DNA of 49,992 nucleotides from Candidatus Iainarchaeum sp. (GTDB taxonomy: Archaea; Iainarchaeota; Iainarchaeia; Iainarchaeales; JAAZKV01): assembly GCA_012799645.1 (NCBI GenBank), contig JAAZKV010000023.1, positions 1-49,992 on the forward strand, written 5' to 3'. Below the pieces are notes generated by a model that was not told the DNA's origin, searched no databases, and saw nothing but the letters and a program-made list of their open reading frames with translations. The translations under genes and the position numbers were made by a program. Below, one piece after another: positions 1-49,992 of the stretch. Each line of letters starts with the position of its first letter. The stretch's first letter is position 1.

Positions 1-104
1 ATTTAATCAATTTATTTAATCAATTTATTTAATCAATTTATTTAATCAATTTATTTAATCAATTTATTTAATCAATTTATTTAATCAATTTATTTAATTA
101 ATTT
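1..104. repeat. 13-bp tandem repeat (ATTTAATCAATTT)x8, last copy degenerate, probably continuing left of the window
   Basis: Seven exact 13-bp units at 1-91 plus a variant unit at 92-104, ending just before the lysS stop codon. Confidence 0.95.
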
Positions 105-107
105 ATT

Positions 108-1586
108 TTACATTTCTTCTCTTTCTTCTGGTCGCATTTGTGGGAAGAATATTACATCTTTGATTGTTGCAGAGTTTGTTAGGTAAATTACTAATCTATC
201 TATTCCTAATCCCATTCCGCCTGCTGGGGGCATTCCATAACCTATTGCTTCTAAAAAATCTTCATCCATTGGGTGATTTTCTCCTTTTGCTCTTCCTTGG
301 TCTTTTTGTTCTTCAAAAAATTTTCTTTGTAAAATAGGATCGTTTAATTCAGAGTACCCATTACAAAGTTCGTGACCATTAATGTAACACTCTGTTCTTT
401 CAATTAATCTCTCACTATCTTCTCTTGATGGTTTACAAAGAGGAGTTGTTTCTTTTGGATACTCAACAACCCAAGTTGGTTGAATTAATTCTGCTTCACA
501 AAAGTGTTCAAATAATTCAGCAACCAAAAGGCCCCATTTTCTTTCATCCGCATTAATTTCAAGCCCTTCCCTCAAAGCAATATCATAAAGTTCTTCAACA
601 GTCATATCACGAACATCAGTTTTTAATTTGTCATTTAATGCATCAATCATTTTTATTCTCTTCCAAGGAGCTTTAACATCAATCTCGGTTCCTTGATAAT
701 TTATTTTAGTAGAACCATTAACTTTCAATGCAATAAATTCAACCATTTGTTCAGTCAAATTAATCATATCATTAAGATCAGCATAAGACCAATAAAATTC
801 AGACATAGTGAATTCAGGATTGTGGGTTTTATCAACATCCTCGTTTCTAAAATTTTTACAAACAGTATAAACCTTATCATACCCACCAACCAAAAGTCGT
901 TTCAAATAAAGTTCTGGAGAAATACTCAAATAAAAAGTTGATTTCCAAGCATTACTTTGAGTAACATAAGGTCTAGCACTCGCTCCCCCATAAGTTGGTT
1001 GAAGAGTAGGAATCTCCACCTCCAAAAATCCTTTAGAGTCCAAAAATTCTCTCCAAGCAGAAATAATTTTTGAACGTTTAACAAAAACTTCTCTCACTTC
1101 AGGATTCATTATCAAATCAAGATATCTTTTTCTTAACCTTAACTCAATATCTTGAAGACCGTGAAATTTTTCAGGAAGAGGCAAAATTGATTTACAAAGA
1201 ATTTCAAGAGACTCAACCATAACTGAAAGTTCTCCCCTTTGAGTACGATACGCTTTTCCTTTTGAACCAACAATGTCCCCCAAATCAATTAAATTAATTA
1301 ATTCAAAAACACTCTCAGGAGTTTCTTCTTTTCTTAAAAAAAACTGGATATCCCCAGTAGAGTCCCTGACTTTTAAAAAAGCAATTGCTCCAAAACTTCT
1401 CTTCGCAATAACCCTACCAGCAACACTAACAGGATCACCAAATTCTTCATTTTTTAAATCCTTATACTTTTCTTTAATCGCTAAAGCCTTATCAGAATCA
1501 TCAAATTTGTAAGGGTAAGGATTGATTTTCAAATCACGAAGTTTACGCAAATTATCTTTCTTTGCTTTAACAAGATCATTATCCAT
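108..1586 (-). CDS. lysS: Lysyl-tRNA synthetase, class II (ORF track start 1625; start at MDNDLVK near 1586 more likely)
   Basis: Class II LysRS motifs: FRNEDVDKTHNPEFTMSEFY, LCNGYSELNDP, GMPPAGGMGLGIDRL. Confidence 0.95.
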   Translation of the reverse strand: MDNDLVKAKKDNLRKLRDLKINPYPYKFDDSDKALAIKEKYKDLKNEEFGDPVSVAGRVIAKRSFGAIAFLKVRDSTGDIQFFLRKEETPESVFELINLIDLGDIVGSKGKAYRTQRGELSVMVESLEILCKSILPLPEKFHGLQDIELRLRKRYLDLIMNPEVREVFVKRSKIISAWREFLDSKGFLEVEIPTLQPTYGGASARPYVTQSNAWKSTFYLSISPELYLKRLLVGGYDKVYTVCKNFRNEDVDKTHNPEFTMSEFYWSYADLNDMINLTEQMVEFIALKVNGSTKINYQGTEIDVKAPWKRIKMIDALNDKLKTDVRDMTVEELYDIALREGLEINADERKWGLLVAELFEHFCEAELIQPTWVVEYPKETTPLCKPSREDSERLIERTECYINGHELCNGYSELNDPILQRKFFEEQKDQGRAKGENHPMDEDFLEAIGYGMPPAGGMGLGIDRLVIYLTNSATIKDVIFFPQMRPEEREEM

Positions 1587-1615
1587 ACTCAAATATTCAT
1601 AAATAAGAATTAAAA

Positions 1616-2419
1616 ATGTTAGCAAAAGAACGACACATTATTAAACAATGGAAAAAAAATATTAATATGCCATACATACCAAAAGGAAGAAAAGTTAAAC
1701 AAACCAAACTTAATGATACAAGACAACGCGCTAGAATACCAGGATACAATAGTCCTGCGATTTTGCTTGGAACAAGAGGAGGAATAACTAGAAAAAAATT
1801 AAAACAAATTGTTGAAAGAATGAAAGACAACAAAGCACTTAAAGACAAACGACCTGTCGCAAATATTCAATCCCATTCAAGAGTGCTGGGAGAAAGAAGA
1901 GCTATTACAGCAACTGATGTTTCTACAAGAATTGTTAGAAGATATTTAATGAAACCATTTGGAAAAAGCAACACAACACCACAACAAAGAAAAATTATAT
2001 CTTCAATAATTACTCACCGATCCAACCAATTAATTCAAGGAACAAAAATTAGGGTAAGACCGGATATGAGGGTTTTATTACTAGATCTAATGAAAAGTCA
2101 CGAAAGTCAAGGATATGAAAAAACAAAAAAAATTTTAGAAACACTTGCAAACAGAGGAAAATCCTTAACCAACATGACTAAAAAATCAAAAACACTAAAC
2201 GATGTTTTCTATAATGTTTCACCAAAAATACACGTCCCACTACAATTGTTTGAATTATACACAGAAAAAGAACTCATTTCAGAAGTAAAAACACAAATTC
2301 CAAAAAGACAAAAAGAACTAGAACAACTAAAAAAACTACAACTACAACACAACAATGCTTATGTAAAAGAAATAGAACAACAAATACAACACATGAAAAA
2401 ATTAACAAACAATGAATAA
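1616..2419 (+). CDS. Hypothetical basic protein (alternative start 1667, MPYIPKGRK)
   Basis: Long ORF, archaeal-like composition, divergent from lysS; no recognised family. Confidence 0.75.
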   Translation: MLAKERHIIKQWKKNINMPYIPKGRKVKQTKLNDTRQRARIPGYNSPAILLGTRGGITRKKLKQIVERMKDNKALKDKRPVANIQSHSRVLGERRAITATDVSTRIVRRYLMKPFGKSNTTPQQRKIISSIITHRSNQLIQGTKIRVRPDMRVLLLDLMKSHESQGYEKTKKILETLANRGKSLTNMTKKSKTLNDVFYNVSPKIHVPLQLFELYTEKELISEVKTQIPKRQKELEQLKKLQLQHNNAYVKEIEQQIQHMKKLTNNE

Positions 2420-2510
2420 CAAAACACCAAATAACAAAAAACGAACAACAAAAACAACTAACGCCACAAAAACAATATGTACAAATTGTTACATCCAAAT
2501 CAAAAAATCC

Positions 2511-2518
2511 TTTATAAA
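2511..2518 (+). promoter_or_regulatory. TATA box TTTATAAA upstream of the trpS leader region
   Basis: CCTTTATAAAGG about 30 nt upstream of ATG at 2541. Confidence 0.55.
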
Positions 2519-2540
2519 GGACATAATCTTAATGATTCGT

Positions 2541-2613
2541 ATGAAATTTGATTTTTTTGTCTGGAGTCTCTTATTGTAAGCTCACCAGGCTAAGGCTCCT
2601 GACAAAAATCAAA
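2541..2613 (+). promoter_or_regulatory. Candidate trpS leader: 12-codon ORF MKFDFFVWSLLL* (2541-2579) overlapping a long hairpin (2547-2613)
   Basis: TTTGATTTTTTTGTC (2547-2561) pairs with GACAAAAATCAAA (2601-2613); GGAGTC (2563-2568) pairs with GGCTCC (2594-2599); Trp codon TGG at 2562-2564. Confidence 0.5.
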
Positions 2614-2777
2614 CTAATTCTAAAAATAATTCTAAAAATAATTCTAAAAAAACAACACATGTTAAGAAACAAACTAACCCCAAAATATTTTTCCGAATAT
2701 TTTTTCAACTATTTTTCTAAATATTTTTCGTTTAAATGCTTGGGCGAGAGAATTAAAAACTCAAAGGAACTGATATT

Positions 2778-3926
2778 ATGAATAAAGAAAATAAAGAAAA
2801 ACAAAAAAGTGAGAAAATGAGTAAAAATGATTCACAAAAAATAATGGTTGACCCATGGGGAAATAGTCTAATAGAAGATTATTCAAGATTGATTAGAGAA
2901 TTTGGAATGCAAGAATTTGATTTATCAATAATGCCTAACCCAAATGCACAAATGCGAAGAGGAGTAATTTTTGGAGGACAAGATCTAAAAATAATTGCAG
3001 AAGCAATAAAAACAAAGAAAAAATTTTATTGTTTAACTGGAATAATGCCTTCAGCAGAAAAAATACATTTAGGGACTGAATCAATAATACAACAAGTAAA
3101 ATACTACCAAGACAACGGAGCAGAAACTTATGTACTAATCGCTGATGTTGAAGCACAAGCAACAAGAGGAATATCGTTAACAGAAGGAAAAAGAAGGGCA
3201 CTAAATTTTTACATCCCTGCATACATCGCTTTAGGATTAGATCCAAAAAAAACAAAATTTTATTTTCAAAGCGAAAATAAAAAAGTAAGTAACTTAGCAG
3301 CAATTTGTTCGCAAAAAATTACTGAAAACGAATTTAGAGCAATATACGGATCAGTACACCCGAGCAAAGTAATGAGTGCATTTACTCAAATGGGAGACAT
3401 ACTCCACCCACAACTAAAAAACACAATGCCAGGAATAATTCCAATAGGAATTGATCAAGCCCCACACATAAGAATGAGTAGAGATATTGCGAGAAGATTA
3501 AAAAATGAGTACGGATTCTTTTTGCCAAGTGCGAGTTATAACAAATACACTTCTTCACTTGACGGATCATTCAAAATGAGTAAAAATGAACAAACGGGAA
3601 AAATAGAAATACCTGAAAAAGATAGAAAAGAATTAGAAAAAAAATTAAAAAAAACCCTAACTGGTGGACGAGCAACAATGAACGAACAAAAACAAAAAGG
3701 AGGAGAAGTGGAAAAATGTGTTGCGTATGAATACTGCAAAAACCATTTCATTAAAGAAGACAAAATACTAAAACAAATGCGTGATGAATGTGTAAGTGGG
3801 AAGAACTTGTGCGGAGAATGCAAACAAAAATACTTAATAAAACACGCATTTGAATTCTACGATGAATTTGACAAAAAATTTGAAAACGCTAAAAAAATTG
3901 TTGGAAAAATAAAATTTGAGGAATAA
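2778..3926 (+). CDS. trpS: Tryptophanyl-tRNA synthetase
   Basis: Archaeal TrpRS: HLGTESIIQQVKYYQDNGAETYVLIADVEA, GIDQAPHIRMSRDIA, FKMSKNE. Confidence 0.93.
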   Translation: MNKENKEKQKSEKMSKNDSQKIMVDPWGNSLIEDYSRLIREFGMQEFDLSIMPNPNAQMRRGVIFGGQDLKIIAEAIKTKKKFYCLTGIMPSAEKIHLGTESIIQQVKYYQDNGAETYVLIADVEAQATRGISLTEGKRRALNFYIPAYIALGLDPKKTKFYFQSENKKVSNLAAICSQKITENEFRAIYGSVHPSKVMSAFTQMGDILHPQLKNTMPGIIPIGIDQAPHIRMSRDIARRLKNEYGFFLPSASYNKYTSSLDGSFKMSKNEQTGKIEIPEKDRKELEKKLKKTLTGGRATMNEQKQKGGEVEKCVAYEYCKNHFIKEDKILKQMRDECVSGKNLCGECKQKYLIKHAFEFYDEFDKKFENAKKIVGKIKFEE

Positions 3927-3974
3927 AATTTAGGAAATAAAATTTATGGAATAAAATTTAGGAAATAAAATTTA
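3907..3974. repeat. Imperfect tandem repeat of GGAAATAAAATTTA-like units spanning the trpS stop codon
   Basis: Repeated (G)GAATAAAATTTA / GGAAATAAAATTTA units. Confidence 0.8.
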
Positions 3975-4218
3975 AAAAATAAAAAAACATCAACTAAAAA
4001 AAATACCCCTCCCCCAAATAAAAATCAATCACCAAAATGCGTAACCGAATTATAAAATATTAAAAAGCACTAATTACACAAATAAAAAAAACTAGTGAAG
4101 CGTAGAAATAATAATACTCATTCTGAATAAAAAGGTTGGTTTTTTTTAAAAATTTTTAGAAAAAACCATTGAACACACAAATCAATATAAAGAAGAATAA
4201 TCTACTAACTTGTTGCCA

Positions 4219-4824
4219 ATGTATGCCAGTTTGCCTAACAAAAAATATGAGCAACTAATACAAGTTATAGATAAAATGAGGTCTTCACGCAAAAAATCTT
4301 TTGCAAAAAAAGCAAGACACATAAACCCTAATTGTTTAATTCAAAACGAACTAAGAAAAAAACTCATAAAAATAAAACCCAACAATATGAAACCAATAGA
4401 GGATAACATTACAGGGGTTGATTATAAATTTGGGAAAACAAAAATTGACCAAAAGTTTTCTTTCGGAGATCTGGGAGAAAATGCAATAATTATTAGAACA
4501 AAAAAAAGAAGATTACTAAACGCATCGGATTGGACACTAATAATAAACAAAGAACAAAAAATTGAATTATTCCAAACAAGAAAACTTGCTGAATTTGTTA
4601 AAAAAAACTGGGGAATAGTTCAAAAAAATTTTATTGAAAAAACTATTAATTATGAAAAATACAAAATTCAACTAAAAGAATTTTATGAAAAAGAAAATGT
4701 CATACCAATAACAACAGAACTATTAGAAAACGAACTGCACTCAACACTAAAACTAATTAATACAGAACAAATAAATTATGAAAAAAACACTACCCTAATT
4801 CACAACAATCCTTTTTATCAATAA
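4219..4824 (+). CDS. Hypothetical protein (ORF track start TTG 4210)
   Basis: Long ORF, no recognised family; ATG at 4219 more likely than TTG at 4210. Confidence 0.65.
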   Translation: MYASLPNKKYEQLIQVIDKMRSSRKKSFAKKARHINPNCLIQNELRKKLIKIKPNNMKPIEDNITGVDYKFGKTKIDQKFSFGDLGENAIIIRTKKRRLLNASDWTLIINKEQKIELFQTRKLAEFVKKNWGIVQKNFIEKTINYEKYKIQLKEFYEKENVIPITTELLENELHSTLKLINTEQINYEKNTTLIHNNPFYQ

Positions 4825-4875
4825 AACAAAATAACAAAGAAAGCAAATAAAAATACTAAACCACAATTTATACTT

Positions 4876-5376
4876 ATGATTAAACTAAAATTAGCCACTG
4901 AAGAGGATGCTGAATTTGTTTTTGAACTAATGCAAGATAAGGATTGTCAAAATTTTATTATTACAAAAACAAAAACAAATAATGTTGAAGAACAAAAAAA
5001 GAAACTGCGAAGTTATTATGCTCAAAGCAAAAAACAAAACCGATTTTATTTTATTGGAATGAACAAAAAAGAAAAAATAGGAATCGTTGACATTTACAAT
5101 ATCAATAAAGAGGATGAACGATGTTGTATAGGATACGCTGTGAGCAAAAAATACAGAAAAAAAGGATTTGGAACAAAAATGGTTAAAGAAGGATTAAAAT
5201 TTTTGAAAAATAATCTAAAACTTCACGGATGCGAAGCAATAACTGACCCAACAAACGCTCCCAGCACAAAAATACTCCAAAAACTAAATTTTAAAAAAAT
5301 AGGCACATTAAAGCACTACCGAAAACACAAAGGAAAATACCTAAACAGAGAACTTTATTGGAAAATATTAAATTAA
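4876..5376 (+). CDS. GNAT family N-acetyltransferase
   Basis: IGYAVSKKYRKKGFGTKMVKEGL acetyl-CoA binding motif; NAPSTKILQKLNFKKIG. Confidence 0.88.
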   Translation: MIKLKLATEEDAEFVFELMQDKDCQNFIITKTKTNNVEEQKKKLRSYYAQSKKQNRFYFIGMNKKEKIGIVDIYNINKEDERCCIGYAVSKKYRKKGFGTKMVKEGLKFLKNNLKLHGCEAITDPTNAPSTKILQKLNFKKIGTLKHYRKHKGKYLNRELYWKILN

Positions 5377-5492
5377 ACTAAAAAACAACCCAAAAAGATG
5401 GATTTTAAATAATTGGGTATTTATATTTTTATACAAATGCCAACACACAAATAACACAACAATCAAATAATGTAATTATATTGGTGAAAAAA

Positions 5493-6776
5493 ATGATTGA
5501 ACCAAAAATAATTAGAGAAAACTATTCTGAAGTTAAAAAAAACTTGTTAAAAAGGCAACAACCAGAAATTATAGAAAAACTAGACACTTGGGTAAATAAT
5601 GATAAAGAATGGAGAAAACTAAAACAAGAAGTTGATGAATTAAGACAAGAAAGAAACAAAATAACTGAAGAAATTAAAATCGCAAAAGCAAACAAAAAAG
5701 ATATTACAAAATTGTTGGATAAAGCAAAAAAAATTCCACAAACACTTAAAGAAAAAGAAGAAACAACAAAAAAATTAGAAGAAGAAAACAAAAATATTCT
5801 AATGACTATCCCGAATTTACTTGATGAAAGCGTACCTTACGGAGTAGGAGAAGAAGGAAACATTGTGATTAGAAAATGGGGAGACATTAATAAAAAAGAT
5901 TTTGAAGTAAAACACCACGGACAATTAGCAGAATCACTACAAGTAGCTGATTTTAAAAATGCAGTAAAAATTGCTGGAGAAGGATTTTATTCAATAAAAG
6001 GAGATCTCGCACTACTCAATATGGCAATAGTACAATACGCCATAGAAAAATTAACAAAAAAAGGATTCACTTTAGTTATTCCACCATATATGATGAACAG
6101 AACTGCTTATGAAGGAGTAACTGATCTTAACGATTTTGAAAATGTAATGTACAAAATTGATAAAGAAAACCAATACTTAACAGCAACATCAGAACACTCA
6201 TTAACAGCAATGCTAATGAATGAAATAATTGATGAAAAAGAATTACCAATACTACAAGTAGGATATAGTATGAATTTTAGAAAAGAAATAGGAAAACACG
6301 GGCTTGATGAAAGAGGATTATTCAGATTACACCAATTTGATAAAGTTGAACAAATAGTTTTTTGCAAACCGGAAGATAGTGCAAAATGGCATGAAGAAAT
6401 ACTAAAAAATGCGGAAGAACTTGTAAAAGATCTTGAAATACCTTACAGAGTATTATTAATTTGCACTGGGGATATTGGAACTGTTGCTAGTAAAAAATAT
6501 GATATTGAAGTATGGTCACCAAGAGAAGAAAAATACTTTGAAACACACTCATTAAGTAATTGTACAACCTACCAAGCAACAAGATTAAATATAAAATACA
6601 AAAAACAAAACGGAGAAAAAGAATACTTGCACACACTTAACGCAACAGAGGTAGCAATACCAAGAATGTTAAGAGCAATAATTGAAAATCACCAAACAAA
6701 AGAAGGAACAATAAAAATACCGAAAGCACTCCACCCATACATGCTTGGGAAAAAAGAAATAAAATTAAAAAAATAA
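5493..6776 (+). CDS. serS: Seryl-tRNA synthetase
   Basis: SerRS N-terminal coiled coil plus TATSEHSLTAML, RGLFRLHQFDKVEQ, EVWSPREEKYFETHSLSNCTTYQATRLNIKY; SD GGTGA before ATG 5493. Confidence 0.95.
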   Translation: MIEPKIIRENYSEVKKNLLKRQQPEIIEKLDTWVNNDKEWRKLKQEVDELRQERNKITEEIKIAKANKKDITKLLDKAKKIPQTLKEKEETTKKLEEENKNILMTIPNLLDESVPYGVGEEGNIVIRKWGDINKKDFEVKHHGQLAESLQVADFKNAVKIAGEGFYSIKGDLALLNMAIVQYAIEKLTKKGFTLVIPPYMMNRTAYEGVTDLNDFENVMYKIDKENQYLTATSEHSLTAMLMNEIIDEKELPILQVGYSMNFRKEIGKHGLDERGLFRLHQFDKVEQIVFCKPEDSAKWHEEILKNAEELVKDLEIPYRVLLICTGDIGTVASKKYDIEVWSPREEKYFETHSLSNCTTYQATRLNIKYKKQNGEKEYLHTLNATEVAIPRMLRAIIENHQTKEGTIKIPKALHPYMLGKKEIKLKK

Positions 6777-6956
6777 AACCAAAAAAAATAAAAGTAAATA
6801 AAAAAAATCAAATAAAAGAAAAATTAAAAAATAAATAAAAAGAAATAAAATTAACAAAACGAAATCAAAAAAAATAAAAGTAAATAAAAAAAATGAAAAA
6901 AGAAAACAAAAATTAAAAAAAACAAAAAAATTAATTAAATGAATTAAATTATTTTT

Positions 6957-7997
6957 ATGACAAAAAAACATTATCTTGTGGATTTACACACCCATTTGAA
7001 TGAAAAAAAAATTAAACCAAAAGATTGGTGGAAAGCAGTAAAAGAAAAAAAACTTTGCGGTGTCGCAATCACTGAACATGTAGAATACGACCCTGAACTT
7101 GCATACAAAAAACTAAAATCAATCCAACCAAGAGGAGTAATTCTTTTACCAGGAATGGAAGCAAAAACAACTGCGGGGCACTTATTAATTTACGGAACAA
7201 ATGAATCAATATACAAAATACCAAAACTACAAAATATTAATTTACCAATAGAAGAAGCACTAAAAATTATTAAAAAAAATAATTTAACCGCAAGTTTTGC
7301 ACACCCTTATGGATACAAAACTGATTCAACCTGTTTAATTATTGGAGAAAAAAAAACAAAACAATTATTAAAAAAATACAAAATAGGAACTGAATACTAT
7401 AATGGAATGCTTGGTTCAGCAAACGGACTTGTATTTGGGAGCAAATGGATAAAACGATTTTATGCATTTTTTAATATTATTGATAAACGCCAAACAACAA
7501 GAATACTCACTCTAAATAGTTCAACCAAAATAAAAACACAACTAGAAAATATTGCACTTGAAACCCTTGATAGAGTAAGAAAAGCCATTATTTTTTCAGA
7601 AAATGCTGCCTACATTACTGTTGGAAGTGATGCACACTACCCAAGAACAATTGGAAGTTCTGTAATTCAATTAAAAAAACAACCAAAAAATGAAGCCGAA
7701 CTAATCCAAATGATTAAGAAAAAAGAAATCCTTTGGGCAGGACCAAATGTATTTACCACAACCCCTGTGGATCACTTAAAAAGAAAAGAATTATTAGAAG
7801 GAGTAAAATATATCGCGACCCACAAAATTAAAAAAACAATAAAACCAAAAAAATTGAAAAAGCCAACAAAAAAGAAAATAGAAAAAATAAAACAAAAAAT
7901 CAATACAAAATCAATTAAAAAAATAACTAAAAAAATTCCCGGAAAAAAGATAGTTTTTAACCTAAAGAAGAAAATATTTAAAGGGAAGAAACAATAA
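6957..7997 (+). CDS. PHP-domain metal-dependent phosphoesterase with Lys-rich C-terminal tail
   Basis: VDLHTHLNE, ITEHVEYDP, FAHPYG, VGSDAHYPRTIG PHP motifs. Confidence 0.85.
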   Translation: MTKKHYLVDLHTHLNEKKIKPKDWWKAVKEKKLCGVAITEHVEYDPELAYKKLKSIQPRGVILLPGMEAKTTAGHLLIYGTNESIYKIPKLQNINLPIEEALKIIKKNNLTASFAHPYGYKTDSTCLIIGEKKTKQLLKKYKIGTEYYNGMLGSANGLVFGSKWIKRFYAFFNIIDKRQTTRILTLNSSTKIKTQLENIALETLDRVRKAIIFSENAAYITVGSDAHYPRTIGSSVIQLKKQPKNEAELIQMIKKKEILWAGPNVFTTTPVDHLKRKELLEGVKYIATHKIKKTIKPKKLKKPTKKKIEKIKQKINTKSIKKITKKIPGKKIVFNLKKKIFKGKKQ

Positions 7998-8033
7998 ATA
8001 TAAGGTGTTCTGGGAGAAAAAAAAGGGATTTTT

Positions 8034-8441
8034 ATGAAATGCGCAATAACTGAAAATACTAATATCCAATCAACTCCAAAAGATTTAGTTGAAATACACT
8101 TAGTGAGACCAATAAAAAAAGAAAAAATAGAGTGGTTGCTAAATAATAGAGCAATAAAAAAAATAACTCTATCTTCTTCATGCTTAAAAAGACTTCCAAA
8201 AAAAACCCAAAAAAAAATAAAAGAAAAAGGAATAACTATCAGTATTGAAAAAAGAAGAGGAAGACCAATTGGTCTATCTTTTGAAAAAATAAAAGAAATA
8301 ATTGAACTTAGAAAAGATTACCAAAGTATTAGAGATATTGAAAGAATTACTGATGTTCCAAAATCAACAATACATTATTTGTTAAAATATGCGGACAGAA
8401 AAAAAATAAAAAAAGGAAACACTGTCATTTATTTAAAATAA
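8034..8441 (+). CDS. Helix-turn-helix (resolvase-type HTH) protein
   Basis: RRGRPIGLSFEKIKEIIELRKDYQSIRDIERITDVPKSTIHYLL. Confidence 0.65.
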   Translation: MKCAITENTNIQSTPKDLVEIHLVRPIKKEKIEWLLNNRAIKKITLSSSCLKRLPKKTQKKIKEKGITISIEKRRGRPIGLSFEKIKEIIELRKDYQSIRDIERITDVPKSTIHYLLKYADRKKIKKGNTVIYLK

Positions 8442-8503
8442 AAAAAACTATTAAAAACAAAAACCATTAGAGAATAAACAATAAGAAATAATTATTAAAA
8501 AAA

Positions 8504-9511
8504 TTAATGAAGTAATTTTTTTCTAATAATACCCAAACAATTATTTTTCACGATTTTTTCACTAGCGTTTCCTTTCCACATCGCAGCACCAGAGTGTCCA
8601 CCAATTTCTCCACCCAAATTTTTTTGTAACTCTTTCAACAAATCATTAACTAAATTAAAATTGTTTTTTTCTTTAAAATAAGAATCAGCCCTACAAGAAA
8701 GAATTGAAGAATTTTCTTTTTCACTAATTCCATAAACAAGCGAAACATCAGCCCCTAAAGAAAGCAATTTTGTTGCCGCTGCCCCTTGAAAAAAAGAAAC
8801 ATTACTAAACGCTATTATAAAATCATTAATTTCAAAAATTTCGGCCCTTTGCGCAGTTTTAAGAAAAGCTAATTTTTTTCCCTTATCCATTTTATTCTTT
8901 GTAAACAAAAGAATTTCGTTATAACTTTTATTTGAGTGGGTTAAGCAAAAAGAAAAATCGCTAAACAATTCTTTGTCCCCAACAATAAAATGCCCTGTAT
9001 CTTCAATCATACCGACACAAGCATAAAAAAACATTTTTTCATTAAAATCTTTTTTAAACAAATTAAACAACACTTGTGTAGTGGAGTGTTTATTACTGAC
9101 ACCTATTTTTGATGTATCAATACTTCTTTTTTCAACTACGTGATGGTCAAACGAAACTACTTCAAACGATTTTTGTTTTTGTAAAATAGTGAATTGCTCT
9201 CTTAGTTTTCCTAATTGATCATAATCATTAAAATCTAGCAAAAATATTTGATCATATTTTTTTAAATTTGGAGAAGTAATGAATTTTATTTTTTGTTTTT
9301 TTGCAAAAGCACTTGCTTGTTCATTTATGTGAGAAGGAACAGCAATTTCGCTATCAATGTTTTTTTGTTTTAACAATAATTGTAGTATTGCTGATGCGGA
9401 AATCGCGTCAAGATCGGCATTTTCGTGACAAAGGAGTAAAATGTTTTTGTTTTTGTATTTTGAGAAATTGAATTTAGCCATTTTTACCATTATAAAATGG
9501 CTAAAACCCAT
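8504..9511 (-). CDS. DHH-family phosphoesterase
   Basis: HENADLDAISASAILQ, SFDHHVVE, GGEIGGHSGAA motifs; downstream of prefoldin and Pcc1. Confidence 0.85.
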   Translation of the reverse strand: MGFSHFIMVKMAKFNFSKYKNKNILLLCHENADLDAISASAILQLLLKQKNIDSEIAVPSHINEQASAFAKKQKIKFITSPNLKKYDQIFLLDFNDYDQLGKLREQFTILQKQKSFEVVSFDHHVVEKRSIDTSKIGVSNKHSTTQVLFNLFKKDFNEKMFFYACVGMIEDTGHFIVGDKELFSDFSFCLTHSNKSYNEILLFTKNKMDKGKKLAFLKTAQRAEIFEINDFIIAFSNVSFFQGAAATKLLSLGADVSLVYGISEKENSSILSCRADSYFKEKNNFNLVNDLLKELQKNLGGEIGGHSGAAMWKGNASEKIVKNNCLGIIRKKLLH

Positions 9512-9539
9512 TATTATTCTTTACTGAAAAAAGATAATT

Positions 9540-9911
9540 TTATTTTTTTGATTTTTTTTCTTTTTTCTCATCACTACTTTCTTCTTTTTCTGTTCCTTCA
9601 ATTTTTGCTTTTAGTGAATTCAATTTTTTTAGTAAAGATTCTTCTTGCTTTTCAACTGTTTTTAGTTTTAGTTCAAAACTTTCTTTTCTTTCTTGTGTTT
9701 CTTTTTTCATTTCCTCAACTGTTTTTGGCACAAGTAAATTTCCAACAGCTTTGTAAACTTTTGTTTCTTTTGTTTTTGATAATTCTTCAAGTGAAGCTTT
9801 CATTATTTCTATTTGTATAGATAATTGTTGTTTTTGAGAAGAAATTGTCATCAATAATTTTCTATCCCTTTCAAACTCCATAATTAATACTCTTTTATCC
9901 TCTTTACTCAT
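9540..9911 (-). CDS. pfdB: Prefoldin beta subunit
   Basis: Coiled-coil prefoldin beta pattern (VYKAVGNLLVPKTVEEMKKE); superoperon context. Confidence 0.85.
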   Translation of the reverse strand: MSKEDKRVLIMEFERDRKLLMTISSQKQQLSIQIEIMKASLEELSKTKETKVYKAVGNLLVPKTVEEMKKETQERKESFELKLKTVEKQEESLLKKLNSLKAKIEGTEKEESSDEKKEKKSKK

Positions 9912-10175
9912 TCATAATTCCTCCAATTCTTGAAATAAAATTAATGGCTTAAGTATTGAGTTAAGCGAAGCTCTTAAAGCTGTTTTGTCCACTGCTGATA
10001 TTTTTATATTTAAAGAATTTTTTTTTAAAAAAATCTTTGTTTGGCTTCTTTGATAACTCTCCATAAGCTCGGGTTTTATTGATTTAAAAAAACCTGTTGC
10101 TTGATTTTTTGAATCAAAAGCAACATCAATATCTAAAAAATACATTTCTCTCACAATAATTAGAAATTGATCCAC
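9912..10175 (-). CDS. pcc1: KEOPS complex subunit Pcc1
   Basis: Small Pcc1-like protein (DKTALRASLNSILKPL), between RpoP and prefoldin as expected in the archaeal superoperon. Confidence 0.75.
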   Translation of the reverse strand: MDQFLIIVREMYFLDIDVAFDSKNQATGFFKSIKPELMESYQRSQTKIFLKKNSLNIKISAVDKTALRASLNSILKPLILFQELEEL

Positions 10176-10187
10176 TCATTAATTTTA

Positions 10188-10322
10188 TTAATCCGCTTTC
10201 ACTGTTTTTGAAATTGGTTCTCTTAATTTGTATAATATTCTATAACCACATGAAGGACATCTCACTAATCCTTCATAAACATTTTGAACTTCTGTTCCAC
10301 ACTTTGCACACTTATATGCCAT
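10188..10322 (-). CDS. rpoP: DNA-directed RNA polymerase subunit P (Rpo12)
   Basis: Own translation: MAYKCAKCGTEVQNVYEGLVRCPSCGYRILYKLREPISKTVKAD*; CxxC...CxxC zinc ribbon; 44 aa, absent from the ORF track. Confidence 0.95.
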   Translation of the reverse strand: MAYKCAKCGTEVQNVYEGLVRCPSCGYRILYKLREPISKTVKAD

Positions 10323-10420
10323 ACACTCACCCACATAATTAATAATTTATTTTTAAAAATTTATATTTTAATTATTTATTTTTTAATTATTTATTTTTTA
10401 AAAATTTATTATTTAATTAT

Positions 10421-10762
10421 TTATTCTTTAATTGCTTCTGCTATTTCTTTTTCCATTCCTGAAATGTCTTCACTTGTTTGTATTAATTCTTTCGATCCTT
10501 CAACAAAGTTTTTTTGAGAAACCATTTTTTTGATTGATTTTCCTATTAGTGTTTCTGCTTCATAAGCCCCACCGGTGAATTTTGCTTTGCATTTTTTACA
10601 AACAAAAAGCCCTGCAGCGATTCTTTTTATTGTTAAAAAACTACAAAAAGGACAACTTGTTGGTTTGTTTTTTCTTTCTTCAACTTTTAACACTCTTTTT
10701 CTAATACCTACTCCATATCTTTCCTTGAATCTTCCTGTAGAACCAACTTTTTTTGTACTCAT
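10421..10762 (-). CDS. rpl37ae: 50S ribosomal protein L37Ae / L43e
   Basis: GSTGRFKERYGVGIRKRV, CPFC...CKKCKAKFTGGAYE. Confidence 0.95.
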   Translation of the reverse strand: MSTKKVGSTGRFKERYGVGIRKRVLKVEERKNKPTSCPFCSFLTIKRIAAGLFVCKKCKAKFTGGAYEAETLIGKSIKKMVSQKNFVEGSKELIQTSEDISGMEKEIAEAIKE

Positions 10763-10862
10763 AAAAATCGCTCACCTAAACTAATCAAAACATTCCATTA
10801 TTATTACATAAATATCAAAAAGAAAGCTTTTTAAAGATGCTTTGTTAAAGAAAAAATGCAAA

Positions 10863-10893
10863 AGACAAAATCAAGTTTTTTGCTTAATTTTGT
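10863..10893. terminator. Terminator-like hairpin between rrp42 and rpl37ae
   Basis: GACAAAATCAAG...CTTAATTTTGTC, 12-bp stem with one G-T wobble; T-rich on the 3' side of either strand. Confidence 0.55.
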
Positions 10894-10959
10894 CCCCTTT
10901 TTTTCTAATTTTTTGTATTTGTTACTTTATTTATTTTCTTCTCATTTTTTTATTTATTT

Positions 10960-11763
10960 TTATTTTTTTCCAACCATTTTTAGGAGTTTTTTTCTTGTTT
11001 CATTCGCTACTTTGAATCCGGTGTCTATCATGTAATTTACTTCTTCTAAAGTAAATGATCCTCCAACTCCTTTTTGCATTGCACTCATGAATCCATCATC
11101 TGTTGTTGCTACTGAAAATCGTGCTTCTGCTGCTTTTTCTTCTATGTATGTTGGATCAACTAATATTCTTCCACCAACTTTTACAAAAGTTGTTAATAGT
11201 GGAATTCTTTTTAGTTCAATTTTTCCTGCATACTCTTGTTTCACGATTCTGTTCTCTTCGTCAAGTTTTGGGATTTTTGCGTTCAAAAATGAAGCAATTC
11301 CTGCAATACTTCCTGCATCAAACAAATTTCCGTCACTATTCACTGCGTAAAAGTCAAAAAATGCAACAAACGCTGCTTCTCCTTCTTTTATGCAAAGTTT
11401 TGTGAAATCAATTGCTTTACTTTCTCTTAACCCTCTATCCACCACTCTTGCTACTTCTATTTCATCCATTGATGGTGGTCCGTACTCGTAATCCCCGTGA
11501 GCTAGTGGTAGTAATTCTGCTCCAACACTAATAGCTCCTTCGTTTGGATTGTCAGGATAGGGTTTATCAACTAACATTTTGATTCCACTAATCACTTGTG
11601 TTTCTCCAAGTTGAACGATTGCTGAACCTTCAGCGTTCTCAAATTTGTTTAGAGTAATTGTGAAATCTCTCATTTCATCAAGTGCTCTACCATCAACTCT
11701 TTTTCCAACCCTTGCTAACTCTATTACTTTCGATATATCATATTCTAAAACAGTTGATCTCAT
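10960..11763 (-). CDS. rrp42: Exosome complex RNase PH-like subunit Rrp42
   Basis: RNase PH fold; VGKRVDGRALDEMRDF, VDRGLRESKAIDFTKLCI; position in superoperon. Confidence 0.93.
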   Translation of the reverse strand: MRSTVLEYDISKVIELARVGKRVDGRALDEMRDFTITLNKFENAEGSAIVQLGETQVISGIKMLVDKPYPDNPNEGAISVGAELLPLAHGDYEYGPPSMDEIEVARVVDRGLRESKAIDFTKLCIKEGEAAFVAFFDFYAVNSDGNLFDAGSIAGIASFLNAKIPKLDEENRIVKQEYAGKIELKRIPLLTTFVKVGGRILVDPTYIEEKAAEARFSVATTDDGFMSAMQKGVGGSFTLEEVNYMIDTGFKVANETRKKLLKMVGKK

Positions 11764-12641
11764 TTTCTCACCTTCTTTGATTTACTATCTTTACCTTTTT
11801 TTTCGGTTTTTGATTCTTTTTCTTTTTTATCAACTTTATCAACTTTTTTTTCTAACACAACTTCTTTTTTTGTGTTTTTTTCTACACCAACTGCTTTCTC
11901 TACTGCTTTTTTGTTTAATTCTTCAACAGTAAATCTTTCTGTTAATGCTTTCTTTTGCACTTCATACACTTGTTGGCAACCTTTTATCCCAAGTGCTGCA
12001 ACAGCATCCCATTCTTTTCTTGTCAACAAACCATCCATTTGGAGTAAAACTATTTCTCCAGTAGTTGGCATTATTGCTAATGGCACATCAACTGCATCAG
12101 GCGCATCTTCTTCATCTTTGTTCAAATCAAGAACAATTTCGTTAAACGCTTTTCCTACTCCAACAGCTGATACTAAATCCCTCATTGGAATTCCAGCATC
12201 CGCTAATGCACAAGCAGCTGCTGTTAAACAAGCAACTCTTGACCCCGCATTAGAATCAGCAACTTCAACCATTACTGCAATCTCTGTGTTAGGGAACTGG
12301 TTAACGAAAACTACTTTTTCTAGAGCTTCTGATAAAACTTTTGAAATTTCGTGATCTCTTCTATTAGGCCCTGGTCTTTTTCTATCAGGCACACTAAACG
12401 AAGCCATTCTGTACACTGCTTTTATTACTGCTTTGTAAGGGTTTTGGGTGTGCTTTGGTAAAGCTTCTCTTGGTCCATACACTGCAGCATACACTTTGTT
12501 TTGCCCCCACTCTAAATACGCAGAACCATCCGCGTTAGGGATTACTCCCACTTTGATACTCAATGGTCGTATTTCATCCATTTTTCTTCCATCAAGTCTT
12601 TTTTTTGTTTTTTTATAATCTATTACTTCTTCTTTACTCAT
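11760..12641 (-). CDS. rrp41: Exosome complex catalytic subunit Rrp41 with charged C-terminal tail
   Basis: RLDGRKMDEIRPLSIKVGVIPNADGSAYLEWG, RPGPNRRDHEISKVLSEALE. Confidence 0.95.
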   Translation of the reverse strand: MSKEEVIDYKKTKKRLDGRKMDEIRPLSIKVGVIPNADGSAYLEWGQNKVYAAVYGPREALPKHTQNPYKAVIKAVYRMASFSVPDRKRPGPNRRDHEISKVLSEALEKVVFVNQFPNTEIAVMVEVADSNAGSRVACLTAAACALADAGIPMRDLVSAVGVGKAFNEIVLDLNKDEEDAPDAVDVPLAIMPTTGEIVLLQMDGLLTRKEWDAVAALGIKGCQQVYEVQKKALTERFTVEELNKKAVEKAVGVEKNTKKEVVLEKKVDKVDKKEKESKTEKKGKDSKSKKVRK

Positions 12642-13356
12642 TTAATTCACCTACATTAGAATAATCTATTACTTCGCTTTCTTCTTCTATTACTTCACTT
12701 TCTTCAACTCTATTATTTCTTTGTTGATTGTATGGAAATTTTTCTTCAAGAGTTACTCCAAAAAAATCTTGGATAGCGTTTGTTAAATTATTTTTGTATG
12801 CGTTCTCTTCAATGAACGCGATTACTTTTTTTAACGACTCTATGTTTCCATTTCTTGCCCAAACTCTTCCATTTTTTCCTACAATTAATTCGCAACCTGT
12901 TCCTTTTTTTAGGATTTCAAGCATTGAACCATTTTTTCCGATCAATCTTGGTGATCTAACTGGAACAACTTCAAATACTTCTCCTCCAATTAGTCTTCTT
13001 GGAAAAATCAAATTAGCTTCTTTTAGTTCATCAACTGATTCTACTTTCGCTAACACTAGGTCTCCAACTCTAAGTTGATCTCTTATTGCTTTTGTTGGAA
13101 TAAAAGAATCTACACTTGCATTCAAATTAATTCCATACCCTGCAAAAACCACTCTTGTCACCACACCAATAACCACATCATCAGGTTTTGGCAAATACTT
13201 TCCTTCTAGTGGGACAACACTAGCTTGATCCTTACTAACATCGGATACTCCTAGAACTTTTGCGTATATTTTTCCATTCGCAACAAAGACATTACTGCCA
13301 AGTCGCTTTCTTTCCTCGGAGATCAACTCTCCAGGAACCACTATTTTTTTACTCAT
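12634..13356 (-). CDS. rrp4: Exosome complex RNA-binding subunit Rrp4
   Basis: S1 and KH pattern: VIGVVTRVVFAGYGINLNASVDSFIP, LIGKNGSMLEILKKGTGCELIVGKNGRVWARNG. Confidence 0.93.
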   Translation of the reverse strand: MSKKIVVPGELISEERKRLGSNVFVANGKIYAKVLGVSDVSKDQASVVPLEGKYLPKPDDVVIGVVTRVVFAGYGINLNASVDSFIPTKAIRDQLRVGDLVLAKVESVDELKEANLIFPRRLIGGEVFEVVPVRSPRLIGKNGSMLEILKKGTGCELIVGKNGRVWARNGNIESLKKVIAFIEENAYKNNLTNAIQDFFGVTLEEKFPYNQQRNNRVEESEVIEEESEVIDYSNVGELNE

Positions 13357-13416
13357 CTATTCACCTTCTTAAAAATAAATTTTAATATTATTTTTAACTT
13401 TTTATTCAACTATTTT

Positions 13417-14145
13417 TTATTCAATTATTTTTACTATTACTTCCCCTTTTGTTATTGAGTTTAATTCATTTAGTAAATCTTGTTTCATCCCTGCTGGTAA
13501 AAAAAATTCTGCAGCGAGCGAACCATCATTTAACCAATCTTCTTTTTTTAATTCAAATTTGTGAATAATGCTTGATGCTCTTCCTGCGTATTGTGTTGGA
13601 ACTTTAATTGCGAAATGTATTTTTTCTAAAGAAATTGGAATTATTGGTCTTAGTGCGGCAACGATTTGGGTTACTTGTTCTTCTGAACTCTTAAAAGCGT
13701 CAATATTTATTTTTGCTTGCTCCATCGCGTTCTCAATTCTAATTGGAGGGGGAGGGGTTTTTGTTTGAGGATTCATTGCATTTCTTGAAATGAACGAAAT
13801 TATTTCCGCTCTCTTTTTTTCTTGCATTTGTTTTCTTTGCTCTGTGGTTAATTGTACTTCCCCGTCTTTTATTATTTTATAAGCAACTATTTTCATATCA
13901 GTTGAACCGAAAACTTTTGTTATGTGTTCTGGACTAGCGAGATCGCCTGCTCTAACATCTTTAAACACTTGATTTGTTGCAAGAAGTTTATCCAATTCAA
14001 TATTTTTTCCTTGTTTTACTTGCATTGCAAAATCGGGATCAACTCTTATCTCAAATTTGTGACCGAATTTTTCTAATCTTGCAATAACTGAATCATCCAA
14101 ACTAACCATAACACTCACTTTATTTATTTTTCTCTTTTTCTTCAA
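13417..14145 (-). CDS. sdo1: SBDS/Sdo1 ribosome maturation protein
   Basis: DKLLATNQVFKDVRAGDLASPEHITKVFGSTD; exosome context. Confidence 0.95.
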   Translation of the reverse strand: MKKKRKINKVSVMVSLDDSVIARLEKFGHKFEIRVDPDFAMQVKQGKNIELDKLLATNQVFKDVRAGDLASPEHITKVFGSTDMKIVAYKIIKDGEVQLTTEQRKQMQEKKRAEIISFISRNAMNPQTKTPPPPIRIENAMEQAKINIDAFKSSEEQVTQIVAALRPIIPISLEKIHFAIKVPTQYAGRASSIIHKFELKKEDWLNDGSLAAEFFLPAGMKQDLLNELNSITKGEVIVKIIE

Positions 14146-14251
14146 TCGTATTTTTTTAAACTAGTTTTTACTCCAACTTTCTTTTTCCCTAAAAGTTGGG
14201 ACTAAATCGAACTTCAACAAAACAAAAAAAAAGGTATTAAAAAATTCATCC

Positions 14252-14968
14252 TCACTTAAATAATTGTTTTGTTGCTTGTTCTGATAAAAATCTAAATCCG
14301 TTCGCATCAACTATTGCGAACTCTACTCTATCCATTGATATTTTTTCTTTTTCGGTCATACTTTTTTCTAAAGCTTTGTAAGCTAAAGCCATTGCTTTTT
14401 CCATTGATAATCCTTCTTTGTATTCTTTTTCAAACAAATCCATTGCTTTGTCTTTATTTCTTCCAACAGCAACCGCTTTGTATTGTGCTAAAGCACCACT
14501 AGGTTCTGTTTCAAACAAAGCTGGTCCTTTTTCATCAAATCCTGCAATAATAAATGCTACTCCAAATGGTCTAAGACCACCATATTGAGTGAATGCTTGT
14601 TTTGTTTCCGCAATTTCTTTTGCCATAACTTCTATTTGGATTGGTTCGGCATAAACCATTTTGTTTTCTTGTGCTTGTTTTCTAGCAATTCCAACAAGTC
14701 TTCTTGCATCCCCAACTAATCCTGCTGATAATACTCCAATGTGTTCATCCACTTTGAAAATTTTTTCTATAGAATCAGGTAAAACTAATTTTCCTTGAAT
14801 ATTTTTATCCGCTGCCAAAACTACTCCGCTAGCGTACAATACTCCAACTCCAATAGTTCCTTGTTCTACGATTTTTGAAGCATACTCTACTTGGTAAAGA
14901 CGTCCCTCTGGACTAAACATTGTTGATGCTTTATCATAAGCTGGAACTTTAGATTGCATTGGATACAT
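14252..14968 (-). CDS. psmA: Proteasome alpha subunit
   Basis: YDKASTMFSPEGRLYQVEYASKIVEQGTIGVGV, RPFGVAFIIAGFDEKGP. Confidence 0.97.
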   Translation of the reverse strand: MYPMQSKVPAYDKASTMFSPEGRLYQVEYASKIVEQGTIGVGVLYASGVVLAADKNIQGKLVLPDSIEKIFKVDEHIGVLSAGLVGDARRLVGIARKQAQENKMVYAEPIQIEVMAKEIAETKQAFTQYGGLRPFGVAFIIAGFDEKGPALFETEPSGALAQYKAVAVGRNKDKAMDLFEKEYKEGLSMEKAMALAYKALEKSMTEKEKISMDRVEFAIVDANGFRFLSEQATKQLFK

Positions 14969-15325
14969 AAAAATAACTCCTTACAAAAATTCTATAAAAA
15001 CAGAGAAAATCACTTTCCCCCCACTACCCTTATTTTCAATCTTCTTTTCAATATACTTTTCAATATACACTTGATAGACAATCTTTTTAAAGCTTGTTAA
15101 AACACAAAAAAATGAGGAAAAAAAGAATAAAAACGAATAAAAAAACAATGCAACAATAATAAAAAAAACAATATGGTAAAAATTAGTAAAAACTAATTAC
15201 TATTAAATTACTAATTTATCATTAATCACTAACTACCACTAATAACTAACCCTCATCAATTACTCTTTTTTCACTACTTACTCCCAATTAACTATTTTTT
15301 ATCATTAACTATTTTTTATCATTAA

Positions 15326-15739
15326 CTATTTTTTATTAACTGATTTTGTCTCTTTAACTAATTTTTCCTCGTTTTCTACTCTTTTGGTAGTATCAAACCC
15401 GGCAAATTCTTTTATTGTTTTTATTGTACCTGAAGTGAGGAGAGGATTTATTATTACTTTTTTGTTTCTAATTTTTTCAATAAAAGCGGTTCCTGCAATT
15501 AGTTCAACTTCTTTTCCTCTCTTGCACTTTACAATTGCTTTGTTGTTTTTGTACAAAACGATTTTTGGATTAATTTCTGCAAGACCTTTTGAACCAAAAA
15601 AAGATAATAATTCTATCCAAAAACCAAAGTAAAAATCTTTTTCACCCAAATCCGCATTCAATACTTCAAAAAGCACATATCTTTTCTTGTCCCTATGCGC
15701 AGCAGGAATTGTTGCTTTCTTTGATTTTGTAATTTTCAT
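15326..15739 (-). CDS. rnp2: RNase P protein component Pop5 (Rnp2)
   Basis: KKRYVLFEVL..., LLTSGTIKTIKEF; adjacent to Rpp30. Confidence 0.85.
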   Translation of the reverse strand: MKITKSKKATIPAAHRDKKRYVLFEVLNADLGEKDFYFGFWIELLSFFGSKGLAEINPKIVLYKNNKAIVKCKRGKEVELIAGTAFIEKIRNKKVIINPLLTSGTIKTIKEFAGFDTTKRVENEEKLVKETKSVNKK

Positions 15740-15917
15740 AAAAAAAACACGCCTTTAATTAATTTCAAAAAATCATTTTTTAATTTTTTAAATTTTTATT
15801 TTTATTTTTTTAAATTTTTGTTTTGTTTTTTTCAACCCACCCTTTATTTTTATTACCCTATTTTTTAAATTTTAAATTTTAAATTTTTTATTTGTTTTTT
15901 TCATTTTGTTTTTTTCT

Positions 15918-16469
15918 TTACTCTAAATATGATTCTGCTTGTTCATTACTCAACCCAAGTATTTTTGCAATCGCAACTCTTACTTTTCTTGGTCTTATGT
16001 GTAATGAATCTTTTGTTCCACTCGCTACAATGAATTTTACTTTTTTTAATTTACAATACCTTACTATGTCTAAATAATTTTTCCAATATTGGTGTCTTTC
16101 AAAAGAATTTTTTTTCATTAACTCTTCAAACATCAACACCACTGTTGTCCCATTATCTGATAATTTTTTTGCTAAACCTAAATCAAAAAATTGTTTTGTG
16201 TTTGAAGGAGAGAGTAAAAAATCCGCTTTTATTTTTGCGGCAAACTCGTTTGCTTTTATTGATCCACCAACAACCGCTTTCTTTTTTGATTGGAGTTTTT
16301 GAATATCTTTAGTGTTTTCTGAAACAAGATAACAAGGAACAAAATTGTTTGCTTTCGCAACTTTTTCATCTTTTTCGTTTTCAACAAGAACAATTACTTG
16401 TTCTTTAAAATAAGTAGAAATCTGCAACAACTCTTTGAGTGGTTGAGTATAAACTATATCCATAAACAT
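15918..16469 (-). CDS. rnp3: RNase P protein component Rpp30 (Rnp3)
   Basis: Divergent Rpp30 TIM-barrel pattern (RYCKLKKVKFIVASGTKDSLHIRPRKVRVAIAKILGLSNEQA). Confidence 0.88.
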   Translation of the reverse strand: MFMDIVYTQPLKELLQISTYFKEQVIVLVENEKDEKVAKANNFVPCYLVSENTKDIQKLQSKKKAVVGGSIKANEFAAKIKADFLLSPSNTKQFFDLGLAKKLSDNGTTVVLMFEELMKKNSFERHQYWKNYLDIVRYCKLKKVKFIVASGTKDSLHIRPRKVRVAIAKILGLSNEQAESYLE

Positions 16470-16486
16470 TCAATTAACTAAAACAA

Positions 16487-17092
16487 CTAACTTAGGTTTG
16501 GCCCCCATCTAAAGTCAGTTTTTTTCTTGGCTTTGTTTTTTCTCTTATTCACTAAATTTGTTTTCTTGTTTGATCTTCCAGCGTAAGTTTTTCCTCTTTC
16601 TGCTCTTCCTTTTTGGTTCTTTGATAAGTAAGATAATTTTTTGTCAGATTTTATTGTCGAAGCATCTCTATCAGCCATTACTACTTCAAAATAGTGCCAT
16701 TGACCATCTTCTGCAACTTTGTATGAACCTAGTGCTTCTGCATTCTCAAATTTTTTTGAAGCTTTTTGTTCAGCCATTGCTTGAGTATTTATTCTTCTTG
16801 ATAGTTTTGCTTGTCCAAGTCTTTTTGGTCTTCTTTTATGAGTAGGTCGGTGGTGTGTTCCTGTACCTTTTCTTACTCTAACTCTTGCAACAAAAATACC
16901 TTGTTTTGCTCTATAACCAACTCCTTTAGCCGAAACCAAGTTTGTTGGATAATCAACTACAACAACTGCTTTCCCTTCATTTCTGTATTCTAAAGATCTT
17001 TGTCTAAAAAGAGAAACATAATCATAATTCTCGTCCTTTGTTCCTTTCCATTCATTTTGGAAAGTTTTTCTAATATATTTATATGCACCCAT
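16487..17092 (-). CDS. rpl15e: 50S ribosomal protein L15e
   Basis: MGAYKYIRKTFQNEW, KGVGYRAKQGIFVARVRVRKG. Confidence 0.97.
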   Translation of the reverse strand: MGAYKYIRKTFQNEWKGTKDENYDYVSLFRQRSLEYRNEGKAVVVVDYPTNLVSAKGVGYRAKQGIFVARVRVRKGTGTHHRPTHKRRPKRLGQAKLSRRINTQAMAEQKASKKFENAEALGSYKVAEDGQWHYFEVVMADRDASTIKSDKKLSYLSKNQKGRAERGKTYAGRSNKKTNLVNKRKNKAKKKTDFRWGPNLS

Positions 17093-17253
17093 AAAATCAA
17101 CTCATAAAACTCATCAGGTATAAAGAAAATTCCCAAAAAAGCATTTAAAAAGGTACCTATTTGGATGATTTTTTTAATCACCCCCAATAGAAAAGCATTT
17201 ACTTTACCAAAAAAACAATTGTTTATTAAAAACTCTTTTTCTTATTTGATTTT

Positions 17254-18372
17254 ATGAAAAACAACAAAAAATTGAAAAAAAACAAGAAAACAATTCTTAC
17301 AATTGCAAACGAAAAAAAGTGTGACAAGTGTGAAAAAAAATACGAAATCATTCTTGCTTATGGGCCGCACAAATTTTGTGAAAAACACTTTGTTGAATTT
17401 TTTGAGAACAGGATACGAAAAACTATTAGAAAATACAATCTAATCGCTCCGCAAGAAAAAATACTAATCGCGTTAAGCGGAGGAAAAGACTCAACAACAA
17501 TATTGCACATATTGGCAAAGTATTATAAAAAAGGAAGAGAAATTGAAGCAATAATTATTGATGAAGGGGTTAAAGGATATAGAGAAAAAGCTGTAAAAAA
17601 AGCAATAGAGAATTGTAAAAAACTAGGGATCAAACACCACTTAGTTAAATTTGAAAAAGAATTTGGAATAACTAATGATACATTAATGCCAATACTAAAA
17701 AATAATCCAAAACTTGGGGGAACTTGTTCATTTTGTGGAGTGCTACGAAGAAATATAATGAACAAATACGCGAAAAAACTAAAATGTCAAAAACTAGTAA
17801 CAGGACACAATTTGGATGATGAAACTCAAAGTTTTGTAATGAACATATTCAATAATGATTATGAAAGAATGAAAAGAATGGGGGCAAGTGCAGGAATAAT
17901 AAAACACACAGGGTTTGTTAAAAGAATAAAACCACTCTACGAAACCCCTGAAAAAGAAATCATTGCATACTGTGCATACAAAAACATTAAACACTACAGC
18001 GAAGAGTGTTGCCCATATTCATACACGGCAAAAAGAAACGAGTATAGAGAAATGTTGAATAATTTTGAGGATAGATTTCCAGGAACACAATACTCAATAC
18101 TGAGATTTTATGAAAACCTAAAAAATGATATAAAAAAAATTAATGAAAAAGAGAACAAAAAAAAGAACAAAAATGAAAAACAAAAAAATGAAAGCGTATT
18201 AAAAGAATGCGAAAAATGTAAAGAACCAACAGAAAGAAAATTATGCAAAGCTTGTGAAATGATAGAAAAAATAAAACTTGAAAAAAAATTTCCAAACACA
18301 AACACTAGTAAAAAGTTTTTTGAGAAAAATAAAAACAAAAAACTAACCTGTGCAATTACAAAAAGATACTAA
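17254..18372 (+). CDS. ncsA: tRNA 2-thiolation PP-loop protein (TtuA/NcsA/Ctu1 family)
   Basis: CDKCEKKYEI zinc site, LSGGKDSTTILHIL PP-loop, GGTCSFCGVLRRNIMN, VTGHNLDDETQSFVMN, C-terminal CEKCKEPTERKLCKACE. Confidence 0.92.
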   Translation: MKNNKKLKKNKKTILTIANEKKCDKCEKKYEIILAYGPHKFCEKHFVEFFENRIRKTIRKYNLIAPQEKILIALSGGKDSTTILHILAKYYKKGREIEAIIIDEGVKGYREKAVKKAIENCKKLGIKHHLVKFEKEFGITNDTLMPILKNNPKLGGTCSFCGVLRRNIMNKYAKKLKCQKLVTGHNLDDETQSFVMNIFNNDYERMKRMGASAGIIKHTGFVKRIKPLYETPEKEIIAYCAYKNIKHYSEECCPYSYTAKRNEYREMLNNFEDRFPGTQYSILRFYENLKNDIKKINEKENKKKNKNEKQKNESVLKECEKCKEPTERKLCKACEMIEKIKLEKKFPNTNTSKKFFEKNKNKKLTCAITKRY

Positions 18373-18533
18373 AAAAACTAATTGGAGAGAAAATAAAAAA
18401 ACAAAAAAAATAATCAGTCAAAAAAACAAAATAAAAAAATCACAAAAAGAAAAAACAAAAAAAACAAAAAATACAAAATAAAAAAAAACATAATTAAAAA
18501 AATAAGAAAATAAATTAAGGGAAAATTGGTTTT

Positions 18534-20582
18534 TTACATTTTTTCTGTTAAATTGTTTATTAGTTCGGTGAAATTTTTTTCAAACTTTGTTAATTCCTCT
18601 ATCTTAGCATCAATAGTAAGCATTTTTTGAGTAATCAATTGATCAAGATCAACATTCTTTTTATTTATTTCTTCAATAGCAACATTAATTTGAGTAATAT
18701 TATCTTTCATTGTTTCAATAAATTGTTTTTTGAAATCATCAAGCACTTTTACTTTTTGAACCAAAAGATCAGGATTGATTTCGGTCTCGATAACTTTTAA
18801 TTTATTTAAACGTATTTCTAAATCATCCACAAGATCATCAGTTTTTTGTAATGTTAAGGTTTCAATTTTTCTTTCAGCTTGTTCAATCATCCCATCAGCA
18901 ATATTTTTTTGCAACTCAAGAGTCCTATTAACTCTTTCATCAAGATCTTTTAATTGTTTTCCAGCATTATCCAAAAATGCTTGAGCTTGTGATTTGCTTT
19001 TTATTAACTCTGAATTCATTTCAACAAGTAATTGTGCTTTTGTTCTTCTTGCCTCTTCAAGCATTTGTTTAATTTGTTCAAGGTAAGCTTTTTGTTCAGA
19101 TTTTGCGAGTTCAAGCGCTGCCAAATTTTCTGACAATTGTTTATTTGATTGTTTTAGCTCCGCGATTTTTGAATCAATAATAAAAGAAATTTCTTTTTGT
19201 TTATCTTCAAGAGCGGCCCTATTACTCGCAATCAATAATTCTTTTTGAGAATCAAGCAACACCCTTAATTGAGCAACTTCTTTTTTTACCGAAGCATCCA
19301 CTTTTTCTGAAATGTTTGAATCAACTTCTTCTTTCAATTTTTTCATTTCATTAAACTTAGCATTAACTGCAACAACGATTCCTTTCCTCCACAAAGAATC
19401 CATTTCACTTGAAACTGATTGTGAAACCCCTTCTCTTTTTTGGAAAGAAGAATAATTACTTGGTGAACTAGTTAAATCCATTGATCTTGTTTTTTGTGAA
19501 AGATTTCGTAAAGATTCATCAAGTTTACTTGTACTTGAAGAAATTGAAGAAGTTGAAGATGAAGAAGATGCGGAGTGAGAAGTTGAAGGAGAAATATGAA
19601 TTGAAGAAGTTGAAGAAGATAGGTTTGATGAAGAAGTGGTTTGAGAAGATGTAGGGGTTTGAAGAGGTTGGGGAGTTTCTTTTTTTGTTGAAGAAATTGG
19701 AACTTTATTTTCACTCACCAAATTTTCTTTTTCCACAAACTTATTTTTTATAAATTTTGATTGAATTTCATCAATTAATTCAGAATTTGAATCACCAACA
19801 GAACTATCATCAGAAACATTATCAGAACTATTAGCAGAACTATCATCAGATACAACTTTAACATCTTTTTGAACATCTTTTTGAACATCTATCACATTAT
19901 CAGAAACACTAACAGCACCAACACGAGTATTAGAACTATTGTCAGAACTAACATCAGAACTATTAACAGAACTAACATCAGAACTATTAACAGAACTAAC
20001 ATCAGAACTGCTATTTGTATTAGCACTATTAACATCAGTGTGGGTAGATCCTACTTGATCAACATCAGTTATTTCTTCTATTTCATCACTAGCGTTTGGA
20101 TCAACTGAATCTTCAATTTCCTCATCAACTTCGCCACTATCCAAAACTCCTACTTCTTTATCTGATCCAGTGTCATCATCTTCATTCTTAATTGGTTGGT
20201 AATCATCAACATTTGTTTTTTCTTTTAACTCATCTTCAAAAATTGATTTTACATTAGGAGCAGAACTTGTTTGAGGAGTTGTTTGAGAACCTTTTGATTT
20301 TTCTTCATTTGTAATATTTAATTGATTAACAACTTGTTCGTCCATGCTTAGTTTTGATGAAACCTCATTATAAATAGCTGAAGATTTTTTTTCTTCCTCA
20401 ACCGGTTTTTGTCCATTGTTTGCCTCTTCTGCTAAAGATTCTTTCGCTTTTTTTATTAACTCCATTGAATCTTCTTTAGAAATTCCAACCCCGCCCAATT
20501 CCACAATTATTTCTTCGTCAGAAACTTTCAAAATTAAAAGTTTTTTTATTGAATCAACAACAAAAGCAATTTTATCATCCAT
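18534..20582 (-). CDS. Large coiled-coil protein with N-terminal helical domain and Ser/Asp/Asn/Thr-rich low-complexity middle
   Basis: 682-aa ORF; own TATA-like element upstream (about 20716-20740); internal SSDVSSVN repeats. Confidence 0.85.
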   Translation of the reverse strand: MDDKIAFVVDSIKKLLILKVSDEEIIVELGGVGISKEDSMELIKKAKESLAEEANNGQKPVEEEKKSSAIYNEVSSKLSMDEQVVNQLNITNEEKSKGSQTTPQTSSAPNVKSIFEDELKEKTNVDDYQPIKNEDDDTGSDKEVGVLDSGEVDEEIEDSVDPNASDEIEEITDVDQVGSTHTDVNSANTNSSSDVSSVNSSDVSSVNSSDVSSDNSSNTRVGAVSVSDNVIDVQKDVQKDVKVVSDDSSANSSDNVSDDSSVGDSNSELIDEIQSKFIKNKFVEKENLVSENKVPISSTKKETPQPLQTPTSSQTTSSSNLSSSTSSIHISPSTSHSASSSSSTSSISSSTSKLDESLRNLSQKTRSMDLTSSPSNYSSFQKREGVSQSVSSEMDSLWRKGIVVAVNAKFNEMKKLKEEVDSNISEKVDASVKKEVAQLRVLLDSQKELLIASNRAALEDKQKEISFIIDSKIAELKQSNKQLSENLAALELAKSEQKAYLEQIKQMLEEARRTKAQLLVEMNSELIKSKSQAQAFLDNAGKQLKDLDERVNRTLELQKNIADGMIEQAERKIETLTLQKTDDLVDDLEIRLNKLKVIETEINPDLLVQKVKVLDDFKKQFIETMKDNITQINVAIEEINKKNVDLDQLITQKMLTIDAKIEELTKFEKNFTELINNLTEKM
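19930..20009. repeat. 24-bp in-frame tandem repeat encoding (SSDVSSVN)n
   Basis: CAGAACTATTAACAGAACTAACAT repeated about 3 times with minor variation. Confidence 0.9.
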
Positions 20583-20785
20583 AATTAACCCAAAACTAAT
20601 TCAAAAAACAATTCAAAAACAATTCAAAACACCAACTAAATTAACCCTCTTCATTTCATTAAATATTGAACAACACCAACAATACATATGCATAATCAAT
20701 GTATAGAAAAAGGAGTTCTTAAATAAAAAGCTTTTGAGTTAGTAAAAACCCAAAAATTACTGAAAAAAACAAAAAAAGGAGTGTT

Positions 20786-21004
20786 TTATGGTGATACCAT
20801 AATTACACTATCCCCTCTTATAAGTAATTTTCCAAAATTTGTTTTTAACTCACCATCAACTAGTTGATTAGCGTTTTCTAAATTCAAGTTCATATGAACA
20901 TCAAATGCTTTTAGTGTCCCTCTCACTTGTTGATTCCCTTTAAGCACAACAATTACTTCCTTGTTCAAAGCATTGTTCAACAAATCAAATGGTCTATTAC
21001 TCAT
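20786..21004 (-). CDS. LSm / Sm-like RNA-binding protein (ORF track start 21013)
   Basis: RPFDLLNNALNKEVIVVLKGNQQVRGTLKAFDVHMNLNLENA, LLIRGDSVIMVSP; SD GAGGTG overlaps the upstream minD stop. Confidence 0.95.
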   Translation of the reverse strand: MSNRPFDLLNNALNKEVIVVLKGNQQVRGTLKAFDVHMNLNLENANQLVDGELKTNFGKLLIRGDSVIMVSP

Positions 21005-21009
21005 ATTTA

Positions 21010-21792
21010 TCACCTCTTGCTAAAAAAAGAAAACAATTTAGCAAAAAATCCTTTTTTTTCTGTTGGGGTATCAGCCACTTTAATTCCGGTTAATCTTGAA
21101 GCAATTTTTTGTATTTCTACTGAAGCTGGTGAATCAGGTTTCCTTATAATTACCGGAGCAATCTTTTGTTGCATAAAACTCTTTCTAACCTCTGCATCAA
21201 AAGGAACTAAACCAAAAACAGGAAGCTCCAAAATACCGGAAATTTCTTGTCTTGATATTTCTCCCTTTTCATTCATTACAAAATTAACAACAACCCCAAT
21301 CACTTTACTATTCAATCGTTGAGCAACAATTTTTGTTTTCAACGCATCAGCAATTGCTGGAGAAGTAGGCATTGTTACTAAAAGTGTTTCTTGCGAAGCA
21401 CTCAACGCTGATAAAACATTTTTTTCAATACCTGCCGCAGCATCAAGTAAAATAAAATCATACTTTTCATTTAATTGAGAAATAATACTCGCCATCCGCT
21501 CACTATCAACCCTCTTATAATTATCAAGACTTAATCCTGAAGGAATAAATTGAACCCCTTCCGGTCCATCATAAATAGCATCAAACACTTGAGCTTCACC
21601 TAATAAAACATCATGAAGAGTGATTGGAGAGGATTGCATTCCTAAAATTAAAGACAAATTCGCCATCGCAACATCAGCATCAATTAGTAAAACTTTTTTG
21701 CCTAACTTTGATAAAGCCACTCCAAGATTTGCAGTAATAGTTGTTTTACCAGTACCGCCCTTCCCTGAAGCAATTGTTATAACTCTAGCCAT
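21010..21792 (-). CDS. minD: MinD/ParA-like deviant Walker A ATPase
   Basis: MARVITIASGKGGTGKTTITANLG, VLLIDADVAMANLSLILG, FILLDAAAGIEKNVLSAL. Confidence 0.95.
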   Translation of the reverse strand: MARVITIASGKGGTGKTTITANLGVALSKLGKKVLLIDADVAMANLSLILGMQSSPITLHDVLLGEAQVFDAIYDGPEGVQFIPSGLSLDNYKRVDSERMASIISQLNEKYDFILLDAAAGIEKNVLSALSASQETLLVTMPTSPAIADALKTKIVAQRLNSKVIGVVVNFVMNEKGEISRQEISGILELPVFGLVPFDAEVRKSFMQQKIAPVIIRKPDSPASVEIQKIASRLTGIKVADTPTEKKGFFAKLFSFFSKR

Positions 21793-21823
21793 AAAAATCA
21801 ATCCAAAAAACCTGCACTCCTAA

Positions 21824-22303
21824 CTATCTAGCCACCTGTTCTGCTTTTTTTTTATATAAAGAATTTTCGCTCATAAAAGAACTTAAATCTACTGCTAGTG
21901 CTTTAAGTTCAATATTTGACAACTCACTACCGGCTTTTACAATAAAAATTTTTTTATTATAAGGCATAACCATAAACCAACCATCCTCTTTTTTTACCAT
22001 CAAAACCTCGCTTGAAGGAAGTTCTCCTTTTATATAAGAAAACATTGCTGCTCCAATCAAACCCTCATTAATTCCATCCCCTTCACTTGACACCACTACA
22101 GAACCATCCATATTGGTTACCAAAAAAGCATCAACTAAATGTTTTCTTTTCAAAATCATTAAATTTTCTTCAAAATTATTAGAAAAAATATAATTGTGTT
22201 TTGATAAAAAATCTTGTAAAAAATCCACTTGATCTTGAGGCTTTTGTGTAGTATCAACATCAAGTACTTTATAGGCAAAACGTTTCAAAAAATTCCTAAC
22301 CAT
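21824..22303 (-). CDS. Roadblock/LC7-like protein
   Basis: HLVDAFLVTNMDGSVVVSSEGDGINEGLIGAAMFSYIKGEL resembles a Roadblock-like fold. Confidence 0.6.
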   Translation of the reverse strand: MVRNFLKRFAYKVLDVDTTQKPQDQVDFLQDFLSKHNYIFSNNFEENLMILKRKHLVDAFLVTNMDGSVVVSSEGDGINEGLIGAAMFSYIKGELPSSEVLMVKKEDGWFMVMPYNKKIFIVKAGSELSNIELKALAVDLSSFMSENSLYKKKAEQVAR

Positions 22304-22363
22304 AAAAATCACAAAAAAATAATGATCAAAAAATAATTAAAAAAACAAACACAAAAATAAAAA

Positions 22364-22828
22364 TTATTTTAATTCACCCAAACCATATTTATCCAAATCA
22401 AGTTCACTTTCTACAACTTCTTCCACAAATTGTGGTTCATACACATCAGGAATCATCTTTGGAATATCTTTTAAAGGTATTTTGTTAACCAAAAGCAATT
22501 TATCATCAAACGCGGTAACAAGATCAACCTGACTTCTACTCAACTCAATCAAATGAAAAAAACCATTCCCTCTTGATTGTTTTAAAAAATAATTAAAAGC
22601 ATCATCACCCTTAATTAATTTTTTTACTGACATACACTCAACACAACAAGCATAAACCTCTCCAACTCTAAAAAACAAAACCCCTTCTTCAACAAAATTA
22701 CCCAAAACAGAAACAATAACATAACCATTAAATTTTTTTTGATCACACTGTTCAAGTAAATCCACTAACGATAATGGCATCGCTCCTTTTGAAACAACTT
22801 TACCAACAGGAAAATTCATTAACAACAC
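22364..22828 (-). CDS. DUF2226 / PATAN-like protein
   Basis: Pattern with LVDLLEQCDQKKFNGYVIVSVLGNFVEEGVLFFRVGEVYACCVEC resembles DUF2226. Confidence 0.6.
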   Translation of the reverse strand: MLLMNFPVGKVVSKGAMPLSLVDLLEQCDQKKFNGYVIVSVLGNFVEEGVLFFRVGEVYACCVECMSVKKLIKGDDAFNYFLKQSRGNGFFHLIELSRSQVDLVTAFDDKLLLVNKIPLKDIPKMIPDVYEPQFVEEVVESELDLDKYGLGELK

Positions 22829-22911
22829 CTAACAAAACAAAAAACAAAAAACAAAAAAACATTTTACCAAAACTACTCCAACAAATACTTTTTCAAAACA
22901 ATTTCAATTAA

Positions 22912-23472
22912 TTATTTTTTCACTTCTTTTTTATCCTCTTTTTTTTCTTCTTTTTTCTCCTCATTTTTTTCTTTCTTGGTTTCTGCAACCTCGCTTTTTT
23001 TTGGTTTCAAAAAAACAATCTTATCAGCAGTATTTTTTAGTGCAGCAGCACTCATCTCTTCAGCCATTATAGCAACAGTTTCTTTACCCCTATTTTTTGC
23101 TTTAATCAAAGCTGGTAAAAAATCACTATCACGAGTAGCAAAAACCATTACATCAACTGTTTTATTAAAAACTGTTTCTGTCGCGTCACAAGCCATCGCA
23201 ACATCAACATCAGTAGTGGTAATAATTGGTTCAAACCCTTGATTTACAACCGCCTCAACTAATTTATTAGAAGCAAATTGATTCAAATACACCCTGCCAA
23301 TTTTTATTGAACCAAATTTTAGCGCTTCCTTTTTTATCATCTCAAGATCAATCCCGAATTCCTTTCTCAACAAATTAGGACCATCAACAAAAACAGCTAA
23401 AGATTTTTCTTGCAAAACAGCTTTAGGAAAAAAACTCTTTAATTTATTAAACACATTCGCTTTACTACCCAC
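22912..23472 (-). CDS. NYN-domain (LabA/DUF88-like) putative RNase; ORF track start 23559
   Basis: AVFVDGPNLLRKEFG, DVDVAMACDA, VMVFATRDSDFLPALIKAKNRGKETVAI; TATA (CTTTATATTC, minus) near 23503-23514 favours GTG start at 23472. Confidence 0.88.
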   Translation of the reverse strand: MGSKANVFNKLKSFFPKAVLQEKSLAVFVDGPNLLRKEFGIDLEMIKKEALKFGSIKIGRVYLNQFASNKLVEAVVNQGFEPIITTTDVDVAMACDATETVFNKTVDVMVFATRDSDFLPALIKAKNRGKETVAIMAEEMSAAALKNTADKIVFLKPKKSEVAETKKEKNEEKKEEKKEDKKEVKK

Positions 23473-23544
23473 AAAAAACACCAATATAATATATTTGAAA
23501 AGAGAATATAAAGGTTTTACTAACAAAAAAACTTGAAAAAAGTA

Positions 23545-23555
23545 GCTTTTTAAAC
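23545..23555 (+). promoter_or_regulatory. TATA-like promoter element GCTTTTTAAAC of the aIF5A gene
   Basis: Same GCTTTTTAA(A/G) core as at 41599 and 35840. Confidence 0.5.
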
Positions 23556-23594
23556 CCAACTAAGGATTAATCAATTCAATAATGGTGAATAAAA

Positions 23595-23987
23595 ATGGCT
23601 GATGAGAAAAAATTTGACCAAGCGGGATCATTAAAACCAGGCCACTTAGTGCTAATTGATGGAGAAGTGTGCCAAGTAAAAAGTGTTGAAAAATCAAAAC
23701 CGGGAAAACACGGAGCAGCAAAAGCAAGAGTAACAGCATTCAATATTTTTACTGGACAAAAAAGAGGATTACTAAAAGGAACTGATGCGGAAGTAGAAAT
23801 ACCAATAGTCCCAAAAGAAATAGCACAAATAGTTGCAATAATGGGTGACACCATCCAAATAATGGATACCACTTCATACGAAACACTAGATGCTCCAAAA
23901 AACGAAGAAGTAACCGGACTAAAATCAGGAGATCTTGTAGAATACCAAAAATACGGGACAAGCGTAAAAATTGTTAGAAGAAGATAA
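23595..23987 (+). CDS. eif5a: Translation initiation factor aIF5A
   Basis: KSVEKSKPGKHGAAKARVTAFNIFTGQKR hypusination loop. Confidence 0.97.
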   Translation: MADEKKFDQAGSLKPGHLVLIDGEVCQVKSVEKSKPGKHGAAKARVTAFNIFTGQKRGLLKGTDAEVEIPIVPKEIAQIVAIMGDTIQIMDTTSYETLDAPKNEEVTGLKSGDLVEYQKYGTSVKIVRRR

Positions 23988-24239
23988 TTAAGGCCAAGCA
24001 CAAACTAATAAAAACCAACAATTCCAACACAAAAACACTCAAAAAAAACTAATACTCGAAAAAAATTCAACCCAACGCCAAAAAAACCAATACTCAACAA
24101 AACTAACAATTCAAAACAACTAACATCACAAAAAACCATCAACAAAAAAAACTAATAACTTAAACAAAACTAATTTATAAAAATTATCAAAACAAAAAAA
24201 TAAGAAAATATTAAAAAGAATAAAAAACAAACAACTAAT

Positions 24240-24944
24240 ATGCCAACTAATATGTCAAAACTAAAAAACTTTCCAAAAAATCTTTCCAAAAAAATAATTA
24301 TTGGACTTACTGGGAGAAATGATAGTGAAGTTATTGAAAAAATAAAAAACGCTGACAAATTAAAAATAAAAGAAGCGGGATTATTTTTAGAAATGCTCAA
24401 ACCAAACCAAAGACAAAATGTTTATGAAGAATTAGAAAAATCAAAAATAAAAAAAATCCCACTAATACACGTAAGAGATGATATGGTAAAAAAAGAATTT
24501 GATTACTTGGAAAAAAAATACTCTCCAAAATATTATACAATACATGAAAGTACTTTCAACCACTTGCACAAATGGAAAAATTATCAACAAAAATTATTTT
24601 TAGAAATGAATTATGATAACCACATAGAAAAAAATGTGAAAGTTGAAAAAATTGGCGGGTTTTGCATTGATTTATCTCATCTAAAAGCAGCACAAGAACG
24701 AAACGCTAAAGAATATGAATACACAATAAAACAAATAAAAAAAACAAAAAATCTTTGCAACCACCTAAATGGATATGATGAAATTGAGAAAAGAGATATA
24801 CACACCATAAAAAGTGAAAAAGAATTTAATTACTTAAAAGAACTACCAAAAATTGTTTTTGGCGAAAAAATCGCTCTTGAAATGTTCAACCCAATAGAAG
24901 AACAAATCAAATACAAAAAATACTTAATTAAACTACTCACCTAA
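24240..24944 (+). CDS. Putative TIM-barrel (xylose isomerase-like) protein
   Basis: GGFCIDLSHLKAA, CNHLNGYDEIEKRDIHTIKS; no close family recognised. Confidence 0.55.
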   Translation: MPTNMSKLKNFPKNLSKKIIIGLTGRNDSEVIEKIKNADKLKIKEAGLFLEMLKPNQRQNVYEELEKSKIKKIPLIHVRDDMVKKEFDYLEKKYSPKYYTIHESTFNHLHKWKNYQQKLFLEMNYDNHIEKNVKVEKIGGFCIDLSHLKAAQERNAKEYEYTIKQIKKTKNLCNHLNGYDEIEKRDIHTIKSEKEFNYLKELPKIVFGEKIALEMFNPIEEQIKYKKYLIKLLT

Positions 24945-24982
24945 ACGAAACAATAAATAAACCTACTAAACACAACCATAAT

Positions 24983-25657
24983 ATGAAAAATACTGCAAAA
25001 ACAAAAACAAACAAAAAAACAAATCCAAACAAAACAAAAAAACAAAAAGCACTATTGTTACTCTCAGGAGGATTTGATAGTCCAGTAGCAGGAAAACTGT
25101 TAGAAAACAAATTTCAATTAAGCGCAATACATTTTTCTCAAACACCATTCACTGATAATAGTGCAGAAGAAAAAGCGAAAAAAATATGCAAACTATTGGG
25201 AATACCAAAACTAATAATTATTGATGCTGGAGAAACACTACACGAAATCGCTAAAAGCACCTACCCCGAATTTTATTTTGTACTAATGAAAAGATACTTT
25301 ATGCAAGTGAGTGAAATAATTGCGGAAAAAGAAAAATGCGAATACCTAATCACAGGAGAAAGCATAGGACAAGTTAGTTCCCAAACAGCAAGCAACTTAA
25401 TGAACATAAATTTATCCACAAAAATAGAAATACTACGCCCACTATTTTTTTATACCAAACAAGAAATAATTGACAAAAGCAAAGAATTTGGATTCCACGA
25501 AATTTCAAAAGGGCCAGAAACTTGTGATGCACTAGCACACGGAAAAGTAAAAACCAAAAGCAAAATTAGTGACATAATGCGCGAAGAAAAAAAATGCAAA
25601 ATGGAACAAAAAATAAAACAATCATTGAAAAAAATAAGAACAGAAAAAATAAATTAA
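24983..25657 (+). CDS. thiI: Stand-alone ThiI PP-loop catalytic domain (4-thiouridine synthetase), lacking THUMP
   Basis: LLLLSGGFDSPVAGKLL, YLITGESIGQVSSQTASNL, ILRPLFFYTKQEII, GPETCDALAHGKVKTKSK; no N-terminal THUMP. Confidence 0.9.
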   Translation: MKNTAKTKTNKKTNPNKTKKQKALLLLSGGFDSPVAGKLLENKFQLSAIHFSQTPFTDNSAEEKAKKICKLLGIPKLIIIDAGETLHEIAKSTYPEFYFVLMKRYFMQVSEIIAEKEKCEYLITGESIGQVSSQTASNLMNINLSTKIEILRPLFFYTKQEIIDKSKEFGFHEISKGPETCDALAHGKVKTKSKISDIMREEKKCKMEQKIKQSLKKIRTEKIN

Positions 25658-25739
25658 AAAAAGAAAATATAAAAAAAATAAAAAAAAAATAAAAGATGAA
25701 TAAAAATTAAATAAAGTGCGGACAAAATTGGTGAAAAAA

Positions 25740-26018
25740 ATGGAACTAAATGATTATGTTGGAAAACCTTGTAGAAGTAAAACCGCTTACGAGTTTTTGC
25801 CAAAAAAATTAACAAAATTGAATTTGGAAAAACTTAAAGAAAAATTAGAAAAAAAAGCAACAATTGAAGTTAATTCAAAATTATTAATAATAATGAAACT
25901 AAACAACCACACAATCTCACTCTTTCCATCAGGGAGAATACTCGTAAGAGGAGAAAGAGACGAAAACAAAGCAAAACAAACCGCTCAAGAAATAATAAAA
26001 ATAATAAAAAAACAATAG
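25740..26018 (+). CDS. Small conserved-looking protein with TBP half-repeat-like motif (ORF track start 25716)
   Basis: NNHTISLFPSGRILVRGERDENKAKQTAQEIIKII; SD GGTGA before ATG 25740. Confidence 0.6.
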   Translation: MELNDYVGKPCRSKTAYEFLPKKLTKLNLEKLKEKLEKKATIEVNSKLLIIMKLNNHTISLFPSGRILVRGERDENKAKQTAQEIIKIIKKQ

Positions 26019-26124
26019 CAAAAAATCAAACAATGATTAATAATATAAAATAAATGCAACAATAACTAATTGTAATTAATTGTAATTAAATATTTTTGAT
26101 TAAAAAAATGGAATAAGGATAATT

Positions 26125-26574
26125 ATGACATACACTAGTACTGAATGTTTGTTTTGCAAATTTGTGAACAAAGAAATTGAAACAAAAATAATTTATGAAA
26201 ATGAATATGTAATGGCTTTTCTTGATATTAACCCTGCTGGAGAATTATCAGGACACACACTTGTAATAACAAAAAAACACTACCAAAACATCCACGATGT
26301 TGATGAAAAAGATTTAGAAGAACTAATAAAAACCGTGAAAAGAATTGCAATTGCTGTGAAAAATGTTAGTGGAGCTGATGGGGTAAACATTTTACAAAAC
26401 AATGAAAAAGCAGCAGGACAATTAGTGCCCCACATCCATTTCCACGTTATTCCAAGAAAAAATGGGGACGGGATTTGGTTTGATACAAAAAGAAGAGCAC
26501 TAAGACCACTAGAACAAGCACAAGTATCTGATTTAATAAGAGAAGAACTAAAAAAACAAACAGGGTTTTTGTAA
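26125..26574 (+). CDS. HIT-family nucleotide hydrolase/transferase
   Basis: CLFCKFVNKEI..., GQLVPHIHFHVIPRK histidine triad. Confidence 0.95.
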   Translation: MTYTSTECLFCKFVNKEIETKIIYENEYVMAFLDINPAGELSGHTLVITKKHYQNIHDVDEKDLEELIKTVKRIAIAVKNVSGADGVNILQNNEKAAGQLVPHIHFHVIPRKNGDGIWFDTKRRALRPLEQAQVSDLIREELKKQTGFL

Positions 26575-26711
26575 CAAAACTAACTCTACAAAAACAAAAA
26601 ATTTACGAAACTAATTCACAAAACTAATTCACAAAACTTACACTCACAAAACTAATTAATGAAATTAAATCCACAAAACCAAATTTCAAAAAACATTAGT
26701 ATTAGATATTT

Positions 26712-27413
26712 TTAGATATTTATTGATAAGTAAGTTAATATTCCACCAATAAAAGCCAATACCGATACTGCAATAATACTATCCGAAGTAATTGTTTTAA
26801 TATCAAGAGAAATCAAAAAGAATAAAGAAAAAGCGAAAAAAATTAAAGCAAGTCCGATCAAAAATAATCTAAAAAAAGAATTCCTGACCTTAATTCCTTT
26901 TAATTTAGTTTCATCCAAATCTTTTTTTATTAAATTAATTGTCTTCTCGTTCTCTTTTGAAGCCAAATGAACTTCCTCATTTAATTTTGCTAATTTTGAA
27001 ACAGAATCATTAATAGAGTCCTGAAATTGTTTTTGTTGAGCAGAGTTAGCTAACTTGGTTTTCAAAAACTCTTCCTCAATTTCTTTTTTCAACAATTCTT
27101 TCTTTTCATCAATCAAATTATCAACAAACCCTGAAAAATCCTTCTTAATAAACTCTGATTGTTCAGCCACGGATTTTTTTACCAAAGCATCAATCTCAGA
27201 TCTTAACAAAGTAAAAGTATCTGCTTGCGCAATCAAAAGCAATCTCTTAGCTTGATCTTGAGAAACACCCAAATTCATTAAAGAAGAAATAATTTCTGAC
27301 TCAGAAGCATTATTTTGAACCATCTCTTGAATAATAGAAATAATACTTGCTTTATCATCAACCTTATTACCACCAATTTTATTTTTAACAACCATAAAAA
27401 TCAAATCCAACAA
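26712..27413 (-). CDS. Membrane protein: N-terminal helical domain, coiled coil and two C-terminal TM helices
   Basis: IISIIQEMVQNNASESEIISSLMNLGVSQDQAKRLLLIAQ, then coiled coil, then two hydrophobic helices; start probably MVVKNK near 27395. Confidence 0.75.
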   Translation of the reverse strand: MLDLIFMVVKNKIGGNKVDDKASIISIIQEMVQNNASESEIISSLMNLGVSQDQAKRLLLIAQADTFTLLRSEIDALVKKSVAEQSEFIKKDFSGFVDNLIDEKKELLKKEIEEEFLKTKLANSAQQKQFQDSINDSVSKLAKLNEEVHLASKENEKTINLIKKDLDETKLKGIKVRNSFFRLFLIGLALIFFAFSLFFLISLDIKTITSDSIIAVSVLAFIGGILTYLSINI

Positions 27414-27683
27414 ACACCAAAACCAACAAATACTAAACCATAATAATTACTAAATCCAATAATTACCAAATCAAATATAACTACTAATCCCAATAATTAC
27501 CAAACCAACATATACTACTAACCCAATTCTAATATACCAACCAATCAAATCTACTATCAAATAAAAAAACAATTTCTCCTTAATAACTCTTTACATCCCT
27601 CACAAATACATTTCACTCCAAAACATTTCACTCCAAAACATTTCCAACTAATACATTCCCCACTAATGTATTTTCTCCCAAAA

Positions 27684-28166
27684 TTAAACAACTACAATGA
27701 AAGGTAATTGTCTGTATGATAAAACAAAATAAACCCCTTTTTTTAATACTTGAATTTTTTTTGTGTCAAGAGAATCAATTGATTCAATAGTGGTAACATT
27801 ATTCAACTCATACCCATCAAGATACACTACATCAATATTAGAAATTTTTGAAGAAGAAAAATTTTTCACCGAAATTGAACCATTTGAATAAAATGAAAGC
27901 AAACCCGGTTTAAAAAATAACAAAAACAACAAAACAAATAAACAAGAAAAGAAAAAAAACCTAAAAGCTCTTTTTGTTTTATCCACCCCAAAACTTTTCT
28001 CATACCTCTTTATCACTTCCTCAGGAATAACTCTTTTTGAAAACAAAACAGACATATTTTTGTCAATATCCTCTGCTTTTTTATCCAATTGTTTTTGAAC
28101 TTTAACCTCTTGTTTTTTTAATTCAGGAACCTCAAATTCGATTAAATAAAAATCCTTGTCAAGCAT
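27684..28166 (-). CDS. Hypothetical single-TM membrane protein (ORF track start 28250)
   Basis: MLDKDFYLIEFEVPEL...FFFFSCLFVLLFLLFF; TATA (GCTTATATAT, minus) near 28186-28195 about 25 nt from ATG 28166. Confidence 0.65.
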   Translation of the reverse strand: MLDKDFYLIEFEVPELKKQEVKVQKQLDKKAEDIDKNMSVLFSKRVIPEEVIKRYEKSFGVDKTKRAFRFFFFSCLFVLLFLLFFKPGLLSFYSNGSISVKNFSSSKISNIDVVYLDGYELNNVTTIESIDSLDTKKIQVLKKGVYFVLSYRQLPFIVVV

Positions 28167-28239
28167 AACTAAATTAGGCAATACAATATATAAGCATTTC
28201 ACAAACAACCAACAACAAAGTTTGAATTCTTTTAGCCAC

Positions 28240-28253
28240 CAAGTGCGCACTTG
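28240..28253. promoter_or_regulatory. Perfect 14-bp palindrome CAAGTGCGCACTTG in the mcm divergent region
   Basis: Exact inverted repeat, GC-rich relative to surroundings. Confidence 0.5.
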
Positions 28254-28452
28254 TTAGAAATCCAAACCACGAAAGTATTAATCAAAGTAAGGTGTAATAT
28301 AATAGAAAGAAAAAAAATAAAAAAAAATAAAAAAAAAGAAAGAATAATAAACAATCTAATTCTCCCAAACGATACAAAGTAGTGGCAGTGCGCCAAGCAT
28401 AGAGTTTTAAACGAAAAGTGAAAAGTATTTTTTGAGGAAAGGGGGGAGTTAA

Positions 28453-30567
28453 ATGGTTGAACTTAATTTAGAAGAAATTGAAAGACAAGAAAGTTCTCCA
28501 TTTACAGAAAAATTTGAAGAATTTTTCAACATTATTTATAGAAAAGAAATAGAAAAAATGGTTGAATCATACCCTGAAAAAAGAAGTCTTGTACTTGATT
28601 TTAAAGCACTTGAAAAATTTGATCCACTCCTAGCCGATGAATTGCTTGACAATCCTGACCCAGTAATTGAAGCAGCGGAAAACGCGATAAGACAAGTAAA
28701 TATCCCATCACTCCAAGTAGAAGAATTTAAACCACACGTAAGAATCAGCAACTTGCCAAAAGATAGAGAAATTGATCTAAAAGATATTAGTTCAAAACAC
28801 TTAAACAAAATGATATGCGTAGAAGGACTAATGAGACAAATCACTGATGTGTTACCAAAACTAATACTCGCTGTTTGGAAATGCAGAAGGTGTGGGAATA
28901 TTTACAAAATCCCACAAGATAGAAAAACAAAACTAACACAACCAAATATGTGTGAATGCAGATCAAGAGAATTTGAACTACTCGAAGACAAATCAGGGTT
29001 TATTGATTACCAAAAAATCGAAATACAAGAACCACTAGAAAAACTAAAAGGAAACGAACAAGCAGTGTACTTGAAAGTATTTGTAAGCGATGATATTGTA
29101 AACAAAGTAGCCGCAGGAGACAAAACAAAATTTGTAGGAATACTAAGATTACTTCCACCCGATAGAGAGAAAAAAAATATTTACGGAAAATATTTGGAAG
29201 TGAATTATTTAGAAGAAACACAAAAAGAATTCTCTGAAGTGGAAGTAACAAAAGAAGAACAAGAAGAAATAAAAAAACTCGCAAACGATCCTAATGTTTA
29301 TGAATTACTAATTGATAGTATTGCACCAGCAATTTATGGACACAACATAGTGAAAGAAAGTATTGCACTACAATTGTTCGGTGGAGTAACAAAAAATCTC
29401 CCAAACAAACAAATGATAAGAGGAAACATTCACGTACTACTAATCGGTGACCCAGGATGTGGAAAATCACAACTATTAACCGCGGCAAACAACATTGCTC
29501 CAAAAAGTATTTACATAAGTGGAAAAACAACATCAGGAGTAGGACTAACCGCATCAGCTGTTAAAGATGAATTCGGAGAAGGAGGATGGACACTAAAAGC
29601 AGGAGCACTAGTACTCTCAAGCGGAGGAGTGTGTATGGCTGATGAATTAGATAAAATGGAAGCCCAAGACAGAAGTGCACTACACGAAGCAATGGAACAA
29701 GGAATGATATCAGTAGCGAAAGCAGGAATTGTAACAAGATTCAAATCAGACACATCACTACTAGCAGCAGCGAACCCAAAATTTTCTCGCTTTGATCCCT
29801 TCACTCCATTCCTAGAACAAATAGAACTACCAGCATCACTAATCTCAAGATTTGATTTATTTTTTATGATAAAAGATGTGCTTGACAAAACAATGGATCA
29901 AAAAATATCAGAACACATTCTAATAACACACCAAAGTGGAGAAAAACTAAAACAATCAAACATTACAGGAAAAGCACTAAGTAAAAAAGAATTAGAAAAA
30001 ATTGAAGAAGTGACAAAACCAAAAATTGATCCAGAGCTATTACGAAAATACATATCATACGCAAGACAAAAATGCTTTCCAATCCTAACTGATGAAGCAA
30101 TGAAAACAATAAGTGAATTTTATGTAGGACTAAGAGACCAAGGAAGAGGAAAAGGAACCTACGCAGCAACCGCAAGACAACTAGAAGGACTAGTAAGACT
30201 CTCAGAAGCAAGTGCAAGAGTAAGATTAAGCGACACAGTAGAAATTGAAGATGCAGAAAGAGCAATCAGATTAGTAAAAAAATCACTAGAAGAAACAGTA
30301 ACTGATCCCGAAACAGGAAACATAGACATTGATATTGTAACAAGCGGAATAACACAATCAAAACAAAACGCAATAAGCATAGTAATGAGATTAATAAAAG
30401 AAGCGATGGGAGAAGGAATAGACATGGTTCCAGTAGAACAAGTAATAACCATGGGAATAGAAAAAGGGCTAGATGAAGAAAAAATCAAAAGCGCAATGGA
30501 AGACCTTGAAAAAAAAGGAGACATATACAGACCACGGCACCACTTTGTAAAACCATCAACAAAATAA
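28453..30567 (+). CDS. mcm: Replicative helicase MCM
   Basis: CRRCGNIYKIP zinc motif, GDPGCGKSQLL Walker A, FSRFDPFTPFLEQIELPASLISRFDLFF. Confidence 0.98.
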   Translation: MVELNLEEIERQESSPFTEKFEEFFNIIYRKEIEKMVESYPEKRSLVLDFKALEKFDPLLADELLDNPDPVIEAAENAIRQVNIPSLQVEEFKPHVRISNLPKDREIDLKDISSKHLNKMICVEGLMRQITDVLPKLILAVWKCRRCGNIYKIPQDRKTKLTQPNMCECRSREFELLEDKSGFIDYQKIEIQEPLEKLKGNEQAVYLKVFVSDDIVNKVAAGDKTKFVGILRLLPPDREKKNIYGKYLEVNYLEETQKEFSEVEVTKEEQEEIKKLANDPNVYELLIDSIAPAIYGHNIVKESIALQLFGGVTKNLPNKQMIRGNIHVLLIGDPGCGKSQLLTAANNIAPKSIYISGKTTSGVGLTASAVKDEFGEGGWTLKAGALVLSSGGVCMADELDKMEAQDRSALHEAMEQGMISVAKAGIVTRFKSDTSLLAAANPKFSRFDPFTPFLEQIELPASLISRFDLFFMIKDVLDKTMDQKISEHILITHQSGEKLKQSNITGKALSKKELEKIEEVTKPKIDPELLRKYISYARQKCFPILTDEAMKTISEFYVGLRDQGRGKGTYAATARQLEGLVRLSEASARVRLSDTVEIEDAERAIRLVKKSLEETVTDPETGNIDIDIVTSGITQSKQNAISIVMRLIKEAMGEGIDMVPVEQVITMGIEKGLDEEKIKSAMEDLEKKGDIYRPRHHFVKPSTK

Positions 30568-30711
30568 AACAAACAAAAAAACTAATAAAAAACCTAATAA
30601 AATCTAAAAAAACTAATAAAAAAAACAAAAAAATACTAATAAAAAAAACTAATAAGAAAACAAAAAAACAAAACACCAACACTTAAATAATCAACTAAAC
30701 AAAAATGATTT

Positions 30712-31644
30712 ATGAAAAAGAAAAAAACAACAAAAAAAATTGCTAAAAAAACTACTAAAATATTCAAAAACACAAAAACACTAAAAACCACTGAACAAAA
30801 CATTACAAAAGAAAACCAAACCAATAATGAAAGTTGGTTAAGTGCAGAAGTAATAATAAAACTAGCAATAATTTTTATCATAATAGAAGGAATCGGATTA
30901 TTTGTTGCAATAAACCTAATCCCACAAAATGTAGCACAACCACTATTCAGCGAAGACATAAATGATCCAATGAACGCCATCGGATTATTTGTAACAATAC
31001 TAATAATGACAGGAATAATACTACTAATACTAAAATACAAAAAAGAAAACCAATTCCTAAAACTAATAGAAGCACTTGCAATATTCTCAGCAACAATAAT
31101 AGTGATGAGTGCAATAACAACTAATGAAATACTCGCAATAACAATAGCACTAGGAATAACAATAACACGAATTTTAAAAAGAAAAAGCATACTACTACGA
31201 AACATAGTAGGAGCAATCGCTATTGCCGGAGCAGGAGCACTACTAGGAATATCACTAGGACTAATACCAATCCTACTATTCATAACAATCCTATCCATCT
31301 ATGACATCATCGCAGTGTTTGGAACAAAACACATGGTTACACTCGGAAAAGCAGTTACGAAAAAAAACTTTGCATTCACAATCGCAATACCAACAAAAAA
31401 ACACTTCTTTGAACTAGGAAACGGGGACCTAGTAATCCCACTACTAGTAGCAACAAGCATAATCGCAAACGGGTGGTTCATAAACAACCTACTAGTAGCA
31501 ATAATTTGTCTAATTGCGAGTTTTATTGGATTATGCACAAGCATCTATATGGTATCAGTAAAAAAAATAGCGATGCCCGCACTACCACCACAAACACTAC
31601 TAATGATAATAGTAATAATCACATCAATAATTTTCTTTGCATAA
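30712..31644 (+). CDS. Presenilin/signal peptide peptidase-like intramembrane aspartyl protease (A22 family)
   Basis: LSIYDIIAVFGTKHM (YD) and ELGNGDLVIPLLV (GxGD) in a multi-TM protein. Confidence 0.85.
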   Translation: MKKKKTTKKIAKKTTKIFKNTKTLKTTEQNITKENQTNNESWLSAEVIIKLAIIFIIIEGIGLFVAINLIPQNVAQPLFSEDINDPMNAIGLFVTILIMTGIILLILKYKKENQFLKLIEALAIFSATIIVMSAITTNEILAITIALGITITRILKRKSILLRNIVGAIAIAGAGALLGISLGLIPILLFITILSIYDIIAVFGTKHMVTLGKAVTKKNFAFTIAIPTKKHFFELGNGDLVIPLLVATSIIANGWFINNLLVAIICLIASFIGLCTSIYMVSVKKIAMPALPPQTLLMIIVIITSIIFFA

Positions 31645-31890
31645 AAAATATTTAAAAAAAACTAATTAAAAAAATATTAAAAAAAATGTTTAAAGAAAAA
31701 AACTTGTCAAAACAAAAATAAAAAATATTTAAAAAATAAAAATAACACAAATAAAAAAATCAAAACTAATTAAACAAAAAATAAAATAATTAAAAAAAAA
31801 TAAAACAAAAACTAAATAAAAAAATAAAAAAAAAATAAATTATTGGAGGATTAAATAAAAAATGAATAATTAAATAGAAAATTAAGAAAA

Positions 31891-32595
31891 TTAAACAACT
31901 GCTTGAACACAACTCATCGCTAAATAATCAGCAGGAATTCCGAACAATGATAAAATAAATGCTGCTCCAAAATAACCAGCATAAGCAATCAAAACATACC
32001 TCATAATTTTCCCAATAAAACAACCAACAAAAAACTTTATTTTACTATACCTTGCAAGACCGGCTGCAAGACCAATTACATCAAAAGGAAGCGGAGTAAA
32101 AGCAAAAACCACTAACAAAGGAATCCCAACTTTGTTTAATTGATCCTTCAAAATTTTTAGTTGAGCAATTTCACTTTTCTTCATCTTATTAAAAGTAGTA
32201 ATGCCCAAATAACCAATAATATACCCTGAAAATTCTCCAAAAGAAGCGCCAAGAGCAACAACCACTCCTAACAAAAGTGGAGAAAAAATACCTAAATTCA
32301 AAAACTCAACAACCGAAATAGGAGCAAGGAATATATCCAGAGGGAGAGGAAAAAACAAAGAAGCATTCGCAATAATTGAAACAAAAAATAAACCAACAAC
32401 TCCAACAGCACCCGAATTCTTAATAAAACAAAAAAAATCTTCAACCTTAAAAAAACCAGTGACAAAAGCTAAAATAATTAATAAAATAAAACCCCCAAAA
32501 ATAAGCATTAATTTATACTCAAAATCATTCTCTTTCTTTTTTGATTTACGAGAAGATTTTTTAGAAAAATTTCCAAAAGGAAGTTTAAAAACCAT
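31891..32595 (-). CDS. VTT/DedA-like membrane protein
   Basis: LGASFGEFSGYIIGYLG, FTPLPFDVIGLAAGLARYSKIKFFVGCFIGKIMRY. Confidence 0.85.
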   Translation of the reverse strand: MVFKLPFGNFSKKSSRKSKKKENDFEYKLMLIFGGFILLIILAFVTGFFKVEDFFCFIKNSGAVGVVGLFFVSIIANASLFFPLPLDIFLAPISVVEFLNLGIFSPLLLGVVVALGASFGEFSGYIIGYLGITTFNKMKKSEIAQLKILKDQLNKVGIPLLVVFAFTPLPFDVIGLAAGLARYSKIKFFVGCFIGKIMRYVLIAYAGYFGAAFILSLFGIPADYLAMSCVQAVV

Positions 32596-32701
32596 AAAAT
32601 AATAGGAAAACTGGCTTTTATATAGTTTTTGTTAGAAAAAATAATTAGAAAATATAATAAAATTTTAATAAAAAAAATGAAAAAATAAGAGAAGTGAAAA
32701 A

Positions 32702-33109
32702 ATGAACCAAAGTTATGAAGAAATGCTAAACAGAGCATACCTCTCAATACCAAAAAAAGCACAAACCCACGAAAGATTCGAAATACCAAGAGCAGAATCA
32801 ATGATACAAGGAAACAAAACAATAGTAAGAGGAATAAACGAACTAATCAAAACAATGAGAAGAGAAAAAAAGCACTTCCTAAAATACTTAATGAAAGAAA
32901 CCGCACTACCACTAAGCGAAGGAAACAACCAAATAATAATAAACGGAAAAGTAGGAGCAATCCAACTAAACAGATTAATAGAAAATTATTTCAAACAGTA
33001 CATACTATGCCACGAATGCGGAAAACCTGACACAAACCTAACCACACAAGGAGGAGTACAAACAATAAAATGTGAAGCATGCGGAGCAATAAAACCTGTT
33101 TCTATGTAA
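32702..33109 (+). CDS. eif2b: Translation initiation factor aIF2 beta subunit
   Basis: FEIPRAESMIQGNKTIVRG, C-terminal CHECGKPDTNLTTQGGVQTIKCEACGA. Confidence 0.96.
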   Translation: MNQSYEEMLNRAYLSIPKKAQTHERFEIPRAESMIQGNKTIVRGINELIKTMRREKKHFLKYLMKETALPLSEGNNQIIINGKVGAIQLNRLIENYFKQYILCHECGKPDTNLTTQGGVQTIKCEACGAIKPVSM

Positions 33110-33159
33110 AAATTGTTTCTATGTAAAAATTAATTCTAAAAAAAAATTGAAGTGAAAAA

Positions 33160-33456
33160 ATGTTAGCAAAAAAACACGAACTAGAATACCAAACAATACT
33201 CGCAATATGTGATAAAGAACACCTGAACAAAACCTACGAAGAAGGAAACATATCATTCACCGTGAGTGAAAAATTCTTTGGAGGAACAAAAGTAAGCGAA
33301 AAAAAATTAAAAGAATTATTCAAAAACTCAAACTCAATAAACCTCTTCGGAAACAAATGCGTAGAAATTGCTCAAAAAGAAGGTTTAATAACAGAAAGTA
33401 GCGTAATTAAAATACAAGGAATAAAACACGCACAAATATATGGAATACAACAATAA
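33160..33456 (+). CDS. DUF424 family protein
   Basis: ILAICDKEHLNKTYEEGNISFTVSEKFFGG; between aIF2-beta and aIF1A. Confidence 0.75.
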   Translation: MLAKKHELEYQTILAICDKEHLNKTYEEGNISFTVSEKFFGGTKVSEKKLKELFKNSNSINLFGNKCVEIAQKEGLITESSVIKIQGIKHAQIYGIQQ

Positions 33457-33624
33457 AAAAAAAGAAAAAATTGAAGAATAAAAAAAACAAAAAAAATAAT
33501 AAGAAGAAAAGAATTAAAAAAAATAAAAAATTAATAAAAAAATGGTAAAAATAAAAATCATAAAAATAAAAAAATATAAGAATAAAAAATTATAAAAATA
33601 ATTAAAAAAACTGGTGAGAAAAAA

Positions 33625-34002
33625 ATGGCAAACTTTAATTCACAAAAAAGAAAAAACCAAATGAACAAAAAAAGAACAGGAGGACAACAAAACTCTGAAC
33701 AGATAAATGGAGAAACCTATGTAAGAGTAAGAGTACCAAACGAAAAAGAACTAGAACAATTCGCAGTAGTACTACAACTAATGGGAACAAACCAAGTAAA
33801 AGCGCTATGCGAAGACGGAATTGAAAGACAATTCAGAATACCTGGAAAATTAATGAAAAAAGTATGGCTAAGAGAAAATGACCTAATCATTGTAAAACTA
33901 TGGGACTTCCAACCAACCAAAGGAGATGTGGTTTGGAGATTCTTAGGACACCAAACAGAATACCTAAAAAGAAACGGATACCTACAAAAACTACCAATCT
34001 AA
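33625..34002 (+). CDS. eif1a: Translation initiation factor aIF1A
   Basis: VRVRVPNEKELEQFAVVLQLMGTNQVKALCEDGIERQFRIPGKLMKKVWLRENDLIIVKLWDFQ. Confidence 0.97.
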   Translation: MANFNSQKRKNQMNKKRTGGQQNSEQINGETYVRVRVPNEKELEQFAVVLQLMGTNQVKALCEDGIERQFRIPGKLMKKVWLRENDLIIVKLWDFQPTKGDVVWRFLGHQTEYLKRNGYLQKLPI

Positions 34003-34232
34003 AAAAAAAACACACCACAAAACAAATAAAACAAGTAAAAAAATAAAATAAACAAAAAGAATAATAAAAAGAGAAAAAATAATTAAAAAAAAAACAAACA
34101 ACAAGAAAACAAAATAAGAAACGAATAATTAAAAAAACAAAAAAATAAAATAAAAAAATTAGAACAAGAGGCATTTTTCAACCCATACACACTCAACTAT
34201 TCTTATAAAATTACAAAAAAAGTGAAAAAAAT

Positions 34233-35066
34233 ATGAAAAAATTTTATACAAACCAATCACAAATAAACAAACAACTAAACGAACAACTAAATGAACAACA
34301 ACTAGAAGAAGGAAAACCAATAAAAGAAGAAAAACTAATCAAAGATGAACACACCAGAGAAATATTTGAACAAGTATTTGACAAAGCAACACTAAACACA
34401 GTATATGAAATAGCCAGAAAAAAATACTTTGAAGAAATAGAATTCGTTATCTCAACAGGAAAAGAAGGAAATGTGTTCAGATGCAAATCAGGAAACGGAC
34501 ATTATGCAATGAAAATATACAAAATAGAAACCTCAAACTTCAAACATATGATGGAATACATAGAAGGAGACAGAAGATTCAAATCAGTGAGAAAAGACAA
34601 ACAAGAAATAGTAAAAGCATGGACAAAAAAAGAATACAAAAATCTAGAAGAACTAACAAAAATAAAAGTAAAAGCCCCACTCCCAATAACATTTAGTAGA
34701 AATTGCTTACTAATGGAATTCATTGGAGAAAACGGAAACGCTGCACCACGCGCAAAAGAAAAACCATTCACTGATATGAACAAAGCTTACGAAACAATAT
34801 GTGAATACCTAGCAAAAATGATAAACGCAAAACTAATCCACTCCGATCTAAGCGAATACAACATACTAAACAACAATGAAGAACTAGTAATAATTGATGT
34901 GGGACAAATGGTGACAACCGAACACCCAAAAGCAAAAGAATTCTATGTAAGAGATATTAGAAACCTCTCAAAATGGTTTAGTAAAAACGGGGTAAAAACA
35001 AACTATGAAAAAATGTACGAACACGTAAAAGAAAAAACAAAAAAACCAAAAAAAGAAAAAAAATAA
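34233..35066 (+). CDS. rio1: RIO1-type serine kinase
   Basis: STGKEGNVFRCKSGNGHYAMKIYKIETSNFKHM, LIHSDLSEYNIL. Confidence 0.93.
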   Translation: MKKFYTNQSQINKQLNEQLNEQQLEEGKPIKEEKLIKDEHTREIFEQVFDKATLNTVYEIARKKYFEEIEFVISTGKEGNVFRCKSGNGHYAMKIYKIETSNFKHMMEYIEGDRRFKSVRKDKQEIVKAWTKKEYKNLEELTKIKVKAPLPITFSRNCLLMEFIGENGNAAPRAKEKPFTDMNKAYETICEYLAKMINAKLIHSDLSEYNILNNNEELVIIDVGQMVTTEHPKAKEFYVRDIRNLSKWFSKNGVKTNYEKMYEHVKEKTKKPKKEKK

Positions 35067-35179
35067 TTTTTAGAAAAAACGAAAAACAATAAAAAAAATG
35101 AAAAAAAAATAGAAAAATGAAAACACGAAAAAGAATTGACAAATGTTAAAGATTATAAAAGTAAACAAACAATAAATTA

Positions 35180-35731
35180 ATGAACAAAAAAAGTAATGAA
35201 AAAGTGAAAAATATGGAAGAACTAATCAAAATACCTGATGACCGAATAGGAGTACTAATTGGGCCAAAAGGAAGTGTGCGCGCAAAAATAGCTAAAAAAG
35301 GAAAATGCAAAATTGAGATTGATTCACAATATGGAGAAGTTTTTATTGAAGGAGAAGGAGAAGAATTTTTCAGAGCAGTGGATGTAATAAAAGCAATAGG
35401 GAGAGGATTTTCCCCAGAACGAGCATTCAAATTATTTGAACACGATTATTTACTAAAAATAATTGATATTACTGATTACACAGGAAAAAGCAAATCAACA
35501 CAAAAAGCAAAAAGAGGAAGAGTAATTGGAAGAAAAGGACTAGCAAGAACAGAAATAGAAAAAAAAACACACGCACTAATTTCAGTACAAGGAAAAACAG
35601 TAGCAATAATTGCACTACCTGATGAAATGAACAAAGCAGAAGAAGCAGTAAAAATGTTACTACAAGGAGCAAAACACGACACAGTGGACAGATACCTTGA
35701 TGGACACGGAGCAAACAAATTTGAATTATAA
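35180..35731 (+). CDS. KH-domain rRNA processing protein (Dim2/Pno1-like)
   Basis: IPDDRIGVLIGPKGSVRAKIA, GRVIGRKGLARTEIEKKTHALISVQGKTVAI, RGFSPERAFKL. Confidence 0.93.
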   Translation: MNKKSNEKVKNMEELIKIPDDRIGVLIGPKGSVRAKIAKKGKCKIEIDSQYGEVFIEGEGEEFFRAVDVIKAIGRGFSPERAFKLFEHDYLLKIIDITDYTGKSKSTQKAKRGRVIGRKGLARTEIEKKTHALISVQGKTVAIIALPDEMNKAEEAVKMLLQGAKHDTVDRYLDGHGANKFEL

Positions 35732-35896
35732 AAAAATAAAAAAACAAAAATAAGCAAAACAACAAACTATTTGAAAATCAACCAACAAAGATTTAGCAAT
35801 TATTTAACCATTATTACTTTCCCAAAAATTTTCAAGAAGGCTTTTTAAGTCTTTTCTTCTTTTTTTATTGCGTAGATAAAGACACTGGTGAGTTAA

Positions 35897-37636
35897 TTGA
35901 GTGCAGAAAAAACAAAAAAAGAAACCAAAATAAAAAATAATGATGATGAAAAAGCTTATGTAATAAAAAAAGCTGCTGAAAATCTTGAAAAAGAATTCAA
36001 AGAACACTCAGTAGCGGAATTCTTTAAAAAAAATAAACAAATGCTAGGACTTTACGGAAAAGTAAGAACACTAACAATGATAATACACGAATATGTATCA
36101 AATTCTCTTGATGCTTGTGAAGAAACAGGAATATTACCCGATATTGATGTTAAAATTGATGAACTTGGAGAAGAATACTATGAAGTAACAGTAAAAGATA
36201 ACGGACCAGGAATTAGCAGAGAAAATGTTGGAAAAGCTTTCGGAAAACTATTAGCAGGAACAAAATTTCACAGATTGAAACAAAGCAGAGGACAACAAGG
36301 AATTGGTTGTTCAGGATGTACAATGCTATCACAAATGACAACAGGAAAACCATCAAAAATAATTACAGGACAACAAGGAAAAAAACCAATCTCACTAGAA
36401 CTAACAATAGATCCAAGCAAAAACGAACCAAAAATTGAGGAAATAAAAGAAATAGAAAAAGAATTCCGAGGAACAGCAGTTGCAGCAAAATTCAAAGGAG
36501 TGTTATACAGAGACTCTGACCAAGGAGCACTTGAATATTTACGAAGAACAGCAATCGCAAATCCGCACGCAAAAATATCTTTCAGAGACCCACTAGGACA
36601 AAAAATTGTTTTTAATAGAACACAAACAGTATTGCCAGAACTTGCAGGAGAAATAAAACCACACCCAAAAGGAGTAACAGTTGATGATGTAATTTTTATG
36701 GGAAAAAAAACCGGGGCAAGAACAACACTAAGTTTTTTGACCAATGAATTTGATAGAATGGGAGCAAAAGGACTAAACGAACTAAAACAAATGGTTGATT
36801 TTGATTTAATAAAAGATCCAAAACAATTGGATTGGAGCGAAGCAGAACAAATAATCAAAGCGTTCAAAAAAATTGATTTCATTGCACCTACAACAGATTC
36901 ACTAAGACCAATAGGAGAAAAACAAATACAAGGATCACTAGAAAATATTGTAAAACCAGAATTCTTAACTGTGATGACAAGAAAACCAACAGTATACGCA
37001 GGAGGATACCCATTCCAAGTAGAAATAGCAATCGCATACGGAGGAGGAGCAGGAAGAAAAGTAGGAGAAGAAACAAAAATGGAAATAATGCGATTCGCAA
37101 ACAGAGTACCACTATTATTTGATCAAGGAAACTGTGCCCTAACAAAAGCAATACAATCAGTGGATTGGAAAAGATATGATATAAAAGATCCTGACACATC
37201 CCCAGTAACAATATTCATTAATTTTATTTCAGTACACATACCCTACACAGGAGCAGGAAAACAAGCAATAGCTGATGAAGAAGAAGTACTAGAAGAAGTA
37301 AGACTTGCGCTAATGCAAACAGGAAGAAAAGCAGGAATATACATTGCACACAAAAGAAGAGAAAGCGAAAATCAACAAAAAAGATTAATGTTCTACAAAT
37401 ACATACCAGAAATATGCAGCGCACTATCACAAATCACAAAAGCGAACGAAGAAAAATTGAAAAAAAACATGGAACAAATGGTGCTAACAAAATTAAAAAT
37501 AGAGGACGAAAAAAATGCTGAAATGCAAAAACAAGCAGAAAAAGCACTAAGAAATGATGAGAACAGTGTTGTAATAAAAGAAAAAAAACCAAAAACAGAA
37601 AAAAAAGAACAACACAACACAAAAAGAAAAAAATAG
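35897..37636 (+). CDS. top6B: DNA topoisomerase VI subunit B (apparent TTG start)
   Basis: HEYVSNSLDACEETG GHKL motif, GISRENVGKAFGKLLAGTKFHRLKQSRGQQGIG. Confidence 0.97.
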   Translation: MSAEKTKKETKIKNNDDEKAYVIKKAAENLEKEFKEHSVAEFFKKNKQMLGLYGKVRTLTMIIHEYVSNSLDACEETGILPDIDVKIDELGEEYYEVTVKDNGPGISRENVGKAFGKLLAGTKFHRLKQSRGQQGIGCSGCTMLSQMTTGKPSKIITGQQGKKPISLELTIDPSKNEPKIEEIKEIEKEFRGTAVAAKFKGVLYRDSDQGALEYLRRTAIANPHAKISFRDPLGQKIVFNRTQTVLPELAGEIKPHPKGVTVDDVIFMGKKTGARTTLSFLTNEFDRMGAKGLNELKQMVDFDLIKDPKQLDWSEAEQIIKAFKKIDFIAPTTDSLRPIGEKQIQGSLENIVKPEFLTVMTRKPTVYAGGYPFQVEIAIAYGGGAGRKVGEETKMEIMRFANRVPLLFDQGNCALTKAIQSVDWKRYDIKDPDTSPVTIFINFISVHIPYTGAGKQAIADEEEVLEEVRLALMQTGRKAGIYIAHKRRESENQQKRLMFYKYIPEICSALSQITKANEEKLKKNMEQMVLTKLKIEDEKNAEMQKQAEKALRNDENSVVIKEKKPKTEKKEQHNTKRKK

Positions 37637-37694
37637 GGAATGAAAATAATTAAAAAAATAAAAAAATTATGAAAAAAAATAAATTGTTAAAAAA

Positions 37695-38846
37695 ATGGTG
37701 AAAATTATGGCTGAGAAAAAACACAAAAAAGAAACAAAAGCAAAAGAAAAAGTTAGTCCAAAACAAATCGCTGAAAGAATAAAAAAAAGCGCTGAAATAA
37801 TGGTTAAACAAATCGAAAAACAAGAAGACCCAGAATTTACTACAATGCAAAGAGGAAAAAGTAATGTAGTGTGGGATGAAAAAAAAGGATACTTAGCACT
37901 TGGAGATAAAGAAATAAAAAGAACATTCCTAAATATTGCACACGCAAGAAAATTCATGCAAACAACACTAATAATGCAAAAAACACAAGATTATTTATTA
38001 AACAACAAAACCGCTTCAATACGTGAAATTTATTACGAACTAAAACACACCATTAAAGGAACAAAAGAAAACACATTCGAAGGACAAGACGAAAGTGACC
38101 CAATAATAGTTGATCTTGAACACTCAGTTGATACAATAAGAGAAAAACTAAACCTACACGCAAACCCAAAAGGAACACTATATGGAAACATAACACTAAA
38201 AGACAAAATGCACAACAACGATAAATTCAACGCCTCAAAACTAGGAAGAGGAGGATGGAGCATAATGTCAAGAATAGAACCTGAAGAAATAGAACTACTA
38301 GAAACTGACGCAGAATACTTACTAGTGTGTGAAACCGAAGCAATGTTTGAAAGACTAATAGAAGAAGGATACCCAAAACCAAACAAATGCTTACTAATCG
38401 GAACAGGAGGACAAGCAGCAAGAGGAGCAAGAAGACTAATCCACAGAATACACGAAGAACTAGACCTACCAGTATACGTATTCACTGATGGAGACCCATA
38501 CGGATGGTACATATACTCAGTAATAAAACAAGGATCAATGGCACTAGCAGCACACTCAGAATTCATGTCAGTACCTGATGCAAAATACATCGGAATGACA
38601 CTTGATGATGTAAAAAATTACGAACTAGAAAATGTAACCGAACACATGAAAGAAGGGGATGTAAAAAGAGCAAAAGAAATGATGGCATACCCATGGTTCC
38701 AAAACAAAGAATGGCAAGACCAACTAAAAAAAGCAATAACACAAAAAATCAGAATAGAACAACAAGCACTAGCAAACAAAAAACTGGACTTCGTTGCAAC
38801 ACACTACCTACCTGAAAAAATAAGAAACAACGAATTCTTACCATAA
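37695..38846 (+). CDS. top6A: DNA topoisomerase VI subunit A (Spo11-like)
   Basis: SIREIYYELKHTI catalytic Tyr, VYVFTDGDPYGWYIYSVIKQGS Toprim. Confidence 0.97.
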   Translation: MVKIMAEKKHKKETKAKEKVSPKQIAERIKKSAEIMVKQIEKQEDPEFTTMQRGKSNVVWDEKKGYLALGDKEIKRTFLNIAHARKFMQTTLIMQKTQDYLLNNKTASIREIYYELKHTIKGTKENTFEGQDESDPIIVDLEHSVDTIREKLNLHANPKGTLYGNITLKDKMHNNDKFNASKLGRGGWSIMSRIEPEEIELLETDAEYLLVCETEAMFERLIEEGYPKPNKCLLIGTGGQAARGARRLIHRIHEELDLPVYVFTDGDPYGWYIYSVIKQGSMALAAHSEFMSVPDAKYIGMTLDDVKNYELENVTEHMKEGDVKRAKEMMAYPWFQNKEWQDQLKKAITQKIRIEQQALANKKLDFVATHYLPEKIRNNEFLP

Positions 38847-38944
38847 AAAAACAAAAAAAATTGTACAAATAATTCAATTGAAAATACTTTAATAAAAAAA
38901 ATAAACTAATTAAGAAACACTTTAATTTAAAGAAAGTATTTGTT

Positions 38945-40162
38945 TTAATTTTTTTCTGACAACAAAACTCTCGCAGCTGTTTCTGTATCCCCACTCGCAA
39001 GCAACTCAAACATCCTATTAGTATCAAAATTTTTTAGATTAGCTTCCTCAACATTTTTTTCCAAAATTATTAAACCAAGATCAATCACGCCTTTTTTTTG
39101 GTTCTGTAATTCTTTCAATTCAATCATTTTTTTCTTAAAATCCTCTACAACCAATTCTTTTGAAACAGAAAAAATTGCTTTATCTTCTGGTAAAACAAAA
39201 AAAACATCTTTTTGAGAAAACCCCTTAGCAAGCGAACCCACGATTTTTAATCTAATCAAAGGTTTTATTTCAAATTCATTCACTAAAAAAGAATTTATTT
39301 TCTCTTCAACAACTTTTTTTATTTCCTCCGGAGTAGCGTTAGTAAAATTTATTTTCTCGTAAAACAATTTTCTTTGAATTTTGTAAGGAACAAACCACAA
39401 TTTTTTTGAAACAGTGTCAAAAAAGAAAACTCCTTTTTCTTTTTTTGATTCAAGATTTTTCATTTGAGTAAAAACACTAGAACCTGTTAAGAGAAATCTT
39501 TTATCTTCAATTATTTGTTCATCCGACCAATGCAAATGCCCATTAATAATTAAATCAAAACCACTTGGTAAATCACTAAGAGAAAGAGAAGCCACCATTT
39601 CATCATCAAACGGCAAAAACTCTTTGAAAGATTGGTGAAACAAAATAATGTTTGTTGCACCCGAAATTGGTTTAGGATCATAAAAATTCAACAAGTCCCG
39701 AGCGTGTTTTTCTGGAACACCACCCATTCCATGAACCACTACTTTTTCTTTAACTCCATTAACTTCTTTTTCAAAAACAATACTTCCTAAATGCAAATGA
39801 ACTAAAGCTCCACTCTCTTCAAGCACATCAAGAGCGTTAGCAAAATCCTTTCCCCTATGCTCGTGAGTTCCGTGAATCGCAATAAAAGGAATTCCTCTTA
39901 CAAAAACACTCTTAGACCCCGCCCTAGTGTTTTTTGTTAACTCTTGAACACCACCACTATTTTTTGTAAAACAATCAAAAGTACTCAACCAAACCTCTTG
40001 AGAAGGAACAGCATTATCAAACAAATCCCCCGCGTGAAGAATAAAATCAACACCCCTTTCTTTGAACAATTCAATCGCTTCTTTAAAACGAGAAAAAGTT
40101 TCGCAAGCACGCTCACCAGAACCAAACCCTAAATGAGTATCAGAAAAAATACCTACAAGCAT
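38945..40162 (-). CDS. mre11: Mre11/SbcD-like DNA repair nuclease
   Basis: GIFSDTHLGFG, LHAGDLFDNAVPS, AIHGTHEHRG, INGHLHWSDEQ metallophosphoesterase motifs. Confidence 0.92.
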   Translation of the reverse strand: MLVGIFSDTHLGFGSGERACETFSRFKEAIELFKERGVDFILHAGDLFDNAVPSQEVWLSTFDCFTKNSGGVQELTKNTRAGSKSVFVRGIPFIAIHGTHEHRGKDFANALDVLEESGALVHLHLGSIVFEKEVNGVKEKVVVHGMGGVPEKHARDLLNFYDPKPISGATNIILFHQSFKEFLPFDDEMVASLSLSDLPSGFDLIINGHLHWSDEQIIEDKRFLLTGSSVFTQMKNLESKKEKGVFFFDTVSKKLWFVPYKIQRKLFYEKINFTNATPEEIKKVVEEKINSFLVNEFEIKPLIRLKIVGSLAKGFSQKDVFFVLPEDKAIFSVSKELVVEDFKKKMIELKELQNQKKGVIDLGLIILEKNVEEANLKNFDTNRMFELLASGDTETAARVLLSEKN

Positions 40163-40245
40163 ACAACAATACTAATAGAAAAGGGTTAAAAAATAAGAGC
40201 AAAAAACTCGCCATCCAAAAACAAAACAATATTGGATTAATGAAA

Positions 40246-41094
40246 TTAATCAAATGGTGTTTTTGGAGCATCTACAAAAAGTGGAGCAAGTGGTTTTAAT
40301 CCAATTTTTTTTGAACACACAATCAATTCTTTTTCGTTAGTTGCATCAGAAAAAACTCCTAATACTTTTCCACTATTAAACAACTCTAATATTTTTTTTT
40401 CTTCAACTTTTTTTATTACTTTGAAAGAATTGTATTTTTCAAGCGAACTTAAATCTTTTTCACCACAATAAAGAATATTAATTCCTGATTTTAGTAACAA
40501 AAACCCTAACTTTTCTGCAAACTCTTCGGCCACTAGAACACTTGTTCCTTGAGTGGAAACAGGTAACCCACCAATCCCTTTTATTTCTTTAAAATAAAAA
40601 TAAGAATAATCTTTAATTGCTAAACAAAAAAATTCACTACTTGGATCTTTTAATTTAACTTTGAGTTTTGGAAAATTTTTTAACACCTCTGAACCAAGAA
40701 CAATTTCTAAATCCTTAGAAGAAAAATTCTTACAAAAACTTTTACCCCTAACAGCAAAAGTTGGACCCAAATTATTTTCGCACAAATCAAGAACATTACT
40801 ACAAATTTCGTTAAGATCAATTGTTTTTCTTTTCTCCGCAACAAAAAAAGAACTAATCCCGAAACAATTTTTCAACCCATTAACCACACTGCTTGGATTT
40901 TTACACTCAATAATTATTCTTCCACAAAAAGAAGATATTGATTCAAAACTAACTCCCTGTTTTTTTAAACTCAAAACCATATTTTCTTTTAAAATAGAAA
41001 ACCACCTTGATTTTACTTTATTGGTTTTGAGAGAAATTTCAGGATTTAATAAAATTATTACACAATTTGGAGAAAACATAAAAATAATAAACAA
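40246..41094 (-). CDS. ThiI N-terminal/THUMP protein with degenerate, catalytic-motif-less PP-loop remnant
   Basis: PEISLKTNKVKSRWFSIL, FFCLAIKDYSYFYFKEIKGIGGLPVSTQG resemble ThiI; the SGGFDSPVA position reads SVLVAEEFAEKLG. Confidence 0.8.
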   Translation of the reverse strand: MFIIFMFSPNCVIILLNPEISLKTNKVKSRWFSILKENMVLSLKKQGVSFESISSFCGRIIIECKNPSSVVNGLKNCFGISSFFVAEKRKTIDLNEICSNVLDLCENNLGPTFAVRGKSFCKNFSSKDLEIVLGSEVLKNFPKLKVKLKDPSSEFFCLAIKDYSYFYFKEIKGIGGLPVSTQGTSVLVAEEFAEKLGFLLLKSGINILYCGEKDLSSLEKYNSFKVIKKVEEKKILELFNSGKVLGVFSDATNEKELIVCSKKIGLKPLAPLFVDAPKTPFD

Positions 41095-41426
41095 AAAAAC
41101 AATTAAAAATGAAAACTTTTACAAAAAAAATAAAAAAAAACACAATATTGAAATTATAAAACAAAACAAAAAAAATAATCACTAACCAAAAAAAAACAAA
41201 AACACAACAAAAAAAGCAAAAAAAACACAACAATAAAATAAACAAATATAAAAATAAAAAAACACAACTAGTGAAATTATAAAACAAAACAAAATAATAC
41301 AAAACAATTGTTGTTTCTAAAGAAAATTGAAAAAACCCAAAATTTCAACAGTTTTTTAAACAAAACGGAAGAATTTTTATTTATAGAAAAAATAGTGAAA
41401 TCTACCAAACCGAAGGTAAAGGTAGT

Positions 41427-41476
41427 GCTTTGTTATAAACGAACAAAACTAGTGAAACAAAGCAACAAAACAAAGC
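41427..41476 (+). ncRNA. Candidate small structured RNA upstream of tRNA-Cys
   Basis: GCTTTGTT (41427-41434) can pair with AACAAAGC at 41456-41463 or its exact copy at 41469-41476. Confidence 0.25.
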
Positions 41477-41505
41477 AACACATTTAATATTAAGCGACAT
41501 TAGTC

Positions 41506-41576
41506 GCAGGGCTAGCAAAGCGGTTATGCACTCCCCTGCAGAGGGAGTTAGAGGGGTTCAACTCCCTTGCCCTGCT
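41506..41576 (+). tRNA. tRNA-Cys(GCA)
   Basis: Acceptor GCAGGGC/GCCCTGC, anticodon loop CTGCAGA in CTCCC/GGGAG stem, T-arm AGGGG-TTCAACT-CCCTT, U73, followed by T-run; TATA-like TTTAATATTAAG upstream. Confidence 0.95.
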
Positions 41577-41598
41577 TTTTTTAACACGCTTCTAACAA

Positions 41599-41610
41599 GC
41601 TTTTTAAAGG
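41599..41610 (+). promoter_or_regulatory. TATA-like promoter element GCTTTTTAAAGG of the L10e gene
   Basis: Same core as at 23545 and 35840. Confidence 0.5.
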
Positions 41611-41680
41611 TTTAGTTTGAGTTTATTTGTATTACTTGGTGAGTAGATTTTATTATTTTTAATATATTTGGTGAATTTAT

Positions 41681-42457
41681 ATGGCAATAAGACCAGCAAA
41701 GTGTTACACAAATCCTAAAGGTGGAAGAAGGATAAGAAAAGGTGCTTCTGGACACGCAAGAAAAATTGGACACCAAAGAGCTTACACAAGAGTTGCAATA
41801 ACTGCACCAAGAAAAAATTATGTAGGAGCAACACCTGCTTTAAGAATTAGACAATTCAATATGGGAAACCCAATGTTACCCTACACTACTGTTGGAGAAC
41901 TAGTTGTTACAAAAAGTATTGATATTAGGGATAATGCTATTGAAAGTGCAAGACAAAGTATTAACAGAAAACTTGTAAAAACACTGGGAAAAGAAGGATT
42001 CTTTATGAAGGTAAGAGTATACCCTTCACACTTATTAAGAGAAAATAAACAAGCACAAGGAGCAGGAGCTGATCGTGTTTCACAAGGAATGAGCAGATCT
42101 TTCGGAGCTACAATTGGAAGAGCAACAAGAGTAAGAGCAGGACAAACAATATTTAGTGTATTGTGTATGGAAACACAAAAAAACCTAGTAAAAGAAGCAC
42201 TAAGATCGGCGAGAACAAAATTTCCGTGCAGTGTAAAAGTAGAATTTCATAATGATGTTAAAGGAATTGGGACAATACCAACAAAAGTAGTAGAAGAGAA
42301 AGCAGCAGCTGCAAAAGTAGAAACACCAACCGAAGGAACAGCAACACCTGAAGCAGGAAAAGCACCAGCAGCAGGGACAAAACCTGAAGCAGGAAAAGAA
42401 GCAACAGCAACAAAAACTGATACAAAAGCAACAGCACCTGCAGCGAAAAAGAAATAA
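41681..42457 (+). CDS. rpl10e: 50S ribosomal protein L10e (L16) with Ala/Pro/Thr/Lys-rich C-terminal tail
   Basis: RPAKCYTNPKGGRRIRKGASGH, ADRVSQGMSRSFGATIGRATRVRAGQTIFSV. Confidence 0.92.
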   Translation: MAIRPAKCYTNPKGGRRIRKGASGHARKIGHQRAYTRVAITAPRKNYVGATPALRIRQFNMGNPMLPYTTVGELVVTKSIDIRDNAIESARQSINRKLVKTLGKEGFFMKVRVYPSHLLRENKQAQGAGADRVSQGMSRSFGATIGRATRVRAGQTIFSVLCMETQKNLVKEALRSARTKFPCSVKVEFHNDVKGIGTIPTKVVEEKAAAAKVETPTEGTATPEAGKAPAAGTKPEAGKEATATKTDTKATAPAAKKK

Positions 42458-42471
42458 AAACTAAAAAAATT

Positions 42472-42517
42472 TAATTTTTGGTTGGATAATTTTTACAACC
42501 AAAAAAATCTTTTTTTT
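42472..42517 (+). terminator. Intrinsic terminator-like hairpin plus T-run after rpl10e
   Basis: TTTTTGGTTG...CAACCAAAAA stem followed by ATCTTTTTTTT. Confidence 0.6.
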
Positions 42518-42641
42518 AAATTTGCAAAACCAATTTTATTACAAAAAAATATTTACACAATCCTAACAAAAAAAACAATTTAATAATTGTTTTTAAATCA
42601 AAAAGAAAAATTTAATTACCTTTCGAAATAAAAAATAAAGT

Positions 42642-43622
42642 ATGTTACAAATAGAACTAACTGATGCTATCAAATCGTTAAAAAAAATTAAAGCAAAAAA
42701 AATAATGATACAAATACCTGAAGGGCTAAAAACAAATACTGAAAATATTGTTAATGAACTAGAACAAAAAGGATACAAGGTAATAACATCAATGGATCCT
42801 TGTTTTGGAGCGTGTGACATAAAACCAACAGAAGCAAAACAATTACAATGTGACGCAATACTACACATAGGGCACACAAAATTTATTGAAAAAAATAATG
42901 AAAAAATAATTTACGCCCCATTAAAATACAAATTAAAAAATTTTGAAGAAACCAAAAACAAAATAACACACTATTTATTGGACAATGGTTTTTCTTTTAT
43001 CGGAATTGTTACAACCGCACAATACTTACACTATTTACCTGAGTTAAAAAAACATTTTAAAAAAAATAAAATAAGAGCAGAAATATTGAAAGGAAAGAGG
43101 GTGGAAAATGGACAAGTGCTTGGATGTAATTATTCTAGTGCTAATGGGAGAGCAAAAACCATTCTTTATTTTGGGGACGGATTATTTCACCCTTTAGGAA
43201 TCCACTTTGGAACAAAAAAGGAAGTAATAATTTTTGATCCAATTCTTAACACGATAAAAACTCTTGATCAAGAAAAAAATGATTTTTTGAAAAAAAGATT
43301 TTTATTAATTGAAAAAGCAAAAACTGCTAAATCTTTCGCAATTCTTGTTTCAACAAAAATTGGACAAAACAGAATTTCTATTGCTGAAAAAATAAAAAAA
43401 GAATTAGAAGGTGCAGGAAAAAAAGTTTTTATTTGTTCAATGGATTATATTTCTGAAGAAAAATTACTAGGACTTGAAGTAGATGCACTAATCAACACTG
43501 CTTGTCCGAGATTATCAATTGATGATTTTATATCCTACAAAAAACCCTTACTAAACTACAACGAAGTAAAATATGTTTTAGGAAAAAGTTACAAAAACTA
43601 CAAAACGGAAATAATATACTAA
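42642..43622 (+). CDS. dph2: Diphthamide biosynthesis protein Dph2 (Dph1/Dph2 family)
   Basis: IPEGLKTNTENIVNELEQKGYKVITSMDPCFGACDI, YFGDGLFHPLGIH, NTACPRLSIDD. Confidence 0.93.
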   Translation: MLQIELTDAIKSLKKIKAKKIMIQIPEGLKTNTENIVNELEQKGYKVITSMDPCFGACDIKPTEAKQLQCDAILHIGHTKFIEKNNEKIIYAPLKYKLKNFEETKNKITHYLLDNGFSFIGIVTTAQYLHYLPELKKHFKKNKIRAEILKGKRVENGQVLGCNYSSANGRAKTILYFGDGLFHPLGIHFGTKKEVIIFDPILNTIKTLDQEKNDFLKKRFLLIEKAKTAKSFAILVSTKIGQNRISIAEKIKKELEGAGKKVFICSMDYISEEKLLGLEVDALINTACPRLSIDDFISYKKPLLNYNEVKYVLGKSYKNYKTEIIY

Positions 43623-43802
43623 ATACACACCGCTTCTTTACTATTTACTTTTATTTTTTTATTATTTCTTTTTGTTTTATTTTGTTTCTTTTCATTTCTT
43701 TATTATTTCCTTTTTATTATTTTTTTATTCCAATTACCAGTTTCATTTCCATTTCTTTATTATTCTTTTTTTATTTCTTTTCATTTCTTTATTATTCTTT
43801 TT

Positions 43803-44672
43803 TTATTCATTCATAGTGGTTGTGTTTTCTGTTTGTACTATTGTTCCTTTGAATTCAGGAGCTCTTCTAACTATTGATTTGAAATTCTCAACATCATCTC
43901 CTGAAATAAAATATGATCTAATTTTACTTCTTTGAAGAATTGCTGCTGCATGTGGATCAACAAAAGTGTGTGCCCCAGGTTTTGATGCTTGTGCTTTCAA
44001 AAGTGAAACCATTTTTGTATGAGTTAATTCTTTATACAATTTTGCATTAGGTTCTTTTGCTGGATCTGCTGAATAAATTCCATCAACATTACTCACATTA
44101 ATAAAATCCGCGCCCAACAATTCAGCGATTATTGCAGCAACCGCATCAGTGGTTTGACCAGGAATTGTTCCCCCAAATATTGGAGTTTTTCCTAAAAGCA
44201 ACACTCTTTCTGCTTCTTTAGGATCAGTTAGTACCCCCCTCCAAGAATTATCAATCCCATAAGTGAAAAATAAAGCATTTGCTCTTGTAACAGCAATTCC
44301 AACCTCATCAAGTTCAAAATTGTTAGCCCCCATTGATTTTGCTCCTGCTTGATACACACGAGCCACTCTCCCCCCACCAATAACTAAAACAAATTGATTC
44401 CCTTCCCTAATCAACTCATTCAAAACTTCACAAAACTTAGCTATTTCAGGAGCTCTTAATTTTTCATTAAAAAAAACTGATCCACCCAAACTAACTACAA
44501 AAATCTTTTCATTAGTGTTTTGAGGATACGGATTGTAAGGTTGATAAGTGTTTTCGCTTGAAGAAGCACTTTCAGTAGACGAAGTTGATTCAGTTGGTCT
44601 TGGAGTACCATCCCATTTTTCAAACAAATCAAACATCCAATCCCACTCCCCCAATGGTTTATTATAACACAT
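43803..44672 (-). CDS. pyrH: UMP kinase (archaeal PyrH type) with low-complexity N-terminal extension
   Basis: VVSLGGSVFFNEKLRAPEIAKF, LVIGGGRVARVYQAGAKSMGANNFELDEVGIAVTRANA, ISGDDVENFKSIV. Confidence 0.92.
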   Translation of the reverse strand: MCYNKPLGEWDWMFDLFEKWDGTPRPTESTSSTESASSSENTYQPYNPYPQNTNEKIFVVSLGGSVFFNEKLRAPEIAKFCEVLNELIREGNQFVLVIGGGRVARVYQAGAKSMGANNFELDEVGIAVTRANALFFTYGIDNSWRGVLTDPKEAERVLLLGKTPIFGGTIPGQTTDAVAAIIAELLGADFINVSNVDGIYSADPAKEPNAKLYKELTHTKMVSLLKAQASKPGAHTFVDPHAAAILQRSKIRSYFISGDDVENFKSIVRRAPEFKGTIVQTENTTTMNE

Positions 44673-44893
44673 TTTTTTATAAAATCAATAGCTTTTATAA
44701 AGTAACGAAACCGAATAATAATGGAAATTGTGGTATAAAAACTTTATCCAACAAACAAAACACCACCACCAAAATAATTAAATAAAAAAAAATAAAAAAA
44801 TAAAAATATTAAAAAAAATGAAAACAAAAAAATGAATAAACAAAAATTGAAAAAAAAAATAAAATAAATAAAAATTAATCAAAGTGAAAAAAA

Positions 44894-46147
44894 ATGGCCA
44901 GAGAACTAAAATTAAACGAAGTGAGTGAAGCGGATCTTGCTGTATTCAAAAAGAAACTAAAAATGCTTGAAGGATTCAAAGGAAGACACACCGAACTAAT
45001 CACACAATACATTCCGCCAGAAACAGATCGTGGAACAGTAATGAACCAACTAAATGAAGAAATTAATCAAAGCTCAAACATAAAAAGTCCCCAAACAAGA
45101 AAAAATGTACAAGGAGCGTTAAGAAAAATTATTGGATTTTTGAAAAACATTAACTTCAAACTACCACCAAACGGAATCGTAGTATTTGCAGGAAATGTGT
45201 CAGAAACTGATGGGCGATCAGATATTAGATTATTCACTATTAATCCAATAAGACCACTAAAATCAAAACTATACTGGTGCGACTCATCATTCCACGTGGA
45301 TTACTTAAAAGAAATGCTAACCCCAAACGATTTTTACGCACTAATGACAATTGATAAAGGAGAAGCAACAATTGCACAACTAATCGGAAAAAAATACGAA
45401 ATCGTAGGACACTTCACCTCACTAGTTCCAGGAAAGTCAAGAGCAGGAGGCCAAAGTGCTCAACGTTTCGAAAGATTAAGAGAAGAAGCAACAAACAATT
45501 TTTTCAAAATCGCCGGAGAAAGATTTAACGGATACTTTGAACCACACAAAGATAAAATAAAAGGAATAGTAATAGGAGGGCCAGGGCAAACAAAAAATTA
45601 TTTTATGGAAAAAAAAGTAATAAACCACGAACTAGAAAAAAAAGTAATAGGGGTAATTGACACATCATACACTGATGAAGGCGGAATAAGAGAACTCGTA
45701 CAAAAAAGCAGTGAATTACTAAAAGATTCTGAATTAATAAAAGAAAAAGAAATACTTGAAAAATTCATTGGAGAAATCGCAAAAGATGGACTCGCAACTT
45801 ACGGACAAAAAGAAGTAGAACAAACAATAGAAGAAGGAAGAGTAGCAACACTAATAATTTCAGAAGACATACCTTGGATGGTTTATAGAAAAACCTGCGA
45901 ACACTGCAACAATGACACATTTGAAACAATAAAAGAACACGAAACATTCAGAGAAGTTGATCTAAGGTGTGGAAATTGTAAATCAAAAATAGAAGTGACA
46001 GAAGAAATGGATTACATTGATTGGTTAATGGAAAAAGCAAAAAACACTGGAGCAGAAGTGAGAGTAATAAGCACCGAAACAAACGAAGGAAAAAACTTTT
46101 ACGAAGGATTTGGAGGAATTGGAGCAATACTAAGATACAAAATCTAA
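44894..46147 (+). CDS. prf1: Peptide chain release factor aRF1
   Basis: SSNIKSPQTR (NIKS), RAGGQSAQRFERL (GGQ). Confidence 0.97.
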   Translation: MARELKLNEVSEADLAVFKKKLKMLEGFKGRHTELITQYIPPETDRGTVMNQLNEEINQSSNIKSPQTRKNVQGALRKIIGFLKNINFKLPPNGIVVFAGNVSETDGRSDIRLFTINPIRPLKSKLYWCDSSFHVDYLKEMLTPNDFYALMTIDKGEATIAQLIGKKYEIVGHFTSLVPGKSRAGGQSAQRFERLREEATNNFFKIAGERFNGYFEPHKDKIKGIVIGGPGQTKNYFMEKKVINHELEKKVIGVIDTSYTDEGGIRELVQKSSELLKDSELIKEKEILEKFIGEIAKDGLATYGQKEVEQTIEEGRVATLIISEDIPWMVYRKTCEHCNNDTFETIKEHETFREVDLRCGNCKSKIEVTEEMDYIDWLMEKAKNTGAEVRVISTETNEGKNFYEGFGGIGAILRYKI

Positions 46148-46275
46148 AATAAAAAAAATGAAAAAATAAAAATTACAAATATGAAAAACCATAAGAATAA
46201 AAAATTATAAAAATAATCAAAAAACAAAAACAACAATAAACACAATTTATTGGACAATATTTTTGGGGCGAAAAA

Positions 46276-47535
46276 ATGGATAAAGAAATTTTATTTATTA
46301 CAAACACCCCCCCCTTGAAAGGAAAAATAAAACAAAGATACTCTGATTTTATTGTAGAAGAAGTAACACGCGAAGGAATATGCGAAGTACAAAGATACAA
46401 CAAACCACTAGAAAAAAGAAATTTTGAAAAAATGCGCATACCAGAAAAACCAGAAAATAAAGAACACCTAATTCTAGAAATGGAAAAAATAAACACTGAC
46501 ACAAACACCGCAATCGCACTAATATCAAGAGGAATAAACACCAGCAAAAAAAGAATAGGATACGCAGGACTAAAAGACAAAAGAGGAATAACCGCACAAA
46601 GAATAAGCATATACCAACCAGACATAAAAAAAATAGAAAATTTCGGAGTAAAAGGAATAGAACTAAGAAACCCCAAATGGGGAGAAAGAATAGAACTAGG
46701 AGAACTACAAGGAAATAATTTCACAATAACAATTAGAGATATTAGTGAAACAAAAGAAGAAATAGAAAAGATTGTCCAACAATTTGTGTTTGAGTGTGGC
46801 GGAGGAATTCCTAACTATTTTGGTAACCAAAGATTTGGGGGCAAAAGACAAATCACCCACAGAGTAGGTAAACTTTTACTTTTACAAGATTTCAAAAGCG
46901 CAATAGAACTATACTTAACAGAAACTTATGAAGAAGAAAAACCCAATTTAAAAAATGCGCGAATAAATTTAGCAAAAACAATGGATTATTCAAAAGCACT
47001 AAAAGAATTTCCTTTCGAAGCAAGAACAGAAAGAGCAATACTAAACCACTTAGTCCAACACCCAAACGATTACGCAAACGCATTCAGCGTATTACCAAAA
47101 AAAATGAGATACTTATTCACCCACGCATACCAAAGTTATTTATTCAACAAAATGATAAAAGAACGAATAAAAATACTTGGAAAAAAAGCACTAACACCAC
47201 AAGAAGGAGATATTTTGGAAGAAGGAGAAGTAACAGCACTATTACCAGGATATGAAAGTGAATTCGCTAAAGGAATACAAGGAGAAATAGAACAAAAAAT
47301 TCTTCAAGAAGAAAACATGGAATTAAAAAATTTTAAAGTAGATAGGATTGCAGAAATATCAAGCCAAGGAAGTAGAAAAAAAATATCACTAAAACCCCAA
47401 AACATGTACTTGGACAAAATTGGAGAAGATGAGTTTAACGAAGGGAAAAAATACGCAACCATAAAATTTTATTTAACAAAAGGAAACTATGCCACAACAA
47501 TAATGCAAGAACTAATAAAAGAAGAAATATTTTAA
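46276..47535 (+). CDS. truD: tRNA pseudouridine(13) synthase TruD/Pus7
   Basis: IGYAGLKDKRGITAQRISIYQ, GGIPNYFGNQRFGGKRQITHRVG. Confidence 0.95.
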   Translation: MDKEILFITNTPPLKGKIKQRYSDFIVEEVTREGICEVQRYNKPLEKRNFEKMRIPEKPENKEHLILEMEKINTDTNTAIALISRGINTSKKRIGYAGLKDKRGITAQRISIYQPDIKKIENFGVKGIELRNPKWGERIELGELQGNNFTITIRDISETKEEIEKIVQQFVFECGGGIPNYFGNQRFGGKRQITHRVGKLLLLQDFKSAIELYLTETYEEEKPNLKNARINLAKTMDYSKALKEFPFEARTERAILNHLVQHPNDYANAFSVLPKKMRYLFTHAYQSYLFNKMIKERIKILGKKALTPQEGDILEEGEVTALLPGYESEFAKGIQGEIEQKILQEENMELKNFKVDRIAEISSQGSRKKISLKPQNMYLDKIGEDEFNEGKKYATIKFYLTKGNYATTIMQELIKEEIF

Positions 47536-47638
47536 AAAAACATTTTAGAAAAAATTTATGACAAATATTTTAGAACAATTATTTCAGAACAAGTATTTTA
47601 GAACAATTATTTTGAATAAAAATTTTATTCACTAATTT

Positions 47639-48649
47639 TTAGAGAACAAAATAGTTCAAAAATATTGACACCCAAATCACAGAATTGAGTAAAACTATTA
47701 ACCAAATAAGTAAAACTATTTCCCACTCTCTTCTAGGACCAAAAATTTTTATTATTAATTTCGCAAAATCATACCTTGTTTTTTTATCAGGATAATTAGG
47801 GATTGATAATTTCCCATTTTTTAGCAAAGTATACGGCCTGAATTTTCTTTGAGTAGCATCATCTCTATTAGTTAACATTTTTAGTAAAAAGAAATCAATC
47901 ATGTGTGGAATGAAAAGCAAGAAAACAAAAATCACGAAATAAATATTTTGTGAATATAAAGCAAACCCTGCAATGCTTGATCCAATTAGTAAAGTTCCTG
48001 AATCTCCAGGAAATGCTTTTGCTGGAAATCTGTTAAATACTAATAATCCTAAAATTATTGCGTTTAGTGAGAAAAAAAGAAAACTCAATTCTTGAGAAAC
48101 TTGAATAGCAACAAGAGTTATTATTGATGTAATAATAAAACTTGAACCAATCGTCCACCCATTTAACCCTTCAAAAGTATTACTAAAACTAGCAATTCCT
48201 GCAAAATAAAGTGCGAGAATAATTACTATAATTACTCCGAAAAAATCAAAAATGCTTGTTGGAGTGAATAACAAATACGCAACAATTAGTGAAACAAACG
48301 CTATTGGTAATGCTCGTTGAATCCAACTCAATGGTTTCGAAAGGAATTTGTTTTTTGAATCATCAACAAAACCAATTAGAGCAAAAACACTAACCGCAAA
48401 ACCAACAAAAAGTAATTTTAGTTCAAAACCAAAAAAGAAAAAATAAGAAAAAATAATTAACCAAAAAGGAACAACAAGAGCCACCCCTACACTCTCCGCA
48501 ACAAGAGGTTCGTTTAATTTATTAATATCCTTTCCAACAATTTTTTTTGAAAAATTTCTTTTAATTACAAAAAAAACAAAACAAACCGATAACAAAAACA
48601 AAAATAGTGGAGTAAAAGTAATGAAATTAATTGAACCCAAATCAAACAT
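47639..48649 (-). CDS. Glycosyltransferase family 4 / MraY-GPT-like phospho-sugar transferase (AglH-like)
   Basis: FVDDSKNKFLSKPLSWIQRALP, SFSNTFEGLNGWTIGSS, FPAKAFPGDSGTLLIGS in a multi-TM protein. Confidence 0.9.
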   Translation of the reverse strand: MFDLGSINFITFTPLFLFLLSVCFVFFVIKRNFSKKIVGKDINKLNEPLVAESVGVALVVPFWLIIFSYFFFFGFELKLLFVGFAVSVFALIGFVDDSKNKFLSKPLSWIQRALPIAFVSLIVAYLLFTPTSIFDFFGVIIVIILALYFAGIASFSNTFEGLNGWTIGSSFIITSIITLVAIQVSQELSFLFFSLNAIILGLLVFNRFPAKAFPGDSGTLLIGSSIAGFALYSQNIYFVIFVFLLFIPHMIDFFLLKMLTNRDDATQRKFRPYTLLKNGKLSIPNYPDKKTRYDFAKLIIKIFGPRREWEIVLLIWLIVLLNSVIWVSIFLNYFVL

Positions 48650-48950
48650 TTAAACCACTTTAACAAAAATTTTACACACAATTAATAACTTAACCAACCA
48701 ACCACTAAATTAAATGTTATTTAAATACTAAATTATTCAACTACCAAATTATCCAACTAACAAATTATTTAATTATTAAATTGTTTAATTAAATAAATTG
48801 AAAAAGTGTTTTTATAATTAAGTATTTTCCCAACAAACAACTTTTATAAATTTCAATATTCAAATTACTTATTTTTTATTTTATTTTTTAATTCATTTTT
48901 GAATTACTTTTAAACAATTTATTTTTTTTATTTTTAAATTATTTTTAAAA

Positions 48951-49928
48951 TTATTTTTTGTTTGGTTTTATTTTGATTTGTGTTGTTAGTAAACTTAAAA
49001 TTGTTGGAATGAATAATCTAACTACTCCGAACAAAATTAGTATTGCTGCTATTTGTGATAAGTTTAGGGATATTTGTGAAAACTCAGGCATTGCTAAAAA
49101 AATAAATCCTGCTGCTTCAACTAACCCTACTCCTCTTGGTAGAACTGGGGTTCTTTCAAGAATAGAGATTATGATAAACAAAAATGCTAGTGGGAAAAGC
49201 TCTATTGGGACACTTAGCGCAAAAAAACAATAGTATAAAGCAAAAAATTCAAACAATAATGATGCTCCTGAAAGAACCAGTACTTTCAAAAAATTTTTTT
49301 TTGGAACAACTTGTAAATAATTCGAGTATTCGTAAAAGTATTTTTTTAGAACCAAAAAACCTCTCCAGATTTTTCCAAGTTCTCCAAAAATCGCTGAAAT
49401 CATTAACCCAATTTTTTTGTTTAATGGAAGCAAAAATAATGCTGATGCTAGTATTATTACTGAAAACCCTGAGAGCAAACCAAAAAGAGCAACTATTGAT
49501 AATTGTGTTTCTAACAATACTACCCAAACAACTAAACTTGATAAAACAGTGAGCATAAAAAACTTTAACCCCTTAACCACCATTGCTGCTGAAATTGATT
49601 GAGAATAAGACACTCCAAAATGTTCTTTTGCTTTAATTGATCTTAACGCTTCAGAACCCACTTGAACAGGAGTAAGAGCCCCATACACACAAGAAAAACC
49701 AACAATAATAGAGTTCCAAAATGTTACCTTTTTGTTGTTTTTTAGTAACAAAGCCCAAGGAATTATCCATAAAACAATAGAAAGTAGGAAAAAAAGCACT
49801 GCCATCGCGAAAAAATAAGGGTTGGCTGATAAAATTACTGGTAACGCGCCAGTTAACCCTGTTATAACCCCATACCCTGCAAATACTAGTACTAGAAAAA
49901 CAATACTGTATTTTAAGTATTTTTCCAT
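48951..49928 (-). CDS. Flippase-like (UPF0104/LPG synthase TM region) membrane protein
   Basis: TPVQVGSEALRSIKAKEHFGVSYSQSISAAMVVKGLKF, PRGVGLVEAAGFIF. Confidence 0.88.
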   Translation of the reverse strand: MEKYLKYSIVFLVLVFAGYGVITGLTGALPVILSANPYFFAMAVLFFLLSIVLWIIPWALLLKNNKKVTFWNSIIVGFSCVYGALTPVQVGSEALRSIKAKEHFGVSYSQSISAAMVVKGLKFFMLTVLSSLVVWVVLLETQLSIVALFGLLSGFSVIILASALFLLPLNKKIGLMISAIFGELGKIWRGFLVLKKYFYEYSNYLQVVPKKNFLKVLVLSGASLLFEFFALYYCFFALSVPIELFPLAFLFIIISILERTPVLPRGVGLVEAAGFIFLAMPEFSQISLNLSQIAAILILFGVVRLFIPTILSLLTTQIKIKPNKK

Positions 49929-49937
49929 AACAATAAC

Positions 49938-49992
49938 CTAACTGCTATAAAATCTAACTGCTATAAAATCTAACTGCTATAAAATCTAACTG
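49938..49992. repeat. 16-bp tandem repeat (CTAACTGCTATAAAAT)n, truncated by window end
   Basis: Units at 49938, 49954, 49970 and partial at 49986; each contains a TATA-like TATAAAAT. Confidence 0.95.

Follow-up and report, generated by a model that had tools for sequence, protein, structure and literature searches.

The protein encoded on the minus strand at positions 40246-41079 of the window (the whole stretch of DNA that was analyzed, 49,992 nucleotides in length) is probably, at a rough probability of 0.8, the catalytically dead, tRNA-binding subunit of a two-subunit tRNA 4-thiouridine (s4U8) synthetase, a complex whose existence, stoichiometry and activity we infer. The best reading of our data is that this putative enzyme is obligately bipartite, with a catalytic PP-loop subunit on one side and a tRNA-binding pseudoenzyme subunit on the other. 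We observed homology of the two halves to ThiI, a complementary loss and retention of catalytic residues, co-occurrence among genomes, recurrent gene linkage, and at least two origins of the split. The THUMP half of the pair has the following features:

40246-41079, minus strand: gene of the THUMP / pseudo-PP-loop protein, 277 amino acids plus stop
40846-41043, minus strand: ThiI ferredoxin-like domain (ThiI_fer, PF22025, E 2.9e-6), found in 27/27 relatives
41026-41028, minus strand: codon of Lys18 (EISLK), the equivalent of T. maritima ThiI Lys17, K in 27/27
40609-40818, minus strand: THUMP domain, residues 88-157 (PF02926, E 7e-6), found in 27/27 relatives
40249-40545, minus strand: shortened, motif-less PP-loop-type (HUP fold) domain, residues 179-277, identified by hhalign, by AlphaFold2 and by PF02568 in relatives
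40510-40530, minus strand: eroded PP-loop, residues 184-190, AEEFAEK against SGGxDS of ThiI, with SGGxDS in 0/27

The minus strand at 40246-41094 holds one genuine open reading frame, of which the longest version (282 amino acids) starts at TTG 41094, but ATG 41079 (277 amino acids) is the likelier start because relatives begin at the homologous 'MFxPNCV'. The first-pass annotation had read this product as the THUMP half of a split ThiI, and the profile searches bear this out: both N-terminal domains exceed the Pfam gathering scores (ThiI_fer 3e-6, THUMP 7e-6), the NCBIfam ThiI model TIGR00342 matches in part (7e-21), and the P. horikoshii protein PH1313 matches at 3.5e-17. The protein is nevertheless not a member of TIGR00342, scoring 74.7 bits against a cut-off of 264.5. 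All motifs quoted in that annotation were found in the translation, in the order PEISLKTNKVKSRW, GIGGLPVSTQG and TSVLVAEEFAEKLGFLLLKSG, the last being the counterpart of ThiI SGGxDSPVA; approximately 98 residues follow GGLPVSTQG, and approximately 78 follow LLLKSG.

These C-terminal residues had been described as an eroded, shortened PP-loop domain, and several lines of evidence agree with that description and speak against an unrelated fold. In hhalign comparisons the match of the family's C-terminal domain to the stand-alone PP-loop family had an E-value of 1e-7, whereas the control, the NFLD-THUMP half, gave 0.46, and Pfam scored the ThiI PP-loop domain (PF02568) in 10/27 aligned members, with no match in the Pfam search of the window's own THUMP protein. 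In L012, a relative that is less eroded, the sequence is GNVAVFFSGKKTDLLAAFLLMKRGCNVFPV, set against B. anthracis ThiI. The AlphaFold2 model of the THUMP protein is confident (mean pLDDT 94.3, pTM 0.87), and its full chain was matched by Foldseek to PH1313 (1VBK, TM 0.80) and to ThiI (TM 0.71).

The candidate partner is encoded by a separate gene in the same window, with the following features:

24983-25657, plus strand: stand-alone ThiI PP-loop protein, 224 amino acids (PF02568, 8.5e-41; C-terminal part of TIGR00342, 1.3e-42)
25064-25081, plus strand: intact PP-loop SGGFDS, with SGGxDS in 25/25 partners
25355-25387, plus strand: DI-loop (dimer-interface) GESIGQVSSQT, with GQV[AS]SQT in 25/25 partners and 0/27 THUMP proteins
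25523-25525, plus strand: codon of catalytic Cys181, the equivalent of ThiI Cys344, with C in 25/25 partners

The model of this protein overlays the PP-loop domain of ThiI (4KR6) with a TM-score of 0.86 and 1.7 A. Its family has a single invariant Cys, and CXXC is absent in 22/25 members, including that of the window, a difference from the Fe-S type that methanogens and Thermococcales have; both CXXC and the further C motif are carried by 9/9 stand-alone proteins of Thermococcales and by 8/8 fused proteins of the set. The window partner lacks CXXC and has a single conserved catalytic Cys, and is therefore not of the Fe-S type. The genome encodes two cysteine desulfurases, one SufS-type and one NifS/IscS-type, that could feed sulfur to the partner. 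In size and in its lone PP-loop domain the partner resembles PRK08349 (NF006222), a stand-alone PP-loop protein annotated as hypothetical, but it falls below the cut-off of that model (5e-30, 104.8 bits versus 251 bits).

As to the surroundings of the PP-loop gene, an eIF5A gene lies near it (window 23595-25657, plus strand), an arrangement shared by the window's family and one genome from family f8 (L032-L039, L060). The gene between the two (24240-24944), encoding 234 amino acids, had no significant match in Pfam or NCBIfam and was not seen adjoining the partner gene in relatives. Further upstream, at 17254-18372 on the plus strand, is a gene for an NcsA/TtuA-type PP-loop tRNA thiolase (NcsA model 1.6e-69, under cut-off), and the organism therefore probably makes a 2-thiouridine too. 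Its gene content is archaeal, and its small genome would fit a DPANN lineage.

The division of residues between the two proteins can be read against the ThiI-RNA crystal structure, in which the NFLD and THUMP domains of one subunit hold the tRNA while U8 lies at the second subunit's active site, the NFLD loop with Lys17 rests against the DI-loop in the PP-loop domain of that second subunit, and the PP-loop domains form the main dimerization contact (PMC4041423). When 27 THUMP proteins were mapped onto T. maritima ThiI (TmThiI) numbering, neither SGGxDS nor GQVxSQT was present in any of them, the segment with Arg264/Met267 was deleted in all 27, and the Cys344 segment was missing from 26, the window's included. 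Phe103, Gly126, Val138 and Gly168 were each kept in 27/27, and the equivalent of Lys17 is K in all 27 split proteins, in 3/3 split proteins of Thermococcales and in all fused ThiI of the set. Each half of the split pair thus carries one side of the contact between the Lys17 NFLD loop and the DI-loop. Within the split family, conservation does not extend to the CCA-contacting residues Lys104 (Ala in 24/27), Tyr119 and Ser123, although the latter two vary among fused ThiI as well.

Since the tRNA of ThiI is bound by one subunit and modified in the other, one copy of each half would suffice, and the split would have replaced a symmetric homodimer by an asymmetric pair with one complete active site. 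By homology, the NFLD and THUMP domains of the THUMP protein would grip the acceptor stem and the CCA end. Its degenerate PP-loop domain would offer the stand-alone PP-loop protein a scaffold or a surface to dock on, a role in keeping with the trans-acting ThiI dimer of the literature, which is held together mainly by PP-loop domains (PMC4041423). The stand-alone protein would bind ATP, adenylate U8 and transfer sulfur via its single conserved Cys, to which a cysteine desulfurase would supply the sulfur. Position 8 is T in the tRNA-Cys gene that adjoins the THUMP gene.

The first-pass annotation had named co-occurrence with the separate PP-loop protein as one point to survey. The survey covered 44 genomes of the phylum with a completeness of 85% or more. 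The THUMP half occurs in 26, and the separate PP-loop protein accompanies it in 25 of these, while a stand-alone PP-loop protein was found in 0 of the 18 remaining near-complete genomes. The one THUMP gene with no partner found was in G040 (88% complete, 160 contigs). Eight of the 18 THUMP-less genomes have a fused ThiI and neither half (in G074 the copy is broken across contigs), and 10 of the 44 have neither split nor fused ThiI. Fisher's test for co-occurrence of the halves gave 1.8e-11, or 4e-8 when the genomes with fused ThiI were left out, with kinship ignored in both values. Joint absences are spread over several separate groups, namely families f12, f15 and f20 and one genus of f8. Single halves occur in less complete genomes, with G004 and G041 lacking the THUMP half, and G048 and G051 lacking the partner. 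G051 (family f20, 71% complete) has its THUMP half at L208 2712-3683 with no partner found, and the other genus of that family is without both halves. In family f8, one genome (G066) has two stand-alone PP-loop paralogues (C39, C57) and one THUMP half.

This distribution also bears on the possibility that the PP-loop protein alone makes s4U8, or catalyzes another reaction, with the THUMP half a dispensable tRNA chaperone that raises efficiency. The PP-loop protein does keep its PP-loop, DI-loop and catalytic Cys, and other Thermococcales have a stand-alone PP-loop protein alongside a fused ThiI, but no near-complete genome of the phylum has the stand-alone protein without the THUMP half, and placement of U8 in ThiI requires the contact between CCA and THUMP (PMC4041423), so that we regard an optional THUMP half as unlikely.

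Linkage of the two genes varies across the order. In the window and in two other genomes (G002, G007) they are on opposite strands, separated by approximately 13-15 kb, and in most of the order they are unlinked. In G038 and G052 the PP-loop gene comes first, followed by the THUMP gene at a distance of approximately 300 bp, with the same order in G045. In two Thermococcus MAGs (G053/G054) the order is reversed, with the end of the THUMP gene sharing 4 nt with the start of the PP-loop gene, so that both gene orders occur, in separate lineages.

A more constant neighbor of the THUMP gene is a gene for an Mre11-like calcineurin phosphoesterase, which in the window lies directly downstream (38945-40162, minus strand) and encodes a protein that matches the NCBIfam model Mre11_Sulfo at 4e-25, far under its cut-off. 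The two genes are linked on the same strand in 23/23 loci where both are visible, often with a 4-nt overlap; in some of these loci a gene for a HAD-type phosphatase lies in between. Such constancy could favor a THUMP protein that works outside a ThiI complex, as a free-standing tRNA binder with another job, e.g. as a Tan1/THUMPD1-like adaptor or as partner of the phosphoesterase. However, the Mre11-like protein is found in 41/44 genomes irrespective of the THUMP half (Fisher p 0.56), so it looks like a neighbor and not a partner, and as the true partner it was rejected on this distribution. The PP-loop protein, by contrast, follows the THUMP half in its presence, fused ThiI substitutes for both together, and the THUMP protein still has a degenerate PP-loop domain specific to ThiI; a role outside the ThiI complex is in our judgment very improbable.

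The strong erosion of the window copy and a PP-loop domain that escapes Pfam might suggest that an ancestral fused ThiI survives here as a pseudogene in decay, but this reading is largely refuted by intact frames in many families of the order, by dN/dS below 1 in both halves of the protein in close pairs, by the confident predicted fold and by the invariant Lys17 equivalent. The dN/dS values for the motif-less domain versus NFLD-THUMP were 0.42 versus 0.46, and 0.20 versus 0.14 (close pairs), from six pairs of which several are saturated at synonymous sites. In pairs that are close enough, the motif-less domain thus appears to be constrained about the same as the rest of the protein.

The preferred reading, a two-subunit synthetase, is further supported by the trees, in which a single clade (100/100) unites the split THUMP proteins of the window's kind and another (96/89) the split PP-loop proteins. 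The split THUMP proteins of Thermococcales, PH1313 included, are placed among the fused ThiI of Thermococcales, and a single split common to them and to the window's clade was rejected (AU p 0.002); the unity of the Thermococcales split THUMP proteins themselves is doubtful (AU p 0.04). With the Thermococcales pair outside the window's clade, the split therefore arose at least two times. In G053/G054 the PP-loop of the THUMP protein reads SGPNSA, and in the tree the PP-loop partner sits within the PP-loop domains taken from fused ThiI of Thermococcales. This placement is as expected if part of the gene had been duplicated in tandem and the first copy had then decayed. In other Thermococcus MAGs an intact fused ThiI is followed at a short distance by a PP-loop gene (17 bp away in G059), plausibly an earlier stage of the split. 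The Thermococcus genomes were reached via P. horikoshii TtuA as query, and a scan of the genome contigs with the PH1313 sequence gave no match. Stand-alone PP-loop proteins of six loci in Thermococcus MAGs (L105-L109, L120) have SSGIDS in place of SGGIDS, as well as CXXC; most share a genome with a fused ThiI, and some are encoded close downstream of the fused gene.

We lean towards the view that archaeal ThiI has passed at least two, possibly three, times from a homodimer completed in trans to an obligate heteromer of pseudoenzyme and catalytic subunit, with apparent intermediates in Thermococcales and with PH1313 as one such subunit. These apparent intermediates are of two sorts: an intact fused ThiI accompanied by a PP-loop gene in tandem, and a less eroded THUMP copy that overlaps a PP-loop gene.

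PH1313 (1VBK, 'ThiI-like protein') is the closest known counterpart in architecture, which is the same from end to end (profile match 1.6e-46, residues 2-303): like the window THUMP protein it consists of NFLD, THUMP and a short PP-loop-type domain, with an eroded PP-loop and the C-terminal segment missing. It differs in descent, standing apart from the window's clade. Its crystal structure was released in 2005 as that of a protein of unknown function, and the accessible part of PMC9957541 describes it as lacking several conserved ThiI residues and as having no demonstrated activity, and names no catalytic partner. ThiI/TtuI (TIGR00342; 4KR6, 2C5S) uses tRNA and active site in trans across a homodimer (PMC4041423), whereas the window system consists of two genes, with the PP-loop domain of the THUMP subunit dead and shortened. 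A division of labor of a related kind is found in eukaryotes. There, Ncs2 is a degenerate paralogue of Ncs6. Ncs6/Ncs2 (Ctu1/Ctu2) is a two-protein PP-loop thiolase for s2U34, represented by one protein in archaea (PMC10067955); it differs from split ThiI in its PP-loop family, in the tRNA position modified and in having no THUMP domain. PH1313 is thus already known as a short ThiI-like protein (PMC9957541), and the TIGR and PRK models catch the pieces. We found no account of a split ThiI, of paired halves or of repeated origin in openly accessible papers, an earlier mention in the paper on P. furiosus TtuI or in the crystallization note on PH1313 being possible, and the pairing of the two halves and the repeated origin of the split appear to be new.

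For annotation, genomes of this group could be wrongly scored as lacking ThiI, and PH1313 and the 'hypothetical' PP-loop proteins of the PRK08349 type are offered a concrete, testable role. The system is also a natural experiment on the ThiI dimer as an enzyme acting in trans, as THUMP and catalysis need never share a chain if the heteromer works. Taken together, the recurrent, one-sided erosion of an active site within a homodimer would give a graded series for the origin of a pseudoenzyme subunit, with a parallel in Ncs6/Ncs2.
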